A stretch of DNA of 64,000 nt, taken from NCBI GenBank assembly GCA_949283255.1, contig CASDRS010000002.1:320-64319 (forward strand), read 5' to 3'. The position numbers and the translations under genes are program-made. The stretch comes from an uncultured bacterium (lineage in GTDB: Bacteria > Cyanobacteriota > Vampirovibrionia > Gastranaerophilales > Gastranaerophilaceae). The notes below the pieces were generated by a model. The model saw only the letters and a program-made list of their open reading frames with translations. It did no database searches and was not told the origin of the DNA. This document shows, one piece after another, positions 1 to 64,000 of the stretch. Numbering within the stretch: the stretch's first letter is position 1; each line of letters starts with the position of its first letter.

Positions 1-1
1 G

Positions 2-3000
2 GGTGAGAATACGGATATAAGAAGCAGAATAGAGAGTGCATCCTCAAGAGAAGACTTTATATTATTGAGAGATGCAATAAATGCAATGCCAAAAGGAGCA
101 GAAAGAACCGAATTGGTTGAAATGTACAATGAGGCTTATAATAAATGGCGCTTAGATCCGCATGTAGCTCATATAAAAATGCAATATGAACCACAAAATA
201 ATGAAGTTTCAGGTGTTGAAGTTTCAAAAAATGTTACACAAGAATCTAATGCTAATCAAACAAAATCTACAGAAACGAAGTCTGTTGTTTATGAAAAGAC
301 CTCTGATTCTAGTGTGGCAGCTCAAAGAATTACGGATATTTATCAAAAGTTTGATTATCCTGAATATGAACGGAGTTATTATCTTCCACGCTTGATAAGT
401 GCTGCAAAAGATCCTGACGGTTCGATTAATCTTTCTTTAATTGATAAATTATTTGAAACTTCCGGAGAGAACCTCCGGTTGAATTTAAGTAAAATGACCA
501 GCATTTTGAGTTGTGCCAGAGATGAAAATGGAAATCTAGACTCTGCAAGTCTAAATAATATGATAGAATTCTACAAAACAGAGGATTGCAGTTTGGATGA
601 TATTGAGTATTTTGCACTCAAAAATGACGGTAAACTTGACTATGTAAAGCTAAACAAGTTAGCAAATTGTTCCGTTAAGATGCATAGTAGTAATGCTTTA
701 AGAAAAGTGTACCAAAACTTTTCTTTTTCAAAACAAGAAGACAAATTTTTGGAAGATCCTGATCCAACAATAGATGCTATAAATACTCTTAGAATGAGTG
801 GAAAAGAACACTTGGTTTATTCAATTAATAAACCGATGAGTAAAATTGCAAGTTTGGCATACCAAGAATTAGTCAAATACAATTATAGCGATTATAGCAC
901 TTATGATATATCTTCTAAGATTAATGAATATTCTTATCCTGTATTGAAAAAAATGGTAGAAAAACATAATATTAATACAAGCTTGAAATTGCAGGATGGT
1001 ACAAGGTTTGAAGGTGATAATACACTAGACACTTATAATTTACAAAGAATTCTGGGCGAAATTAACTCAAAAGAGTCAGCCGACGTTGTATCTGAAGCAA
1101 TTGATAAAAATATATATATTGACACAAAAGATAATAATATTAATTATTCAATGCTTACTGAAATTGCCGCTGTAGGAAATCACAATCCTCAATTTATAAG
1201 AGATAATATGGATAGCTTATCAAATTTCTCTAATATTTTAGCTGTCGAGGCGTTTATGTGCGGCGGAAAAATAAAAGATAAACCTTGTAAGCCTTTAAAT
1301 AAAGAACAGCAGGCCTTTATCAAAAATCTTTTGGTTAAATCAGAAACCGGAAAGGGACTGGATACATACCAATTAACTTCAGAACTTAATAAGTTGGTTT
1401 CTGAGCTTGATCCAAAACAGTATGCCTTGGTTACTGATATCTTAAGACATTCAAAATATTCACAGCTGTCTGAAGTCATTGGGTTGGTAAATAATATAGA
1501 AGAAAAATCTAAAAATTCATTAGATATCCTAAAAGAAGCTTACAAATTGGGCATAAATCTTAGTTTTAATAAATATATGGGAAATTGTAATGAAATTTCT
1601 GATGCCCAAAAACAAGAAATTATTGAATTTTTAAAGACTAAACCGGAAATTTTAAAAGAGGATATTTCACTGGCAAGTTTAGTTAATAAATTTGATAAAA
1701 TTAAGTACTTTAATGAACATCCTGAGCTGACAAGCTTAATGTCAGGAAATGTTGAAGTATATCTAAACATAGATTTAAGTATAAAAGATTTTGAACTTGC
1801 AAGAGAAAAATTTAAGAAAATATCGCCAGAATCCCTGAAGAAGATAAGCAGATTGTCAACTGATATGTTTGAATGTGCCTGTGCTGTTGTTTATGGGGTT
1901 ATTCCGGAATCAAAATTTGACCATATAATTTCTGCTGTTAATAAGCTTGCAAAATATGACAACAGTGTCGCTCAGGATTTGTATAGAGCATTTTTTGATA
2001 TAGACTATATAGTTACTTGTCCGATGAATAGTATTGAAGACAATATAGAAGTAGCCGCAAGATATTTGAAAAATGGTGCCCAAAATATCAAAACTATGCA
2101 AAAGATTATATTTTCTGAGGGGGTTGATTTTGACAAAAATGAAGCCGCAATAAATGAATTGATTGCGGATAAAGACGCTTTAGTCAAAGGTGTTAAGCTT
2201 AAATGCCAAAATCTTGCTCCGCAGTTTGGAGATTGGTTTGCAAAATTTATAAGTGACAAGGATGAATTTTCGACTTTACTTACCTCAACTGGCTTGTCTA
2301 AAGATCAGCTTATTGATGATATGTATTCTACAGCCAAGCTGCTTTATTTTGTGAATGCAAAGCCTCAGGATTATGTAAATGGTACAACCTCTGACCTGAT
2401 AACTAAAGCCTTGAAAATTATTAGAGCTCAAAATTCGGAGAAGGAAATCCCAGACAGTTTTATATTAAAAGGAATGGGTGTTACTCAAGAAACAACAGAT
2501 TTTTCTAAAGCATACCAGGCTATTAACTCTGCAAGGGCTTTGGATGCAGATATAAAACTTAATTTTGAGAGTATGTTCGCAGATATTTCCTCAGCAATTG
2601 CTGCAACCGATAGTGAAACAATCAAGTTACTGCTAGATAAAAGACTTGCAAGTTTTGGTGAGAACGTAAACCATATTAATTTAATGAGTTATGATGATAG
2701 GATTGAGTTGTCCAATATGATAAGAAACGGTAAACGTATTAACAAAAAGGGGCAGCCTGATAAGCTTACAGGTCAGCAAAAACTTGACTTGATCCAAATA
2801 GTCTCAGCTCTAAGTGAGATAAGAGATACTAGAGGTCAAACTCTTAATTATGCAGATTATAAAACAGATCTTGGCAACGGAACTTTTGTGCTGAATATTG
2901 ATGCTCTAAGAAGAGACTTACTAAAATTACTTCTTTCAAACATGGGTATAAGCCCATCTGAGTTTGACAAATTAAATCCTAAAGATGTAAATTGGGATAT

Positions 3001-3781
3001 AAATTACGTTTCCTTATTGGCGAAGAAGCCTATAAGAGATGAAGGTGAACTTGCTGAATTGGTTAGAGTATCTTCGCTTGGGCAATTTAATGATTACATA
3101 AAGGATCCTGCAAATAAGCATGGTGCCGCTAATGCAATGACTGAGAAGGCGTTTAACGACAATGGTCTGAGTTATTCAAATTGGATAACTGGTCCTGAGG
3201 CAAAGACGTTTAAACTTGGGCAAAAAGATTATACGATAAAGCTGTGGAATAGAGTACCTCAAGAGTCCTTGTTTGATGGTTCATATACGACTTGTTGTAC
3301 TGCCTTAAACGGTTCTAACGGTGGTTCTATGGCGAATTACCTTCTAAATACAGCAATCAACGTTGTTGAAGTTCGTGATAAAAAAGGAAATGTAGTTTCT
3401 ATGTCCAGATGCTATGTGGCAAATGTTGGCGGTAAAAATACCCTTGTAATCGAAAATATTGAAGCTAACAATAAGCTTATAAAAGAAATGAGTGACTATG
3501 AAGGTAATATTGAGCTTGCAAACAATATATTTGATTATATGAAAGACTTTGCAGATCAAATCGGTGGAAAGGATATGCCGGTTCTGATGTCTACAAGTTA
3601 TTTAAAAATAGGTACTCAGCCTTACGCTAACTTGAAAAAAGTTAAAAAAGATATCACATTCCTTGGTAAAATTTCTAAGGATGACATATACTTAAATACA
3701 TTCCAAAAGTATGTCGATGCAAATAACCTTAAGGATAAAAGCGCAGATTTCTACGTTATAAGAGGAGATAACAATGAATAA
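2..3781 (+). CDS. Giant hypothetical protein, 5' end outside the window
   Basis: The frame is open from the left edge (first full codon at base 2), so the gene very probably starts upstream; the TTG at 65 is not a convincing start. About 1,260 residues are visible. The N-terminal part has helical units with short acidic turns (KDPDGSINLSLID, RDENGNLDSASLNN, KNDGKLDYVKLNK), resembling degenerate calcium-loop or solenoid repeats. The C-terminal 200 residues look like a separate globular domain, with a TTCCTALNGSNGGSM stretch followed by a strand-rich segment (VVEVRDKKGNVVSMSRCYVA). I do not recognise the family. No membrane segment is seen in the visible part. The stop overlaps the next gene by 8 bases, so the two are probably translationally coupled. 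Confidence 0.85.
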   Translation, partial: GENTDIRSRIESASSREDFILLRDAINAMPKGAERTELVEMYNEAYNKWRLDPHVAHIKMQYEPQNNEVSGVEVSKNVTQESNANQTKSTETKSVVYEKTSDSSVAAQRITDIYQKFDYPEYERSYYLPRLISAAKDPDGSINLSLIDKLFETSGENLRLNLSKMTSILSCARDENGNLDSASLNNMIEFYKTEDCSLDDIEYFALKNDGKLDYVKLNKLANCSVKMHSSNALRKVYQNFSFSKQEDKFLEDPDPTIDAINTLRMSGKEHLVYSINKPMSKIASLAYQELVKYNYSDYSTYDISSKINEYSYPVLKKMVEKHNINTSLKLQDGTRFEGDNTLDTYNLQRILGEINSKESADVVSEAIDKNIYIDTKDNNINYSMLTEIAAVGNHNPQFIRDNMDSLSNFSNILAVEAFMCGGKIKDKPCKPLNKEQQAFIKNLLVKSETGKGLDTYQLTSELNKLVSELDPKQYALVTDILRHSKYSQLSEVIGLVNNIEEKSKNSLDILKEAYKLGINLSFNKYMGNCNEISDAQKQEIIEFLKTKPEILKEDISLASLVNKFDKIKYFNEHPELTSLMSGNVEVYLNIDLSIKDFELAREKFKKISPESLKKISRLSTDMFECACAVVYGVIPESKFDHIISAVNKLAKYDNSVAQDLYRAFFDIDYIVTCPMNSIEDNIEVAARYLKNGAQNIKTMQKIIFSEGVDFDKNEAAINELIADKDALVKGVKLKCQNLAPQFGDWFAKFISDKDEFSTLLTSTGLSKDQLIDDMYSTAKLLYFVNAKPQDYVNGTTSDLITKALKIIRAQNSEKEIPDSFILKGMGVTQETTDFSKAYQAINSARALDADIKLNFESMFADISSAIAATDSETIKLLLDKRLASFGENVNHINLMSYDDRIELSNMIRNGKRINKKGQPDKLTGQQKLDLIQIVSALSEIRDTRGQTLNYADYKTDLGNGTFVLNIDALRRDLLKLLLSNMGISPSEFDKLNPKDVNWDINYVSLLAKKPIRDEGELAELVRVSSLGQFNDYIKDPANKHGAANAMTEKAFNDNGLSYSNWITGPEAKTFKLGQKDYTIKLWNRVPQESLFDGSYTTCCTALNGSNGGSMANYLLNTAINVVEVRDKKGNVVSMSRCYVANVGGKNTLVIENIEANNKLIKEMSDYEGNIELANNIFDYMKDFADQIGGKDMPVLMSTSYLKIGTQPYANLKKVKKDITFLGKISKDDIYLNTFQKYVDANNLKDKSADFYVIRGDNNE

Positions 3782-3983
3782 TAATAAATCAAAAATAACT
3801 AGAGATATGCTTATCTCAGAAGTTATGAAAAAAAATATACTTGTTCCGGCTATACTTGGCAAATTTGGCATGTATTGTCAAAATTGCGATTCAAGATTTG
3901 ACGAAAGTCTCGAGGAAGCTGCAAAACTGCATAATGCAGATATATCTCAGCTTCTATATGAACTTAATATGCTAGTTAAATAA
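3774..3983 (+). CDS. DUF1858-domain small protein
   Basis: A 69-residue protein with the layout of DUF1858, the family also described as hybrid-cluster-protein-associated redox disulfide domain. It has ITRDMLISEVM near the N-terminus, then MYCQNCDSRFDESLEEAA and the closing LLYELN. The CxxC pair (YCQNC) is the presumed redox or metal-binding site; its role is unproven. The AGGAG about 10 bases upstream of ATG lies inside the preceding gene, and the 8-base overlap suggests one operon with it. A strong terminator follows 7 bases after the stop. Confidence 0.85.
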   Translation: MNNNKSKITRDMLISEVMKKNILVPAILGKFGMYCQNCDSRFDESLEEAAKLHNADISQLLYELNMLVK

Positions 3984-3990
3984 TAAAAAA

Positions 3991-4020
3991 AAATCCCTCA
4001 AATTTTGAGGGATTTTTGGT
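3991..4020 (+). terminator. Rho-independent terminator
   Basis: A perfect 10-bp stem (AAATCCCTCA at 3991-4000 with TGAGGGATTT at 4006-4015) with a 5-base loop, ending in a T-rich run. It lies directly behind the DUF1858 gene and ends that operon. A-rich sequence on the other side could let it work for the convergent minus-strand gene at 4043-4210. Confidence 0.9.
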
Positions 4021-4042
4021 AATTAGCTATTTAGCTATTTAG

Positions 4043-4210
4043 CTATTCAAAATCAGTCTTTGAAATAAATAGCATAAATTCATCAAACATTTGCTGTAAT
4101 GGCACATCAATAGGGCATTTTTTATCTGCAGACATATTTTCATGCTCCATCTCCAATGCTCCCAATATGCTCAAAGCAGCCGTTCCATTCTTTGGGGTAA
4201 TTGTTTTCAT
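4043..4210 (-). CDS. Small hypothetical protein, 55 aa
   Basis: A 55-residue frame on the minus strand starts MKTITPKNGTAAL and ends FISKTDFE. The start ATG at 4210 is preceded by AGGAG at a workable distance. The protein is acidic and amphipathic, has one cysteine (DKKCPIDV) and no signal peptide or membrane segment. I do not recognise the family. Behind the stop, an 8-base unit (AGCTATTT on the plus strand, 4023-4046) is repeated three times and supplies further stop codons. The gene-like codon pattern and ribosome binding site are the main support. Confidence 0.55.
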   Translation of the reverse strand: MKTITPKNGTAALSILGALEMEHENMSADKKCPIDVPLQQMFDEFMLFISKTDFE

Positions 4211-4426
4211 AAATACATACTCCTATTTAATCATATCCGTCTAACAGTATATATATCGGATATCTTTTTGAAAACTTTAATGGAAAATGAGCATGATTTT
4301 ATAAAAATTGCGAAAACCCTTTGTTAGAACTGAAATAAGAAAATTTAACATATTGTTACAAAAAAAATAATTCAAAAGTTTTACAATAAATCTGGTTGTG
4401 CTAAAATTAAGTGTGTGGAAAAACAA

Positions 4427-4443
4427 AAGGAGATACGACAATA
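4427..4443 (+). promoter_or_regulatory. infC: infC ribosome binding site with AUA start codon
   Basis: AAGGAG (4427-4432) is followed 8 bases later by ATA (4441-4443), the first codon at proper spacing in the IF-3 frame. The upstream GTG at 4411 lies before the Shine-Dalgarno and cannot use it; the next ATG (4486) is too far away. In Escherichia coli infC starts at AUU, and IF-3 represses its own message by rejecting non-canonical starts. By analogy this AUA is inferred to be an autoregulatory start. Confidence 0.65.
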
Positions 4444-4977
4444 GCAAACGATACTAGAATAAAGGACAATAAAGACAAAGTTCTTATGAACGAGCGTATA
4501 CGCGCGAAAGAAGTGCGTTTAATCGGTAAGGATGGAGAAAATATAGGTATTATAGAAACATCAAAAGCTTTAAAGATGGCGTATGATGAAGATTTAGATT
4601 TAGTTGTAATAAGCCCTAACCAAGCGCCTCCTGTAGCAAAGATTTTGAATTACGGGAAATATAAGTATGAATTGGAAAAAAAGGCTAAGGAAGCTAAGAA
4701 AAAGCAACATACTGTTGAAGTTAAAGAAATAAAAATCAGATATAAAATTGATACCCATGACTATAATGTGCGTATTAAAAGCATACAAAAGTTTATTGCT
4801 CAGGGTAATAAGGTGAAAGTTGTTGTCATGTTAAGAGGTCGTGAAATGCAACATTCCAGTTTGGCATTTGATTTGGCTAACAGGTTTATTGAGGATTTGA
4901 AGAATGAACCGCTTGTTGTTGAAAAGAAACCAATGTTGGAAGGCCGAAATGTCACACTTTACTTTGCTCCGCAATAA
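4441..4977 (+). CDS. infC: Translation initiation factor IF-3
   Basis: IF-3 binds the 30S subunit, blocks premature 50S joining and checks start codon and initiator tRNA. From the AUA start the protein has 178 residues, normal for the family. The N-terminal domain has MNERIRAKEVRLIGKDG and VVISPNQAPPVAKILNYGKY, a lysine-rich linker follows, and the C-terminal domain has VKEIKIRYKIDTHDYNVR and KVVVMLRGREM, all typical. The usual downstream partners rpmI and rplT are not present; tRNA-Phe follows about 170 bases later. Some annotations would extend it to GTG 4411, adding ten residues ahead of the ribosome binding site, which is unlikely. Confidence 0.95.
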   Translation: MANDTRIKDNKDKVLMNERIRAKEVRLIGKDGENIGIIETSKALKMAYDEDLDLVVISPNQAPPVAKILNYGKYKYELEKKAKEAKKKQHTVEVKEIKIRYKIDTHDYNVRIKSIQKFIAQGNKVKVVVMLRGREMQHSSLAFDLANRFIEDLKNEPLVVEKKPMLEGRNVTLYFAPQ

Positions 4978-5148
4978 GTTTTTAAAAGTTCTTGACTTTA
5001 AATCTTTAGCAAGTATTATAAAAAACGTGGCAATTGAATATTCTACACCATTTATCCCAAAGAAGATTTTATTGCCCGCTTTTATAAATTGAATAGATTA
5101 TCTCCTAACGGAGTAGATCTTAAAAATAATTAAAATTTAATAGGGTTT

Positions 5149-5221
5149 GCCGCGTTAGCTCAGTTGGTAGAGCAAGGGACTGAAAATCCCTGTGTCCTTG
5201 GTTCGATTCCGAGACGCGGCA
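5149..5221 (+). tRNA. tRNA-Phe (GAA)
   Basis: A cloverleaf can be drawn completely. The acceptor GCCGCGT pairs with ACGCGGC. The D arm is GCTC...GAGC with AGTTGGTAG in the loop. The anticodon stem AGGGA/TCCCT encloses CTGAAAA with anticodon GAA. The T arm is CTTGG/CCGAG around TTCGATT. The discriminator is A (5221). The 3' CCA is not encoded, unlike the tRNA-His gene later in the window. I found no duplicate of its 3' end here. Confidence 0.97.
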
Positions 5222-5545
5222 AATTCTTTTTTAAAGTCATAGCAAATTTTTTTATTATAGGTGTTGTATTATTATGCAAGTATTATTTTCTAATTATTTA
5301 GCGTTAGATCGTAACCGATATTCAGCTTATACAAATTATAAAAATTCTCAGAACAATTATCATTGAACAGACATTGCAGGAATTTAATTTTTTTGAACTA
5401 ATAGGGGTGTGTTTCAAATATATCTTGATTTTTTTAGTCGGAAATCGCTAAAAATGAAATTCATGAACTGGCAAAAAAGTCTGATTACTGTCCGTCAATG
5501 TCTAAAACCAAACAGTGGCTCAAAAGCTTAAATGGTGAGAATTTA
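5222..5545 (+). other. Gene-poor stretch with gene fragments
   Basis: No convincing complete gene. A 30-codon frame starts with ATG at 5274 (MQVLFSNYLALDRNRYSAYT) and stops at 5366; it may be the 5' remnant of a broken gene. From about 5443 a frame without a start reads KSDYCPSMSKTKQWLKSLNG and runs into the element end at 5546, so it looks like the remains of a gene cut by the insertion. Both are too short to identify. Confidence 0.4.
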
Positions 5546-5595
5546 GACACAGTTTAAGAAATTCGGGATAGTTCAGGAATTTTGGGACAGGACAG
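5546..5595 (+). repeat. Left end of an IS21-like element, copy A
   Basis: This 50-base stretch matches 7566-7613 almost base for base. Both start ACACAGTTTAAGAAATT and continue GGGRTAGTTCAGGA to GACAGGACAG. The internal GTTCAGGAATTTT...GACAG motif recurs, reversed and doubled, at 8119-8163. Ends with repeated 20-bp motifs and TGT tips resemble the IS21 family from memory; no transposase lies next to it. Confidence 0.65.
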
Positions 5596-5692
5596 TGTTA
5601 AAAATTTTTTCAAAATTTTAAGTTTAGGTGGAAATTTATTTCAATTTACTAGGTAAAAAGTGACAAGAAATTTGAGAAAAATTGGTGTGTTA

Positions 5693-5749
5693 GTTTGCCC
5701 AAAAAACAAACCATCTGTAAATTGAAATCAAACCATTTGTCTTTTTACA
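5693..5749 (+). repeat. Right end of an IS21-like element, copy D
   Basis: This segment aligns with 57881-57938. Both start TTTGCCC, carry two copies of a CAAACCATYTGT-like motif about 20 bases apart (CAAACCATCTGTAAA, then ATCAAACCATTTGT) and end TGTYYTTTTACA. The tip TGTCTTTTTACA (5738-5749) matches the tip at 8165-8176 in type. It probably marks where an element met the host gene whose last codons and terminator follow directly. Confidence 0.6.
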
Positions 5750-5767
5750 CCAGCTATTCTTAATTCC

Positions 5768-5793
5768 AAGAGCCTTATACGGCTCTTTTTTTT
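5768..5793 (+). terminator. Rho-independent terminator of a lost gene
   Basis: AAGAGCC (5768-5774) pairs with GGCTCTT (5781-5787) around TTATAC, followed by a run of T to 5793. Only about 20 bases separate it from the element end at 5749, so the gene it once served has been removed by insertion or rearrangement. Confidence 0.8.
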
Positions 5794-5796
5794 GTG

Positions 5797-6008
5797 CTAC
5801 GCACGTAGATAATTGGTCGGTTGACAGTGGTAAATAACTCAAACTAGTACTAAAACTACCGGTCAACCTCAAAGTAAAACTACAAGTCGGAAGGTGAGAT
5901 TTACCTACGCACGTAGATATTTGGTCGGTTGACAGAGGTAAATATAACAAGTAGATTTTAACGCTACCGGTCAACCTCAAAATAAAACTACAAGTGTAAA
6001 ATATTTAC
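5797..6008 (+). repeat. Two tandem copies of a 108-bp repeat
   Basis: Copy one starts at 5797 and copy two at 5905. Each opens with the small palindrome CTACGCACGTAG, continues TTGGTCGGTTGACAG.GGTAAATA, has a variable middle, and closes CTACCGGTCAACCTCAAA.TAAAACTACAAGT. GGTTGAC and GTCAACC within each copy can pair over about 55 bases. The core differs from integron attC consensus. A minus-strand frame of 96 codons through it is judged to be an artefact of the repeat. A run of eight C follows at 6008-6015. Confidence 0.8.
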
Positions 6009-6014
6009 CCCCCC

Positions 6015-6806
6015 CTAGAGGATTTTTCTTAGATTTTCGACCATTTTATCTGCTGTCGGAAGGCGTTTTTCGATATCGCCAACGGCGAGAGTTTTGACAT
6101 CCTGCTCAAAATTTTCCGGTAAAATTTTACAATTTTTGAGGGCGAATGGTATAAGTTTCTTTTCTCCCGGATTCAAAACTCTGTTTTTTGCAAAAATTGT
6201 GTCAAAATAACTTGCAAGAAACGCCGCGCATCTGTGGTTAATGCTTACAAAATCAAGTCGTTCAACCGCGGAGGCTATCTGGTCACGGTATGAAAACATA
6301 GCATCTTTAAGGTATGCAAAATTCTTTTTGATAATATTTTCTGCTAATTTTTCCGGATAAGGGGTGTTAACTCTTTCTTTCACATCTTTTAACCAGCCGT
6401 TTTTGTCATAGAGGATTTCCGTTTTCTTAATATTATCCACAAAGCAGGTTGTGTAGCCTAAAGAAGCATTGTGTCCTTCCCACACCCATTTTATATTCCC
6501 TTCGATAAACTCCGGATTGCGGTACATAATATCAATTGGTTTACCGGTTTCCCTTAGCCTGAAAGTATCGCCGGTTTCAAAGTAGTGGTTATCAATCTCC
6601 GGTTTATCGGCGTATTTTTCAGCAATTTTGCGTCTTTCTTCAACCTGCGGTTCTGATTTTCCGTAAATATAAATATCGTAATCAGATTTATTATCTGCCA
6701 TTTGTGCGGTGGAAGATCCGCCTAAACCTATTGATTCGACCTCTTTAAGATTTTTATAATGTTCTACCATTTCCATTAAGATTTCATGATTACGGTTGAT
6801 TTGCAT
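6015..6806 (-). CDS. DUF4037-type nucleotidyltransferase-fold protein
   Basis: A 263-residue protein with a minimal nucleotidyltransferase domain. Residues 27-47 hold GLGGSSTAQMADNKSDYDIYIY, which is the GGS motif followed by the DxD metal-binding pair. The rest is helical, as in the DUF4037 group, whose substrates are mostly unknown. No signal peptide. A Shine-Dalgarno-like AGGAGT sits before ATG at 6806. It lies between element ends and next to a tandem repeat, so it may be cargo of an accessory segment. It is divergent from the 5' nuclease gene at 6875. Confidence 0.75.
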   Translation of the reverse strand: MQINRNHEILMEMVEHYKNLKEVESIGLGGSSTAQMADNKSDYDIYIYGKSEPQVEERRKIAEKYADKPEIDNHYFETGDTFRLRETGKPIDIMYRNPEFIEGNIKWVWEGHNASLGYTTCFVDNIKKTEILYDKNGWLKDVKERVNTPYPEKLAENIIKKNFAYLKDAMFSYRDQIASAVERLDFVSINHRCAAFLASYFDTIFAKNRVLNPGEKKLIPFALKNCKILPENFEQDVKTLAVGDIEKRLPTADKMVENLRKIL

Positions 6807-6840
6807 ATATACTCCTTTTTTTATAATTTTAACACAGTCA

Positions 6841-6849
6841 TGGTATAAT
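6841..6849 (+). promoter_or_regulatory. Extended -10 promoter for the polA 5' fragment
   Basis: TGGTATAAT is an extended -10 element (TG-N-TATAAT, box at 6844-6849). It lies 25 bases before the ATG at 6875, with GGGAG at 6864-6868 as ribosome binding site. I see no convincing -35, which is usual for extended -10 promoters. Confidence 0.55.
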
Positions 6850-6874
6850 GCTGTTTAACAGATGGGAGTATTAT

Positions 6875-7576
6875 ATGTCAAAAACTTTGATTTTAATAGA
6901 CGGTCACGCTTTAGCTTACAGGCAGTTTTTTGCGCTTGAAAGAACCTCGATGAAGAATTCTGAAAATCAGCCGACCTGGGCGGTATATGGATTCTTTAAA
7001 GCTGTGTTTGACCTTTTATCAAAAATCCATCCAGATTATATCGCAGTGGCTTTTGATGTAGGTAGAAGAACTTTCAGAACAGAAAAGTTTGAAGAATACA
7101 AGGCTAACAGAGAAGCAATGCCGGATACTCTTAGAAGTCAAATCGGAGTAATTTGTGAAGGGCTTAATGCTTTTGACATTCCTATAATTACCAAAGAAGG
7201 ATTTGAAGCTGACGATATTATTGGAACAATCTCAAAACTGGCTTCTGAAAAGGGGCATAATACTCTTATTTTAACCGGTGATCAGGATAGTTTTCAGCTT
7301 ATTGATATAGAGGGCTCTGTAAAGGTTCTCATTCCGTCAAAGGGAGAACTTGTTGAATATGATTGGAATAAGGTTTATGAAAAACTTGGGGTTTATCCAA
7401 ATCAGGTCACTGATTACAAAGGTTTGAGGGGAGATACTTCCGACAACATCCCGGGGATTAAAGGAATTGGCGAAAAGACTGCTCAGAAGCTTTTGAATAG
7501 ATATCCGCATCTTGAGGAAGTTCTTGCTGATTGTGAAAACATTCCTGAAAAGGCTGTTAAACAAAACACAGTTTAA
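6875..7576 (+). pseudogene. polA: DNA polymerase I, truncated after the 5'-3' exonuclease domain
   Basis: The 233 residues form the 5' nuclease of DNA polymerase I. They contain LILIDGHALAYRQFFAL, the acidic VAFDVG and EGFEADDIIGT, LTGDQDSFQL, and the helix-three-turn-helix GDTSDNIPGIKGIGEKTAQ. Family members continue for another 60 residues in this domain and about 600 more for the polymerase. Here the frame ends KAVKQNTV inside the left end of an IS21-like element whose tip TGT lies at 7555-7557. The ATG at 6875 with GGGAG is preferred over 6848. A standalone 5' nuclease is a possible reading, but the stop lying inside a repeat argues for disruption. Confidence 0.75.
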
Positions 7577-8176
7577 GAAATTTGGGGTAGTTCAGGATTT
7601 TTTGACAGGACAGATGAAAAGTTGTTAAACTTTTATTTTTTTGTAAATAGTTTTTGAAATTCGTCCAATGTCCCATTTATAATCATGTTTATATATTCTT
7701 TTAATTCTTTAGTATTAAATGCTGGTCCATTTTCATAATTAGCTTGTTTTTTTATTTTTCCACCTTGACGAATAAATTGAGCTCGAATTCCAATATGTTT
7801 GTCATCATTTTTGTATAAAGGTCCAATATCAAATTTTATTAAGTCTTTAGAAGTTCCTATTTCCTCAGCTTTTTTGAAATATTGTTTTGTTAGTTCTTTG
7901 TCTATAAACTTTTTACCTCTAACACAAGTTCTTCTTGATATTTGTAATTTAGCACCAAATCTTAATGAATTGCTCGCTTTAATATTATTGGTTTTCATTA
8001 AAATCCTCCATAAATCATGATTTTTAATCGTTTCTGTATATATAAAATTCGTAAAAAATAAATTTGCTATAACAGTAATTTAAATTTTTATAACATTAAT
8101 TTAAGTTTCTAAATTTATCTGTCCCAAAATTCCCGAACTGGCTGTCAAATATTCCTGAACTGGTTGTTCTTTTACA
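7555..8176. mobile_element. Transposase-less cassette with IS21-like ends
   Basis: The left end runs from TGT at 7555 through the repeat at 7566-7613. The right end carries two tandem 22-23 bp motifs, CTGTCCCAAAATTCCCGAAC (8119 on) and CTGTCAAATATTCCTGAAC (8142 on), each closing with TGG, then the tip TGTTCTTTTACA at 8165-8176. The ends are inverted relative to each other and share AGTTCAGGA and GACAG. The 0.6 kb between them hold one minus-strand gene and no transposase. It could be a non-autonomous cassette, or two unrelated ends brought together by recombination. Confidence 0.6.
7633..7998 (-). CDS. Hypothetical protein, 121 aa, cassette cargo
   Basis: A small basic protein preceded by a good Shine-Dalgarno (GGAGG, 7 bases before ATG at 7998). 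The N-terminus reads MKTNNIKASNSLRFGAKL, resembling the phenylalanine-glycine N-termini of several other hypothetical proteins in this window. There is one cysteine in RRTCVRGKKF and no signal peptide or membrane segment. I do not recognise a family. It is the only gene between the two element ends, transcribed against polA. Confidence 0.65.
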   Translation of the reverse strand: MKTNNIKASNSLRFGAKLQISRRTCVRGKKFIDKELTKQYFKKAEEIGTSKDLIKFDIGPLYKNDDKHIGIRAQFIRQGGKIKKQANYENGPAFNTKELKEYINMIINGTLDEFQKLFTKK

Positions 8177-9687
8177 ACAATGTTTATAGCCCGACTTTTG
8201 GTCACAAGCTTCCTTCAAAGATTTTTTATGATATCAAGGATTTGCCGAAATTAAAATGTGCTTGTTGCGGTAAAGATATGTTCAAGGCTGATGAAATTAA
8301 AACGATGCTCAATAGTTATCAGGCAGGTTCAAAAAGAGCACTTGAAAATAATGCGCTTGCAAAATTTAAGGATACTGAAGCATTTGAGTTTTTGAGCGGT
8401 TTATCAAAAGAAAATCCAAAAGCTACGCTGAGAGAACTAGTAAGTACTAGAGAAGGTGGGGCTAAAATGCGTGATTTACATCCGAGAACTCAGCTTGATA
8501 TAATGCAGATGGCCTTGATAGCTGATGGAATATCTGTAAAAACTCCGCGTGTTATCGCTAAACTTTCAAAATACAAAGATATGTTTGGCGAGGACTTAAG
8601 AGCTGTCTATGATACTATGGAAATTTATGCAGAAATGTATCCTAAAAAGACTTTTGCCGAGATATTCAATTTGCCGGAAGTGAGTGAAAGACATAAGACT
8701 CTGTATGCAGAAGCTAAAGCTCAAACCAGTAAGCAAAAAATTGATGTGTTTAAGAGACTAAGAGATTTTTCTGAAACTTTACCTCCGAAGGACAGGAGTA
8801 GACTTCAGGATGCAAATACGCAAGCTATAAAGATTTTAAATAATGGTATGTATGAGCCTAAATTTGTTAAGGCTCTTGTAAGTGGTATATACGAAAACTT
8901 TTTAAAGAGTGCTGATACAAAAAGGATAAGAGGAAAAATCATGCCGGTTGTAAATGATTTTCCTTATGATTTAATTTCTCCTGTAGATGCATTTATATCC
9001 AATTCAATTGATAAAAAGCGCAGTGATATTGATATTATAAAAATATTTTTAGATGACATGATGGCTACATTTGAGCACGCAAGACCGCGTAGTCAAGATG
9101 GAAGTGATGAGTGGTTTAATGGTATAGTATTGTGCAGGCATTGCAATAGAACCAGAGCAGATTTGCCATATCCGTTCTTTTTGTCATTTTACCCTGAGAT
9201 GAAAAAAAATATTCAGCGTCAGTGTGATAGAATTATGACTTTCATAATGAGAGGAAAGTTGAAAGGGCATGATGATTATCCTGCCGATATAAAGCGAACA
9301 ATGTTGGTTGAATCAGGAAATGTAATAAGACTAAATATTACTAAATATCTTAAATATAGAGAACAGCAAACACTTTTAAAGCTTGAACAGTCAAAAGCCA
9401 TACTAGCTCAGGATGAGGCAAAATACAAAGAAGCCTCTCAAAAATTGCGTGAAGTTGATTCTAGGATAGAGGAGATTATGAAGGTCGTACGACAGCTGAA
9501 AAAGGAAAGACGTGCTGCCAGTGAAAAATTTAATGCTGTAGCTGATTTGAAAAATCAATCCGAAGGTCAGGTTAAGGATAACGAAATTCTATTGAGAAAT
9601 ATAAGAGAAGATATGGAGATTGACAGTTCATTGAATAAATCTGTGATACTCAAGAGAATAAAGAAACTTCAGCAAAATAAAAATTAA
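8164..9687 (+). CDS. HNH-like zinc protein with coiled-coil tail, 5' end lost
   Basis: A 507-residue frame that opens at a TTG inside the right end of the mobile cassette, with no ribosome binding site; the native first few codons are probably lost. It then reads YSPTFGHKL, a motif common near the start of hypothetical proteins here. A first zinc pair is CACCGKDM. Around residues 302-335 lie FEHARPRSQDGSDEW and VLCRHCNRTRADLPY, the layout of an HNH (treble-clef) nuclease core: EH, then G..W.N, then CxxCN. The last 120 residues are a charged coiled coil. Nuclease activity is inferred only. The stop overlaps the convergent TolC gene in a shared TTAA. Confidence 0.75.
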   Translation: MFFYNNVYSPTFGHKLPSKIFYDIKDLPKLKCACCGKDMFKADEIKTMLNSYQAGSKRALENNALAKFKDTEAFEFLSGLSKENPKATLRELVSTREGGAKMRDLHPRTQLDIMQMALIADGISVKTPRVIAKLSKYKDMFGEDLRAVYDTMEIYAEMYPKKTFAEIFNLPEVSERHKTLYAEAKAQTSKQKIDVFKRLRDFSETLPPKDRSRLQDANTQAIKILNNGMYEPKFVKALVSGIYENFLKSADTKRIRGKIMPVVNDFPYDLISPVDAFISNSIDKKRSDIDIIKIFLDDMMATFEHARPRSQDGSDEWFNGIVLCRHCNRTRADLPYPFFLSFYPEMKKNIQRQCDRIMTFIMRGKLKGHDDYPADIKRTMLVESGNVIRLNITKYLKYREQQTLLKLEQSKAILAQDEAKYKEASQKLREVDSRIEEIMKVVRQLKKERRAASEKFNAVADLKNQSEGQVKDNEILLRNIREDMEIDSSLNKSVILKRIKKLQQNKN

Positions 9688-10991
9688 AGTGCATCTTTGT
9701 CTTCGTAGAGGTCGAAACTTTCGTCATTAACTTCGCGCAGGAAGTTTGTCCAACTGTTATAGTAATCTGCAAGGGCGTATGTGTAGCCAACGATTATTGA
9801 TTTGTAGGACTGTTTCATTACAATAAGTGCGGTTATATCAGTTTTTCCTGTTTCGTAACTTTTTATTGAATTTTCTATCAATTTTTCAGAACTTGTCAGG
9901 ATTTTTTGTTCATAGCAAAGAAGATTGTCTCTTGCGGTTAAAAACTTAGCATAAGCAGCATCGGCATCTTTTATGGCTTTATTAACAGTTGAGATGTATT
10001 TTAGCTGAGATTGCTCAAGTTCAAGTTTTGCTGATTCGATTTCCGGTCTAAATGTGTAAAATACAGGTAAATTAACTATATTTGCACCGGCATAGGCTCC
10101 GCTTTTGAATCGGTCATCAGTTTGAGTTTTGCTCTGGTACATGTACCCGCCTGTCAGTTCTATGTCAGGAATTCTTTGTCTTGTTACAAGTTGAAGATTT
10201 TTCTTTGCGATATCTATTTGTTGTTTTGCAATTTTTATGTCGTATCTGTGAGCAATTGCGTGCTCTCGAATGTCGCTGAATTTAGGCATTCCATCATTAG
10301 GGCTCGGGGTAAGAAGCTCATCAAAGTTATTTTCTTCCGCAAAAATTTTATCTTGTGTATCATAGTTTGATTCTTCACCAGGATTAATGACCTTATTGAA
10401 GTTTACAAGCGCATTACGTACAGCAATTTTTGCTGTGTTAACTTGTGTTGTCAGTTGATTAAGAGCAATTTCTGCTTGCAGCTCATCAATCTCAGGAGCC
10501 TTGCCGCTTTTAACCTTTTTTTCTACAACGTTATAAAGTTGTTCTTGTAATTTTTCTTGCTGCTCAAGGGTATTAAGGACTGATTTTTCTGCAACAAGGT
10601 TGATATAAGCCTCGCGGACATCCATTTTTAATTTAAACTTTGCATACCTTAGATTTTCACTTTCAAGCTCCAAATTTGACTTTGCAAGATTTTTACGCAC
10701 TCCTCGTTTTCCGACTTCAATCAATTCGCTAAATCCAAGTTGTTGCGGTTCGCTTCTGCCGGCAGTACCAATGTTATAAAACATATTAAATTCAGGGTTT
10801 TGGAGTCTGTTTGCACTTTTTACTTTATTTTGTGCAATGTCAATATTCATTTTAGCTGCTCTAAGATCAATATTTTTTTCTACGGCAATATCAAGTGCCT
10901 GCTGTAAATTTATCTGGACATTATCTTCGATTGCAAATGCACTTGGGGTTAAAAGAATAGATATAATGAATGATATCAAAACCTTTTTCAT
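9684..10991 (-). CDS. TolC-family outer membrane efflux protein
   Basis: A 435-residue protein with a signal peptide (MKKVLISFIISILLTPSAFA). Two TolC repeats follow, each starting with the family's helix pattern (LQQALDIAVEKNIDLRAAKM and EHAIAHRYDIKIAKQQIDIA), and there are long heptad-rich helices with interspersed strands. Trimers of such proteins form the outer-membrane channel of efflux or type I secretion systems, and CzcC-like heavy-metal efflux is one possibility. No inner-membrane pump or adaptor lies beside it. It implies an outer membrane. Promoter and start region are at 10992-11040. Confidence 0.88.
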   Translation of the reverse strand: MKKVLISFIISILLTPSAFAIEDNVQINLQQALDIAVEKNIDLRAAKMNIDIAQNKVKSANRLQNPEFNMFYNIGTAGRSEPQQLGFSELIEVGKRGVRKNLAKSNLELESENLRYAKFKLKMDVREAYINLVAEKSVLNTLEQQEKLQEQLYNVVEKKVKSGKAPEIDELQAEIALNQLTTQVNTAKIAVRNALVNFNKVINPGEESNYDTQDKIFAEENNFDELLTPSPNDGMPKFSDIREHAIAHRYDIKIAKQQIDIAKKNLQLVTRQRIPDIELTGGYMYQSKTQTDDRFKSGAYAGANIVNLPVFYTFRPEIESAKLELEQSQLKYISTVNKAIKDADAAYAKFLTARDNLLCYEQKILTSSEKLIENSIKSYETGKTDITALIVMKQSYKSIIVGYTYALADYYNSWTNFLREVNDESFDLYEDKDAL

Positions 10992-11059
10992 ATTATATAA
11001 TTATATCGCAACATGGATATATATGTCCAGAATTATAAAAAAAATAAGAAGGAGCTTTT

Positions 11060-11632
11060 ATGCCTGATTCATACCAAACACTCAGATGTCCTGCTTGTGG
11101 TAATGTAATGAAAAAAATATTTATTCCAGCACTTGGAATAAATATTGATATTTGTACTGAAGGCTGTGGTGGTTTATATTTTGATTGCAAAGAGCTTCAG
11201 ATGTTTCAAAAGGGTTCTGATGCAGGTATGGAAGAAATTAATGAAGCACTTGCGGGTCGGACTTATACTCCTGTAGCTGAAGATCAAGTAAGAGTCTGTC
11301 CTTCTTGTGCAACAAAGATGGTCAAAACTTTTATAAAAGGTCTGAATGTTCAAGTTGATACTTGTTATAATTGTGGTGGTGTATTTCTTGATTACGGTGA
11401 ACTTGATAGTATCCGCTCGGGTGTAAAACGAGTTACTGTAAATCAAGTTAAACAACAAAATTTAACCCAAAATAATAATGATGTCCTAAGAGAATACTTT
11501 AGAGAAGCTCAAAAAGAAGAGCATAATTACAGAAAGTTTAATTATGCTATGGATACCCTATTTAGGCCTCGTTATGGACGCCATGGTCGCACTTCATGCT
11601 TTATCGATTTACTTTATTTACTATTTAGCTAG
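11060..11632 (+). CDS. Double zf-TFIIB zinc-ribbon protein
   Basis: 190 residues with two zinc ribbons of the zf-TFIIB type. The first has LRCPACGNVMKK...DICTEGCGGLYFDCKEL and the second VCPSCATKMVKT...VDTCYNCGGVFLDYGELD. Each carries a CxxC pair, then a CxxCGG(L/V)(Y/F)(F/L)D signature. The C-terminal 60 residues are polar and end in a short hydrophobic tail. The function of this family is unclear; nucleic-acid or protein binding is likely. AAGGAG sits 8 bases before ATG. Confidence 0.85.
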   Translation: MPDSYQTLRCPACGNVMKKIFIPALGINIDICTEGCGGLYFDCKELQMFQKGSDAGMEEINEALAGRTYTPVAEDQVRVCPSCATKMVKTFIKGLNVQVDTCYNCGGVFLDYGELDSIRSGVKRVTVNQVKQQNLTQNNNDVLREYFREAQKEEHNYRKFNYAMDTLFRPRYGRHGRTSCFIDLLYLLFS

Positions 11633-11698
11633 TAATTATTTTATGTTTGTAGTAGGATATATTTTGCATACATATATAGATATAAAAAAGGAGATATA

Positions 11699-12772
11699 AT
11701 GCCGGTTAATATTACCCCCCGACATGATGTAAATTACAATCACAGAATAGCTTTTAAATCGTCAAAACAGAAACAAAATGACAATCAAAAATACTCAGAC
11801 CCTCTTATGAAATGGCCTGCAAGAGGGCTTGCTTACAGTAATGAGTTAGGTGCTGCAATAAGTGAAGTTGCGCCAAAACTCGGTACGCTGTTGTGGTTCC
11901 CGGCAATGCTATATTTTGGTGCGGATATTTATGACAAGTACAAAAATGAAAAAGATTCTTACAATCCGAGCCGTGTAAGGGGTACTGAGCAGGCAGTGTT
12001 TCAGTTTTTAGCAAGTGTTATCTTGCCTACTTGCGCTGTTTTAGGCGGTCAGAAGGTTACGTCACTGCTTGGTAAATTTGGTAAGACGGGATTAACTCTT
12101 CAGACGGAAGAAGAAATTATTGACTTTTTGCAGGGGCACATGAGCAGAAGAAATATCGCTGATTATAAAGACAATGTGCAAGGCTTTAAGGAAAGTTTCA
12201 ATGTTGCTCTTGCAAATCACAGAAAAAAGACAAAAACTGAGATGAGAATAACTGGTCTATTAAGAAGTGCAAAAAATTATATTTTTAATTCCCAGCATCC
12301 TGAAGCAGTGGTTTTTGCTGAGAATGACAATATAACTAAATTTTCTAATCAAAAAATTGATGAAATGTTTAGTATTTATAATCAATTAATGACCGATGAC
12401 AGTAAAGCTCCGAAGGAGTTTTCTCCATCGATGTTTAAGAAGTATAACAAGATAAAGGAAAAGTTTTTCAATGACAAGGCTTATCGTGATACGGCAAAAG
12501 CTGATGCTATTGATATGATTATCAGAAAGTATCAAAAGTCTAAAATAATGAATGCAAAACTATTGAAGACACTTGGTGGATTTGTCGCGCTTGGACTTGC
12601 AATAAAGCCTATAGACAACTTTGTAGAACATACAGTAATGAAAAAATATGTAGTTCCGCGATTAAAGTCGCTTGAAAGTGCTCCTGTTGATAATTATAAA
12701 AGTAAGCACATAACAAAAACAGCCAATAGCAGTAATAGTAACAATATTGTTGTTGATAATGAAAAAGCTTAA
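11699..12772 (+). CDS. Hypothetical membrane-associated protein, 357 aa
   Basis: It starts behind a strong AAAGGAG. The N-terminus is polar and contains HRIAFKSSKQK, resembling the short F-x-(G/S) N-terminal motif of other hypothetical proteins here. Hydrophobic segments lie near residues 65-80 (LGTLLWFPAMLYFG), 105-120 (FQFLASVILPTCAVLGG) and 285-300 (LGGFVALGLAIKP), so it is probably membrane-bound. The tail is rich in serine and asparagine. Family unknown. The stop overlaps convergent manC by four bases (TTAA at 12769-12772). Confidence 0.8.
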   Translation: MPVNITPRHDVNYNHRIAFKSSKQKQNDNQKYSDPLMKWPARGLAYSNELGAAISEVAPKLGTLLWFPAMLYFGADIYDKYKNEKDSYNPSRVRGTEQAVFQFLASVILPTCAVLGGQKVTSLLGKFGKTGLTLQTEEEIIDFLQGHMSRRNIADYKDNVQGFKESFNVALANHRKKTKTEMRITGLLRSAKNYIFNSQHPEAVVFAENDNITKFSNQKIDEMFSIYNQLMTDDSKAPKEFSPSMFKKYNKIKEKFFNDKAYRDTAKADAIDMIIRKYQKSKIMNAKLLKTLGGFVALGLAIKPIDNFVEHTVMKKYVVPRLKSLESAPVDNYKSKHITKTANSSNSNNIVVDNEKA

Positions 12773-14151
12773 ACTCGGCCGTATATATCATTATAGCGGA
12801 TTATATCATCTTCCGAGATATAATCACCCTTTTGAACTTCAATTATCTTTAATTCGGTATCGTATGGGTTCTGAAGTGAATGTATTGCTTTAAGCGGAAT
12901 GTCTATGCTATCTCCGGCCTTTACGATATATTCTTTGTCATCAAGTATAACAAAGGCAGTACCTTCTAGAACAACCCAGTGCTCAGATCTGTAGTTATGT
13001 GATTGTATTGATAATTTTTGTTTTGGAAGAACACAAATAGTCTTAGTTAAATAGCCTTCACCACTGTTCATACAAGTATAATAGCCCCAAGGTCTGAATA
13101 CTGTTTTATGAAGTTTTGTCGTGTCGCTTTCTTTTAGTTTTTCAAAAAGTTTTTTGACATTCTGTGACTCATCACGCTTGCAGGCCATAATTGCATCTTC
13201 TGTTTCTACAAGAATAATGTCGCTCAAGCCTGATACAGCAACAAGTTCTTTTTGTGAGTATATAAATGAATTTTTAACATTATCAACAACAACTTTTCCT
13301 GTTATAACGTTGCCTTGCTCATCTTTTTCTTTAACATCATAAAGCGATTGCCAAGAGCCCAAGTCGTTCCAATCAGACTGAAGTTTTACAAGTGCAATCT
13401 TGTCAGATTTTTCCATGATTGCATAGTCAATTGATATGGATGGCATATTTTCATAAATCGAATAATCAATCTTTAAGTGATTGTCAAATGTAAGATGTTC
13501 TAAATTAGCAGAAATCTTTGGACAATATTTCCGGAATTCTTCCAGCAATACCGAAATCTTTGCCATAAAAATACCACCGTTCCAGTAGTAGTTACCTTCT
13601 GAAATATATTTTTTAGCGGTATCTAAATCAGGTTTTTCCACAAATTTTTCAACCTTATATCCGCCCTGCAGGCTGTTAGCAGTCTTAATATAGCCATATC
13701 CAGTTTCGGGGTATGATGGTTTTATCCCAAAAGTTACTATATAACCATCGTCTGCCAAACTTTTTGCTGATTCAACAGTTTTTTCAAAAGCTGCATTATC
13801 TTTTATAAGGTGATCAGAAGGAACTATGATTACAATATCATCTTCGTTTGAATTCTGTTTAAAATATTCAAGTGAACAAGCGATTGCAGGGGCAGTGTTT
13901 TTTCCTAAAGGTTCTGCAATTACGGGAGCTGATTTACTTATTTTATTAAGTTGAAGTTTTACATCCGAAAAATGTTTAATATTTGTTATGGAAAGAATAT
14001 TTTCTGCATCAATGAAGCTGTTCAATCTGTTAAAAGTTGCTTGTAATAAGCTGGTATCTCCATCAATGCTAAGTAACTGCTTAGGATACATTTCTCGTGA
14101 TAAAGGCCACAATCTGCTTCCCGAACCACCTGCTAAAATTATTGCTTTCAT
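12769..14151 (-). CDS. manC: Mannose-1-phosphate guanylyltransferase / mannose-6-phosphate isomerase
   Basis: A bifunctional type II enzyme of normal length (460 residues). The nucleotidyl-transferase part starts IILAGGSGSRLWPLSREMYP and has FVEKPDLDTAKKY and YYWNGGIFM. The C-terminal cupin has FRPWGYYTCMNSGEGY, SIQSHNYRSEHWVVLEG and SIDIPLKAIHSLQNP, which carry the isomerase metal ligands. It makes GDP-mannose, together with the phosphomannomutase at 33862-35343, for envelope polysaccharide. An AGGAGAGGTT-like leader precedes ATG at 14151, and the promoter is shared with the divergent gene at 14240. Confidence 0.95.
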   Translation of the reverse strand: MKAIILAGGSGSRLWPLSREMYPKQLLSIDGDTSLLQATFNRLNSFIDAENILSITNIKHFSDVKLQLNKISKSAPVIAEPLGKNTAPAIACSLEYFKQNSNEDDIVIIVPSDHLIKDNAAFEKTVESAKSLADDGYIVTFGIKPSYPETGYGYIKTANSLQGGYKVEKFVEKPDLDTAKKYISEGNYYWNGGIFMAKISVLLEEFRKYCPKISANLEHLTFDNHLKIDYSIYENMPSISIDYAIMEKSDKIALVKLQSDWNDLGSWQSLYDVKEKDEQGNVITGKVVVDNVKNSFIYSQKELVAVSGLSDIILVETEDAIMACKRDESQNVKKLFEKLKESDTTKLHKTVFRPWGYYTCMNSGEGYLTKTICVLPKQKLSIQSHNYRSEHWVVLEGTAFVILDDKEYIVKAGDSIDIPLKAIHSLQNPYDTELKIIEVQKGDYISEDDIIRYNDIYGRV

Positions 14152-14204
14152 AACCTCTCCTTGTCATCTGTGTCTATGGGTTTATTATACCAGATAATAT
14201 TGTA

Positions 14205-14233
14205 TTTACAAATTATAAAAAAATTTGTATAAT
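14205..14233 (+). promoter_or_regulatory. Promoter ending 6 nt before a start codon
   Basis: -35 TTTACA (14205-14210), 17-base spacer, -10 TATAAT (14228-14233), six bases, then ATG at 14240. Transcription should begin at or next to the A of the start codon, giving a leaderless message; no Shine-Dalgarno is present. Confidence 0.7.
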
Positions 14234-14239
14234 TTTTTT

Positions 14240-14461
14240 ATGTATAGCGACGGTGAAAAAGTATTTATAGAGGATGATGACCTTTGTTTAACTTGCGAAA
14301 ATTATGTAAAGGAGTTTGATTGTCCTCTTTTGAGTGCTCTTGTGCAAGGTGATGTTTTTTTAGAGGATAGCCTTGTTGTTACCAAATGTGCGTTTTATAA
14401 AGAGTTTAAGAGAGTATTACATATTGTAAGGAATAAACATGAAAACAATAACAATGATTAA
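14240..14461 (+). CDS. Small cysteine-rich protein, 73 aa
   Basis: MYSDGEKVFIEDDDLCLTCE opens the protein. The cysteines are spaced C-x2-C-x7-C (CLTCENYVKEFDC), with a fourth near the end (VVTKCAFYKEF), so a metal or Fe-S site is possible. No signal peptide. I do not recognise a characterised family. It overlaps the following dehydrogenase gene by 23 bases, indicating coupled translation. The start is placed at 14240 because a promoter ends 6 bases upstream; TTG at 14225 is the in-frame alternative. Confidence 0.7.
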   Translation: MYSDGEKVFIEDDDLCLTCENYVKEFDCPLLSALVQGDVFLEDSLVVTKCAFYKEFKRVLHIVRNKHENNNND

Positions 14462-15434
14462 CGGGGACGGGATAGGTCCTGAGATTTCGGATGCGGTTAT
14501 GAAGATTATTGATGCCAGCGGGGCAGATATTGAGTGGGAAATTCAAACTGCCGGCGAGGGTGTAATTGAAACAGAAGGTACTCCTCTGCCTGAACGTGTA
14601 ATATCTTCAATCAAAAAAAATAAAATAGCGCTGAAGGCTCCGGTGACAACTCCTATAGGCAAAGGGTTTCGTTCTGTAAACGTTCAATTGCGCAAATCTT
14701 TGGATTTGTATGCAAATTTAAGACCTTGTAAAAATCTTCCTTCTGTTAAAACACGCTTTGATAATGTTGACCTTGTTATTGTTAGAGAAAACACTGAAGA
14801 CTTGTATGCAGGTATTGAACGTAAAGTTTCCGAAGACAGAGCTGAAAGTATAAAGGTTATAACTCGCAGTGCTAGTGAAAGAATTTGCCGTTTTGCGTTC
14901 GACTATGCTGTAAAAAACAACAGAAGAGAAGTTTGCGTTGTAACAAAAGCTAACATAATGAAATTTTCTGATGGCTTGTTCCTTGACTCATATAGGACTG
15001 TAGCAAAGGATTATCCGGAGATTGCTCAAAGAGAAATTCTTGTAGATAATCTATGCATGCAGTTAGTGCAAAATCCTGAAAAGTTCGATGTTTTGGTTTT
15101 GCCTAATCTTTATGGCGATATAGTCTCTGACCTTGCAGCAGGGCTGATCGGGGGGTTAGGAGTAGCTCAGGGTGCAAATATTGGTGTAGAGTGTGCTGTG
15201 TTTGAACCTGTGCATGGTTCTGCGCCGGATATTAAGGGGCAAAATAAAGCAAATCCAACTGCTCTATTGCTATCAGGTATTGAAATGCTCAGGTATATAG
15301 ATAAGTGTGATTGCGCAGACAAAATTGAATCGGCTTTGTTTGAAACGCTAAGGAGCGATGTAAAGACAGCTGACTTAGGCGGTAGTGCAACAACAACTGA
15401 ATTCAGAGATGCAGTTATCAAAAACTTAGTCTAA
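14439..15434 (+). CDS. Isocitrate/isopropylmalate dehydrogenase family protein, probably NAD-isocitrate dehydrogenase
   Basis: 331 residues of the beta-decarboxylating dehydrogenase family. It has MINGDGIGPEIS at the N-terminus, substrate-binding SVNVQLRKSLDLYANLRPC, VRENTEDLYAGIE, the lysine/tyrosine region VVTKANIMKFSDGLF, metal-binding NLYGDIVSDLAAGLIGGLG, and cofactor-binding VHGSAPDIKGQNKANP. The SxN and YANLRP region favours isocitrate over isopropylmalate, and no leu genes are nearby. It would convert isocitrate to 2-oxoglutarate. AGGA precedes the ATG. The 3' end overlaps the convergent gene at 15426 by nine bases. Confidence 0.88.
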   Translation: MKTITMINGDGIGPEISDAVMKIIDASGADIEWEIQTAGEGVIETEGTPLPERVISSIKKNKIALKAPVTTPIGKGFRSVNVQLRKSLDLYANLRPCKNLPSVKTRFDNVDLVIVRENTEDLYAGIERKVSEDRAESIKVITRSASERICRFAFDYAVKNNRREVCVVTKANIMKFSDGLFLDSYRTVAKDYPEIAQREILVDNLCMQLVQNPEKFDVLVLPNLYGDIVSDLAAGLIGGLGVAQGANIGVECAVFEPVHGSAPDIKGQNKANPTALLLSGIEMLRYIDKCDCADKIESALFETLRSDVKTADLGGSATTTEFRDAVIKNLV

Positions 15435-15758
15435 TAGTCCTAAATCCTTAAGTAATTTCGAATTCTCTGCAAGTTGTGTCAGTTTTTCGTTTTCAAGCGG
15501 ATCTTTTGCCCCACTTTTGAACAAATCTTCAACAATTTTATTGTGAGAGGTATTTTCCGGATCGGACAGTACAAGTTTTGTAAAGTTTTTTATATCACAT
15601 TGCTTTTCATAAAGCTTGAGGGCATGCTTTGACATGGAGTCAAGAAACTCATTTTTTGAAAGGTCAAAATCAACATCAATAGGTCTAATCATCCCTTGAT
15701 TTGAGACTTTTTTCTTGGTTAAATTAAGTTTTTCTGATAATTGCTTAAATAACTTCAT
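15426..15758 (-). CDS. Hypothetical protein, 110 aa
   Basis: A soluble, charged, largely helical protein starting MKLFKQLSEKLNLTKKKVS. It has an acidic middle (PIDVDFDLSKNEFLDSM), one cysteine (KQCDIKNF) and a leucine-rich C-terminus (LKDLGLLD). No recognised domain. The ATG at 15758 is preceded by GAGGGTACGTGT, a weak ribosome site. It lies alone between convergent icd and divergent serS. Confidence 0.7.
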   Translation of the reverse strand: MKLFKQLSEKLNLTKKKVSNQGMIRPIDVDFDLSKNEFLDSMSKHALKLYEKQCDIKNFTKLVLSDPENTSHNKIVEDLFKSGAKDPLENEKLTQLAENSKLLKDLGLLD

Positions 15759-15905
15759 ACACGTACCCTCATATACATTATATACGTTGTATTAAAAATT
15801 TTCAATCAATCCTCGGATTTACGATTTAAATATATTATTTTCTTGATTATCAGTTATATTTATTTTATAATATATTCGCATATTTAAATAAGAAAGAGGT
15901 TTTGA

Positions 15906-17171
15906 ATGCTTGATATTAAATTGATTAGAGAAAATCCTGAAAAAATTAACGAACTTTTAAAACGCAGAAATCCGGAATTGTCAGTTGATGAAGTAATCAA
16001 AATTGACGAAGAAAGAAGAAAAGTGCAAGCTCAGGCAGATGAACTAAGAGCTAAAAGAAAAAAGGATTCTCAGTCGATTGGCGAGTTGAAAAAACGCGGT
16101 GAGAATACTGATGCTGTTCAAGCTGAAGTTAAAAAACTCGGTGATGATATCAAAAATCTCGAAGAAAAACAAACTGAGCTTGACAATAAGCAGAGAGATT
16201 TGTTGCTTCATATTCCTAATATTCCTGATGAAACTACTCCAATAGGTGCATCAGAAGATGATAATCAAGAAGTTTACAAATGGGGCGAACCTCGTAAATT
16301 TGATTTTGAATTCAAGCCTCATTGGGACTTATGCGAAGAAAAAAATCTTGTTGATTTTGAAAGAGGCGTTAAGCTTTCTCAAAGCAGATTTATTTTGTAT
16401 AGAGGAAAAGGTGCTCGTCTTGAAAGAGCTATAATAAACTTTTTCTTAGATTATCATACACAAGAACAGGGCTATGAAGAAGTATTGCCGCCATTTATGG
16501 CAAACGCTGCAACAATGACTGGTACAGGCCAGCTTCCAAAGTTTAAAGATGATATGTACAAGTGTGTTGATGAAGATTTGTACTTGATACCGACAGCAGA
16601 AGTCCCTGTTACAAATATTTATGCTAACGAAATTTTGACAGAAGATGATTTGCCAAAATATATGACAGCTTATACACCTTGTTTTAGACGTGAGTCAGGT
16701 TCTGCTGGTCGTGATACACGTGGTCTTATTCGTGTTCACCAATTTAATAAGGTTGAGTTAGTAAAGCTTACAACTCCGCAGACTAGTGCGGAAGAGCACG
16801 AAAAACTTACTGAAGATGCTGAAAAGATGCTTCAATTGTTAGAACTTCCTTACAGAAGAGAAGCTCTTTGTACTGCTGATATTGGGTTTTCAGCTAACAA
16901 ATGCTGGGATTTGGAAGTATGGATGCCTTCTTACGGAACTTATAAGGAAATCTCAAGCTGTTCAAATTATGGTGACTACCAAGCAAGACGTGCAAATATC
17001 AGATACAGAAATAAAGAAACAGGCAAGACTGAATTTGTACATACAATTAATGGTTCAGGTTTGGCAGTTGGCAGAACTTTTGCAGCTATTGTTGAAAATT
17101 ATCAGCAAGAAGATGGTACTATTATCATTCCGGAAGTTTTGCGTAAATATACAGGCTTTGATAAAATATAG
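15906..17171 (+). CDS. serS: Seryl-tRNA synthetase
   Basis: Class II synthetase, 421 residues, normal length. The N-terminal tRNA-binding coiled coil spans about residues 28-105 ([18 protein letters not shown] and onward). The catalytic part has [15 protein letters not shown], the motif 2 [21 protein letters not shown], and motif 3 [19 protein letters not shown]. It charges tRNA-Ser, and tRNA-Sec if present. GAGG precedes the ATG; a promoter-like AT-rich region lies at 15840-15885. Two small membrane-protein genes follow at 14- and 13-base spacing and probably share the transcript. Confidence 0.98.
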
Positions 17172-17185
17172 TAACAAGAGGTCAA

Positions 17186-17641
17186 ATGCGTTCTGATATT
17201 CAGGATAGAATAAGAGAGATGCTTAGCGAGCCATTTTCTTATAGAGATAATTGGCTTATAAATTCGTGGATATATTTTTGCAAAACTGTGCTAATTGTTA
17301 GGTATTTATTTATGATTGCACCTTTTTACCTAAAAGTATTAATTGGGGTTCCACTGTGCTTTTTTGATCAAAAGGTTTTTATCACATACATATTGTTTAT
17401 TATCTGGGCAATGTATCTGGATAAACAGTATCGATATGATTATAAAGAATCTACTTTTACCATAAGAAGATATTTTAAGGTATATTTATTCAAGAATGTA
17501 TTATTTATAGCGGCAGCTTTGTTTATGTATGAGTATTATTTTCATCCGTACGGTTGGATATGCTCTATTTATTCAATCCCTATGCTGTTAGTTGCGGTTG
17601 GTTATGTCTTGCCTATTTTTGACAAGAGAATTTATAAATAA
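17186..17641 (+). CDS. Hypothetical membrane protein, 151 aa
   Basis: After a polar N-terminus (MRSDIQDRIREMLSEPFSY) there are about four hydrophobic segments, near residues 40-60, 65-80, 105-120 and 128-145, so it is an inner-membrane protein. No conserved motif recognised. It follows serS by 14 bases with AAGAGG as ribosome site, and precedes another membrane protein by 13 bases. Confidence 0.75.
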   Translation: MRSDIQDRIREMLSEPFSYRDNWLINSWIYFCKTVLIVRYLFMIAPFYLKVLIGVPLCFFDQKVFITYILFIIWAMYLDKQYRYDYKESTFTIRRYFKVYLFKNVLFIAAALFMYEYYFHPYGWICSIYSIPMLLVAVGYVLPIFDKRIYK

Positions 17642-17654
17642 AAGAAGGTTTGTA

Positions 17655-18107
17655 ATGGATATAGAATATTTTGATAAAGAAGAATTAACAGACAAAATTT
17701 TGGTATATACCCCGCTATTTCTTGGAGTTGTACTATTTTGCCTGCTGGGTGTTTTTGGATATTTTTACGGGCATAAAACATTAAATATAGCATCAGGCAG
17801 TTTTTTGTTACTGCTCGGTGGTGTTTGTTTTGCAATTTTAAAGTCTAAATATTCAAAAACACAGAATGTGACAGTGAACATTAGAGATTTATATTTTTGG
17901 ATTAATAACACAAAATACTATTTCAATGATTTGTTGCCTACCTTTGATGTATCTAAAAACGGCAGTACAAAATTAATATACTGGTATAATATAACGCTAT
18001 ATTTTAAAAACGGAGCACAAACCTCATTGTGCCTACCGCAGAGCACAGCATACTCATTTATAAATAAGTATTTGTCGGTTTACTCAAAGCCGACATATAA
18101 ACAGTAG
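17655..18107 (+). CDS. Hypothetical membrane protein, 150 aa
   Basis: MDIEYFDKEELTDKILVY leads into two membrane helices (LFLGVVLFCLLGVFGYFYG and a second one ending LLLLGGVCFAIL), then a soluble beta-rich domain. The arrangement resembles small bacterial PH-like or DUF304-like membrane proteins, but I cannot assign a family. The ATG at 17655 has AGAAGG upstream and is preferred over an in-frame start at 17592 that would overlap the preceding gene. Confidence 0.75.
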   Translation: MDIEYFDKEELTDKILVYTPLFLGVVLFCLLGVFGYFYGHKTLNIASGSFLLLLGGVCFAILKSKYSKTQNVTVNIRDLYFWINNTKYYFNDLLPTFDVSKNGSTKLIYWYNITLYFKNGAQTSLCLPQSTAYSFINKYLSVYSKPTYKQ

Positions 18108-18193
18108 GCTGCTTGGTGGAAAATTAGAGTATATAAACTTTAAAAACCTCAAGTGCTGTGTTATAATATAAATACAGGTAATGAGGAGTAAGA

Positions 18194-20479
18194 ATGTACG
18201 AATTCCCGTTTGAGCTGGATGAATTTCAAAAAGAGGCATGTGAATATATATCAGAAGGCAAAAGTGTCGTAGTGTGCGCTCCTACAGGCGCAGGAAAGAC
18301 TGTAATCGCAGAACATGCTATCAATCAAGCAATAAAAAACGGGGTTAGAATATTTTATACCACTCCGCTAAAGGCTCTTTCGAACCAAAAGTATAATGAT
18401 TTTTCAGAAAAATTCGGACACGATAATGTAGGGCTTTTAACTGGTGATACTTCAATAAATCGAGATGCTCAGATTGTTGTTATGACAACTGAAGTATTCA
18501 GAAATATGCTTTATGGTACAAATTTTGGTGCTGTTGCTGATAATTTGAAGGATGTAAGATATGTTGTTTTGGATGAAGTTCACTATATGAATGATGAGCA
18601 GCGCGGTACCGTTTGGGAAGAGAGCATAATTTACTGCCCTACTAATATTCAAATAATTGCGCTTTCTGCGACGGTTGCAAACGCTGATGAGCTTACTGCA
18701 TGGATAAACACTGTTCATTCGGAGACAAAGCTGGTTAATACGGATTTTAGACCTGTCCCGCTTAAGTTCTTTTACTTTGACAGCTCTCAGCCAGACAGAA
18801 TTCTCCCGCTGTTTACACCGACAGGTCAGTTAAATAAAAAAATTAAACCTGAGAAAAAAGTTTGGGGACCAAAGCGCAAAAAACAAAAATTTTATGCAAG
18901 AGATGTAGTAAGGAATTTAGCAAAAGCTGATATGTTGCCTGCTATATATTTTACGTTTTCACGCAAAAAGTGTGATGAGCAAATGGAAAAATGTGCTGAT
19001 TTGGAGTTAGTAACAAGAGCTGAGCAAGCCAAAATCAGGCAGTTTGTTGATAGTTATATTGCAGAAAATCCTCACTTATACAACAATAAGCATATTGAAT
19101 ATTTGTTGCAAGGAGTTGCATCCCATCATGCAGGCTTACTTCCGGCTTGGAAAAGTCTTGTTGAAAAGCTTTTTCAACAAGGATTGATAAAAGTTGTATT
19201 TGCAACAGAAACACTTGCCGCAGGAATAAACATGCCTGCTAGATCGACTGTTATAAGTTCAACAAGCAAAAGAACTGATTCAGGTCATAGAATGCTTACA
19301 GCCAGTGAATTTTTACAAATGTCAGGTCGTGCCGGCAGACGAGGAATGGATGAGGTAGGCTATGTAACAATTGTTGGTACTATGTTCCAGACTCCTGAAG
19401 AAGTAGCAGAGCTTGTTTTAAGTGATGCAAATCCTTTAGAGAGCCGCTTTTCACCGAGTTATTCAATGGTATTGAACCTGCTTCAAAGATTTTCGCTTGA
19501 TGAGGCAAAGGAGCTTATTTTAAAAAGCTTCGGGTATTTTTCTTCCGGATCAAGGCTAAAACCTTTACTTGCACTTCAGGGCAGTTATGATGCAGAACTT
19601 AAGGAAAGAGACTTTGTTTGTCCGTTTAAGCATTCGGATGAGGATCTTGCAAAGTACGACAGTTTGCGTCATCTATACGTCCAGAACCGACAAACTTACA
19701 AAAAAATATGTAAGCAAGAACGTTCAAAAAATCGACCTTTATCGCAGGAAGCTGTTGATTTCGGGAAAAAGACCAAAGGTATGCTTAATGAATTGCACAA
19801 GTATAAGTGTGATACCTGCAAGCTTTATAAGAAACACTCTAAAAATGTAGAAGTTGTTGAGAGAATATTAGCAAGAAAGAAGAAGCTTGAAAAAGAAATT
19901 GACAGACAAAGAGATATATTCTGGAATAAATTTTTGGCCCATAAGGCAGTTTTGGAGGAGTATGGGTATATAGTAGACAATTTCCCTACAGAAAAAGGTG
20001 TTATGACTTCAAAAATCCGCTCGGAAAATGAACTGTTTATTGCGGAGATTATTAACTCTCACATATTGGAAAATTTAACTCCGGCTCAGCTTGCAGGAGT
20101 AATCTGTGCTATAACAACTGAGGACTTGAGGGTTGATATACCATATATACCTTTTTCTGAGCCTGTTCGAAAGACATTAAATCTCATAAGAAATATAAGA
20201 AGAAAGCTCGAAAAAGTACAAAATGCACATTTAGTAGAAGCTCCTTGCTACATAAATCCATACTTCTCGTCATTGATAGAGCTTTGGGTTGAAGGTTCTG
20301 AGTGGGAAAGCATATCGGAACAAGTCGAGATGGGTGAAGGTGATATTGTCAGAGCTTTCAAGCGCGTTGTTGATGTTTTAAGACAATTTACAACTATATC
20401 AGATATTCCGGAAGCTTTAGTCTTTACGGCGCGTGAAGCAATTGAGAAAATTCAGCGTGAGCCTGTTGATATAGATTAG
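18194..20479 (+). CDS. Ski2-like DEAD/DEAH-box RNA helicase with DSHCT domain
   Basis: 761 residues. The helicase core shows motif I APTGAGKTVIAEH, Ia YTTPLKALSNQKY, II LDEVHYM, III LSATV, IV/V FATETLAAGINMPARS and VI QMSGRAGRRGMDEVGY. The C-terminal 180 residues (from about NELFIAEIINSH) fit the DSHCT domain of Ski2/Mtr4 helicases, including VEGSEWESI and GDIVRAFKRVVDVLRQ. Such helicases act on RNA in decay or processing and are characteristic of cyanobacteria and a few other bacterial lineages. GAGGAG precedes ATG. A glycosyltransferase follows 8 bases later. Confidence 0.92.
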   Translation: MYEFPFELDEFQKEACEYISEGKSVVVCAPTGAGKTVIAEHAINQAIKNGVRIFYTTPLKALSNQKYNDFSEKFGHDNVGLLTGDTSINRDAQIVVMTTEVFRNMLYGTNFGAVADNLKDVRYVVLDEVHYMNDEQRGTVWEESIIYCPTNIQIIALSATVANADELTAWINTVHSETKLVNTDFRPVPLKFFYFDSSQPDRILPLFTPTGQLNKKIKPEKKVWGPKRKKQKFYARDVVRNLAKADMLPAIYFTFSRKKCDEQMEKCADLELVTRAEQAKIRQFVDSYIAENPHLYNNKHIEYLLQGVASHHAGLLPAWKSLVEKLFQQGLIKVVFATETLAAGINMPARSTVISSTSKRTDSGHRMLTASEFLQMSGRAGRRGMDEVGYVTIVGTMFQTPEEVAELVLSDANPLESRFSPSYSMVLNLLQRFSLDEAKELILKSFGYFSSGSRLKPLLALQGSYDAELKERDFVCPFKHSDEDLAKYDSLRHLYVQNRQTYKKICKQERSKNRPLSQEAVDFGKKTKGMLNELHKYKCDTCKLYKKHSKNVEVVERILARKKKLEKEIDRQRDIFWNKFLAHKAVLEEYGYIVDNFPTEKGVMTSKIRSENELFIAEIINSHILENLTPAQLAGVICAITTEDLRVDIPYIPFSEPVRKTLNLIRNIRRKLEKVQNAHLVEAPCYINPYFSSLIELWVEGSEWESISEQVEMGEGDIVRAFKRVVDVLRQFTTISDIPEALVFTAREAIEKIQREPVDID

Positions 20480-20487
20480 AGGTATTT

Positions 20488-21465
20488 ATGAAGAGACCAT
20501 TGAGCAAGATTGGTGTATTTTTAAGATATTTCCCTAAACTCTTTTTAAAAAGTGGTACCTATCGTATAAAGTTAAAAAAATACTTGGGTTACAAGAAATA
20601 TAAAAAACTAAAACTTGCTATGACTCTTTTGGTAAAAGATGAAGAAAATTTAATTGAGCAAAATATTCGTTTCCACAGAGCAATGGGAGTTGATGTATTT
20701 ATCGTTACCTTGCATAATTCTACTGATAATACGCTAGATATTATAAATAAATTAAAGGCAGAGGGTCTCCCGATTGTTACCGTTATCGCAAATGAAAAAG
20801 GTTACCTTCAGGCCAAGCGTGTTGATAAAATGATTAAAACAGCTAAAAAAGTTTATAAAGCTGATTGGGTAATAAATGCTGATGCAGATGAATTTTATTA
20901 TTCAAAAGATTTGAATTTAAAAAAGAGTATTGCAAAATATGATATTGCTAATGTAATCAGGTTAGAGTCAACCTTTTCGTTTCCTGCTGGTAACGGAAAC
21001 AGGCTTCTTTCGCCATATTTTATAACAAATTCTATACCAGACTTTTGGTATAAACTTTATCCTAATCTTCCAAAAGATGGACGATATACTGGAGTTAACA
21101 GTTGCCCCAAAGTGATACATAAAACAAAAAGTTATATTAGAATCCATGTCGGAAACCATGATGTGTCAATGAGATTTAAAAAGATCCTGCCGGCTTCTGA
21201 CATAATATTGTTTCATTTTAGTGACGGAAATTATAACGATTATGAGGCAAAGGTAAAACGTTATATGAATACTTTTATTCAAGCTGACGGTGTTGCTGGA
21301 GGCCATGTGAAGTTTATGATTGATTTATATAATAAAGGAAAGTTGAAAGAATTTTATGATAAACAATTTTCCTCTGAGATATTAGAAAAGCTTTTAGATA
21401 TTGGTTGTGTGACCAAAAATTATCTGCTCATAAATTACTTAAAATATAAAGATATATTAAGATAA
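20488..21465 (+). CDS. Glycosyltransferase (GT2/GT92-like)
   Basis: 325 residues. Core features are LAMTLLVKDEENLIEQNIRF, then HNSTDNTLDI for nucleotide-sugar binding and NADADEFYY as the DxD metal motif. This is the Glyco_tranf_2_4 type that adds sugars to envelope glycans; the acceptor is unknown. There is no membrane segment, and the basic N-terminus may bind the membrane surface. It follows the helicase by 8 bases with AGAGG as ribosome site. Confidence 0.85.
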   Translation: MKRPLSKIGVFLRYFPKLFLKSGTYRIKLKKYLGYKKYKKLKLAMTLLVKDEENLIEQNIRFHRAMGVDVFIVTLHNSTDNTLDIINKLKAEGLPIVTVIANEKGYLQAKRVDKMIKTAKKVYKADWVINADADEFYYSKDLNLKKSIAKYDIANVIRLESTFSFPAGNGNRLLSPYFITNSIPDFWYKLYPNLPKDGRYTGVNSCPKVIHKTKSYIRIHVGNHDVSMRFKKILPASDIILFHFSDGNYNDYEAKVKRYMNTFIQADGVAGGHVKFMIDLYNKGKLKEFYDKQFSSEILEKLLDIGCVTKNYLLINYLKYKDILR

Positions 21466-21657
21466 AGTGTTAAAAATACCTTATTTAGTTTTGTAAAAGC
21501 CTTATGGGGTGTACACTTGAAGTATTTGTAAATTTATGTTACAATAGTAGTAGGAAGATCCTGAAAGATAAATTTACAGGTTTCCGATGAGTGTTATTCC
21601 CCACCCCACTCTAAAATAAAAAAGGTATCCGGTTACTTAAAAGAAACAGGTGACGCC
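21466..21657 (+). promoter_or_regulatory. Long leader before the glycosidase gene
   Basis: About 190 bases without a gene. A TGTTACAAT-like -10 lies near 21537-21545. The presumed transcript then holds CCTG...CAGG arms, GC-rich blocks (CCCCACCCCACTC around 21600) and GGTATCCGGTTAC, unusual in this AT-rich genome. A cis-regulatory RNA is possible. I compared it from memory with c-di-GMP, c-di-AMP and cobalamin riboswitches and saw no match. Confidence 0.3.
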
Positions 21658-22926
21658 ATGGATACTCTTAATTACTGTGCAGGAAACACATCAAAAACTT
21701 CGACGTTGGTTATTAATTTTGCGGCGATGGGGGCGATGATTTTATTTTTGCATTTTGCATTTAATCTGCCCCTGTTCGCCGATGATATGAAGCTTGCGCA
21801 TACAGCTTCACCGACAATAAATATAGATACAGGTCAAGTATATAAAAAGCTTATTAACGAGATTAGTCCCGAGGAGCGTGCCAAAAACTTTGATGAAAAG
21901 ATTCGGAAAAAATATCCGAACTCCGGAATAAGGACTATAACCAGCGGGGTAAAGCACGTTAAAATGACAAGATACTATGACGGCAAGCCTGTAAGAATAA
22001 ATCTTGTGGAGATAGATCCTAAACTGGCAACAGAATACGAATTAAAACCTGCTTTATCATCAACAACCTCAAATTTACAAAACAAAAGAACAATAACGAC
22101 AATAGCACAAAACACAAATTCGATTGTAGCAATAAACGGTACATTTTTTAAACCCCAGACGGGTGTTCCACTAGGAACTTTAATGATTGACGGAAAAATG
22201 TACACAGGCCCGATTTACGATAGGGTATCTATGGGCATATTTGAAAACGGTTATGCAATGGCAAGAGTTCAGTTAAAAGCTAGTATAAGTGCCGGCAAAA
22301 CTAATGTAAAAATTAACAACATAAACCAGCCAAGAATGCTTTCAACGCACGTAATAGCGTATACAAGAGCTTGGGGAGCAACAGCGCCTGCAACTCCAAA
22401 ATATGGTATTCAAATAGCAGTAAAAGACAATAAAGTAATCACAAGTTCAACTTCAAGATTAGCAATACCTGATGGCGGATATGTTTTAGTTGGTCCTTCA
22501 AGTCTTTTAAAGCAATTTACGACAAAGAATAAAGTAGAAATAGATATAGGTACAAATCCTAACTGGGAAAATGTCAAGCACATTGTAAGCGGTGGTCCGT
22601 ATTTAGTTAAAAATTCAGAAGTCTTTGTTGATATGACCGCACAAAAATTAGGTGCAATTGGAGGAAAAAATCCGCGCAGTGCAATCGGTTATACTGCCGA
22701 TGGCGACATGATACTTGTTGCAGTAGACGGAAGGGAAGGAAGCTCAGTTGGTATGACTCTGATGCAGCTTGCAAACTTTATGAAAGCCGCAGGCTGTGTC
22801 AATGCTATGAATTTGGACGGTGGAGGTTCGACCGTAATGTATGTTAACGGACAGGTTGTAAATAATCCTGCATTTAAAGGCGGTATCGCAATCTCCAACG
22901 CCCTCGTTTTATCAAAAAAGAGTTAG
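21658..22926 (+). CDS. Phosphodiester glycosidase (NAGPA-domain) family protein
   Basis: 422 residues. Residues 18-40 form a signal anchor (VINFAAMGAMILFLHFAF). The C-terminal 250 residues have the phosphodiester-glycosidase signatures: AINGTFFKPQTGVPLGTLMI, VSGGPYLVKNSEVF, NPRSAIGYTADGDMILVAVDGR, and MNLDGGGSTVMYVNGQVVN. The family removes alpha-N-acetylglucosamine or similar phosphodiester-linked sugars and is often tied to exopolysaccharide or wall glycans. It acts outside the inner membrane. AGGTGA precedes ATG. Confidence 0.9.
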   Translation: MDTLNYCAGNTSKTSTLVINFAAMGAMILFLHFAFNLPLFADDMKLAHTASPTINIDTGQVYKKLINEISPEERAKNFDEKIRKKYPNSGIRTITSGVKHVKMTRYYDGKPVRINLVEIDPKLATEYELKPALSSTTSNLQNKRTITTIAQNTNSIVAINGTFFKPQTGVPLGTLMIDGKMYTGPIYDRVSMGIFENGYAMARVQLKASISAGKTNVKINNINQPRMLSTHVIAYTRAWGATAPATPKYGIQIAVKDNKVITSSTSRLAIPDGGYVLVGPSSLLKQFTTKNKVEIDIGTNPNWENVKHIVSGGPYLVKNSEVFVDMTAQKLGAIGGKNPRSAIGYTADGDMILVAVDGREGSSVGMTLMQLANFMKAAGCVNAMNLDGGGSTVMYVNGQVVNNPAFKGGIAISNALVLSKKS

Positions 22927-23037
22927 CCAATACATTATATATATGATATGGATGAGATAATATTATATGATTAGCTGATGTAAAATTACATTATTTTGCA
23001 ATAATAAAAATGTGCCTGAGGGCGTTATATTTTATAG

Positions 23038-23226
23038 GTGGTTGTAGTTAGAATGAATTTACATGAGCAATGTCTTTTAAGATATCTTAAAAATCCTGAT
23101 GAATTATCATATTCGACAGAAATACTTAAATTAAACAATTTTATTTTGGAAAAGCGTTTCATTGTGAAAAATTTTGTTGCCAAATCTTCCGGTATCCATT
23201 ATACTGATAATGTAGATTTGGTTTAG
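23038..23226 (+). CDS. Small hypothetical protein, up to 62 aa
   Basis: The frame ends 4 bases before the diguanylate cyclase start, which suggests a coupled operon. GTG 23038 is preceded by TATATT and six bases, like other leaderless genes here; ATG 23053 would give 57 residues. Residues KRFIVKNFVAKSSGIHYTD are near the C-terminus. No domain recognised and no membrane segment. Confidence 0.45.
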   Translation: MVVVRMNLHEQCLLRYLKNPDELSYSTEILKLNNFILEKRFIVKNFVAKSSGIHYTDNVDLV

Positions 23227-23230
23227 GTGT

Positions 23231-25003
23231 ATGTTAAGAAAGATTTTATATACAGTTTGGTTATTTTTGTTTTTCTTGATGATTTTTGTAAGTGTCAAGA
23301 ATACCAATTTTAACAACTTTATCTCAATGATTGAAAACAGAACTTTTGACTTACGTCAAAATGTTATGATAAAAGAGCACAATAAGTCAGTAAATTCAGA
23401 TATTGTGATTATTGCTATCGATGACGCTACTTATGAGTATATTCTCGATAAATATGGTGAATGGCCGCTTCCAAGGGATGTTTATGCCAAACTTGTTGAT
23501 TACATAGAGATGCAGCACCCAAAAAGTATTGCATTTGATTTAATGTTTGTAAAATCAATGAAAAGCAATGCCAAGGCTGACCAGATGCTCATTGATATGA
23601 TGAAAAAATATGATAATGTTTTTGTATCAATGAATTTGGATGACCAATCTCCTGATTTAAGAACTCCGCCTGTATTGCCTGAGGATTTAAGTATTGGACT
23701 TGAAAACAAGTCAGCAAATGTTAGTTTTGACTTACAGACTTACACAAACTGCAGAAAAATACTTGACGGGATTTTAAACTATTCCTCAAATATCGGGATG
23801 ATAAACGTTACCAGAGCTGATGATGGCATATTGAGAAAAATGCCTGTATTAGTGAAGTATCAGGACAAATATTATCCGCAGCTAGGTTTAAAAGTTGGTA
23901 TGGATTATCTGAATATTAAGCCAAAGAAACTTGTAATAGATGCTCATTCAAACTTAATTTTGGGTGATAGAAAGATATATCTTGATAAGGACGGAAGTGC
24001 TATCTTAAACTGGTATGGCCCTCATGAGACATATGAATATATACCGATGTACAAAGTTATTCAAATCTTAAACGGAAAGCACCCTGATATTGGGCTTGAT
24101 TTCAATAACAAAATTGTGTATTTTGGTACAACTGCGTCAAGCTTGTTTGATATAAAAACAGTTCCTTCTTCCAAAATATATCCTGGAGTTGAAATTCAGG
24201 CAACTTATGTAAACAACATAATAGATAATAACTTTATAAGACGTTTGGACAGGTCTTTTACAATATTTTTTGGCGTATTACTTGCCATTATCACAATATG
24301 CATTGTTATGAATGAGTCATCTGCTTTTGTAGGTTCTTTAGCTGCATTTTCAGTGTATTTACTTTATGTTTTTGGTACGTATTATGCAATGAAATATTTT
24401 AATTTGTGGATTGATATTATCTATCCGCTTTTGCTTGCGATTATTACATTTATTTCTGCTTATATAGTCAAATATTTAATCAAATCACGAGATTTTGAAC
24501 AGCAATATATGCTTGCAACAACTGACGGTTTGACAGATTTATACAATCATAGATACTTCCAGGAACAAATGAGAATGATGGTAGATGCCTCTAAGCGTTA
24601 TGAAACATCGTTTTCACTCATTATCTTAGATATAGACTTTTTCAAAAAATTCAATGATACATTCGGTCACCAAGCAGGGGACGCGGTCTTAAGACAGGTT
24701 GCGCAAACTTTAAAGAAAAATATAAGATCTACTGATATCGCTTGTCGTTACGGTGGTGAAGAGATGAGCATAATCTTGCCAAAAACAGACCACGAGGTAG
24801 CTTTGTTTACTGCAAATAAGATCTGTGCAAGAGTATCTTCAAAGGATTTTAGACTTCCAAACGGTCGAGAAACTTCTGTAACAATAAGCTTGGGGGTTTC
24901 CACATTCCCTGTAGACGGTCAAACTGCAGAAGAATTAATTGAGGCTGCGGATAAGCGATTATATAACGCAAAAAATAATGGAAGAAACCAAGTAGGCGAG
25001 TAA
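23231..25003 (+). CDS. CHASE2-domain diguanylate cyclase
   Basis: 590 residues. An N-terminal membrane anchor (ILYTVWLFLFFLMIFVSV) is followed by an extracytoplasmic CHASE2 sensor with DIVIIAIDDATYEYI and KSIAFDLMFVKS. Three membrane helices lie near residues 345-425, then a GGDEF domain (TTDGLTDLYNHRYFQEQM, LDIDFFKKFNDTFGHQAGD). The active-site loop is GGEEM instead of GGDEF or GGEEF; the inhibitory site RSTD stands at the usual five residues before it. It presumably makes c-di-GMP in response to an envelope signal. The effect of methionine for phenylalanine is unknown. Confidence 0.93.
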   Translation: MLRKILYTVWLFLFFLMIFVSVKNTNFNNFISMIENRTFDLRQNVMIKEHNKSVNSDIVIIAIDDATYEYILDKYGEWPLPRDVYAKLVDYIEMQHPKSIAFDLMFVKSMKSNAKADQMLIDMMKKYDNVFVSMNLDDQSPDLRTPPVLPEDLSIGLENKSANVSFDLQTYTNCRKILDGILNYSSNIGMINVTRADDGILRKMPVLVKYQDKYYPQLGLKVGMDYLNIKPKKLVIDAHSNLILGDRKIYLDKDGSAILNWYGPHETYEYIPMYKVIQILNGKHPDIGLDFNNKIVYFGTTASSLFDIKTVPSSKIYPGVEIQATYVNNIIDNNFIRRLDRSFTIFFGVLLAIITICIVMNESSAFVGSLAAFSVYLLYVFGTYYAMKYFNLWIDIIYPLLLAIITFISAYIVKYLIKSRDFEQQYMLATTDGLTDLYNHRYFQEQMRMMVDASKRYETSFSLIILDIDFFKKFNDTFGHQAGDAVLRQVAQTLKKNIRSTDIACRYGGEEMSIILPKTDHEVALFTANKICARVSSKDFRLPNGRETSVTISLGVSTFPVDGQTAEELIEAADKRLYNAKNNGRNQVGE

Positions 25004-25009
25004 AATTAA

Positions 25010-25044
25010 TTTTACAAAAAAATATTATAATATTTTTTGTAAAA
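25010..25044 (+). terminator. AT-only hairpin behind the cyclase gene
   Basis: TTTTACAAAAAAATATT (from 25010) pairs with AATATTTTTTGTAAAA (to 25044) with one bulged base. It stands just after the stop codon, but it is almost pure A/T and lacks a classical T tail, so termination is uncertain. Confidence 0.4.
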
Positions 25045-25142
25045 ATATGTTAAGTTATATTACAAGAACCCCATGAAAAAGCAATTTTAGAGTATATATA
25101 ACGTTTATATATTTAAGAGTAAAAAACACGAAGGATACTTAC

Positions 25143-25652
25143 ATGGGTTTCTTAACCTCAACATTTATGAAATCATATGCTATAAGGATGAAGCTTCAGG
25201 CCCAACGCACCCTGATGTCTATCAACCTGGAAGCAGGTCGTGTCCAACGACAGATGAGGAGCCTTCAACGCCAAATTAAGTCCCAACAAGGATTTCAAAA
25301 TATGATGATGCAGAATGAAATGTCTGGAGCATTATATGGGGTAAATGGGCAAGGAGGCTTGTATGCGCAAATGCAGGCCGCTCAGTCCAGTGGTGATACA
25401 CAGACGGCGAATAGTATCTTTTCGAAAATACAACAATATCAAAACCGATATACAATGCAACGTGAAATGAATTCAAACTACTGGGATGACTGGATGGAAG
25501 CCCAGCTTGAGCCATTGAAGGATAGAGAAGAAACATTACAGATAGAAAAGACACAGGCAGAAAATGAGCTTGCTCTATGGACTGAAACTGAAAAATCTTA
25601 CTCACAACAAGCAAAAGATGATATCAAGTCTGTAGTACCTGATGTAAGTTAG
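25143..25652 (+). CDS. Coiled-coil hypothetical protein, 169 aa
   Basis: An amphipathic, glutamine- and methionine-rich protein with two long helices (residues 10-60, and about 125-160 with PLKDREETLQIEKTQAENEL) joined by a glycine-rich loop (LYGVNGQGGLYAQMQAAQ). No signal peptide. The shape recalls export substrates or filament-type proteins with helical hairpins, but no family is recognised. GAAGGA precedes ATG. Its codon use is richer in GC than its neighbours, which may indicate high expression. Confidence 0.75.
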   Translation: MGFLTSTFMKSYAIRMKLQAQRTLMSINLEAGRVQRQMRSLQRQIKSQQGFQNMMMQNEMSGALYGVNGQGGLYAQMQAAQSSGDTQTANSIFSKIQQYQNRYTMQREMNSNYWDDWMEAQLEPLKDREETLQIEKTQAENELALWTETEKSYSQQAKDDIKSVVPDVS

Positions 25653-25728
25653 TTAAAATTCTTTAATTAGTTGTTAAATAATATATTTGTGCTACAATTT
25701 ATTTAAAAGAAAGAGGTTGATAGTACAA

Positions 25729-26676
25729 ATGAAAGTCAGCGTGAAAGTTCCGGCGACTACAGCCAATCTAGGTCCCGGTTTTGATTGTTTAGGGCTTGCA
25801 CTACCGTTATATAATACAATAACAATTGAAGAAACAGTGTTGCCCGGCACGGGTGTTGAGATAAACGTTATAGTTAATGAGAACGTTACTGATGAATTTT
25901 CTCTAGAGCACGTTCCGATGGATGAGAACAGCATTATTTATAAGGCTGTTGAATTATTATATAACTCAATCGGCCAGACTCCGAGTGAGCTAAGAATTAC
26001 AATTCATTCTGAAATACCTATCGCAAGAGGGCTCGGAAGCAGTGCGTCAGTTATTGTAGGCGGTTTGATTGCAGCTAATGAACTTTTAGGGCGTCCTGCA
26101 GATGAAGCAGCACTTCTTTCTATTGCTACAGAAGTTGAAGGCCATCCTGATAATGTTACACCAGCTATTGTTGGCGGCTTAACTTTGGCTTCCAGTGAAG
26201 AGGATGGCAGTATTGTTTATAGAAAATTAAATTGGCCACAAGAGTGGATGCTTACTCTTTGTGTTCCTGAATATGAGCTTCCGACTGAAATTTCCCGTTC
26301 TGTATTACCGAAGGAAGTTCCTTTGGAAGATGCAATTTTTAACGCTCAACGTATGGGTATGTTTGTTGAAGCTGTTAATACTCATGATGCTGAATTAATG
26401 AAATTGGCGCTTAAAGACAAGTTACACCAGCCTTATAGGATGAAATTGGTTCCTGGTCTTGAAAAGATTATGGAAAACTTAAAACACGAAGATAACGTTC
26501 TCGGTTGTGTTTTAAGTGGTGCAGGGCCTGCTATATTGATAGTTTCACTAAAGAACAACATTGACAGAATGAGATCTATTGTTAAAGAAACTTGGGATGA
26601 TTTGAATATTAAGGCTCAAATGTACACCTTCCCTGTCGAAACACAGGGCGCACACGTAGTTTCGCATTCTGACTAA
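25729..26676 (+). CDS. thrB: Homoserine kinase
   Basis: A GHMP kinase of 315 residues, normal length. It opens VKVPATTANLGPGFDCLGLA, has the ATP-binding loop PIARGLGSSASVIVGG, the substrate region VEGHPDNVTPAIVGGL, and the C-terminal GCVLSGAGPAIL. It phosphorylates homoserine in threonine synthesis. ATG 25729 is chosen because the protein then starts like its homologues and AGAGG lies upstream. Neither thrA nor thrC is in the window. Confidence 0.95.
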   Translation: MKVSVKVPATTANLGPGFDCLGLALPLYNTITIEETVLPGTGVEINVIVNENVTDEFSLEHVPMDENSIIYKAVELLYNSIGQTPSELRITIHSEIPIARGLGSSASVIVGGLIAANELLGRPADEAALLSIATEVEGHPDNVTPAIVGGLTLASSEEDGSIVYRKLNWPQEWMLTLCVPEYELPTEISRSVLPKEVPLEDAIFNAQRMGMFVEAVNTHDAELMKLALKDKLHQPYRMKLVPGLEKIMENLKHEDNVLGCVLSGAGPAILIVSLKNNIDRMRSIVKETWDDLNIKAQMYTFPVETQGAHVVSHSD

Positions 26677-26695
26677 TTTAAGAAATGTTTAAAAT

Positions 26696-26724
26696 TTGCC
26701 CAAAATGGGCTTGTATCCTATGAT
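26696..26724 (+). promoter_or_regulatory. Promoter ending 6 nt before a start codon
   Basis: -35 TTGCCC (26696-26701), 17-base spacer, -10 TATGAT (26719-26724), six bases, then ATG at 26731. No Shine-Dalgarno lies between, so a leaderless message is likely. Confidence 0.55.
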
Positions 26725-26730
26725 TGAGCT

Positions 26731-28059
26731 ATGTATAAGCTATACCCATATTTTACAAATGACGGCTCTGTAGGCCTTTTCAGCCCTAAGGATGATGATA
26801 TTTATCATTCTACGCTTGGTGCTGCACTTGAGGCGTATGAAAAGTTTATTTTGCCAGCAAAACTTGATGATTATTTTCTCACTAATTCAGAAATAAAAAT
26901 TTTAGATATTTGTTATGGCATCGGATATAATTCAAAAAGTTTTCTAAATTATTTTCAAAATTTTCAAAAAAAATTTTTAAAAAATTTTTCAAAAAAACAT
27001 TTGTCGTGCGAAAAAAGATTATCGCCATATAACGATAAGATACATACCAATAATATTTCTTCGTCAGATTATAACGCGCAGATATATTCCGATAATAATT
27101 CTAATAAATTTGATAACGAATCTGTAGAGAGAATAAAAAATTTTAAAATTTATATTAAGGCAATTGATACAGATAAAAATTTGGCATTTTTATCTCCATT
27201 CATAAAAGCTAACGGAAAAATTCCTTCAAAACGATACAAATTACCATTTGATAATCCTAAGATAGAAAAGTACATGGCACTAAATAAGGATAAGCATTAC
27301 GACAAAAATTTTGTAACGTATCCTGAGGAGTTGGATATAATATTATTGGATAAAATATGCTCAAACCATCCGGAAATTTTAAAAGACAGTGAGTTTATCG
27401 AGGTAATAAATAATAAAGATTATCGCCAATATTTTGAGCCTTCAATTTGCCGATTATTCAAAATGCACTACTTTAGAGGGTATAATTATACCCCTCTATG
27501 GGGCTTTTTAAGTAATTTACATAATATATATTATAAGTACCTATCAAAACGTTATAAAAGAGCTCTTAACAGCCTATTATATAAGAACTTTGATTTTGAA
27601 CTTAAAATCAAAGATGCAAGACAAGAATTATTAGCAGATAAAAATACATATAATTACATTTTTTTAGACGCTTTTACTCCATCAAAGTGTCCTGCTCTTT
27701 GGACAATAGACTTTTTTAAACTGTTACATAACAAACTAGATGAAAACGGCAGGCTTTTAACGTATGCTAATTCTGCAGCTGTGAGAAACGCAATGATAAA
27801 TGCAGGATTTTACATTGGAAAGATATATAACTCTGCTGAAAATAAATTTACTGGTACTATTGCCGTAAAAAATAAATCGATTATAGAACATGAGCTCTCA
27901 GAATACGATTTAGGGCTTTTAAAAACTAAGGCAGGTATATTTTATCGTGACCAAAATTTAACGGGCCAAAATGAGGCTATTATAAAGCGGCATAAAATTG
28001 AAGTTAGTAATTCATCCTTAATCTCATCTTCAAAATATATTAAACAATTTAAACATTAA
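26731..28059 (+). CDS. MnmC-like tRNA methyltransferase with a large insertion
   Basis: The N-terminus (YPYFTNDGSVGLFSPKDDDI, YHSTLGAALEAYEKFI), the SAM loop ILDICYGIGYNSKSFL and the C-terminal block YIFLDAFTPSKCPALWTIDFF match the methyltransferase half of MnmC (DUF752). That enzyme methylates 5-aminomethyl-2-thiouridine at the wobble base of tRNA. The protein has 442 residues, far longer than the usual domain: roughly residues 75-140 and 170-280 are AT-rich, lysine/asparagine-rich insertions. One contains the palindromic element at 27019-27044. The flavin oxidase half of MnmC is absent. It is likely expressed from a leaderless message. Confidence 0.8.
   Translation: MYKLYPYFTNDGSVGLFSPKDDDIYHSTLGAALEAYEKFILPAKLDDYFLTNSEIKILDICYGIGYNSKSFLNYFQNFQKKFLKNFSKKHLSCEKRLSPYNDKIHTNNISSSDYNAQIYSDNNSNKFDNESVERIKNFKIYIKAIDTDKNLAFLSPFIKANGKIPSKRYKLPFDNPKIEKYMALNKDKHYDKNFVTYPEELDIILLDKICSNHPEILKDSEFIEVINNKDYRQYFEPSICRLFKMHYFRGYNYTPLWGFLSNLHNIYYKYLSKRYKRALNSLLYKNFDFELKIKDARQELLADKNTYNYIFLDAFTPSKCPALWTIDFFKLLHNKLDENGRLLTYANSAAVRNAMINAGFYIGKIYNSAENKFTGTIAVKNKSIIEHELSEYDLGLLKTKAGIFYRDQNLTGQNEAIIKRHKIEVSNSSLISSSKYIKQFKH
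27019..27044. repeat. In-frame palindromic element, copy 1
   Basis: TTATCG (27019) and CGATAA (ending 27038) face each other around an 8-base loop, followed by GATACA. The 26 bases match 30395-30420 except for two loop positions. Both copies are read in the same frame, as LSPYNDKI here. It sits in the variable insertion of the methyltransferase. Confidence 0.65.
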
Positions 28060-28096
28060 TAATTTTTTTATTGGTATATAACTACACGATATAAAT

Positions 28097-28306
28097 TTAT
28101 TGAATTTTAGTTATTTCAATTTTATATCCCAGAAGTTTTGCAAAATATTCGGCATCATCAAAACGTAACGTGCCAAGCCGCATCTTATGAGAAATTCCAT
28201 CTAGAGTATATTTCTTATCACTATTTTCAGTAGCAATTTTTGCTAATTCCTTAAGCGTAATACACTCCTTGGCTAATAGAATTTTTACGAACTCACGTGC
28301 GGTCAT
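28097..28306 (-). CDS. Small HTH-like protein, 69 aa
   Basis: The start MTAREFVKILLAKECITLKE has GGAGT 6 bases upstream of ATG 28306; an in-frame start 15 codons earlier has none. Residues ITLKELAKIATE look like a helix-turn-helix, followed by GISHKMRLGTLRFDDAEYFA, the pattern of small XRE-like or DUF6471-like regulators. DNA binding is inferred. It is divergent from the pilin-like gene at 28381, so it could regulate that gene. Confidence 0.7.
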   Translation of the reverse strand: MTAREFVKILLAKECITLKELAKIATENSDKKYTLDGISHKMRLGTLRFDDAEYFAKLLGYKIEITKIQ

Positions 28307-28380
28307 TTTTACTCCTAGATAAATATTACTAATAATTGTATATATTGACAATTTAATCTTTATTAATAATTAGAAAGAAT

Positions 28381-29406
28381 ATGAAAATATATAAAAACGC
28401 TTTTACATTATCAGAAGTCATAATCACAATAGGTATTATTGGTGTTGTTGCTGCTCTAACTTTACCAATTCTGACAGAAAATATAAATGAATTAATTTAT
28501 TCAACAAGACAAGCTAACATTGCTTATAAAGTTACCCAAGCAACAGATACAATGAAGTCTTTAGGGTTATTAAATAAAACTTATTCTTCTACTGATGATT
28601 TTGCTGATGAATTAGTAAAGCATTTAAAGGTAATAAAAAGATGTAATTCTAATAATATTTCAGCCTGCTGGCCTACAGATTATGTCACAACATCAGAAGG
28701 GGAAAAATACGAAGTAGCCGGTGCTAAAAAGGGCAAAAATTTAAATATTAAATCAAATATTACGGATAATGTCGGGCTCATATTGGCTGATGGCGCTGCA
28801 ATTATTATGACTTATAACCAAAATTCGATAGGTATGGATGAAGGCGAGCCACTAACATCATCTATAAAATCATTACCTATCGGCTTTGGCAGAACAAGAG
28901 AATTTGCCTATACAACATCATCAACAACAGCAATCGATTTTGTAATGGATGTTAATGGAACTAAAGGCCCTAATAGTGAAACTCAAAACGGAAAAATGTT
29001 TGATATTCGCAGTTTTAGAGTTGCAAGATTTTCAAATGGTTGTGCTGGCCAGTATGTAAAAGGAATAGGGTGCGTCGTTAATTTAGGTACTGATTATGAA
29101 TGTCTAATCAATGGAACAGAAGATTACAATAAGTGGAATCCCGGAAACTATCAATATAATAGCTGTTTTGGTGGAGCAAAAAAAGCATGTAACGATATAG
29201 AAATGGAGCTGGCAGATGTAAGCAAAATGCGTAGTATGTGTAATGCAGTAAAGAATGGAACTCTTAACCTTTCACGAAGTGAAATTTGGATGACATCAAG
29301 TTCTATTGGAGTTGATTTGCATTCAGTCTTTAGATTTTCTGATTGTGATATTTGGGGAGGTAGTTCAAATACCAATAAAGAACCGGCTCTATGTATTAGC
29401 GAATAA
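28381..29406 (+). CDS. Type IV pilin-like protein with prepilin leader
   Basis: After a seven-residue basic leader, the class III signal FTLSEVIITIGIIGVVAALT follows, with the expected phenylalanine at +1 and glutamate at +5. Cleavage and methylation by prepilin peptidase is therefore likely. The 341-residue protein then has a helix and a large cysteine-containing beta domain (about 11 cysteines in the last 180 residues, including NGCAGQYVKGIGCVV), suggesting disulfides and a surface role. It is much longer than a major pilin and may be a minor pilin or pseudopilin. No assembly genes lie nearby. Confidence 0.88.
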   Translation: MKIYKNAFTLSEVIITIGIIGVVAALTLPILTENINELIYSTRQANIAYKVTQATDTMKSLGLLNKTYSSTDDFADELVKHLKVIKRCNSNNISACWPTDYVTTSEGEKYEVAGAKKGKNLNIKSNITDNVGLILADGAAIIMTYNQNSIGMDEGEPLTSSIKSLPIGFGRTREFAYTTSSTTAIDFVMDVNGTKGPNSETQNGKMFDIRSFRVARFSNGCAGQYVKGIGCVVNLGTDYECLINGTEDYNKWNPGNYQYNSCFGGAKKACNDIEMELADVSKMRSMCNAVKNGTLNLSRSEIWMTSSSIGVDLHSVFRFSDCDIWGGSSNTNKEPALCISE

Positions 29407-29501
29407 TGATTTTACAACTTACTCACAATAACAATATTAACACAAGTATAAAAATAACATATTATAGTTTTATGAATTGAATGTTTTTATAGGAGAGTTT
29501 T

Positions 29502-29951
29502 GTGAAAAGATTATTACTTTTGGTTGCGTTGTTTGGTATTACTGTAAGTCCAGCATTTTGCTCACATTGGGTTGCGGTTGGTAATGGGCATTACGTCGAT
29601 GTAGAAACAGTTATCCCGAAACAGAATTTCGAGGGATACGAATTAAACGGCCGTTATTACGAGTTTTGGACAAAATATATATCTAATAAACCCTATAAAA
29701 CTATTCTTGGAAAAGGTGTATATGCCTCTGCTAATAAAGTTCTTCTTGACTGCCAGACAAGATATGCAAGACGTTTGTCTTACTTTGCTTATGATGCACA
29801 AGGTAATGAGATAATCGGCCTAAAAATGGTTAATGAGCAGTGGCATCATATACATCCTAAAACGGTTCCATTTGAAGCTTATCAGTTTGTATGCAGTGGA
29901 AAGTACGACTTGCATAACTTTAAACACTTAGACAGCCAGCTTCGCCATTAA
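29502..29951 (+). CDS. Secreted protein resembling surface-adhesin protein E
   Basis: GTG start with AGGAGAG upstream. A signal peptide (MKRLLLLVALFGITVSPAFC) is followed by a 130-residue domain with the pattern of the adhesin-E family: W.AVGNGHYVDVETVI, WTKYISNKPYKTI, LLDCQTRYARRLSYFAYDAQGN and a final FVCSGKYDL. The two conserved cysteines probably form a disulfide in the periplasm or on the surface. The cysteine at the end of the leader is not in a clear lipobox. The function in this lineage is unknown. Confidence 0.75.
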   Translation: MKRLLLLVALFGITVSPAFCSHWVAVGNGHYVDVETVIPKQNFEGYELNGRYYEFWTKYISNKPYKTILGKGVYASANKVLLDCQTRYARRLSYFAYDAQGNEIIGLKMVNEQWHHIHPKTVPFEAYQFVCSGKYDLHNFKHLDSQLRH

Positions 29952-29966
29952 TATAAATTTACCTTT

Positions 29967-29995
29967 TTGCAACAAGTATCGCATATTTGTATAAT
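29967..29995 (+). promoter_or_regulatory. Promoter ending 6 nt before a start codon
   Basis: -35 TTGCAA (29967-29972), 17-base spacer, -10 TATAAT (29990-29995), six bases (TTTTAT), then ATG at 30002. No Shine-Dalgarno is present. Confidence 0.7.
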
Positions 29996-30001
29996 TTTTA
30001 T

Positions 30002-31303
30002 ATGGCAAAATATGATTTAATAGTTGTCGGAGGGGGCACTGCCGGTTGTGCAGCGGCTTATACTGCCGGAAAACTTGGACTTAAGACGCTTATAATTGAA
30101 AAAAGTATTCATCTTGGCGGTACAATTACCTCAGGGCTTGTTGTTCCAGCCATGAAGTCATCTGAAAATCAAATAAATACTGATTTTTACAATGATTTGA
30201 TAAATGAACTTAAATCAATTGGCGGGCAAATTACTTATCAAAATAATCCAGGTTGGTTTAATCCTGAGCTTACCAAAATAGCCCTTGACTCATTAATGGC
30301 AAAAGCCAATGTGGACGTTTATTTCGACACACATATTACAGGTATAGATGTTACAGACAGTAGGATTACGTCTATTACAATATCTAAGGAAATCTTATCG
30401 GTATATAACGATAAGATACAACAATCTAAAAAAACATTATCGGAACCTATCGAAACGATATATGTTGTAGACGCGACAGGAAATTGCGAAATTGGAAAAT
30501 TTTGCAATTGCAAATTTTTAGAAAAAAAATCTGAAAACCAACCGGTAAGTTTACGATTTATGATGAGCGGAATAAATTTGGAAACTTTTTCTAAGTGGCT
30601 GCTCGAGACTGATTCTGACAGAAATGTTACGACTGTAGAGCATATAGGGGGCGCTATACACCTCTCTACGGCCTATACGTGGGATAAGGACAAAAAGTGG
30701 GCTTTACGCCCTCTATTTGAGGACGCTGAGCGTAAGGGGGTACTAAAACCACACGACAGCAACTATTTCCAGATATTTACAGTAGCTGGAATGCCCGATA
30801 CTATTGCGTTTAACTGCCCTCGAATAATTGATTATAACGAAACTTTGGCTGTAAAAGATGCCTCAAAAGCCCTTATACTGGCGAGAAAGACGATTTTAAG
30901 ATTGAGTAATTTTTGTAAGGAATATTTTCCTGGATTTGAAAATGCTTATATTTCAAATATAGCTGATATGCTTGGAGTAAGGACTTCTCGAAGATTAAAA
31001 GGCAAGTATGTTTACACCATGGAAGATGTAATCTCAGGTAAAAAATTTGAGCATCCGATAGTTGTAGCCAATTATCCTATAGATGTACACTCAAAAAAGC
31101 AGGGAGCATCTACCCTTAAGGTGGTTCAAGATTATCAAATTCCAATTGAATGCACAATGTCCGCTGATATTGAAAACTTGTTTGCGGCCGGCAGATGTAT
31201 TTCGGCTGATTTTATGTCACAAGGTGCCTTGCGCGTTCAGACAAGCTGTTTTTCAATGGGTGAAGGGATTGCAAAATATATTGCCGATAAGATTAAGAAT
31301 TAA
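30002..31303 (+). CDS. FAD-dependent oxidoreductase
   Basis: 433 residues of the FAD_oxidored type. It has the N-terminal dinucleotide fold YDLIVVGGGTAGCAAAYTAGK, then IIEKSIHLGGTITSGLVVPA, VVDATGNCEIG, and a C-terminal FAD-contact block ADIENLFAAGRCISADFMSQ. The substrate is unknown. Residues 131-150 include the palindrome-encoded LSVYNDKI, an insertion between strands. The frame could begin at TTG 29987, but the promoter overlaps that codon, so ATG 30002 is used. The 3' end overlaps convergent 31293 by 11 bases. Confidence 0.85.
   Translation: MAKYDLIVVGGGTAGCAAAYTAGKLGLKTLIIEKSIHLGGTITSGLVVPAMKSSENQINTDFYNDLINELKSIGGQITYQNNPGWFNPELTKIALDSLMAKANVDVYFDTHITGIDVTDSRITSITISKEILSVYNDKIQQSKKTLSEPIETIYVVDATGNCEIGKFCNCKFLEKKSENQPVSLRFMMSGINLETFSKWLLETDSDRNVTTVEHIGGAIHLSTAYTWDKDKKWALRPLFEDAERKGVLKPHDSNYFQIFTVAGMPDTIAFNCPRIIDYNETLAVKDASKALILARKTILRLSNFCKEYFPGFENAYISNIADMLGVRTSRRLKGKYVYTMEDVISGKKFEHPIVVANYPIDVHSKKQGASTLKVVQDYQIPIECTMSADIENLFAAGRCISADFMSQGALRVQTSCFSMGEGIAKYIADKIKN
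30395..30420. repeat. In-frame palindromic element, copy 2
   Basis: CTTATCG (from 30394) and CGATAAG (ending 30415) form a perfect 7-bp inverted repeat around 8 bases, followed by GATACA. It is nearly identical to 27019-27044 and encodes LSVYNDKI in the same frame. A further small palindrome, TATCG-AAA-CGATA, lies about 40 bases on. Confidence 0.65.
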
Positions 31304-32648
31304 TTTTATCCAGAAGTATCTGGGCTGCATTAAGAAGAGGATCTATAGTTGTTGAAAACGGAGGAGCGTAAGTAAGGTCATTTCTTTCAAATTCACTTAC
31401 CGTTAAACCTCCCAAAAGTGCCGTTGCAAGTGTATTTATTCTCTTATCGCTACCTGCTGAGCCGACAGCTTGCCCGCCTAACAATTTGCCAGTCTTTTTA
31501 TCAGCAATCAGTTTAAGGGTGATATTTTGAGCATTTGGCATATATCCTACCCTATCAAATTTGTTCACTGTAGTTGAAATCACGTCAAAACCTGCTTTTT
31601 GAGCGACCTTTTCGTTAAGGCCTGTCATAGAAATAGTTATGCCAAAACACCTTGTGACGGCTGATGATAATACTCCCAAAAATTCGTCTTCCCCTCCGCA
31701 AGCATTTATTGCGGCACATCTGCCTTCCTTATTGGCATTTGAGCCAAGAGGCATCCAGACAGGCTCGTTTGTAATTATATGATTTTCTTCACAACAATCC
31801 CCGCAAGCATAAATATCTGCCTCGGAAGTTTCCATTTTCCGATTAACCTTTATTGCTCCCGTGATACCAAGCTTTATACCTGCATCTTCAGCCAGTTCTA
31901 CATTTGGCTTTACACCTGCGCAAATAATAACCATATCCGCATCATAAATATTGCCGTTATCAGTCTCTACAGATAACACGCCGTCATTGTCCCCGCAAAA
32001 TTCTACTGCACTATGACCGGTTACTATTTCAAATTTATGTTCTGCTATCTCTAACAGCTGTGTCTTCACAAGATCTGACATATCTTCATCAAGTACAGGC
32101 ATAAGGTAATTTCCACGCTCAATAAGGGTTGTATAAATATTGTTTCTAACAAGTGCTTCGAGCATTTCAAGCCCTATGTATCCGCCGCCTATAATTACTG
32201 CGCGCTTTGTATCTTCAAGTTTATTTTTAATATCAATTGCATCTTCTATTTTCCTAACCTTGAAGATATTTTTAAAACAATTATTTCTTATAGGAGGAAT
32301 TATCGGATTTGCTCCTGTTGCAATAATAAGCTTGTCATAAGAAACCAGAAAAGACTTATTATCATCAAGGTTTTGGACAAGAACCTGCTTAGACTCTTTG
32401 ATAATTTTCAAAACTTTGTGCCTTATATAGACACTAACTCCGCTCTTTTGAAAGTCTTCAACTGACCTTACCAAAAGAGTTCTGTAATCGTCGAAATTTC
32501 CCTCGATATAATAAGGTATTCCGCACGCTGAATAAGACACATGCGTATCATCCGTATAAACTACTATTTCTGCATCCGGTAACAGTCGTTTAGCCTTTGC
32601 TGCAGCCTTTGCTCCGGCCGCAACTGCTCCTATAATTAATATTCTCAT
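31293..32648 (-). CDS. CoA-disulfide reductase / NADH oxidase family flavoprotein
   Basis: 451 residues. The FAD fold is RILIIGAVAAGAKAAAKAKR. The single redox cysteine is in SYSACGIPYYIEGN near residue 43, as in CoA-disulfide reductase and NADH oxidase/peroxidase. The NADH fold is RAVIIGGGYIGLEMLEALV. The C-terminal half has IYACGDCCEENH and VGYMPNAQNITLKL. It would reduce CoA disulfide or oxygen/peroxide, protecting an anaerobe from oxidants. The first glycine motif is GAVAAG instead of GGVAGG. No good ribosome site is seen. Confidence 0.88.
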   Translation of the reverse strand: MRILIIGAVAAGAKAAAKAKRLLPDAEIVVYTDDTHVSYSACGIPYYIEGNFDDYRTLLVRSVEDFQKSGVSVYIRHKVLKIIKESKQVLVQNLDDNKSFLVSYDKLIIATGANPIIPPIRNNCFKNIFKVRKIEDAIDIKNKLEDTKRAVIIGGGYIGLEMLEALVRNNIYTTLIERGNYLMPVLDEDMSDLVKTQLLEIAEHKFEIVTGHSAVEFCGDNDGVLSVETDNGNIYDADMVIICAGVKPNVELAEDAGIKLGITGAIKVNRKMETSEADIYACGDCCEENHIITNEPVWMPLGSNANKEGRCAAINACGGEDEFLGVLSSAVTRCFGITISMTGLNEKVAQKAGFDVISTTVNKFDRVGYMPNAQNITLKLIADKKTGKLLGGQAVGSAGSDKRINTLATALLGGLTVSEFERNDLTYAPPFSTTIDPLLNAAQILLDKINS

Positions 32649-32707
32649 ACCAAAAGAATATTCTATTCAAGAAATTTCGACATTACCTTAAAAGCCACTC
32701 TAAGCGA

Positions 32708-32848
32708 CTAATTTTCGCAAGAAGTATTCAAAAAGGTTTCCAGCATAAATTCGCAGTAGCAGTCAAGATCACTCTTAAACTCTTCCGCCTTATCTACCAA
32801 CGCCTTTAACTCAACTATTATTCCGTCATTTTTCAAGTCTTCATACAT
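32708..32848 (-). CDS. Possible microprotein, 46 aa
   Basis: A short frame starting MYEDLKNDGIIVELKALVDK and ending LETFLNTSCEN. The frame is open further upstream and would add YCGVCIS (a CxxC), with GTG as the only earlier start. The composition is acidic and helical, with four cysteines counting the upstream part. No Shine-Dalgarno is visible. It occupies an otherwise empty 290-base gap and could be the remnant of a longer gene. Confidence 0.35.
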   Translation of the reverse strand: MYEDLKNDGIIVELKALVDKAEEFKSDLDCYCEFMLETFLNTSCEN

Positions 32849-32936
32849 AGAGATACACACCCCACAATATTCTGATACATGTTCTTATACGGAAGACATG
32901 CTGTAAAACTTTAGGGTTAGTTAAGAATATGTTACA

Positions 32937-33818
32937 TTATTCCTCATTATAAACAAGCTTCTTTCTCAAGCTCCACTGAACCATTGTCAGAACAAGAATT
33001 ATCACAAAGAGTACATACGCAAGAGCCGAAGCCTTCCCAACATTAAAATATTCAAACGCATTCTTATAAATTGCATAAACAAGCACATTTGTACTGTCCA
33101 AAGGCCCACCCTGAGTCATTAAATATATCAAATCAAATACCTGAAAAGAGCTTATAGCGGTAATAATCACAACAAAAAATATAGTAGGCGACAGCATTGG
33201 AACTGTTACTTTAGTAAATGTTTCAACGGCATTTGCCCCGTCTATTTTAGCCGCCTCAAACAAGCTCTGAGAAATCCCGCTAAGTGATGATAAGAAAATT
33301 ATCATATTGTATCCGATAAGCTTCCAAACTGACACAATTATCAAGGCAGGCATCGCAAAATGCGTATCATAAAGCCAATTAATATGGACTGATAACAAAT
33401 GGTTTAATAATCCGATATTCGGGTCAAATATCCACTCCCATACTATTCCTATTACAATCATCGGAGTTATAAACGGCAAAAAATACGCTGTCTTATAAAA
33501 TTCAGATCCCCTAACTTTCGAGTTAATAATTGCCGCAAGAATTAGAGGGATAATAACTCCGAAAACTGATGTAGTAACTGCGAAAACCAAAGTGTTAATA
33601 AGTATTTTTAAAAACAGTGGCTCGGAAAAAACTGCCTTATAGTTATCAAACCCGACAAATTGCATGGGATTAAGCAAATCCCACTTAACAAAGCTCAAGG
33701 CAAAAGAGCAAAACACAGGAATAATTATGAATATAAAAGTCCCGAGTAATGCCGGTAATATAAAAACCAATCCTGCAAAGCTCTGATTTTGAAGTAAATT
33801 TTTCCCAACTAATTTCAT
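32937..33818 (-). CDS. Carbohydrate ABC transporter permease (MalF/UgpA type)
   Basis: 293 residues with six membrane helices (first: FAGLVFILPALLGTFIFIII). The permease motif that contacts the ATPase is AAKIDGANAVETFTKVTVPM (EAA loop: EAAxxDGA...F..i.lP). The early block SFALSFVKWDLLNPMQFVGFDNY is typical of sugar permeases. Its partner permease, binding protein and ATPase are not in the window. ATG 33818 is chosen because the minus-strand -10 ends 6 bases before it, indicating a leaderless message; the frame extends to 33833. Confidence 0.88.
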   Translation of the reverse strand: MKLVGKNLLQNQSFAGLVFILPALLGTFIFIIIPVFCSFALSFVKWDLLNPMQFVGFDNYKAVFSEPLFLKILINTLVFAVTTSVFGVIIPLILAAIINSKVRGSEFYKTAYFLPFITPMIVIGIVWEWIFDPNIGLLNHLLSVHINWLYDTHFAMPALIIVSVWKLIGYNMIIFLSSLSGISQSLFEAAKIDGANAVETFTKVTVPMLSPTIFFVVIITAISSFQVFDLIYLMTQGGPLDSTNVLVYAIYKNAFEYFNVGKASALAYVLFVIILVLTMVQWSLRKKLVYNEE

Positions 33819-33820
33819 GG

Positions 33821-33830
33821 TATAATTATA
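33821..33830. promoter_or_regulatory. Palindromic bidirectional -10 element
   Basis: TATAATTATA reads as a -10 box on both strands. On the minus strand the box (33830-33825) ends 6 bases before ATG 33818. On the plus strand the box (33821-33826) would start RNA near 33833, giving a leader of about 30 bases with AAGGGAG before ATG 33862. Confidence 0.6.
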
Positions 33831-33861
33831 CAATAAAGGTATGAATAAGGGAGAATGTTAC

Positions 33862-35343
33862 ATGAATTATAGAGATAAATATAATCACGCGTTTGGAAAA
33901 AATGATATTAGAGGTATATATGGTGAAGATATTACGGAAGAACTTTTCTATAATATTGGTAGGGGCTATGTAAATTACCTAAAAAAACAAACTGCAAAAG
34001 ATGAAAATTCAATGTATATTACAGTTTGTATGGATGCAAGAACACATTCTCCTTCACTTTCAAAAGCTCTTCGAGCAGGTATTACCTCTACAGGAGCACA
34101 TGTTATAAATCTTGGACTTGCACCTACTCCAATAGGTTACTATTCAGAAGTTGTAGGGGTTCCTGCTGATTTGACTAATGGAAACAAGGTTATAGCAGCT
34201 TGTATAATTACAGCAAGTCACAACCCAAAAGAATACAACGGACTTAAGATGACATTCAATCATCAAACACTATCTGAAAGCCAAATTAAAGAAGTTAAAG
34301 AAATTACCCTTGAAAACTGGTCTAGTGATAGCAAAACTATTGATGAAAAACTTGTTCAAGATTATGATATTATCCCATCATACATAGATGATATGGTTTC
34401 TCGCTTTGGAAAAATCGGTAAAGGTGTAAAAGTTGTTGTTGACAGCGCAAATGCTACAGGCGGAATTGTAGGCCCAAAATTATACAGAGAATTAGGCTGT
34501 GATGTTGTTGAATTATTTTCTGAACCTGACGGGAATTTTCCAAATCACCATCCAAATCCAAGTGTTGAAAAAACTCTTGATACGTTAAAGGCTACAGTTA
34601 TTAAAGAAAGCGCTGATGTTGGTATTGCTTATGACGGAGACAGCGACAGAATAGGTGTTGTTGATAATTGCGGTAAATTTTTGACAGGTGATAAATTACT
34701 TTTGATTTATGCGGAAGAATTAATCAAAAAATGTAAAGATACAGGAGTTTGTCCGACAGTTGTCAGTGAAGTTAAGTGTTCTCAAGTATTGTTTGACACA
34801 ATAAACAAAATTGGCGGAAATGCTGTGATGTGTAAAACGGGACACGGATATATTAAAGCTAAAATGAGAGAAACAGGAGCAATTTTAGCTGGAGAAATGA
34901 GCGGACATACCTTCTTTAAAGATAGATATTTTGGTTTTGATGATGCAATTTATGCAGGTTGCAGAATTATAGAAATTATTTCTGAAAATAAAAAAGTTAA
35001 CCCTAAATTTACCATAAATGACTTACTAAAACCTTTCAATGAAGTAGTTTCGTCTCCTGAATTGCGTTATCCTTGCCCTAACGATTTGAAAAAATCAACT
35101 TTGGAGGCTGTAAAAAATAAAATTGAATCCGATAAGGACATTTTTGGCTCAGAAATAAAGGATATCATAACTTTAGACGGTATGAGAATTGTCTTTGACG
35201 GTGGATTTGCTCTAATTAGACAAAGCAACACTGAACCTGTATTTACATTGAGATTTGAAGCAAAAACTAAAGAAGAATGCGACAGATTCCAAAAGGCCAT
35301 GACAGGTATGCTTGATGATATTCTTAAAGTAGAAGCTGTATAA
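33862..35343 (+). CDS. Phosphomannomutase/phosphoglucomutase
   Basis: 493 residues of the alpha-D-phosphohexomutase family. It starts NYRDKYNHAFGKNDIRGIYG, has the catalytic serine loop IITASHNPKEYNGLKM, the metal loop AYDGDSDRIGVV, sugar-binding GEMSGHTFFKD, and the phosphate-binding RQSNTEPVFTLRFE. It interconverts mannose-6- and mannose-1-phosphate (or glucose), feeding manC at 12769. ATG 33862 follows AAGGGAG; the ATG at 33841 is in frame but precedes that site. Confidence 0.93.
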   Translation: MNYRDKYNHAFGKNDIRGIYGEDITEELFYNIGRGYVNYLKKQTAKDENSMYITVCMDARTHSPSLSKALRAGITSTGAHVINLGLAPTPIGYYSEVVGVPADLTNGNKVIAACIITASHNPKEYNGLKMTFNHQTLSESQIKEVKEITLENWSSDSKTIDEKLVQDYDIIPSYIDDMVSRFGKIGKGVKVVVDSANATGGIVGPKLYRELGCDVVELFSEPDGNFPNHHPNPSVEKTLDTLKATVIKESADVGIAYDGDSDRIGVVDNCGKFLTGDKLLLIYAEELIKKCKDTGVCPTVVSEVKCSQVLFDTINKIGGNAVMCKTGHGYIKAKMRETGAILAGEMSGHTFFKDRYFGFDDAIYAGCRIIEIISENKKVNPKFTINDLLKPFNEVVSSPELRYPCPNDLKKSTLEAVKNKIESDKDIFGSEIKDIITLDGMRIVFDGGFALIRQSNTEPVFTLRFEAKTKEECDRFQKAMTGMLDDILKVEAV

Positions 35344-35347
35344 GGCT

Positions 35348-35593
35348 TTATATAAAGATTTGTTCATCAGAGATAAGCTCTGCCGGACTGTAACCAAGAG
35401 CTCTGGATATTTTTTCGACCACATCTAGTGTTGGGGATGATAATTGTCCTTCAATTTGTGATAGGGTTGATTTTCCTATGCCTGCAAATTTTGCAAGCTT
35501 TTCTTGCGAAAACCCTCTCCTTATTCGTTCAAATTTTATACGCATAGCAAACTTTTGTGCAAGATGTGATACTTTTTCAGCCCGTTTTTTCAT
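35348..35593 (-). CDS. XRE-family HTH regulator
   Basis: An 81-residue single-domain Cro/C1-type protein. The helix-turn-helix is RIRRGFSQEKLAKFAGIGKS, followed by TLSQIEGQLSSPTLDVVEKI and ALGYSPAELI, the classical HTH_3 pattern. It lies tail to tail with phosphomannomutase, 4 bases apart. Targets unknown. It has no attached toxin or sensor domain. Confidence 0.9.
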   Translation of the reverse strand: MKKRAEKVSHLAQKFAMRIKFERIRRGFSQEKLAKFAGIGKSTLSQIEGQLSSPTLDVVEKISRALGYSPAELISDEQIFI

Positions 35594-35640
35594 ATCATTA
35601 TACTAACACGAAATTCAACTTTAATAACAGCAAAAAAAAA

Positions 35641-35667
35641 ACCCGATTTTATAGAAATAAAATCAGG
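35641..35667 (-). terminator. Rho-independent terminator (minus strand)
   Basis: On the minus strand CCTGATTTTAT (35667-35657) pairs with ATAAAATCGGG (35652-35642) including one U-G pair, followed by nine or more T (35640 downward). It ends the small gene at 35723-35890. Confidence 0.85.
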
Positions 35668-35722
35668 TACAAAATTTGTAGGGGAAAAATTAATTGGAGT
35701 TATATATTTGTTAGAAAAATTC

Positions 35723-35890
35723 TTATACTAAATGCAATGCTTGTTTGTTTGCAACAGCTATAAAGTTCATCTGTGCCAACAATACTTCAGATCTGTCTAC
35801 AAAGTTTTCAGCTTTTGTGTTTGTTGTAATTTGATCTTTGTACAAGTCATTAAGCTTTTTATCGATTTTCTTTAAGTTAGCTACTGCCAT
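35723..35890 (-). CDS. Small hypothetical protein, 55 aa
   Basis: It starts MAVANLKKIDKKLNDLYKDQ, with AGAGAGG about 8 bases before ATG 35890. An in-frame start 18 codons earlier has no such site. It is helical and charged and ends QMNFIAVANKQALHLV, without cysteine, signal peptide or membrane segment. Good ribosome site plus own terminator support a real gene. No family recognised. Confidence 0.7.
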   Translation of the reverse strand: MAVANLKKIDKKLNDLYKDQITTNTKAENFVDRSEVLLAQMNFIAVANKQALHLV

Positions 35891-36065
35891 CTTATTGCCT
35901 CTCTTCTTTTTTGCTCTCTGTATATATATAAAGTATATACTCATTTTAAAATTTCACTACTTTATAAGTTTGTTACATTTCTTTACATTAGAGCTATAAA
36001 ATGACTATATAGACAATTTTTGAAATACATTTGTTTTTATAATATTGTAGGGAAAATTGTAGGTA

Positions 36066-38306
36066 ATGTTAGATAATATTGATAAGTTTAATAAAATTCC
36101 ATTTGGCAGTGCAAATTTTGGCATGACAACACAGACTGCAAATAATCAGCAGTCATCTCCGACTATGCAGGCGGAAATAAACAAAGAAGCCATAAAAGAG
36201 GTTGCCAATGATAACTATATTGCTAATCGTGTAAACGCTTTTTCTGAAGTTGATCCGCTGCAGCAGGCAGGATTATCAATTCCTGTGTGGATTGCGATGA
36301 ACCTTGCAATGGACAAGTACTTAAAGTACTGCGGGGGCGATTATCAGAAGTCAATTCCGGGTAGAATTGGTAACTTTGGAGATAAAGTTAGCAACTTCTT
36401 TACACAAAACCCAGTAGCTAAATACATAGATAAACAGTTAGGCAAAGTAAAGAGATTTTCAAAACGAAACATCTATGATAAATCAGGTTTGTTAAGAGCT
36501 TTTGACAGAACTCCGTCAAAACCTGAGTTGACACTTGTAAAACACCAATTTGAAGGCATCAGTGGTATGGTTGCAAACGACATATCAAACCCTTGTGATG
36601 CTTTTTTGGAATCTGTAAAATCGGCAAAAGATCTTGATTGTTTAGGTGCAACAAAAGCTGACATACAAAGAGTGGAAGGTCTGCTTAAGAAAGCTACAAC
36701 AGCTGAAGAAAGACGATTAATCTTACAAGCGGAAGAATTCAGACTGCTTAGCCCTGATAAATCCGCAAAAACTATAAGAGCATTTAAGTATAATGCAAAA
36801 CAAAGCGTTAGAGATAAGATTTTAAAAGACTTAAAAATTAAAGCAATGGGCTTTAAGGATGCTGCACAGTATGAATTGTTTAAGAGCGATCCGATAAAAT
36901 ATCGAGAAGAAATACTTAAGGCATTCAATAAGGCCAACAAAAACATTTTTGCCAGAATAGGCTGGTCTGACAAGAATATTCTAACCAAACTTAATGGTGA
37001 AATATTTGGCAGAAAAGTAAGTTTTTCAGAAATGTTTAACTTATTACAATCATCAAAAGGCTTGTCAAATACAATGCACACGACAAAGCTAGGCAGAGGG
37101 CTTACAAAGCTTTCTAATATGGTAATGGAAGGTGCAACAAGCAGAATGGCAAGCGGAAAACTTATGGCATTAATGCAAGCATACTTCATTGCAGAAGCTT
37201 TGATTATGGCAAACAAGCAGGAGACTACGGGTGATAAGCTGAAATCACTTGCTGAAAGAATGACTGAACTTATCGGATTCTTCGTATTTATGCCGCCTTC
37301 AATTAAATTAATGCACAAGATTGGTGGTTTGCAATATAGCGGTATGACTCCGGATCAGGTTGAAAACTACAGGCAAGCAGTAAAAGAATTTAATGAAAAA
37401 GTTATAAACTGTGCATTTGCAAATAAGAAAGAATATAAGGCAGCAAGAAAAGCTTTAAGGGCACAATTCAGACCTAAGACTAAAAATCCGTTTGTATGGC
37501 TTGCAAGAAAGGCCGCTGATGTGGTAACTGTAGGTTTGGAACAAGTAAGACCATATACAAGATTTAAGCAAAAAGAAGTTAATCTGTGTATATCAGAAAT
37601 CTTGAAGAGCCCTATGCAATATATCAAAAATATTGGACCAAGGTTGAAAGATTTTGCTTGCAACCCTAAATACTGGTTAAAACAAATGGCAGGTTATCCT
37701 GTAAGATTCTTATTACCAATGGTAGTATTTGTAACTTTCTTCAACAAGCTTGCAGTAAAGGCATGCCACGCAGTAGTGGGAAAACCTAAATACTCAATAT
37801 TGGATAAAGACAAGATAGAAGAAGAACAGAAAAAAGCTGAAGAACAAAAGCAAGCTGCAGCACAAAATAAGGTAAACAGCCAAAATGTACAAACAGCTCA
37901 AACTTCGCAATCACAACCAATACAACAGACTACTTCAATGGTAAAAAATAACAACCAAACTACAATGACAAGCAACTTGCTTGATAAATATCGTAACCCG
38001 CAAGCACAAGCTATGAACAATCAAAATGCTCAAATCAGCAGTACAGGTTCACTGTTAAATCAAGTAAAAACAGCTAAAGCGCAAGAAGAAACCAAAACTC
38101 AAAATGCGACAAGCGGTGAAGGTGGCAACAAAACCCACACAGTCGATACTACAAAGGCAGCAAAAACAAGTAAATATATCCCATCTCCGGAAGGAGTAAA
38201 AATCACTCAAAACAAAACTACTCCTGAAATTGATGCGGCACTAAAAAGAGCGGACGAAGCTGAAAAACGTGCAATAGAAGCGCTTGGCGGTAAAACCTCG
38301 GTATAA
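36066..38306 (+). CDS. Large hypothetical membrane-associated protein, 746 aa
   Basis: The N-terminus reads NIDKFNKIPFGSANFGMTTQ, another case of the F-G N-terminal motif. A mostly helical, basic body follows, with hydrophobic segments near residues 380-392 (LMALMQAYFIAEALIMA), 410-425 (ELIGFFVFMPPSIKLM) and 545-565 (FLLPMVVFVTFFNKLA). The last 160 residues are low-complexity, rich in glutamine, asparagine and threonine, with a short helical end. It shares style with 11699 and 54014: soluble start, late hydrophobic helices, repetitive tail. No catalytic motif seen. Confidence 0.8.
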   Translation: MLDNIDKFNKIPFGSANFGMTTQTANNQQSSPTMQAEINKEAIKEVANDNYIANRVNAFSEVDPLQQAGLSIPVWIAMNLAMDKYLKYCGGDYQKSIPGRIGNFGDKVSNFFTQNPVAKYIDKQLGKVKRFSKRNIYDKSGLLRAFDRTPSKPELTLVKHQFEGISGMVANDISNPCDAFLESVKSAKDLDCLGATKADIQRVEGLLKKATTAEERRLILQAEEFRLLSPDKSAKTIRAFKYNAKQSVRDKILKDLKIKAMGFKDAAQYELFKSDPIKYREEILKAFNKANKNIFARIGWSDKNILTKLNGEIFGRKVSFSEMFNLLQSSKGLSNTMHTTKLGRGLTKLSNMVMEGATSRMASGKLMALMQAYFIAEALIMANKQETTGDKLKSLAERMTELIGFFVFMPPSIKLMHKIGGLQYSGMTPDQVENYRQAVKEFNEKVINCAFANKKEYKAARKALRAQFRPKTKNPFVWLARKAADVVTVGLEQVRPYTRFKQKEVNLCISEILKSPMQYIKNIGPRLKDFACNPKYWLKQMAGYPVRFLLPMVVFVTFFNKLAVKACHAVVGKPKYSILDKDKIEEEQKKAEEQKQAAAQNKVNSQNVQTAQTSQSQPIQQTTSMVKNNNQTTMTSNLLDKYRNPQAQAMNNQNAQISSTGSLLNQVKTAKAQEETKTQNATSGEGGNKTHTVDTTKAAKTSKYIPSPEGVKITQNKTTPEIDAALKRADEAEKRAIEALGGKTSV

Positions 38307-38341
38307 CCTATAGAACACAAGGTTTGCAACTTATCTGTCAG

Positions 38342-39160
38342 CTATGAAAAGGCTTTAAAAGATCTCTCTACATTTTTCTCAACGGTAGCCTTAACAGAAT
38401 CATATTCGGTTTCAAGGGCAGAATGCTCGGTATCCAACTGTTTTAATTGATTGTCATACTGCTTATCTTTTGCTTGAATTTGCTGTAGTGCATAATTATA
38501 TTCAGCTTCCGCCTTAGTAACATCAGAATCATCAGAATCTTCAACAATATCGGCTGCAGAGGTGTATATAACTGATTTCCACTCAATCTTATCGACCGGA
38601 TTATCAACATCATCCTGCTGTGTATATTGTGCCTGCTCTAAAGTAACTATACCGTTTTCGAGCGCATATTGAATCCACTTTGAGCTGTTCATATCAGCAT
38701 CGCTCAATATAGCCCAAGTTTGCTCGGAAGCCGCTGATTTAGATGAATCATTTCCATTCATCCTATACCAAAGATTTGTATACCAGCTTTTTGCATCGTC
38801 ATCGTAGTTTTTTAGAAATTCTTCCAAGCTATCACTGTTTTTAAAATTCTCGGAATCCTCTTCGCCTACAAGTACCTGATTAGCAGAATTTACGAGTACA
38901 TACTGATTTTTTAACGGTGCATACTGTGTCAACAGCGCAGCTGTTAATTTTTGGTAAGTAACATTACCTTGAGCATCATAACTGGAGTATTTTAGCTGAT
39001 TTTTATTAAGAGCGGCAATATATTCGTCTCCAACAGCCGCAGTATCATCCGCAAGCCTAGTTTTAGCACGAGTAATACTCTGCGCCTTAAGTTCATTATC
39101 ATTAAGACGTTGAGTAATAGTAAGTAATCTCGCTTGACCGGCCGCCATACCCATAGGCAC
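38342..39160 (-). CDS. Coiled-coil hypothetical protein, 272 aa
   Basis: MPMGMAAGQARLLTITQRLN starts a long amphipathic N-terminal helix, followed by TRLADDTAAVGDEYIAALNK, an acidic middle and a second coiled coil at the end (QIQAKDKQYDNQLKQLDTEH). Helices at both ends that could pack together recall flagellin-like or type III export filaments; this is shape only. No signal peptide or cysteine. AAGGA precedes the start; MPM or the following methionines could be used. Confidence 0.75.
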   Translation of the reverse strand: MPMGMAAGQARLLTITQRLNDNELKAQSITRAKTRLADDTAAVGDEYIAALNKNQLKYSSYDAQGNVTYQKLTAALLTQYAPLKNQYVLVNSANQVLVGEEDSENFKNSDSLEEFLKNYDDDAKSWYTNLWYRMNGNDSSKSAASEQTWAILSDADMNSSKWIQYALENGIVTLEQAQYTQQDDVDNPVDKIEWKSVIYTSAADIVEDSDDSDVTKAEAEYNYALQQIQAKDKQYDNQLKQLDTEHSALETEYDSVKATVEKNVERSFKAFS

Positions 39161-39229
39161 ATATCCTTATAGTTGTACATAAATTTCTACGACAGATGAT
39201 TGATATAACTTTAAAATACCGATTAAAAT

Positions 39230-39258
39230 TTTACAAATGTTAACATTTATGATAAGAT
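39230..39258 (+). promoter_or_regulatory. Promoter ending 6 nt before nadD
   Basis: -35 TTTACA (39230-39235), 17-base spacer, -10 TAAGAT (39253-39258), six bases (TTGAAT), then ATG 39265. No Shine-Dalgarno. Confidence 0.6.
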
Positions 39259-39264
39259 TTGAAT

Positions 39265-39855
39265 ATGGAATTATGCGTGTTTCAGGGAACATTTAATCCG
39301 ATACATAATGCCCATTTGAGAGTGGCTGAATATGTAACAAATAATTTGGGAATAGATAAAATAATGTTTATTCCTGCATATATTCCGCCGCACAAAGAGT
39401 GTGTAAGCTCAATGTCATTAGATAGATTGAATATGGTAAGGTTAGCAGTTGAATCTTATGATAAATTTGAAGTTTCTGATATTGAGTTTAAGTTGGGTGG
39501 AAAGTCTTATACATATTTGACAATATGCGAATTATATAAGAAATTTGATATAACCGATAAGATTAAATTTATAATTGGGACAGACGCATTTAAGAAGATT
39601 GAGACGTGGTATGAGACGGATAAGCTAAAAACTAAACTTCATTTTTTAGTGTTTCCGCGTGAAAACGACGTTGATTTTGATAAGTTAGAAGAGTTGAGAA
39701 CTAAGGGCTACGAATTTGACTATATACCGCTCGAATTCAAGGATGTGTCATCAACACAAATAAGAGATTGCATCCATAACGGGAGAGGATTAGAAAATTT
39801 GGTCCCTAAAAAAGTTGAGGAATATATTAGAAAAAATGGTTTATACAAAGATTAA
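39265..39855 (+). CDS. nadD: Nicotinate-nucleotide adenylyltransferase
   Basis: 196 residues. It has the nucleotidyltransferase GTFNPIHNAHLRVAEY with the HxGH-like NAH motif, FIPAYIPPHKE, FIIGTDAFKKIETWY and the closing VSSTQIRDCI. It makes deamido-NAD from nicotinate mononucleotide and ATP. The gene overlaps yqeK by 20 bases, a common pairing in Firmicutes and Cyanobacteria-related bacteria. ATG 39265 is preferred over 39259 because of the promoter spacing and the homologous start. Confidence 0.95.
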   Translation: MELCVFQGTFNPIHNAHLRVAEYVTNNLGIDKIMFIPAYIPPHKECVSSMSLDRLNMVRLAVESYDKFEVSDIEFKLGGKSYTYLTICELYKKFDITDKIKFIIGTDAFKKIETWYETDKLKTKLHFLVFPRENDVDFDKLEELRTKGYEFDYIPLEFKDVSSTQIRDCIHNGRGLENLVPKKVEEYIRKNGLYKD

Positions 39856-40426
39856 TGAGACAGAAATAAAAAAATGGTTAAAAGAGCATTTGAGTGAAGA
39901 AAGATACTCACATTCACTAGGTACGGCTGATTGTGCTAAAGAGCTTGCAAATAAATACAATCTTGATGAAGAAAAAGCTTATACTGCAGGACTTTTGCAT
40001 GACTGTGCAAAGTGTTTTTCAAATGAAAAACTTTTAGAAATTATACATAACAATTTGGACGTAGAAGAGAGTGAACTGCAAAACTATAAAACACTTCATG
40101 CTCCTGTTAGTGCATATATAGCAGAAAAGGACTTTGGAGTTAACGATAAAGAAATATTATCTGCAATCAGATGGCATACTCTTGGGAAATTAGACATGTC
40201 AGATTTTGAAAAAATAATATTTCTTGCAGATAAAATAGAACCTAACACAAGAGAAAAGGAGCACACCGAGGAAATCAGAGCATATTTAAAAGAAGAAAAC
40301 GGTTTAAATAAGGCTATACTTAAGTGTTACAAAAATACAATAAAGAGTCTGGTAAAAAGAGACTTAAAAATATGTCTTGTAACAGTTGAAATATACAACA
40401 AGCTAGAAGCAGAAGTTCAAGCTTAA
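39836..40426 (+). CDS. yqeK: YqeK-type HD-domain symmetrical Ap4A hydrolase
   Basis: 196 residues. HD metal-binding motifs are YSHSLGTADCAKELA, GLLHDCAKCFS, HAPVSAYIA and LADKIEPNTRE. YqeK proteins cleave diadenosine tetraphosphate to two ADP. Start MVYTKINETEIKK lies inside nadD, 20 bases before the nadD stop, so expression is coupled. In many genomes rsfS follows; here the next gene is unrelated. Confidence 0.9.
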   Translation: MVYTKINETEIKKWLKEHLSEERYSHSLGTADCAKELANKYNLDEEKAYTAGLLHDCAKCFSNEKLLEIIHNNLDVEESELQNYKTLHAPVSAYIAEKDFGVNDKEILSAIRWHTLGKLDMSDFEKIIFLADKIEPNTREKEHTEEIRAYLKEENGLNKAILKCYKNTIKSLVKRDLKICLVTVEIYNKLEAEVQA

Positions 40427-40504
40427 TGTTTCATTTCTTTAATCATTTGACACTAAATTGGCATGTTCATGGTAGAATTATGAAGGTAGTAAAAGGAAGT
40501 ATCA

Positions 40505-42685
40505 ATGAAAATATTAGAAGTCAAAAATAATTTGGTAAAAATTTCGCATACTGCACAAGATGATCTTGTACTTTCGGGATTTGTAATTATAGAAGATTCA
40601 CAGTATCCTTATGTAGCACAGATTATGAGCTTAAAAGCTGATAGCGGTTCTAATTATGCTATAGCTAAGCTTCTATTTACCTTTAATGAAGAGGGAATTG
40701 TTAAAAACTATAATGGAACAGTACCTGAGTTAAATGCCTCTATAACAAGACTTTCATCTGATGAACTTTTAGATATACTACCTGTTGAAAAACCTTTAAA
40801 GATAGGCAAATTAGCTCAACAAGACTTCATATTAAACATTGATTATTCTGCTCTTGAAAAAAATCTTTTAGTTTGCTCAGATAAGTTTGAGAATTCAGAC
40901 ATCCTTATATCAAATTTAGCAAAACAAATTACTGAAAATAACAATAAATCAGTAATATTTGATACTGACTCTACCATTAATGCGGAAAATACGCTTGTCT
41001 TCGGGCAGGATTTTAAACTACCGCTAAACTACGATACAATCAACTTTATTTATGAAAATGACTTGAATGATGTTGAACCGACAAGCAAGGCTATAATTCA
41101 AGACATATTCTTAGAAGTTCAGGAATATTCAAAAACAGTTTTAGATCAATTTATTCCTATTGACAATTTTATAGCTGTTGTTGATGCTCAATACAAAGAA
41201 ATGGGTATCCCTGAATTGGCACTCCTAAAGAATCGTTTGCTAAAATATAAAGAAGATAATGTGTTTGCACAGAATGCAAAAGAAATTCAGATTATCAGAA
41301 GTGCTATCAGAGGTAATATGTCAACTTTGTTTGATATCTCAGGAGCCGACGATATTCTGCAAAAACAAATTATCAGCTATATTTATGATGAAATAAATTC
41401 AATGGACTTGTTTGTATATTCATTTGTAAAAATAAATAATGAAAATGCGGATAAAAAGTTGATACGCAAGTTCTTTATGCAGGACAAAATATATACAACA
41501 GTTGTTTCACCACACAATTACAAGTATATGTATGAACTAAAAGATAGAGCAAGCAATATGATTTTATTTGCTCCTCAAACAATGCAGCATGACTTTGCAT
41601 CATACAATATATTTATGAACAAGCTTAACGATGATGAGTGTGTTGTATATGGTAAAGCTACACAAAACATACCACTTATTATTGAAATGTTGCCTTTAGA
41701 AGAACTCGACAATATTGTGCCGCCAGCAAGACCGGCTGTAGAGGATAATACAGAGGAAGCTTCAGCTCCTGCAGAGCCAAAAGACGATTTTTCTGAGGAA
41801 TCAGACTCTTATAGCTATGAAACTATGATGGATGATCAGCCGCCTCAACATGAAGAACCGCTTGAAGAGTTAAAGCAAGAAGAATCTGAACCATTAATTG
41901 ATTTACCGCAGGTTGATGAAACACAGGAACCTGAAGCTCCGGAAGCACAGCCTGTTGAAGAACCTGTCGAGTCTCAGGACTACGAAGAATTAGAAGAAGT
42001 TGAGGAAGTTCAAGCTCCGGAAGAAAATATAATTGATGAAACTGATGAGGAGCTTGTGGAACCGGAACAAATAGAGCAGGAATTTGATACAGAGTTAATC
42101 GAAGAAGCAGCTCAAGAAGAAGAACCAGTTCTCCCTACTCTTGAAGATTCTGATATTCTTACAGAACCTGATTTAGATTCGGATGATTTTGAAAACACAA
42201 GCTATATTGAAGAACAGCCTGAACACTCTGATGGTACAGTTGGAATAAAAGAGTTACACAATCAGGGAGAAACTGAAAATCTTGAACTTGAGGAATTGCC
42301 TGAAGAACTTTCTGTAGTTGATGAAATTGTTGAAGATGAACAACCTTCAAATGTTCCGGAACAAGTGCAAGATAGCTTAACAGAAGATGATTTGGATTAC
42401 ATTCAGGATGTAAATGTACCTTCTGAACAACAGAGCATTGATGCTCAAGGCTCAGAACCTCAGCAAGAACAACCTCCTGTAGTACCGATTTATCCAGTAG
42501 ATGAACCTTCTGAAAGCCAAAATACAACAACATTTCAACCAGGTGATAGAGTAAGTCACCCGAAATATGGAGAAGGGGTTGTTGAAAAGATGATTAAGTA
42601 TGGCAATAAAGTTTTATGCTCAATAAGTTTTGAAAACGGCAGAAGACTATTGGATCCTACAATTTCTGAAATAACAAAATTATAG
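40505..42685 (+). CDS. Degenerate HerA-like protein with acidic linker and Tudor-like C-terminus
   Basis: 726 residues in three parts. Residues 1-95 resemble a HAS-barrel (VLSGFVIIEDSQYPYVAQIM). Then IGKLAQQDFILNIDYSALEK aligns in style with the run-up to Walker A in HerA/DUF87 ATPases, but the P-loop position reads VCSDKFENSD, so ATP binding is probably lost. Residues 405-670 are a Glu/Pro-rich disordered linker. The last 50 (FQPGDRVSHPKYGEGVVEKM, ISFENGRRLLDP) match the Tudor-like tail of PcrA/UvrD helicases. A scaffold contacting RNA polymerase or DNA is inferred. AAGGAAG precedes ATG. Confidence 0.7.
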   Translation: MKILEVKNNLVKISHTAQDDLVLSGFVIIEDSQYPYVAQIMSLKADSGSNYAIAKLLFTFNEEGIVKNYNGTVPELNASITRLSSDELLDILPVEKPLKIGKLAQQDFILNIDYSALEKNLLVCSDKFENSDILISNLAKQITENNNKSVIFDTDSTINAENTLVFGQDFKLPLNYDTINFIYENDLNDVEPTSKAIIQDIFLEVQEYSKTVLDQFIPIDNFIAVVDAQYKEMGIPELALLKNRLLKYKEDNVFAQNAKEIQIIRSAIRGNMSTLFDISGADDILQKQIISYIYDEINSMDLFVYSFVKINNENADKKLIRKFFMQDKIYTTVVSPHNYKYMYELKDRASNMILFAPQTMQHDFASYNIFMNKLNDDECVVYGKATQNIPLIIEMLPLEELDNIVPPARPAVEDNTEEASAPAEPKDDFSEESDSYSYETMMDDQPPQHEEPLEELKQEESEPLIDLPQVDETQEPEAPEAQPVEEPVESQDYEELEEVEEVQAPEENIIDETDEELVEPEQIEQEFDTELIEEAAQEEEPVLPTLEDSDILTEPDLDSDDFENTSYIEEQPEHSDGTVGIKELHNQGETENLELEELPEELSVVDEIVEDEQPSNVPEQVQDSLTEDDLDYIQDVNVPSEQQSIDAQGSEPQQEQPPVVPIYPVDEPSESQNTTTFQPGDRVSHPKYGEGVVEKMIKYGNKVLCSISFENGRRLLDPTISEITKL

Positions 42686-42712
42686 AAATTTATAATAACC
42701 AATATAAAAAGA

Positions 42713-42750
42713 AAAATCCCGCTCATAAAAAACGGGATTTTCTTTTTTAC
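42713..42750. terminator. Bidirectional terminator
   Basis: AAAATCCCG (42713-42721) pairs with CGGGATTTT (42733-42741) around CTCATAAAAAA, with T-rich sequence after it on the plus strand and A-rich sequence before it. It separates convergent genes ending at 42685 and 42772. Confidence 0.85.
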
Positions 42751-42771
42751 TATATCTTTTCAGAAGTTTTA

Positions 42772-43443
42772 CTAGTCTTGTTTAATTTCAGCAGGGTTAA
42801 GAATTACGCAATTAGTGTTGTTAACCTGCATTAACTTAGCAAATCTAGTAAGATCAGCCTGAATTTCAGGGAAAGTATTATAATGCATTGGGATAACAGT
42901 CTTAGCACCCAACCAGTCAGCTGCTACAACAGCATGTTCAATATCCATAGTATAATTACCGCCAATAGGTAACAATGCTATAGTCGGTCTGTAAATCTCT
43001 TTATAGGTTTTAAAATCAGGCGTTAGGCAAGTATCGCCAGCGTGGAAAATACGAACACCTTCAATATCAAAAAGAATGCTTGCTGCAATACCGCCATAAG
43101 AGCCGTCAGGCAATACACTTGAGTGGTATGCCGGTAAGAATATAGCTCTACCCCAATCGTAATTCAGCCAGCTGCCTAAATTAACAGATCTTGTCTTAGC
43201 TTTCTGGTCTGCACAATATTTTGCAACCTCAGCAACAGCTGTAATAGGAGCTTTTTTATTTTTAGCAATCTCTACAGCTTGTCCAAGATGATCAGAATGA
43301 CCGTGAGTTACAAATATATCAACAATATTAGATTTTTTATAATCATATTTCTCATTTACTGATATAAGAGGATCTACAAGAATAGACTTGTCCCCAGTCT
43401 TAAATTCAAAGGCACTATGTCCAATGTATTTTAAATCAACCAT
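42772..43443 (-). CDS. UPF0173 metal-dependent hydrolase
   Basis: 223 residues of the metallo-beta-lactamase fold in the small UPF0173 form. It has LKYIGHSAFEF, the metal motif VTHGHSDHLG, PAYHSSVLPDGSYGG, FHAGDTCLTPDF, LLPIGGNYTMDIEHAV and VIPMHYNTFPEI. All metal ligands are present. The substrate is not known for this family. GGAG lies before ATG 43443. It is divergent from ribD. Confidence 0.92.
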   Translation of the reverse strand: MVDLKYIGHSAFEFKTGDKSILVDPLISVNEKYDYKKSNIVDIFVTHGHSDHLGQAVEIAKNKKAPITAVAEVAKYCADQKAKTRSVNLGSWLNYDWGRAIFLPAYHSSVLPDGSYGGIAASILFDIEGVRIFHAGDTCLTPDFKTYKEIYRPTIALLPIGGNYTMDIEHAVVAADWLGAKTVIPMHYNTFPEIQADLTRFAKLMQVNNTNCVILNPAEIKQD

Positions 43444-43496
43444 AAAACTCTCCTTTTATTAATTAAATACAATACTTACAATATCATTTTTTTTGG

Positions 43497-43502
43497 TAAA
43501 AT
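43497..43502 (+). promoter_or_regulatory. -10 box 6 nt before ribD
   Basis: TAAAAT (43497-43502) is followed by ACAAGT and ATG 43509. CTTACA at 43475-43480 is a possible -35 with 16-base spacing. No Shine-Dalgarno and no FMN riboswitch-like sequence is visible between 43443 and 43509. Confidence 0.5.
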
Positions 43503-43508
43503 ACAAGT

Positions 43509-44555
43509 ATGAACTACGAATTATATATGAAAAGGTGCATAGAGTTAGCAAAAGGGGGCGAAGGCAAGGTCTCTCCTAATCCTCTTGTCGGATGCGTTGT
43601 AATAGACGATATCGGGAATGTTATAACGGAAGGCTACCATACCAAGTGCGGTTTTAACCACGCTGAAAGAGACGCTCTTTTAAAAACACCCCCTGATAAA
43701 ACTGAAGGGGCAACATTAATTGTAAATCTCGAACCCTGCTCTCACTTCGGCAAAACACCACCGTGTGCTGATTTAATAATAGAGAGAAAAATAAAGCGTG
43801 TAGTTATCGGGATGAGAGATGTAAATCCGATTGTTGCAGGTAACGGCATTAAAAAACTAAAGGATGCAGGTATTGAGGTTATCGAAGATGTGCTGAATAA
43901 AGAGTGCCTTGCCTTAAACGCAGTGTTTATCAAAAATATGACTCAGCATAAAACCTATGTTGCAATAAAAACAGCAACTACACTTGACGGCAAGGTAGCG
44001 ACATCAAGCGGAAGTTCCAAGTGGATAACATCAGCTCTTGCAAGAGAAGAAGTTAAAACAATTAGAAACAGATATGATGCTATATTGACCTCTGCCTCTA
44101 CTGTACTGGCAGATAATCCTACAATGCAACATAGAAAAAAAGTTATCTTAGACCGAAATTTAAAGACAGATTATAAAAATGCAAAAATATACAAAGAAGG
44201 TGAAATTTACGTCTTTTATGACAGTAATCTAACCACAACATATCAAGGCCCAAACATAAAATTTATACCTGCACCGGTAATTTCAGATAAACTCGACATT
44301 AAGTTTATTCTTGAAAAACTTTACGAGGAAGGTATTATGAGTGTTCTAGTTGAGGCAGGAGGGCATTTAAACGGCTCATTTATCGAATATGCTGACAAAA
44401 TATACCAATTTATTGCCCCGAAAATAATCGGTGATAACAATGCATTATCAGCCTATGACTATAGAAAAGTAAATGAGATTTCAGAATCAATTAATTTTAC
44501 AATTGAGGATGTAAAACATTTTTCTCCCGATATATTAATAACACTAACAAAATAA
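43509..44555 (+). CDS. ribD: Riboflavin biosynthesis bifunctional deaminase/reductase
   Basis: 348 residues. The deaminase domain has NPLVGCVVI, the zinc ligands in FNHAERDALLK and EPCSHFGKTPPCADLI, and VVIGMRDVNPIV. The reductase domain starts YVAIKTATTLDGKVATSSGS with KWITSALAREEV, and has VLVEAGGHLNGSFI near the end. It carries out steps two and three of riboflavin synthesis. The other rib genes are not adjacent, although ribD often heads such an operon. Confidence 0.95.
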   Translation: MNYELYMKRCIELAKGGEGKVSPNPLVGCVVIDDIGNVITEGYHTKCGFNHAERDALLKTPPDKTEGATLIVNLEPCSHFGKTPPCADLIIERKIKRVVIGMRDVNPIVAGNGIKKLKDAGIEVIEDVLNKECLALNAVFIKNMTQHKTYVAIKTATTLDGKVATSSGSSKWITSALAREEVKTIRNRYDAILTSASTVLADNPTMQHRKKVILDRNLKTDYKNAKIYKEGEIYVFYDSNLTTTYQGPNIKFIPAPVISDKLDIKFILEKLYEEGIMSVLVEAGGHLNGSFIEYADKIYQFIAPKIIGDNNALSAYDYRKVNEISESINFTIEDVKHFSPDILITLTK

Positions 44556-44619
44556 AATATTGCTTTACATTTGAATTTTATAGTTCTATCATGGAGATAA
44601 GATTAGGGAGAGAATTAAT

Positions 44620-46038
44620 ATGTATAATCCAAAGTCACATAAAGCTGAAGAGTTTATATCTCACGAAGAAGTGCTGTCAACATTAGAATATGCTGAAGCA
44701 AATAAAAATAATATAGAACTTATAGATAGTATTATTGAAAAAGCAAAAAAAGAAAAAGGTCTAACGCACAGAGAAGCTTCTGTGTTGCTGGCTTGCGATA
44801 TTAAAGAAAAGAATGAAGAAATTTTTAAGCTGGCAAAGAAAATCAAACAAGCATACTACGGTAACAGAGTTGTCCTCTTTGCACCGCTATATTTATCAAA
44901 CTACTGCGTAAACGGATGTGTATATTGCCCATATCATAAGAAAAATACACACATTCCTCGTAAAAAGCTTACGCAAGAAGAAATCGTACGCGAAGTAGAA
45001 GCTTTGCAGGATATGGGACACAAGAGGCTTGCAATTGAATCAGGTGAGGACCCTGTAAATAACCCAATTGAATACATATTAGAATCAATAAAGACAATTT
45101 ATAGCGTAAAACATAAGAATGGAGCTATAAGACGAGTTAATGTAAATATAGCAGCAACCAGCGTAGAAAATTACAAAAAATTACACGATGTAGGTATCGG
45201 AACATATGTATTATTCCAGGAAACATATAATAAAGAAAGTTATGAAAAACTTCATCCAACCGGTCCTAAACACAACTATGCTTACCATACTGAAGCTATG
45301 GATAGAGCTATGGAAGGCGGGATTGACGATGTTAGCCTAGGCGTACTATTTGGGCTTGAATCATACAAATATGAGTTTGCAGCATTATTAATGCACGCAG
45401 AACACTTGGAAGCAGCATTTGGAGTAGGCCCACATGCAATTAGTGTTCCAAGGATAAGAAAAGCTGACGATATTGATCCAAATGTATTCGATAATGGTAT
45501 TGACGATGATACTTTTGCCAAAATCGTAGCTTGTATAAGGATTTCAGTACCATACACTGGCATGATTATATCAACAAGAGAAAGTCAAAAAGTAAGAGAA
45601 CGAGTTCTTGAGCTTGGTGTGTCACAAATCAGCGGTGGCTCAAAAACAAGTGTCGGAGGGTACTATAACCCAATGCCAGAGGATGAAAACTCTGCACAAT
45701 TTGATATATCAGACAGACGCCCGCTTGATGAAGTTATGAAATGGCTTATAGATTTAGGCTATATTCCAAGCTTCTGTACAGCTTGTTACAGAAAAGGCAG
45801 AACAGGTGAAAGATTTATGGCAATATGCAAAAATGAGCAAATCCACAATTTCTGCCATCCAAATGCTCTTATGACACTAAAAGAATACTTGGAGGATTAC
45901 GCATCACCTGAGACTGCTAAAGCCGGAGAAGAATTGATTAAAAAAGAGCTAAAACTATTCGAAGATCCAAAGCTTGAAAAAGACTTGGAAGATAAGCTTG
46001 AAAAAATCCATAATGGAGAGCGTGACTTCAGATATTAA
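44620..46038 (+). CDS. hydG: [FeFe] hydrogenase maturase HydG
   Basis: A 472-residue radical SAM enzyme that splits tyrosine to supply CO and CN for the hydrogenase H-cluster. The SAM cluster motif CVNGCVYC lies near residue 95-102 (CxxxCxxC). Further HydG/ThiH features are RLAIESGEDPVNNPIEYI, YVLFQETYNKESYEKLHPTG and the serine-rich ISGGSKTSVGGY. The C-terminal auxiliary cluster cysteines CTACYRKGRTGERFM...FCHPN distinguish HydG from ThiH. It therefore predicts an [FeFe] hydrogenase and HydE/HydF elsewhere in the genome. GGGAGAG lies before ATG. Confidence 0.95.
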   Translation: MYNPKSHKAEEFISHEEVLSTLEYAEANKNNIELIDSIIEKAKKEKGLTHREASVLLACDIKEKNEEIFKLAKKIKQAYYGNRVVLFAPLYLSNYCVNGCVYCPYHKKNTHIPRKKLTQEEIVREVEALQDMGHKRLAIESGEDPVNNPIEYILESIKTIYSVKHKNGAIRRVNVNIAATSVENYKKLHDVGIGTYVLFQETYNKESYEKLHPTGPKHNYAYHTEAMDRAMEGGIDDVSLGVLFGLESYKYEFAALLMHAEHLEAAFGVGPHAISVPRIRKADDIDPNVFDNGIDDDTFAKIVACIRISVPYTGMIISTRESQKVRERVLELGVSQISGGSKTSVGGYYNPMPEDENSAQFDISDRRPLDEVMKWLIDLGYIPSFCTACYRKGRTGERFMAICKNEQIHNFCHPNALMTLKEYLEDYASPETAKAGEELIKKELKLFEDPKLEKDLEDKLEKIHNGERDFRY

Positions 46039-46057
46039 TTATAATCGGCAAAATCTA

Positions 46058-46963
46058 TCATTTGTGAAAGAATATGCTGTACGGTGTGATATCTTCAAAG
46101 CGAACGGCTTTGCCGTCTTTTGCCGCAACAATAATCAGTTTAGTCTTCAAGTTTTTATATAAAATTTCTCCAGGATTCCCCTCAAGAACGTCGATTGAGA
46201 TTTTATAAGGATTAACAATATAAAACTTATAACCGTCCTGAATATAAGTAGGTACAAACGGATGGAAAGCTCTAACATGAGCACATATTTGTTCAGCAGT
46301 TTCGTCACAAAAGTTCAACGTCATATCCTCAGGCTTGATATTCGGATAATACGATGCTAATGTCTCATCTTGAACAGTAGGCTCAACAGGTCCTTTTTTT
46401 ATCTTTTTTAAAAGCTCAGCACCTAAAAGACGCGCTAAAAAAACAACCTTATTTTTAAGTTCATAGGACGTATCACCCTCAAGTATCTTAACCTCGGCTT
46501 GAGCAAGGATAGGACCGGTATCAAAATTTTTATCCATTAAATGAAAAGTCACACCAGATTTTTTTTCTTGATGCCAAATAACTTGCAAGTATGGATTTGG
46601 TCCCCTGTATTTTGGCAAGAGAGAAGGGTGAACATTTATTGTGGCAATTTTTGGCATATTAATAATTTCAGGCTTTAGTTTTTCGCGCCACGTACCTACA
46701 AGGATAATATCAACTTCATTTTTCAGGATAAAACGCTTAAACTCTTCAGAATTTGCAGAACTACATTTTACTTCACAAAGGTGATGTTTCTTAATCAAAG
46801 TATAGTCGGAAGATCCCTTAAAAAGATCATGAATGAACATACGAACAGGAGAATATATCAGGCGTTCATACCTAAATACCCCAACAATTTCAACATCAGC
46901 AATCAAAGCAGCTCGTATTAAATTTGCAAGCATAGCCCCGCTACCAAGAATAACAACTTTCAT
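46058..46963 (-). CDS. Formyltransferase-family protein (Fmt-like)
   Basis: 301 residues resembling methionyl-tRNA formyltransferase. It has a GSGAMLANLI start, INVHPSLLPKYRGPNPY with the catalytic asparagine and histidine, and MDKNFDTGPILAQAEV with the aspartate. A C-terminal OB-like domain contains HVRAFHPFVPTYIQDG. The substrate may be a sugar amine or another acceptor, since the tRNA-binding part is divergent. It follows the metalloprotease gene by 5 bases, so the two form an operon. AAGGA lies before ATG. Confidence 0.85.
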   Translation of the reverse strand: MKVVILGSGAMLANLIRAALIADVEIVGVFRYERLIYSPVRMFIHDLFKGSSDYTLIKKHHLCEVKCSSANSEEFKRFILKNEVDIILVGTWREKLKPEIINMPKIATINVHPSLLPKYRGPNPYLQVIWHQEKKSGVTFHLMDKNFDTGPILAQAEVKILEGDTSYELKNKVVFLARLLGAELLKKIKKGPVEPTVQDETLASYYPNIKPEDMTLNFCDETAEQICAHVRAFHPFVPTYIQDGYKFYIVNPYKISIDVLEGNPGEILYKNLKTKLIIVAAKDGKAVRFEDITPYSIFFHK

Positions 46964-46968
46964 ATAAA

Positions 46969-47763
46969 CTATTCCTTATCAGTTCTTCTATTAGGATTTT
47001 TCTTAAAAAATTCTTTTGCCTTTGGAGATAACGTAACGTTTTGCAAAGACATATGGTACATGTGCAAAAGCGCAATATTTTCAGTTTCTTCGAGCAGATC
47101 TCGCTTTTTAACTTTAATAGAACGCTTAACTTTTTCAAACTCACTTGGCTCATTTTTGGCAATAATTCTCTCAATAACCTGATCAATATCACTGCCGCCA
47201 ACTCCGTATTTTGACGCAATTTCAGCAGTAGAAGCCCCTTGAGGAAGCTTATATAACCAATTCACAGTCAAAACATCACCTTCAGACACGTGATGAACCC
47301 CTTTTTGGTGAGGAGTGTACATAATGTCAGTTTTGTAAGGACTATGTCCAAGCCCAATTGCATGGCCAATTTCGTGCAAAATAGTGTGATAAACTTCATT
47401 TTCATCTGCATATTCGCCGTGAATAAGCCCGTCAGTAAGTCCTATAGCTACCTCTGCCCCATAAAGACGATTATTAGGATCAAAGCTAAAATAACAATGT
47501 CCAAGAGCTTTTCTGTCAACACGCTTCCAATCAACATTCACGCTTGATTCAAGAAGGCTGTCTACAACAGTAAAAGAAACCCTGCCCTTGGTTGCCTTCT
47601 GCCACTCGTTAAGAGCCTTTTTAACCATAGCGTTGTACTTATAATCCTGACCTTGTTTAGAATAAAATTTCATCGGCGCAATATAAACTTTCAGAGGCAT
47701 AAAAGTCCACCTCATAAGTCTGCCGTTTTTCAAGGATTGAGAAACATATGTTTTACTTACCAT
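46969..47763 (-). CDS. Matrixin-type zinc metalloprotease without signal peptide
   Basis: 264 residues of the metzincin type. The zinc site is HEIGHAIGLGHSPYKTDIMY: HExxHxxGxxH followed closely by a methionine turn. The preceding KYNAMVKKALNEWQKATKGR and VAIGLTDGLIHGEY fit matrixin (M10) folds. There is no signal peptide and the N-terminus is basic, so it is cytoplasmic or exported by another route. The C-terminal 80 residues are charged helices. A -10 TACAAT ends 6 bases before ATG 47763; the frame extends 13 codons further upstream. Confidence 0.85.
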   Translation of the reverse strand: MVSKTYVSQSLKNGRLMRWTFMPLKVYIAPMKFYSKQGQDYKYNAMVKKALNEWQKATKGRVSFTVVDSLLESSVNVDWKRVDRKALGHCYFSFDPNNRLYGAEVAIGLTDGLIHGEYADENEVYHTILHEIGHAIGLGHSPYKTDIMYTPHQKGVHHVSEGDVLTVNWLYKLPQGASTAEIASKYGVGGSDIDQVIERIIAKNEPSEFEKVKRSIKVKKRDLLEETENIALLHMYHMSLQNVTLSPKAKEFFKKNPNRRTDKE

Positions 47764-47838
47764 ATTTTTATTGTATAATAAAAAGTACGAAATGTGTATC
47801 ATGTATCAGTCATTAAGTAAGAAGATTAGGAGGATAAG

Positions 47839-48144
47839 ATGAATATAATGCAAATCATGAAGCAGGCTCAGAATGTTCAAGCTAAGCTAAAAGCTACACA
47901 AGAAGAACTTGCTAAGATGGAAATAACAGGGGTTGCAGGCGGTGGCGCAGTAACCGTTACACTTGATGGTCAAGGAAAGTTTAAGTCAATCAAATTGACT
48001 GAAGACGCAACAAGCGGTGATATCGAAATGCTTGAAGACTTAATAACAGCAGCAATGAATCAAGCAAGCGAAAAGGCTTCAAAAGAAATGGAAGCTCAAA
48101 TGAAAAAAGCAACAGGCGGTTTAAATATTCCGGGATTGTTCTAA
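47839..48144 (+). CDS. YbaB/EbfC nucleoid-associated protein
   Basis: 101 residues. It has [26 protein letters not shown] in its helical start, [20 protein letters not shown] in the sheet, and a helical end ([20 protein letters not shown]). It binds DNA as a dimer. It stands one base before recR, the conserved ybaB-recR pair. GGAGG is the ribosome site. It is divergent from the metalloprotease. Confidence 0.95.
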
Positions 48145-48145
48145 T

Positions 48146-48742
48146 ATGATTTACCCAAAAGCAGTAGCAACATTAATAGAACAGTTTCAGAAATTTCCTT
48201 CTGTAGGTCCAAAATCAGCGCAGAGGATGGCATTTTACTTGTTGAGAATGCCTTTATCTGAAGTTCAAAAATTAGCACAAAGCATTGTTGAAGCAAAGGA
48301 AAAGACCAAAACATGTGAAATATGTTTTAACCTTTCTTCAACAAGTCCTTGTGAGATTTGTCAATCCGCAAAGAGAGATCACTCAACAATTTGTGTTGTA
48401 GCGGAAACAAAAGACTTGATTGCTATTGAAAAAACTAACGAATATAACGGACTATACCACGTTTTACAAGGGCTTATTTCACCGATGGACGGTATAGGGG
48501 CTGACGACATCAGGATAAAAGAATTATTAAACAGGTTAACTGATGAACAAGTAAAAGAAGTTATATTAGCCCTGAGTCCTTCCGTAGAAGGCGAAGCAAC
48601 AAGCCTATATTTAAGTAAATTAATTAAACCGTTTGGTATAAAAATTTCACGTATCGCTTTTGGGTTACCTGTCGGTGCTGACTTAGAATATGCGGATGAA
48701 ATAACAATAGCAAGAGCTATTGAAGGACGCCGCGAAATCTAA
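48146..48742 (+). CDS. recR: Recombination protein RecR
   Basis: 198 residues. It has the helix-hairpin-helix [20 protein letters not shown], the four-cysteine zinc site [16 protein letters not shown], the Toprim domain starting [20 protein letters not shown] with [15 protein letters not shown], and the end [17 protein letters not shown]. With RecF/RecO it loads RecA onto gapped DNA. It is co-transcribed with ybaB. Confidence 0.97.
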
Positions 48743-48802
48743 ACGCGAAAAATTTTAATACATATCAAACGTACAGAGAGAGAAATATAATCTTATATAC
48801 AA

Positions 48803-48831
48803 TTGCAAATAAGCCATAATTCATATAAACT
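48803..48831 (+). promoter_or_regulatory. Promoter ending 6 nt before a start codon
   Basis: -35 TTGCAA (48803-48808), 17-base spacer, -10 TAAACT (48826-48831), six bases, then ATG 48838. The -10 is weak; TATAAA two bases earlier is an alternative. No Shine-Dalgarno. Confidence 0.5.
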
Positions 48832-48837
48832 TTTTCT

Positions 48838-49815
48838 ATGACAGAAACTTTGTTACAAATAAAAGATTTATACGTTGAATACGAAACAAATAAAGGATTT
48901 GCTGAAGAAAAGCAAGTAATACACGCAGTCAATGGCGCTAATCTTGAAATAAAAAAAGGAGAAATACTTGCGCTTGCAGGCGAATCAGGCTGCGGAAAAT
49001 CGACACTTGCAAAATCTATAATAAGGCTTGAAAAAGCAAAATCGGGTGAAATCGACTTTTACGGTAAAAATGTTTTGAAATTTGGGAAAAAAGAACTTAA
49101 AGATTACCGCAAAAAAGCCCAGATGATATTTCAAAACCCATATTCAAGCTTAAATCCGAAGATGAAAATAATCGACATTCTAAAAGAACCGCTTCTGATA
49201 AATACGAACTTATCAGACATAGAAATGTACGAGATTATTAAAGAAAAAATAGAAAAAGTAGGTCTGACCACCGATATCCTAAACCTTTACCCGCATGAAT
49301 TTTCAGGCGGACAGCGCCAGCGTATTGCAATAGCAAGAGCTCTTATATTAAATCCTGAATTTATACTGGCAGACGAACCCGTATCTGCGCTTGATGTGAG
49401 CATACAAGCCCAGATAATAAATTTACTAAGAGAACTAAGAAACGACTACAATCTTACATTTATTCTTATAACTCATGATATGGGAGTCATAAAATACCTT
49501 GCTGATAGAGTGGCAATAATGTATTTGGGTGAAATTGTTGAACTTGGAACGACCTCACAAATATTTTATAACCCGAAACATCCATATACAAAGGCACTTT
49601 TGAGTGCTATACCTCAACTTAATGAGAATGAAAAACAAGAACGCATAATTCTGAGCGGAGACTTGCCATCCCCTGCAAATTTACCTCAGGGCTGCAAATT
49701 CCACACACGCTGTCCAAATTGTATGGATATATGTTCAAAATGTTCTCCAAAAGAACTTGAAGTAAGCGATGGACATAAAGTAAAATGCTTTTTATATATG
49801 AAGTTGAATAAATAA
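48838..49815 (+). CDS. Oligopeptide/dipeptide ABC transporter ATP-binding protein
   Basis: 325 residues. It has Walker A LAGESGCGKSTLAKSI, signature EFSGGQRQRIAIARAL, Walker B LILNPEFILADEPVSALDVS and the switch histidine ITHDMGVIKYLA. The C-terminal oligo_HPY region PYTKALLSAIPQL...GCKFHTRCPNCMDIC with its cysteines is typical of OppF/DppF. Permeases and binding protein are not nearby. Confidence 0.92.
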   Translation: MTETLLQIKDLYVEYETNKGFAEEKQVIHAVNGANLEIKKGEILALAGESGCGKSTLAKSIIRLEKAKSGEIDFYGKNVLKFGKKELKDYRKKAQMIFQNPYSSLNPKMKIIDILKEPLLINTNLSDIEMYEIIKEKIEKVGLTTDILNLYPHEFSGGQRQRIAIARALILNPEFILADEPVSALDVSIQAQIINLLRELRNDYNLTFILITHDMGVIKYLADRVAIMYLGEIVELGTTSQIFYNPKHPYTKALLSAIPQLNENEKQERIILSGDLPSPANLPQGCKFHTRCPNCMDICSKCSPKELEVSDGHKVKCFLYMKLNK

Positions 49816-49830
49816 ATTTATTATTTATGC

Positions 49831-49836
49831 TATAAT
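49831..49836 (+). promoter_or_regulatory. -10 box 6 nt before smpB
   Basis: TATAAT at 49831-49836, six bases (TCAGCT), then ATG 49843. No convincing -35 at 17 bases and no Shine-Dalgarno. Spacing equals the other leaderless candidates. Confidence 0.55.
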
Positions 49837-49842
49837 TCAGCT

Positions 49843-50295
49843 ATGGAAAAAAAAGTTATCACAACAAACAGAAAAGCCTTCCACGACTTCAGCATTTTCG
49901 ATAAATATGAAGCCGGAATTGTGCTGACCGGAACCGAGATAAAATCCATAAGGAAAGGTGCAATAAATTTGAAGGACAGCTTTTGTAAAATAGAAGATAA
50001 TGAAATTTTTCTATACAAGTGCCATATCTCACCTTATGATCAAGGAAACAGATTTAACCACGAAGCGGAACGTACCCGCAAATTACTGTTGACTAAAAAA
50101 GAAATCCTTAAGATGCAAAACAAGGTAAAACAGGATGGATACACCATAGTACCTTTAGAAGTTTACATTCAAAGAGGTTTTGCTAAAATAGAGATAGGAC
50201 TGGCAAAAGGTAAAAAACTTCACGATAAACGTGATGCCATAGCCAAAAAAGCTCAGCAAAGAGAAATGGACCGAGCTTCAAAAATAAGATATTAG
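49843..50295 (+). CDS. smpB: SsrA-binding protein SmpB
   Basis: 150 residues, normal. It contains NRKAFHDFSIFDKYEAGIVL, TGTEIKSIRKGAINLKDSF, HISPYDQGNRFNHEAERTRK and the C-terminal tail KGKKLHDKRDAIAKKAQQRE that enters the decoding centre. It delivers tmRNA to stalled ribosomes. I did not find ssrA in the window. A leaderless start for a ribosome-rescue factor is notable. Confidence 0.97.
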   Translation: MEKKVITTNRKAFHDFSIFDKYEAGIVLTGTEIKSIRKGAINLKDSFCKIEDNEIFLYKCHISPYDQGNRFNHEAERTRKLLLTKKEILKMQNKVKQDGYTIVPLEVYIQRGFAKIEIGLAKGKKLHDKRDAIAKKAQQREMDRASKIRY

Positions 50296-50408
50296 CAAAT
50301 AGAGAATATCGTTTTTTGCACAAAACTTATGATTATTAAAATATTTGCAAAGAAGTTTTCTTTGTTATAAACTGGTAGAGTAAATAGAATTTTTTAGGGA
50401 TATTATTT

Positions 50409-51272
50409 ATGACAATACAAGATTGGTTTGAAAAACGTAAAGAAGCACAGATACAACGTAGAGCATTGGAAGCAAGAGTTGAATCAACTACAGATCCTGC
50501 TTTATGGACAAAATGCGTTCATTGTGATGCTCAATTATTAAAAGAAGATTTGGATAAAAATGATATGGTATGTCCTGTATGCGATTACCATTTCAGAATA
50601 AATGCAAGACGCAGAATACAGCAGTTATTTGATGAAAATTCTTTTGAAGAGTTATTTACGGACATAAAACCAACTGACCCGTTAGAATTTGTAGATACAG
50701 AATCATATAAAAACAGATTGGAACGAGCTCAGGATAAAACAGGATTGAATGATGCTGTAGTTACAGGATTGGCAAAGATAGAAGGTCATAAAATTGCTAC
50801 TGCAATAATGGATTTTGATTTTATGGGCGGTTCGATGGGCAGCGTTGTAGGAGAAAAGGTTACAAGACTAATTGAGAAAGCAATTGAACTGAGAATACCG
50901 GTATTGGCAATAACTTCATCAGGTGGTGCTAGAATGCAAGAAAGTGCATTGAGCTTAATGCAAATGGCCAAAACAGCTTGTGCTGTCTCAAGACTTGATG
51001 ATGAAGGTTTGTTATATGTAAACTTAATCACAGAACCGACATTCGGCGGTGTCACAGCCAGCTTCGGAATGCTTGGCGATATCATAGTAGCAGAACAAGG
51101 AGCAAGAGTAGGTTTTGCCGGCAGACGTGTAATTGAGCAAACTATTCGTCAGAAGTTACCTTCTGATTTCCAAACTGCAGAATATCTTCTTAAATACGGA
51201 CAAGTTGATATCGTATCAAAACGTAAGGATTTAAGAAAAACATTGGCAAATATATTTGCTATGCATGAATAA
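50409..51272 (+). CDS. accD: Acetyl-CoA carboxylase carboxyltransferase subunit beta
   Basis: 287 residues. The zinc ribbon WTKCVHCDAQLLKEDL...MVCPVCDYHFRINAR is at the N-terminus, then the carboxyltransferase fold with GGSMGSVVGEKVTRLIEKAI, ITSSGGARMQESALSLMQMA and TEPTFGGVTASFGMLGD. With AccA it moves carboxyl from biotin to acetyl-CoA, giving malonyl-CoA. It is followed by accA after 30 bases, and the two subunits are probably made from one transcript. accB and accC are not here. Confidence 0.97.
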   Translation: MTIQDWFEKRKEAQIQRRALEARVESTTDPALWTKCVHCDAQLLKEDLDKNDMVCPVCDYHFRINARRRIQQLFDENSFEELFTDIKPTDPLEFVDTESYKNRLERAQDKTGLNDAVVTGLAKIEGHKIATAIMDFDFMGGSMGSVVGEKVTRLIEKAIELRIPVLAITSSGGARMQESALSLMQMAKTACAVSRLDDEGLLYVNLITEPTFGGVTASFGMLGDIIVAEQGARVGFAGRRVIEQTIRQKLPSDFQTAEYLLKYGQVDIVSKRKDLRKTLANIFAMHE

Positions 51273-51302
51273 GAAAGAAGTTTTATAAAAGGATTAGTAA
51301 TA

Positions 51303-52259
51303 ATGGCGACAATTTTGGATTTTGAGAAACCAATTATGGAAATAGAAAAGAAAATTGAAGAATTTAAAAAAATAAGTGCGGAGTCCGGTATGGATTTAAA
51401 CAAAGAAATTGAAACATTCGAACAACAAGCAGAAGATTACAAAAAGGATTTATATGCGAATTTAAAACCATCGCAAAAACTTCAAATTGCAAGGCATCCT
51501 GAGCGTCCTAACTTTTTGGATTACGTATCCGGAATTTGTGAAGATTTTATAGAACTTCACGGAGACAGAACCGGCATGGACGATAGAGCAATTATCGGAG
51601 GTTTGGCAAAAATTGACGGCAAGCCTGTTATGATAATCGGAACGATGAAAGGTAAGTCAACAAAAGAAAACCTTGAATATAACTTTGGTATGCCTCAACC
51701 GCAAGGCTATAGAAAAGCTATGCGCTTAATGAAACACGCAAGCAAATTTCATATGCCAATTGTTACTCTAATAGATACCCCTGGAGCATATCCGGGAATT
51801 AGTGCTGAAGAAACAGGGCAGGGCCTTGCGATTGCAACGAACTTAAGGGATATGGCAAAGCTTAATGTACCGATAATTGCAATTATAACAGGTGAAGGCT
51901 GTTCCGGCGGAGCTTTAGGTTTGGCAGTAGCAGACAGAGTATATTTGCTTGAACATGCTTATTACACTGTAATCTCACCTGAAGGTTGCGCTTCAATCTT
52001 GTGGAGAGATGCTTCAAAGGCCGCAGAAGCAGCAGAAGCTTTGAAAATTACAGCACAAGATTTGTTAAAATTTAATATTATTGACGGAGCAATAAAAGAA
52101 CCTGTAGGCGGTGCACATCACGATTATGGCTTAATGTGTCAGGAAATGAAAGCAACAATAAAATCTGCTATTGATGAATTAGGTAAATTCAAACCTGATG
52201 AATTGAAGAAGCTTCGTTATGAAAAATTCAGAAAGATGGGTTCATTTATCGAAGGATAA
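51303..52259 (+). CDS. accA: Acetyl-CoA carboxylase carboxyltransferase subunit alpha
   Basis: 318 residues, normal. It has QIARHPERPNFLDYVSGICE, FIELHGDRTGMDDRAIIGGL, GMPQPQGYRKAMRLMKHA, TLIDTPGAYPGISAEETGQG and ITGEGCSGGALGLAVAD, all hallmarks of AccA, then SPEGCASILWRDASKAAEAA. The prmA start follows within 5 bases, extending the operon. Confidence 0.97.
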   Translation: MATILDFEKPIMEIEKKIEEFKKISAESGMDLNKEIETFEQQAEDYKKDLYANLKPSQKLQIARHPERPNFLDYVSGICEDFIELHGDRTGMDDRAIIGGLAKIDGKPVMIIGTMKGKSTKENLEYNFGMPQPQGYRKAMRLMKHASKFHMPIVTLIDTPGAYPGISAEETGQGLAIATNLRDMAKLNVPIIAIITGEGCSGGALGLAVADRVYLLEHAYYTVISPEGCASILWRDASKAAEAAEALKITAQDLLKFNIIDGAIKEPVGGAHHDYGLMCQEMKATIKSAIDELGKFKPDELKKLRYEKFRKMGSFIEG

Positions 52260-52263
52260 CCAA

Positions 52264-53157
52264 ATGAGCAAGTGTTACTATGAGTTAAGAATAAAAATAA
52301 ATCCCGAGATGGAAGACATTGTATCCGAGATTTGTTTTGAAGGATTGCCTTGTGAAGGAGTTGTGCTTGCTGAAGAAACGTATAAAGACCTTGAGATGGT
52401 ATCCACAACAGAAGGTACTCTAAGAGTGTTTTTGACTGATAACTGTGATGTTAAGGCTTTTCTAAAAGAGCAAAGAGAAATTCTAAAATCACGCGGATTT
52501 TCTGATGAAGACCTTGGCAGTTGGGAATATACATTTGAAAAAAAAGAAGATGAAGACTGGTCAAAGAAATGGAAAGAAAAATGGGACGTAACGCACGTAA
52601 GTGACCGCATAACAGTTGTTCCTGACTGGTTGGAATATTCCCCACACAGGGATGATGAAGTTGTCATAAAGCTTGAGCCTGGGTGTGCATTTGGAACCGG
52701 TACACACCAAACGACGCAGCTCTGTATGAAGGCAATGGAGAAATACCTGAAAAAAGGTGATGAGCTTGCGGATATTGGTACAGGATCAGGAATACTTGCA
52801 ATATGCGGAATGAAGCTTGGTGCAAGCAGTGCATACGGTTGTGACAACGATGAGACAGTAATTGATGTAGCAAAAGAAAATGCTGTGAAAAATGATGTCA
52901 AATGCACATTTGAATTAAATACAGCTGATAAGATTTCGCATCAATTTGACTTTGTATGTGCAAATATACTTCATTTTGTACTAGCAGAAATTATGCCGGA
53001 TTTAAAAAACATCTTAAAGCCTGAAGGACTAATGAGTTTGAGCGGGATTTTGGATGAGAAAAAGCAAATGGTGGTAGATGCCTATGAACGTGAAGGATTA
53101 ACACTGGTTGAAGAAATCCATCAAGATCAATGGACATCGTTTGTAGTAAAAAAATAG
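52264..53157 (+). CDS. prmA: Ribosomal protein L11 methyltransferase
   Basis: 297 residues. The N-terminal L11-binding domain is followed by WKEKWDVTHVSDRITVVPDW, LEPGCAFGTGTHQTTQLCM, the SAM loop ADIGTGSGILAICGMKLGA, and VCANILHFVLAEIMP. It trimethylates ribosomal protein L11. ATG 52264 is 4 bases after the accA stop; an in-frame ATG inside accA (52219) is less likely. Confidence 0.93.
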   Translation: MSKCYYELRIKINPEMEDIVSEICFEGLPCEGVVLAEETYKDLEMVSTTEGTLRVFLTDNCDVKAFLKEQREILKSRGFSDEDLGSWEYTFEKKEDEDWSKKWKEKWDVTHVSDRITVVPDWLEYSPHRDDEVVIKLEPGCAFGTGTHQTTQLCMKAMEKYLKKGDELADIGTGSGILAICGMKLGASSAYGCDNDETVIDVAKENAVKNDVKCTFELNTADKISHQFDFVCANILHFVLAEIMPDLKNILKPEGLMSLSGILDEKKQMVVDAYEREGLTLVEEIHQDQWTSFVVKK

Positions 53158-53186
53158 AATTATTTAATTGAGAAGAGGAAAATAAT

Positions 53187-53924
53187 ATGTCTAAAACAGC
53201 AATAATTATACCTGCAAGATATGGTTCAAGCAGACTTGAGGGTAAACCGTTAATAGAAGTAGGCGGCAAGCCTATAATACAATGGGTTTATGAAAAAGCT
53301 CAACAAGCAAAATACGCAGATATGATTATTGTTGCAACAGATGACGAACGCATATATGACTGTGTAAAAGGCTTCGGCGGGGATGTTGAGATGACTGCAA
53401 CTACACATCAATGCGGGAGTGACAGAATTAGAGAAGTTATAGACAGACATCCTGAAATTTCGTATATTGTAAATCTGCAGGGTGATGAACCTTTAATTAA
53501 GCCAGAAAGTATTGATGCAGTTATCAAAAATGTTCAAGATGACGACAAAGCCGATATTTCGACATTAATAAGAGAGATTAAAGATGAGGATGAAATTAAT
53601 AATCCGAATTTGGTAAAATGTGTTACTGACATAAACGGCTATGCACTTTATTTTTCGCGCTCAAAAATACCTTTCGAAAGGAAATCCGGATTTTGTAAAT
53701 TTTACGGCCACTTAGGCATATACGGTTATAAAAGAGAAGCATTAATAAAAATGACTGAACTTGCTCAAACTCCACTAGAAAAGACAGAAAGCCTAGAACA
53801 GTTACGTGCATTAGAAAATGGGATGAAAATAAAAACATCTGTTGTTGATTTTGTACCTGTAGGAATTGATACTTTGGAAGATTTAGCAAAATTTAAAGAG
53901 ATAGTAGCTAAGCAATTAGTTTAA
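53187..53924 (+). CDS. kdsB: CMP-Kdo synthetase
   Basis: 245 residues of 3-deoxy-manno-octulosonate cytidylyltransferase. It has AIIIPARYGSSRLEGKPLIE, IVATDDERIYDCVKGFGGDV, THQCGSDRIREV, NLQGDEPLIKPESI, and YFSRSKIPFERKS. It activates Kdo for the inner core of lipopolysaccharide, good evidence that this cell has an LPS-bearing outer membrane. AGAGGA precedes ATG. A weak GC hairpin (TGCC-AAAAT-GGCA) lies behind the stop. Confidence 0.96.
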   Translation: MSKTAIIIPARYGSSRLEGKPLIEVGGKPIIQWVYEKAQQAKYADMIIVATDDERIYDCVKGFGGDVEMTATTHQCGSDRIREVIDRHPEISYIVNLQGDEPLIKPESIDAVIKNVQDDDKADISTLIREIKDEDEINNPNLVKCVTDINGYALYFSRSKIPFERKSGFCKFYGHLGIYGYKREALIKMTELAQTPLEKTESLEQLRALENGMKIKTSVVDFVPVGIDTLEDLAKFKEIVAKQLV

Positions 53925-54013
53925 TATTTTTTAACAAATGCTGCCAAAATGGCAATATTTTAGATTTACAACAGTTTATATAAATAGTTGTGTAAAAGGA
54001 AAAGGTTAAATTC

Positions 54014-55138
54014 ATGGCAGGTATATCAAGAATAAGTTTTCGTGGCGATTTGCTAAACGGATTAAATACAAACAAATCAACCCCAAATATTGACGCTGAA
54101 AAGGTTCAAACAGAGCAAAACAATGTGTCAAATCCTCCTGAGACAACTCAGGCAGCTACAGTAGCAGCAGATGACAATATAAATGTTGATAACAAAAAAG
54201 AAAAAGAAGCTAAAAAGGTAAAAGAAAAAGTTGTTTATGTTTCAAAAAACCCTGATAGAGCAGTATCAGCAACAGGAGTAGTTGCAGGTACAAGCGGAAT
54301 GGTTGGCGGTGCAGTACTTGGAGGTATGGTTGGAGTATCAAAACTTCCTGGTGAATATTTGAGAACAGTAGCTGGTCAGGATTATGCCAAAATAATTACG
54401 GATTCTGCTGACGGTTTTAAGACTGCAATAAAAAATTCACCTGAAATGGCAAAACTTATTCAAACCATAAAAAGTGCGAAATCACCTGCAGTAGCAGAGG
54501 AAATTTTAAATATAGCAAGCACGATGTCAGAACGCTTGCACGGTGCGTTTGCAAATGACCCGCACGCATCAGCCGTAATAGACAAAGTACTTGATCCAAT
54601 TATTGGCGGTATATCTGTTAAAAAGAACTTAAGAAGCTATGGCAGTGGACTTAGAGGTCAGGTTAAATCTCCAATCGGCCAAACAATATTGAAATTTTTA
54701 GGATTCAATAAAAAGACAAGTAAAATTGTCAAAGGAATTACAGGAAACATTGCAGAAGGCTTCACAAAATCCGTAGAAAATATCAGAAACTTTACACCTG
54801 AAGAAAAACAAGCTTGGGGTAAAGTAGCAAAACAAATGTTTGCAGAGTTTGACAACAATCCAAAAATCAAAGTAAGCAAAGATATGATTGGCGCAATTAG
54901 TGGATTAGGTAAAGATTTCAAGTGGTTTTCAGAACCATTTAAGGCTATGCAAACCGCAATTTTGGACGGATTTAAACGAATTGATAAAGGGCTTGGAATG
55001 GCACCAATTAAGACTATAGGAAAATGGTCAATAGCGGGTGCTGCAGCTTGCGGAGTTCTGTCATTGCTTGGTTGGGCAGGTCTAAAAAAAGGCTTGATGA
55101 AAAAAGAAACAGCTAAAACAGAAGCAGTACAAGCTTAA
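54014..55138 (+). CDS. Hypothetical membrane-associated protein, 374 aa
   Basis: MAGISRISFRGDLLNGLNTN opens the protein with an F-R-G variant of the N-terminal motif. Lysine/glutamate-rich stretch (NVDNKKEKEAKKVKEK), a glycine-rich hydrophobic segment (TGVVAGTSGMVGGAVLGGMV, about residues 95-115), a helical soluble middle and a second hydrophobic helix near the end (WSIAGAAACGVLSLLGWAGL). The two glycine-rich helices could anchor it in a membrane. No domain recognised. AAAAGG before ATG; a terminator follows. Confidence 0.8.
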   Translation: MAGISRISFRGDLLNGLNTNKSTPNIDAEKVQTEQNNVSNPPETTQAATVAADDNINVDNKKEKEAKKVKEKVVYVSKNPDRAVSATGVVAGTSGMVGGAVLGGMVGVSKLPGEYLRTVAGQDYAKIITDSADGFKTAIKNSPEMAKLIQTIKSAKSPAVAEEILNIASTMSERLHGAFANDPHASAVIDKVLDPIIGGISVKKNLRSYGSGLRGQVKSPIGQTILKFLGFNKKTSKIVKGITGNIAEGFTKSVENIRNFTPEEKQAWGKVAKQMFAEFDNNPKIKVSKDMIGAISGLGKDFKWFSEPFKAMQTAILDGFKRIDKGLGMAPIKTIGKWSIAGAAACGVLSLLGWAGLKKGLMKKETAKTEAVQA

Positions 55139-55165
55139 ATTGTAAGATTAAAATAACAGAAAGAA

Positions 55166-55207
55166 ATGGGAAAGCAAAAAATAAGCCACAGCTTTTCCAT
55201 TTTTTTA
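55166..55207 (+). terminator. Rho-independent terminator
   Basis: ATGGGAAAGC (55166-55175) pairs with GCTTTTCCAT (55191-55200) including one G-U pair, with a 15-base loop and seven T (55201-55207). It lies behind the gene ending at 55138. Confidence 0.85.
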
Positions 55208-55345
55208 TAAAAAGTACTTGCAATTTCTGTTAAATTATATTAATATAACGTTATAAATATTTAAAAAAATTTAGAAAACTAAATATTTTGTAATATTTAT
55301 TGGTTATAAAGGTGTTAGATTATCAATGTAAGGAACAAAGACAAA

Positions 55346-56095
55346 ATGACAGAAAACATGGAAGCGGCTAATGAATCAGAAGATCGTCAAAGGATACTTT
55401 TAGCAGATGATGAAGCAAGTATCAGACGAATTCTTGAAACAAGGTTAAAAATGGCAGGATACGACGTATACACTGCAGCTGACGGTGAAGAAGCAGTGAA
55501 TGCCTTTAATAAATATAATCCTGATTTGGTAGTATTGGATGTAATGATGCCAAAAATGGACGGATACGGTGTAACACGTGAAATCAGAAGAACAGCAGAC
55601 GTTCCTATTATCATATTAACAGCATTGGGTGATGTTTCTGAAAGAATTACCGGACTAGAGTTAGGTGCTGATGATTATGTAATCAAACCATTTTCACCAA
55701 AAGAGTTAGAAGCAAGAGTAAAGGCTGTTTTAAGAAGAACAAATAATCGTGAGACTGTAACTCCGACAGGAAAAGTTACAAAGAACGTTATTACAACCGG
55801 TAATATAAAGATTGATACAGCTCGCAGACAAGTATTTAGAAAGAATGAAAGGATTCGTTTAACAGGAATGGAATTCAGCTTGTTAGAATTATTGGTAAAC
55901 AATTCAGGACAAGCATTTTCAAGAAACGAAATCTTGCAGCATGTATGGGCATATCCGCCAGATCATCGCATTGATACAAGAGTTGTTGACGTACATATTT
56001 CAAGGTTACGTTCAAAGCTCGAAGCAGATCCTGCAAATCCAGAGTTAATATTAACAGCTCGTGGAATCGGATACATGTTCCAAAGAATAAGTTAA
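55346..56095 (+). CDS. rpaB: RpaB/Ycf27-type OmpR-family response regulator
   Basis: 249 residues. The receiver starts RQRILLADDEASIRRILETR, with the phospho-acceptor in LVVLDVMMPKMDGYGV, then IIILTALGDVSERITGLELG and YVIKPFSPKELEARVKAVLR. The winged-helix output has RIRLTGMEFSLLELLVNNSG, FSRNEILQHVWAYPP, RVVDVHISRLRSKLE and ILTARGIGYMF. These segments are strikingly close to cyanobacterial and plastid RpaB/Ycf27, known there for light- and stress-dependent promoters. No histidine kinase is adjacent. A terminator stands directly behind the stop. The gene symbol is by this resemblance. Confidence 0.88.
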   Translation: MTENMEAANESEDRQRILLADDEASIRRILETRLKMAGYDVYTAADGEEAVNAFNKYNPDLVVLDVMMPKMDGYGVTREIRRTADVPIIILTALGDVSERITGLELGADDYVIKPFSPKELEARVKAVLRRTNNRETVTPTGKVTKNVITTGNIKIDTARRQVFRKNERIRLTGMEFSLLELLVNNSGQAFSRNEILQHVWAYPPDHRIDTRVVDVHISRLRSKLEADPANPELILTARGIGYMFQRIS

Positions 56096-56098
56096 AAA

Positions 56099-56122
56099 AG
56101 GCTCCATATGGAGCTTTTTTTA
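56099..56122 (+). terminator. Rho-independent terminator behind rpaB
   Basis: GCTCC (56101-56105) pairs with GGAGC (56110-56114) around ATAT; flanking A and T runs lengthen the stem and give the T tail. Confidence 0.85.
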
Positions 56123-56154
56123 TTGTGGAGTAAGAGAGTAAGGAACAATTTCAC

Positions 56155-56610
56155 GTGGAAAAAGAATTACAGAAAAATATCAAAAGTAATAAGCATAATT
56201 TAAGTGTAATAATAACAGCAATAATAGTAGCATTAGTTGCATTTATTGCCATAGAATATAATTATGCAGAGGAAAGGGTTGAGTGCAAAAAATCAACAGA
56301 CGAGTGCAGGCTAGTGAGAAGAAATTTGCTACATAAAAATACTACTAATGCGATAATTAGTTATTCAGATATAAAAGATGTAATGAGTTACAGATATATT
56401 TTTCACAAAACAAATCGCAACGCGAACGGCAAAATATCCATGCAAAAAGAGCAATTATACGGAGTAAAAATAATAGGAAAAAATGGGGAAGAGAGCATAA
56501 TATTTGAGAATTATAAAGAGAAAGCAAATGCGGACAAAGAAGCAGAGGGGTTGTTAAAAGCAATCAAATCTGATAAAGATGAGCTAACATATACACGACA
56601 ATTTGAATAA
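56155..56610 (+). CDS. Hypothetical membrane-anchored protein, 151 aa
   Basis: GTG start, with AAGGAA ten bases upstream. Residues 1-16 are basic, then one membrane helix (LSVIITAIIVALVAFIAIEY), then an extracytoplasmic or cytoplasmic domain with two cysteines (VECKKSTDECRLVRR), basic segments and YGVKIIGKNGEESIIFENY. The fold resembles small PH-like membrane proteins, without clear proof. It lies between rpaB and tRNA-His. Confidence 0.7.
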   Translation: MEKELQKNIKSNKHNLSVIITAIIVALVAFIAIEYNYAEERVECKKSTDECRLVRRNLLHKNTTNAIISYSDIKDVMSYRYIFHKTNRNANGKISMQKEQLYGVKIIGKNGEESIIFENYKEKANADKEAEGLLKAIKSDKDELTYTRQFE

Positions 56611-56664
56611 AAGGTATAGACAAATAATATTTTCATGGTAGTATAAAACATATAGAGAGAATAT

Positions 56665-56741
56665 GGCGGGTGTCGTCAAGTGGTTAAGACCTCGGATTGT
56701 GGTTCCGATATGCATGGGTTCGAATCCCATCTCCCGCCCCA
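56665..56741 (+). tRNA. tRNA-His (GTG)
   Basis: The extra 5' G (56665) pairs with C73 (56738), the identity element of tRNA-His. Acceptor GCGGGTG faces CTCCCGC with one U-U mismatch. The anticodon stem TCGGA/TCCGA encloses TTGTGGT with anticodon GTG. The T arm is ATGGG/CCCAT around TTCGAAT. CCA is encoded (56739-56741), unlike tRNA-Phe here. Its last 19 bases plus the terminator are duplicated three more times downstream. Confidence 0.95.
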
Positions 56742-56954
56742 TAATTAAAAAACTCCAGTTTGGAGTTTTTTTTGTACTTAAGGAAGATGGAGATGAGAAC
56801 CCATCGGTTCGATACAAAGCGAACCGCCGCAACAAAGTGAGGACGAGTGAGCCTGTATGCGAAGGCGTAGCCGTAGAAATCCCATCTCCCGCCCCATAAT
56901 TAAAAAACTCCAGTTTGGAGTTTTTTTTGTACTTAAGGAAGATGGAGATGAGAA
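56723..56954 (+). repeat. tRNA-His tail repeat, first pair
   Basis: The block from AATCCCATCTCCCGCCCC through the terminator to GGAGATGAGAA (56723-56799) recurs at 56878-56954. Between them lies a 78-base insert that starts CCCATCGGTTCGATAC. It holds the hairpin GGTTCG/CGAACC, and ends GCGAAGGCGTAGCCGTAGA. One unit is 155 bp. Open frames crossing it on both strands are artefacts of this structure. Confidence 0.85.
56747..56773 (+). terminator. Terminator of tRNA-His
   Basis: AACTCCA (56751-56757) pairs with TGGAGTT (56761-56767) around GTT, extended by A/T pairs, then T to 56773. The same hairpin recurs in each downstream tail copy. Confidence 0.9.
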
Positions 56955-57241
56955 TGTAGTTTTTTGTCCAGTTTGATTTGTACGGCTAGATAGATTATTT
57001 TGGTAAAGTTGGCTTTGTGTGGGCGTTTTCGGGTCGGAAAAATTAAGTGTTCCAAAAAAATCAAACTGGAAAACTGGACTATTTCTGGACTGTACGGATA
57101 GATTGAGATTTGTATATTATCAGTGAGATACGCACCAAATTTGAACTATACGGATAATTTGATTATTTTGGAACAGTCCAGTTCCGCAAACTTTTAAAAA
57201 TTTTAAAACAAAATCGGAAGTTTTTTCTTAAGGTTGGAATA
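56955..57241 (+). other. Gene-free stretch with probable element left end
   Basis: No gene seen. GTCCAGTTTGATT (about 56967) and AATCAAACTGGA (about 57060) are inverted. TACGGCTAGATAGATTATTTT, TACGGATAGATTGAGAT and TACGGATAATTTGATTATTTT are diverged repeats and resemble, in reverse, the right end at 57881-57938. This is probably the left end of a small element carrying the GNAT gene. Confidence 0.45.
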
Positions 57242-57688
57242 TTATAAAATTTTCTTTAAATAAATCATATCTACCAACTGCTTTTCATTTTCAAAAATTG
57301 GGTGCGGGTAGTTATCAATAAAAAAGTTTTTTAGTCTGTGAGTTTCTTGAAAACCTTGTTTTTTATAGAATTTCAAGGTATTGTTATTTTCTCCGGTTCC
57401 AAGGATTAAATATTTAAAATTTGTTTTATATTTATTACAGACAAAATTAATCAATGCTGAGGCATAGCCTTTATTTTGATACTGCGTATAAGTTGCAAGA
57501 TTTTTTATTTCAACGGTTTCCTTATCAATCTCCATAACAGCACAGATTGATGTCAAGATATCATTATCGTACAAAGCAAAAAGTTTTGACGATTCCAGAT
57601 ATTTGTTAATCATTGCTTTATCTTCATCGCCGATTAATAGAATATCCATATAATCCTTTTTATTCGTAGTTATTTCTTTAATTTGCAT
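57242..57688 (-). CDS. GNAT-family N-acetyltransferase
   Basis: 148 residues. The acetyl-CoA-binding core is IKNLATYTQYQNKGYASALI, the family's (Q/R)xxGx(G/A) loop in the form QNKGYAS; TLKFYKKQGFQETHR is the usual C-terminal strand and helix. The substrate is unknown. It lies between diverged element ends and tRNA-His tail repeats, on the opposite strand to its surroundings, so it looks like accessory cargo. The ribosome site is weak. Confidence 0.82.
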   Translation of the reverse strand: MQIKEITTNKKDYMDILLIGDEDKAMINKYLESSKLFALYDNDILTSICAVMEIDKETVEIKNLATYTQYQNKGYASALINFVCNKYKTNFKYLILGTGENNNTLKFYKKQGFQETHRLKNFFIDNYPHPIFENEKQLVDMIYLKKIL

Positions 57689-57880
57689 AAGTTAAATATA
57701 TCATAATTGATACAAAACCGAAACAAAGGTCGGAAATAGGGGGATAATGCTTTGTTCTCAGAGTTAATGTGTATGTACCCAATGAAATAGAATATTATAA
57801 GAAATCCGTATTAAAAACAGGGTTTTATTAAGAATGTATTAATGAAAACATTGCTCATTTGTTTAACATTTTAAATTTAT

Positions 57881-57938
57881 TTTGCCCGAAATAATCAAAC
57901 TATCTGTAAAATATAATCAAACCATGTGTTCTTTTACA
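57881..57938 (+). repeat. Right end of an IS21-like element, copy E
   Basis: It aligns with 5693-5749: TTTGCCC, two CAAACYATSTGT motifs and the tip TGTTCTTTTACA (57927-57938). The tail repeat array begins immediately after the tip (GAGAACCCATCGG), so the element abuts or interrupts a tail unit. 57689-57880 holds nothing I can identify. Confidence 0.6.
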
Positions 57939-58253
57939 GAGAACCCATCGGTTCGATACAAAGCGAACCGCCGCAACAAAGTGAGGACGTGTGAGCCTGT
58001 ATGCGAAGGCGTAGCCGTAGAAATCCCATCTCCCGCCCCATAATTAAAAAACTCCAGTTTGGAGTTTTTTTTTGTACTTAAGGAAGATGGAGATGAGAAC
58101 CCATCGGTTCGATACAAAGCGAACCGCCACAACAAAGTGAGGACGTGTGAGCCTGTATGCGAAGGCGTAGCCGTAGAAATCCCATCTCCCGCCCCATAAT
58201 AAAAAGGACTCCAGTTTGGAGTTTTTTTTGCACTAATGGAAGATGTAGATGAG
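57939..58253 (+). repeat. tRNA-His tail repeat array, second pair
   Basis: Two more inserts (57944-58021 and 58100-58177) alternate with two more tRNA-His tail-plus-terminator blocks (58022-58099 and 58178-58253). The last block has decayed (AATAAAAAGGACTCC, GCACTAATGGAAGATG). Together with 56723-56954 this gives four tails and three inserts around the GNAT segment. Confidence 0.85.
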
Positions 58254-58348
58254 GTAGATTAGACGTAGTATTTTTTAAAAATTGCTCTTTGTATACGTTT
58301 AGTATAAAGTAATAGCGATGTTAAATTAAGAGTTTTAAGGGTATCAAT

Positions 58349-58906
58349 TTGATAATAAGCAATTACACAAAAAAATTACCAGAATATCTGTTTTATAAAC
58401 AAATTCTTAATTACAATATGGACATTGAATCACATAGGATGATTAACACAAAAACAGGAGAATACTTAGGTGAAATAATTACCTATCCACAGGATTTTTA
58501 TTATTTTAATTTAGAAGCTCCGGGAGTGCGTTCCTTATATATAGATTGCATTAAAGTGTTTAAACGTTATAAGGGTTTAGGCACACAATTTCTAAATTTT
58601 GCACAAGTCATCAGTAAACAAAAGGGATGTAATGGGCGCCTACACCTCATTTCCTCTGACTGCTACGATAAAACCAATCCCCCGCACACATTTTATAGAA
58701 AATATGGTTTTGACTCACGTGAAACCAAAAAGCTAAAAGAAGTTGACTACGCTATTTCTAATTCAAAGCATAAATTTTCTTTTAATAATATCGCTATGTA
58801 TTTTCCGCAAAAACCACAAATCAAAAAAAAATTACCAAATACAGAACTTTTACATACAACACTGAAACAATACATTTATAAAATAAAAAATTTTATAGTA
58901 AAATAG
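58349..58906 (+). CDS. GNAT-like acetyltransferase-fold protein
   Basis: 185 residues. LYIDCIKVFKRYKGLGTQFL carries a GNAT-type acetyl-CoA loop (KRYKGLGT), and NPPHTFYRKYGFDSRETKK the usual C-terminal element. The last 50 residues are a basic tail. TTG appears to be the start codon; the ribosome site is weak (AAGGGTATC). It ends 4 bases before the phosphatase gene, so the two probably act together or share a transcript. Substrate unknown. Confidence 0.7.
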   Translation: MIISNYTKKLPEYLFYKQILNYNMDIESHRMINTKTGEYLGEIITYPQDFYYFNLEAPGVRSLYIDCIKVFKRYKGLGTQFLNFAQVISKQKGCNGRLHLISSDCYDKTNPPHTFYRKYGFDSRETKKLKEVDYAISNSKHKFSFNNIAMYFPQKPQIKKKLPNTELLHTTLKQYIYKIKNFIVK

Positions 58907-58910
58907 AATC

Positions 58911-59396
58911 ATGAAAATTATTTACTTCACCGGAAAGCCTTCAAATTATGCACAAGTAACAGGCAAGATTTCACGCTCAGCACAACCCCAAAAAGATGAT
59001 TTTAAGTGGCTAAAGAATCATGGGGTAACTGATGTGATTAATTTTAGAACGATGCGTGGAACTGGAGTTCCATTTGATGAAAAAAATATAGTAGAAACAC
59101 TTGGTATGAAGTATCACAGCATTCCAACGCATACCCAAAATCCTAAGGATAGCCAAGTACGGAAATTTCTAAATCTAGTTGACTCACTAACCCAAAATAA
59201 TAAAAAAGTCCATATCCACTGCAGAGCCGGAGCCGACAGAACAGGGATGTATGCCTTTATTTATAAATCAATAAAACATATAGGTACTGAACCAGAAAAC
59301 ATTAAAGAATGGATTGCACACGGCTTGAACCAAAAACTTTATCCAAACTTAATCCCTTGGGCAAAAGGTTGCATTTTACGATTAAAAAAGAAATAA
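58911..59396 (+). CDS. Dual-specificity/tyrosine-phosphatase-like protein
   Basis: 161 residues. The signature HCRAGADRTGMYAF is the C-x5-R loop of cysteine phosphatases. GKISRSAQPQKDDFKWLKNH and VTDVINFRTMRG match the N-terminal part of DSP-like bacterial phosphatases. No signal peptide. It may act on phosphoprotein, phosphoinositide-like or polyphosphate substrates. TAAAAT ends 6 bases before ATG, so an extra leaderless transcript inside the operon is possible. Confidence 0.85.
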   Translation: MKIIYFTGKPSNYAQVTGKISRSAQPQKDDFKWLKNHGVTDVINFRTMRGTGVPFDEKNIVETLGMKYHSIPTHTQNPKDSQVRKFLNLVDSLTQNNKKVHIHCRAGADRTGMYAFIYKSIKHIGTEPENIKEWIAHGLNQKLYPNLIPWAKGCILRLKKK

Positions 59397-59419
59397 TATT
59401 TTATACCAATTTAAAACAA

Positions 59420-59459
59420 AAAATGGAGAAGCATAATAAATTAAACACTTCTCCATTTT
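59420..59459 (-). terminator. Terminator between convergent genes
   Basis: A perfect 12-bp stem (AAAATGGAGAAG at 59420-59431 with CTTCTCCATTTT at 59448-59459). On the minus strand it is followed by a T run, so it mainly ends the hydrolase transcript from 59479. Confidence 0.85.
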
Positions 59460-59478
59460 GTTGCAATACTTGAGATTG

Positions 59479-60513
59479 CTATTGTAAATTTGTCTTATAA
59501 AAAGCCTCGATTTTATCGAATGGAATTTTTTCTAAATTATCATACAAATCAACATGATTAGCCCCATCAATAATTAAAAGCTCTTTGTTATCACCTTTTA
59601 GCTTTTTGAAAGCATCTTCACTAAAATATCTGCTGTGGGCATTAGCACCGTGTATCATAAGAACAGGAGTTCTAATTTCACTGCTGTAAGCTAATATAGG
59701 TAAATTAATCAATGATAAAGAAGAAGTTACATTCCAGTGCCCGTTTGAATTTATTGAGTTTTTATGAAAACCTCTCTTAGTTTTATAATATCCATAATAA
59801 TCTTGTACAAACTGAGGTTCCTCACCTGTTAACTTCTCAGGCAACCCCGGAGCGCCAGCGTAAGTTCCATTTTTAAAATCTAATGTTCTTTGATTGTTTA
59901 ATTGTACCTTTAAATCATATCTGCCATTTTCATCGATAGAATCGTTGTACCCTTTTGCACTAACTCTTGTCATATCATACATAGTAGATGTAACCGTAGC
60001 CTTTATTCTGGTATCAATCTGTGCAGCGTTAAGAGCAAACCCACCAAAACCGCAAATACCTAAAATACCTATTTTTTCAGGATTTACGTTTTTGTAATTA
60101 CTTAAATAATCAACAGCAGCACTAAAATCTTCCGTATTTATATCAGGAGAAGCCACATTTCTTGGAGTTCCACCACTTTCCCCTGTATAAGACGGATCAA
60201 AAGCAAGTGTTATAAAGCCACGCTCAGCAAGAGTTTGGGCGTAGAGTCCTGATGCTTGCTCTTTAACTGCCCCAAAAGGTCCTGATATCGCAATAGCGGC
60301 AAGTTTTTCATCCTTTGAGATATTCTTTGGAATATACAAATCACCTGCCAATTTAATACCAAATCTGTTGGTAAAACTAACTTTTTTAACATCAACTTTA
60401 TCGCTTTTAGGAAAAACCTTATCCCAGCTTGAATCTTTTGCATTACTCATATTATTCACTCCTATAATTAATACTACTGCTAAAACTAAACATGATAGAA
60501 AATTTTTAATCAT
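59479..60513 (-). CDS. Exported alpha/beta hydrolase with cysteine nucleophile
   Basis: 344 residues with an N-terminal signal segment (MIKNFLSCLVLAVVLIIGVN). The nucleophile elbow is GILGICGFGG, with cysteine where most hydrolases have serine, as in dienelactone hydrolase. LAFDPSYTGESGG and the histidine in IIDGANHVDLYDN complete the likely triad; MIHGANAHSRYFSED holds the acid region. The substrate is unknown. It lies downstream of an acetyltransferase gene in the same direction (19-base gap), both divergent from a LysR regulator. AGGAG precedes ATG. Confidence 0.85.
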   Translation of the reverse strand: MIKNFLSCLVLAVVLIIGVNNMSNAKDSSWDKVFPKSDKVDVKKVSFTNRFGIKLAGDLYIPKNISKDEKLAAIAISGPFGAVKEQASGLYAQTLAERGFITLAFDPSYTGESGGTPRNVASPDINTEDFSAAVDYLSNYKNVNPEKIGILGICGFGGFALNAAQIDTRIKATVTSTMYDMTRVSAKGYNDSIDENGRYDLKVQLNNQRTLDFKNGTYAGAPGLPEKLTGEEPQFVQDYYGYYKTKRGFHKNSINSNGHWNVTSSLSLINLPILAYSSEIRTPVLMIHGANAHSRYFSEDAFKKLKGDNKELLIIDGANHVDLYDNLEKIPFDKIEAFYKTNLQ

Positions 60514-60532
60514 ATTATGCTCCTATAAAAAT

Positions 60533-61102
60533 TTATACCACAATATTTTTAATTACTTTTGCAGGATTTCCCGCAACAACGGTATTTTTCTTAACATCCT
60601 TTGTAACAACCGCACCTGCACCAATGACAGCTCCATCCGCAATCGTTACACCTGGTAATATTGTCGCATTTGCACCAATCCATACCCCATTCCCGATTTT
60701 TACCGGCTTTGGAATAAGAGATGCCCTCAACTCGGGATTAAGATTATGGTTAAGAGTTGCTATCATAACATTATGCCCGATTAAAACATTATCACCAATA
60801 ACAATACCTCCCTGATCCTGAAAGTGGCAACTTGAATTAATAAAAACATTTTTTCCAATAGAGATATTCTTTCCGCAATCTGTGTAAAAAGGCGGAAATA
60901 AATTAAAAGTCTCGTCAACTTCTTGGCCAATCAGGCGAAAAAACAATTCTCGAACTCTTTCAGGCGGATTATATTTGTGATTAAGCTCATCCGAAAGCTG
61001 TCTTGCTTCGTCAGAAAGCTTAGCCATATAATTGTGGATATCGGTTCCCGCCACAACCTCTTTACCAGTATTCATATAATCTATAAATTGCTCTAAATTC
61101 AT
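60533..61102 (-). CDS. Maltose/galactoside O-acetyltransferase family protein
   Basis: 189 residues. An N-terminal helical part (residues 1-55) is followed by a left-handed beta-helix of hexapeptide repeats: [40 protein letters not shown] and [20 protein letters not shown]. The histidine in NHNLNPE is the likely catalytic residue, and [12 protein letters not shown] is the usual end. It acetylates a sugar or small molecule. It is the first gene of the minus-strand unit with the hydrolase and is likely controlled by the divergent LysR protein. AAGGA precedes ATG. Confidence 0.9.
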
Positions 61103-61151
61103 AATATAATATCCTTTATTTTATTATTAACTATTTTGTGATAAATAACAA

Positions 61152-61174
61152 ATACTTATATAGTATACTTATAT
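61152..61174. promoter_or_regulatory. Candidate LysR operator
   Basis: ATACTTATAT occurs twice in direct repeat (61152-61161 and 61165-61174), 13 bases apart, around the palindrome GTATAC. It lies just before the lysR -35 box, in the 111-base gap between divergent genes, where LysR proteins usually bind. Confidence 0.4.
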
Positions 61175-61178
61175 ATGC

Positions 61179-61207
61179 TTGACGAGCATAATTAAATAAG
61201 GTAAAAT
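61179..61207 (+). promoter_or_regulatory. Promoter ending 6 nt before the lysR gene
   Basis: -35 TTGACG (61179-61184), 17-base spacer, -10 TAAAAT (61202-61207), six bases (TTTCTT), then ATG 61214. No Shine-Dalgarno. This is the clearest leaderless layout in the window. Confidence 0.7.
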
Positions 61208-61213
61208 TTTCTT

Positions 61214-62104
61214 ATGGAAATTAGAGTACTAAAATATTTTTTAGCGGTAGCACAAGAAGAAAGTATATCAAAAGCAGCAGAAAGTCTTCATATAACTCAG
61301 CCTACACTATCAAGACAGCTTATGGAGCTTGAACAAGAGCTTCAGACAAAACTGCTTATTAGAGGTAAACGCAATAAAAAAGTTACACTAACAGATGATG
61401 GCAAATTGCTGAGAGCAAGAGCACAAGAAATAGTTGACCTAGCAAATAAAACAGAATCAGAATTTCTGTTTGATGATGAAAACATTTCAGGCGAAGTTTT
61501 TATTGGTGGCGGCGAAACGGATTCGATAAGAGTTGTCGGCAAAGCTATAAAAGAACTAACACGAGAATACCCAAACATTAAATATCACTTTTTCAGCGGA
61601 AATGGAGAAGACGTAACTGAAAAATTAAACAAGGGGCTTATTGATTTTGGAGTATTTATAGAACCAATAGATAAGAAGGAATATGGATTTATACAATTTA
61701 AGCAGAAAGAAACTTGGGGCTTGCTAATGCCCAAAAATTCACCATTGTCAGCAAAGGAATATATTACACCGCAGGATTTATTAAATATTCCAATATTAAC
61801 CTCAAGACAATATCTTGTAAAAAATTTATTATCCGGCTGGCTCGGATATAACTATGAAAAACTAAACGTAATCGGGACATATAATTTGCTATACAATGCA
61901 TCAATAATGGTTGAAGAAGGCGTAGGGTACGCACTATGCATAGACAAACTGATAAACTTAACAGGCGATAGCAAGCTATGCTTTAGACCATTACAACCTT
62001 CACTTGAAGCAGGGATATTAATTGCTTGGAAAAAGAATTTACCTCTCTCAAAGAGTTCCAGAATTTTTCTTAATAAACTGCAAGAAGTAATGTCAAAATA
62101 CTAA
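61214..62104 (+). CDS. LysR-family transcriptional regulator
   Basis: 296 residues. The N-terminal winged helix reads MEIRVLKYFLAVAQEESISK and AAESLHITQPTLSRQLMELE, followed by the linker helix and the periplasmic-binding-like effector domain (GEVFIGGGETDSIRVVGKAI, LNKGLIDFGVFIEP, VEEGVGYALCIDKL). It probably controls the divergent acetyltransferase-hydrolase genes; the effector is unknown. It is likely made from a leaderless message. Confidence 0.95.
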   Translation: MEIRVLKYFLAVAQEESISKAAESLHITQPTLSRQLMELEQELQTKLLIRGKRNKKVTLTDDGKLLRARAQEIVDLANKTESEFLFDDENISGEVFIGGGETDSIRVVGKAIKELTREYPNIKYHFFSGNGEDVTEKLNKGLIDFGVFIEPIDKKEYGFIQFKQKETWGLLMPKNSPLSAKEYITPQDLLNIPILTSRQYLVKNLLSGWLGYNYEKLNVIGTYNLLYNASIMVEEGVGYALCIDKLINLTGDSKLCFRPLQPSLEAGILIAWKKNLPLSKSSRIFLNKLQEVMSKY

Positions 62105-62230
62105 GTTTAAATAAAAGCGATACAACAATAGTACTCGAAGGGATAATTTATATAATATTCTTATTAAATTAATATTAAATTAACACGCTGATACTAAGAT
62201 TAAATTATAAATAATTTAAAAGGAATATAA

Positions 62231-63124
62231 ATGCGCAAAACTCTTGATATAGTTATCCCGGTATATAATGAAGCTGACTGCATAGACGAGTTGTTTAAAA
62301 GATTACTTATGCTACGCACAAAGATGCAAAATGAATTAGAAGTCAAATTTATTTTTGTCAATGATGGATCTTCCGACAAAAGCGAAAACATGCTTGAAGA
62401 ATATTCAAACAAATATCCATTTGCAAGACTTATAAATTTTTCAAGAAATTTTGGGCACGAAATTGCTGTAATAGCAGGTTTAGATAATTCAAATGCAGAT
62501 TATACGGCAATAATAGATGCAGACCTGCAAGATCCTCCAGAAGTAATTGAGGAGATGTATAAAAAAATTAAAGAAGGCTGGCAAATTGCATACGGGAAAA
62601 GAACTAAGAGGAAAGCAGAATCCTTCTTCAAAAAGTTTACAGCTTTTGCATTTTATAGGTTGCTAAACTCATTATGTAGTGCGGAATTTCCGACAGATAC
62701 TGGAAATTTCAGACTGATTACAGCTGACGTAAGAAATGCTATTACAAGCCTTAGAGAACACAAAAGATTTTTCAGAGGAATGTCTGTTTGGGTAGGATTT
62801 AAGAGTGTACCTGTATACTACGATAGAGAAGGCCGTTTTGCGGGACAAACTCATTACACACTTAAATCAATGATTAAACTGGCGCTTAACGGAATATATG
62901 AGATGTCAACAGCCCCGATAACACTCATAAATTTATTGGGCACAATTTTATTTTTGGCTTCGCTTGTACTATTAATCACCAAAAACTACATAATCGGTTC
63001 AATAGGTTTTGTTGGCAGCTTGCAAATTTTTGCAATAGGAGTTATAGGAAGCTACATCACAAGAATATATGAAGAAAGCAGAAACAGACCTCTTTATATT
63101 ATTGATAAAAAGTTTAATTTTTAA
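62231..63124 (+). CDS. GT2 polyprenyl-phosphate glycosyltransferase (GtrB/DPM-like)
   Basis: 297 residues. DIVIPVYNEADCIDELFKRL, KFIFVNDGSSDKSENMLEEY and NFSRNFGHEIAVIAGLDNSN are followed by the metal motif IDADLQDPPEVI. Two C-terminal membrane helices (NLLGTILFLASLVLLIT and IGFVGSLQIFAIGVIGSYIT) precede ITRIYEESRNRPLYII. This layout is that of enzymes that put glucose or similar sugars onto undecaprenyl phosphate. AAAGGA precedes ATG. It may serve lipid A or O-glycan modification. Confidence 0.93.
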   Translation: MRKTLDIVIPVYNEADCIDELFKRLLMLRTKMQNELEVKFIFVNDGSSDKSENMLEEYSNKYPFARLINFSRNFGHEIAVIAGLDNSNADYTAIIDADLQDPPEVIEEMYKKIKEGWQIAYGKRTKRKAESFFKKFTAFAFYRLLNSLCSAEFPTDTGNFRLITADVRNAITSLREHKRFFRGMSVWVGFKSVPVYYDREGRFAGQTHYTLKSMIKLALNGIYEMSTAPITLINLLGTILFLASLVLLITKNYIIGSIGFVGSLQIFAIGVIGSYITRIYEESRNRPLYIIDKKFNF

Positions 63125-63146
63125 ACCTAACTTTCAGTTTTAATTC

Positions 63147-63773
63147 TTAGCTTTCTTTAAGGTGTTTTATGTGCTTGTAAACATACAATCCGCCAAGCAC
63201 AACAAATATAGCTATTATCAGCAAATCAAACTTATGCCAAATATGTTTGAAAGCTTCCATATTTTGTCCCATTTTTATACCGACAAAAATTAAGAAATAA
63301 CTCCAAACAAGGGAGCCTAAGAAAGTAAAAGTAAAGAAAAATCTTTTCTTAGCTTTTAAGATACCTGCAGGAAAAGAGATGAAAGTCCTTACAACAGGCA
63401 GCATTCTACACAAGAAAAATGCCCAGTCGCCATATTTATCAACCCATTTATCAGCTTCTTCAAGATCTTTTTTAGAAACCAGAAAATACTTTCCGTACTT
63501 TTCAACAAAAGTTCTGCCACCAAAGTAACCAATATAATAAGAAGGAAGAGAACCCAAAACGCAACCGATAGCACTTGCAAAAGCCGCAACATGAAAATTC
63601 ATTTCACCTTTTGAAACAATATATCCTGCAAAAGGCAACACGGCCTCACTTGGCAAAGGAATATTACAAGATTCAACAGCCATCAAAAGTGCAACACCGG
63701 CAGGCCCCATCACTGTAATAATATGCTCAATCCAACTGATTAAATGAGCTAACATAACATTTATTAAATCCAT
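63147..63773 (-). CDS. DedA-family membrane protein
   Basis: 208 residues. It has ESCNIPLPSEAVLPFAGYIV with the acidic and PSE residues, GSLPSYYIGYFGGRTFVEKY, and FLCRMLPVVRTFISFPAGIL with the two conserved arginines. Four to five hydrophobic segments are seen, the last near KFDLLIIAIFVVLGGLYVY. DedA proteins recycle undecaprenyl phosphate or phospholipid across the membrane, which fits the neighbouring polyprenyl-linked glycosyltransferase. GAGGGGAG precedes ATG. Confidence 0.92.
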   Translation of the reverse strand: MDLINVMLAHLISWIEHIITVMGPAGVALLMAVESCNIPLPSEAVLPFAGYIVSKGEMNFHVAAFASAIGCVLGSLPSYYIGYFGGRTFVEKYGKYFLVSKKDLEEADKWVDKYGDWAFFLCRMLPVVRTFISFPAGILKAKKRFFFTFTFLGSLVWSYFLIFVGIKMGQNMEAFKHIWHKFDLLIIAIFVVLGGLYVYKHIKHLKES

Positions 63774-63888
63774 TATACTCCCCTCTTAATTGTAAATTTT
63801 ACAAACAACATAATAGCAAAAACATAAAAAATGCACAGCAACAAATTTTGTAGTAGAATAAAAGAGTTAGAAATAAAAGGAGAGTTAT

Positions 63889-64000
63889 ATGTATAATTTC
63901 AATTTTTGTTGTCCGACAAGAGTAATCTTCGGCAAAGGGAGTATCGCTGAGCTTCCTAAATACATTGATAAGAATAAAAAAGTGCTTATGATATATGGCG
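63889..64000 (+). CDS. Iron-containing alcohol dehydrogenase, 3' end outside the window
   Basis: The first 37 codons are present. NFNFCCPTRVIFGKGSIAEL and KKVLMIYG match the N-terminus of NAD(P)H-dependent butanol/alcohol dehydrogenases of the iron-containing family (N(F/Y)xFxxPTxIxFGKG). AAAAGGAGAG lies 5-6 bases before ATG. The iron ligands lie beyond the edge, so the subfamily cannot be fixed. It would reduce aldehydes during fermentation. Confidence 0.85.
   Translation, partial: MYNFNFCCPTRVIFGKGSIAELPKYIDKNKKVLMIYG

Follow-up and report, generated by a model that had tools for sequence, protein, structure and literature searches.

A truncated polA in a Gastranaerophilales genome is a foreign passenger in a mobile element

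The window analysed here is a stretch of 64,000 nucleotides from an uncultured bacterium of the Gastranaerophilaceae, which are gut bacteria related to cyanobacteria. It contains a polA frame (6875–7576, + strand) that is normal for about 230 codons and then runs into mobile-element sequence, giving a product of 233 amino acids. The initial annotation was right about these coordinates and about the cut, and also about the far side of the element, where no polymerase domain follows. The question is whether this bacterium has broken its gene for DNA polymerase I, whether a 5' nuclease on its own is enough, or whether the sequence has been rearranged or wrongly assembled at this place.

The polA fragment and the intact gene

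The genome of the window has an intact polA on contig C10. This is an open frame of 942 amino acids that includes its own 5' nuclease part, and a whole-genome search for the polymerase domain (PF00476) gave a single match, which lies inside this frame. The C10 protein is 71% identical to the fragment in the window. The other 12 members of the genus have one polA match each, in 11 cases in open frames of 942–988 amino acids and in the twelfth, G001, in a frame of 241 amino acids. Because of the intact gene on C10 and the one match per genus member, the fragment is an extra copy, and the cell's own polA is not broken. The initial annotation had considered the opposite, a resident polA cut by an IS21-like insertion with its polymerase part lost or moved elsewhere. 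The visible frame break would agree with this, but the C10 copy refutes it and the fragment belongs to a different genus, g24 (see below), so that this reading has virtually no chance of being correct.

It had also been suggested that the remaining 5' nuclease suffices, i.e., that the fragment works as a lone nuclease in repair or in the removal of RNA primers. It does have an open frame with a start codon, and its N-terminal domain is complete (5_3_exonuc_N is matched over its full length, E 1.1e-53). The C-terminal part of the nuclease is cut, with only positions 1–59 of the 97 in 5_3_exonuc being matched (E 3.9e-21), and the nuclease domain is therefore incomplete. All NCBIfam models of lone 5'-3' exonucleases stayed under the cut-off against the fragment. 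No lone homologue was found in 11 of the 12 other genus members, each of which has one full-length polA, and the intact polA on C10 already provides the activity. Compared with its nearest full-length relative (G116, see below), the fragment has 12 synonymous and 3 nonsynonymous codon differences, which would speak for a working protein, but the low nonsynonymous count may stem from the time that the sequence spent in its donor. A functional lone nuclease is improbable, and the piece of polA is probably no more than a dead passenger, without function.

The inserted unit and the origin of its parts

The fragment lies within an insert of 2819 bases (5358–8176), found 135 bp downstream of a tRNA-Phe gene and within the first codons of an HNH-nuclease gene. 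The features of this region are:

5148–5222, +: native tRNA-Phe (GAA), located with ARAGORN; the order of tRNA and HNH gene is the same in the sister genome G012 (L075)
5274–5357, +: first 28 codons of the native HNH-nuclease gene, cut off by the insert
5353–5357: left copy of the 5-bp target duplication, ACAAT
5358–5656, +: left end (L) of the mobile unit; left ends with 81–99% identity occur in many genomes of the family
5651–5749, +: right-type terminus (X); 5358–5749 forms the L-X unit, with matches in G368 and G325
5750–7565, +: captured foreign segment, genus g24
6015–6806, -: foreign DUF4037/Polbeta-like nucleotidyltransferase gene
6875–7576, +: foreign 5' fragment of polA, 233 amino acids, with incomplete nuclease domain and a stop from the element
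7566–7635, +: truncated left end (L2) fused to polA, 82% identical to L at 5547–5620
7633–7998, -: cargo ORF of 121 amino acids
8076–8176, +: right end (R), ending in ...TTTTACA
8177–8181: right copy of the target duplication, ACAAT
8182–9687, +: remainder of the interrupted HNH-nuclease gene

The same place is uninterrupted in G012, with about 100 bp between the tRNA-Phe and the HNH-nuclease gene. Joining the flanks of 5358–8176 in the window gives one open frame of 529 amino acids that is colinear with the G012 protein (...NSQNN-VYSPTFGHKL...); a first contig scan with the HNH protein as query had found no relative. The gene to the right of the element had been described as lacking a proper start, and this is correct, since the insert split the HNH gene and left its first codons on the other side. 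The best supported reading is that 5358–8176 entered as one transposition unit, with ACAAT as the target duplication. The final step was a single transposition because an exact duplication of 5 bp, in the register typical of the family, is present at the outer limits. An artificial join made at a repeated element end during assembly is very improbable. Several contigs of the family do end at these repeats, showing that the repeats can break assemblies, but a false join would leave no duplication of 5 bp and would not let the same HNH gene resume in frame on the other side, and the idea was dropped once the HNH frame had been restored. Where the initial annotation had left the choice between a rearrangement and an assembly join, the rearrangement, at element ends, is what stands.

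Each of the three parts of the insert (L-X, g24 DNA and L2-R) has a best match of its own. L-X recurs with 99.2% identity over 392 bp in G368, a genome of g24, where it is found downstream of a tRNA-Phe and ahead of a single cargo ORF of 137 amino acids and an R end; in G325, an L..X pair has the exact 5-bp duplication ACGAC. The L2-R stretch (7566–8176) is 99% identical in G085 (g10) and 95% identical in G127 (g6), and in G162 the identity is 95% over 436 bp. Position 7566 was at one point taken as an element terminus, and this was dropped, as the copy in G085 carries additional left-end sequence upstream. The polA cut is thus not at an element end, as had been thought, but inside a truncated left end.

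Going by sequence similarity, the polA fragment and the neighbouring nucleotidyltransferase gene are chromosomal DNA of a close relative of G116, which belongs to genus g24 of Candidatus Gastranaerophilales. Among 191 genomes of the family, the best protein match of the fragment is in G116 (98% over 231 residues), within an open frame of 905 amino acids. The identity to this PolA ends at 7566, and the final residues of the fragment (..KQ-NTV-stop), including the stop codon, come from the truncated left end of the element. At the DNA level, 5750–7566 is 95.2% identical to G116:C14:5995-7809, a stretch that contains a short repeat region, the DUF4037/Polbeta-like nucleotidyltransferase gene and the beginning of polA, which continues normally from there. 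The nucleotidyltransferase gene differs from that of G116 in 19 codons, 17 of them synonymous and 2 nonsynonymous. Both genes are also matched, in the same order and at 77%, in a second g24 genome, G169. The public records closest to the fragment have titles naming Candidatus Gastranaerophilales or an uncultured bacterium, and no plasmid or phage record matched as a carrier of the insert. The g24 identity begins one base after the X terminus and ends at the truncated left end. The foreign segment also contains a repeat of about 92 bp (5797–5887 and 5905–5995, the copies being 86% identical), and G116 has copies of it at the corresponding position and, on the same contig, near 12.8 kb.

The unit has the build of a composite transposon, with the related units L-X (5358–5749) and L2-R (7566–8176) flanking the cargo and ACAAT on the outside. 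It encodes neither a MuA-like nor a MuB-like protein and is therefore non-autonomous. It is very likely that the polA piece is g24 DNA inside this one transposition unit, which landed in the HNH gene downstream of tRNA-Phe. As for the route, the most likely one is that two non-autonomous copies flanked the g24 DNA and moved jointly as a composite transposon. An L-X unit would have inserted upstream of the nucleotidyltransferase gene in a g24 donor, and a deletion that took away the remainder of polA and part of the left end of a second element copy would have fused this copy to polA at codon 230. With a Mu-type transposase supplied in trans, the two outermost ends, one left and one right, would have been brought together, and everything between them would have moved, with the polA piece as a functionless passenger. 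This composite route is supported by the presence of the L-X stretch in the donor genus itself, and by a second composite of the same plan in G051, where an outer AGAGC duplication encloses two cassettes. Counting against it, L-X was seen upstream of the nucleotidyltransferase gene in none of the g24 genomes, the window's own genome yielded no transposase operon that has exactly these ends, and the truncated L2 requires an additional deletion step.

A composite built in another way, by DNA uptake with illegitimate end joining or by recombination between resident copies of the element, seems rather unlikely. It would account for the junction of polA and L2, where about 1 bp is shared as is typical of illegitimate joining, and for the different best match of each of the three parts; the exact outer duplication, however, makes the last step at this site a transposition, and G051 has the same composite plan. 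End joining may nevertheless have been the origin of the first assembly of the composite. In G051 (C6, L115 3113-6396), the roughly 1 kb between the cassettes includes a fragment of PdxA (E 3.6e-56).

The element family and its sites near tRNA genes

The element had been called IS21-like. IS21 elements have repeated sites near their ends, a trait shared by the elements here, but there is no clear IstB in the window's genome, and relatives have a MuA-like transposase beside the same left end. The search for IstB in this genome gave only two weak IstB_IS21 matches, in frames of 468 and 764 amino acids, none near these ends and one of them being a helicase (18194–20479 of the window). The IS21 assignment was given up in favour of the MuA/MuB-like genes. 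In G174, G106 and G181, left ends like the one in the window immediately precede an operon of three genes. The first gene encodes a MuA-like transposase of 663 amino acids (Mu-transpos_C, E 1.6e-14; phrog_310 over its length, E 5.6e-113), which TnsB chains in the PDB matched only at E 0.002, and the second a MuB-like/TniB-like ATPase of 243–258 amino acids (phrog_296, E 1.5e-49; TniB, E 9.5e-10). Exact 5-bp duplications in the same register were found in 6 of 35 L..R/X pairs, with about 0.03 expected by chance; these are ACAAT (the window), GCCAA, AGAGC, ACGAC, GTCGA and ATTAC. The family fits a Mu-type element because of these duplications, its MuA/MuB-like genes and an end structure that is long on the left but compact and repeated on the right, with putative transposition by the MuA-like transposase acting on these ends.

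The window's own genome has a related MuA/MuB-like operon on C5, 555 bp downstream of a tRNA-Ser, with no copy of these ends detected beside it. Here (G000:C5, L157 5548-7438), two ORFs that resemble each other come after the operon; they have Phage_integrase domains with motifs that look intact by eye. G106 has a second MuA/MuB-like pair (C16, L317 5791-8647), with an N-terminal HTH in the ATPase and followed by tail-fibre-like genes; this is probably part of a Mu-like prophage that lies immediately after the small operon. In G085 (C1, L110 4385-9844), several units with these ends, of a single ORF each, form an array next to a tRNA-Phe, and many of the cargo proteins are small and alike at their start (FGAKL and FGSLKSI types). 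Single-ORF units prompted a reading of the arrays as integron cassettes, which was rejected since these units possess both a left and a right end, with 5-bp duplications at the outer ends. No description of these elements in Gastranaerophilales was found in the open-access literature, and the family that carried polA looks like the newer part of this work: tRNA-proximal cargo elements with Mu-type ends, in which the third gene of the operon sometimes has a degenerate tyrosine-recombinase domain as its last part.

The position of the window's insert relative to tRNA-Phe has many parallels. Left-end sites were gathered by similarity to the left end in the window, giving 82 distinct ones, of which the 79 with at least 400 bp of outer flank were counted. 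As many as 51 of these 79, deduplicated by flank and not all independent by descent, lie 46–382 bp downstream of the 3' end of a tRNA, all on the same strand and facing the tRNA, with none reversed; a rough estimate of what is expected by chance, based on about 45 tRNAs per 1.9-Mb genome, is about 1%. The tRNAs are dominated by tRNA-Phe, -Asn and -Met. Similarly, 19 of 26 transposase loci, a few of which were chosen on earlier clues, are within 1.1 kb downstream of a tRNA on the same strand, and no reversed tRNA was found.

The window contains a second element (56955–57938, 984 bp, TGTAG...TTTTACA; limits read by eye), flanked by GAGAA (56950–56954 and 57939–57943) and located 213 bp downstream of a tRNA-His (56666–56741). 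Its cargo is one GNAT acetyltransferase ORF (57242–57688, -). Repeated units of about 150 bp, in which the 3' end of tRNA-His is copied along with its terminator, occur downstream of this tRNA (56710–58220), and one of these units harbours the second element.

How such sites could be chosen is suggested by the third gene of the operon. Its protein is usually about 225 amino acids long and without a clear family. One group of about 190 amino acids has a stretch resembling the core-binding part of a tyrosine recombinase, and the protein of G148 has 548 amino acids and a Phage_integrase domain (E 4.8e-9) from which the usual Arg/His/Arg motif residues are absent by eye; G150 has a counterpart, judged by length, of 550 amino acids. 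In one Tn7-like element, the targets are selected by TnsF, a protein whose tyrosine-recombinase domain is inactivated, and CyCAST homes 30–33 nt downstream of tRNA (Faure et al. 2023, PMC10293859). By analogy, the third protein may be parallel to TnsF and a candidate target selector, although this is suggestive only. TniQ was found in 0 of 146 genomes, in a search in which the control genomes were silent too. We put forward, tentatively and at somewhat less than even confidence, that a large Mu-type family of Gastranaerophilales homes downstream of particular tRNAs by means of its third protein, sometimes an apparently inactivated tyrosine recombinase, and that its single-gene non-autonomous cassettes pair and carry pieces of chromosomal genes between genera, broken housekeeping genes being the footprints.

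Known systems and the meaning of the finding

Several known systems share parts of this picture. Mu, with its MuA and MuB proteins, has the same transposase family (phrog_310, Mu-transpos_C), a MuB-like ATPase (phrog_296), a 5-bp duplication and a long left with a compact repeated right end. Mu-type transposases usually choose their targets nearly at random, whereas the elements described here concentrate downstream of tRNA genes; they also have a third operon gene, are small, lack phage structural genes and mostly carry single cargo genes. Composite transposons, including the mosaic TIMEs of the Tn3 family (PMC4133298), likewise have two related non-autonomous units that flank and mobilise unrelated DNA, but the unit in the window differs from them by its Mu-type ends and by a cargo that consists of housekeeping DNA taken from a different genus. 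The tRNA-homing Tn7-like elements share the one-way insertion downstream of tRNA, as in CyCAST, and the TnsF of Tn6022 is mirrored by the sometimes degenerate tyrosine-recombinase domain of the third protein (PMC10293859). They differ in that the transposase here is MuA-like and the distances to the tRNA are looser than those of CyCAST.

Once explained as a foreign passenger, the truncated polA is ordinary, and a false alarm about the loss of DNA polymerase I is removed. In its place stands chromosomal DNA that passed from one genus of uncultured gut bacteria to another, by a route that can be read from the sequence. The transposon family involved has a strong one-way insertion downstream of tRNA genes and cassette-like cargo. 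Should the third protein turn out to select the target, this would be a testable case of homing gained by a Mu-type transposase, in parallel to TnsF in Tn7-like elements.
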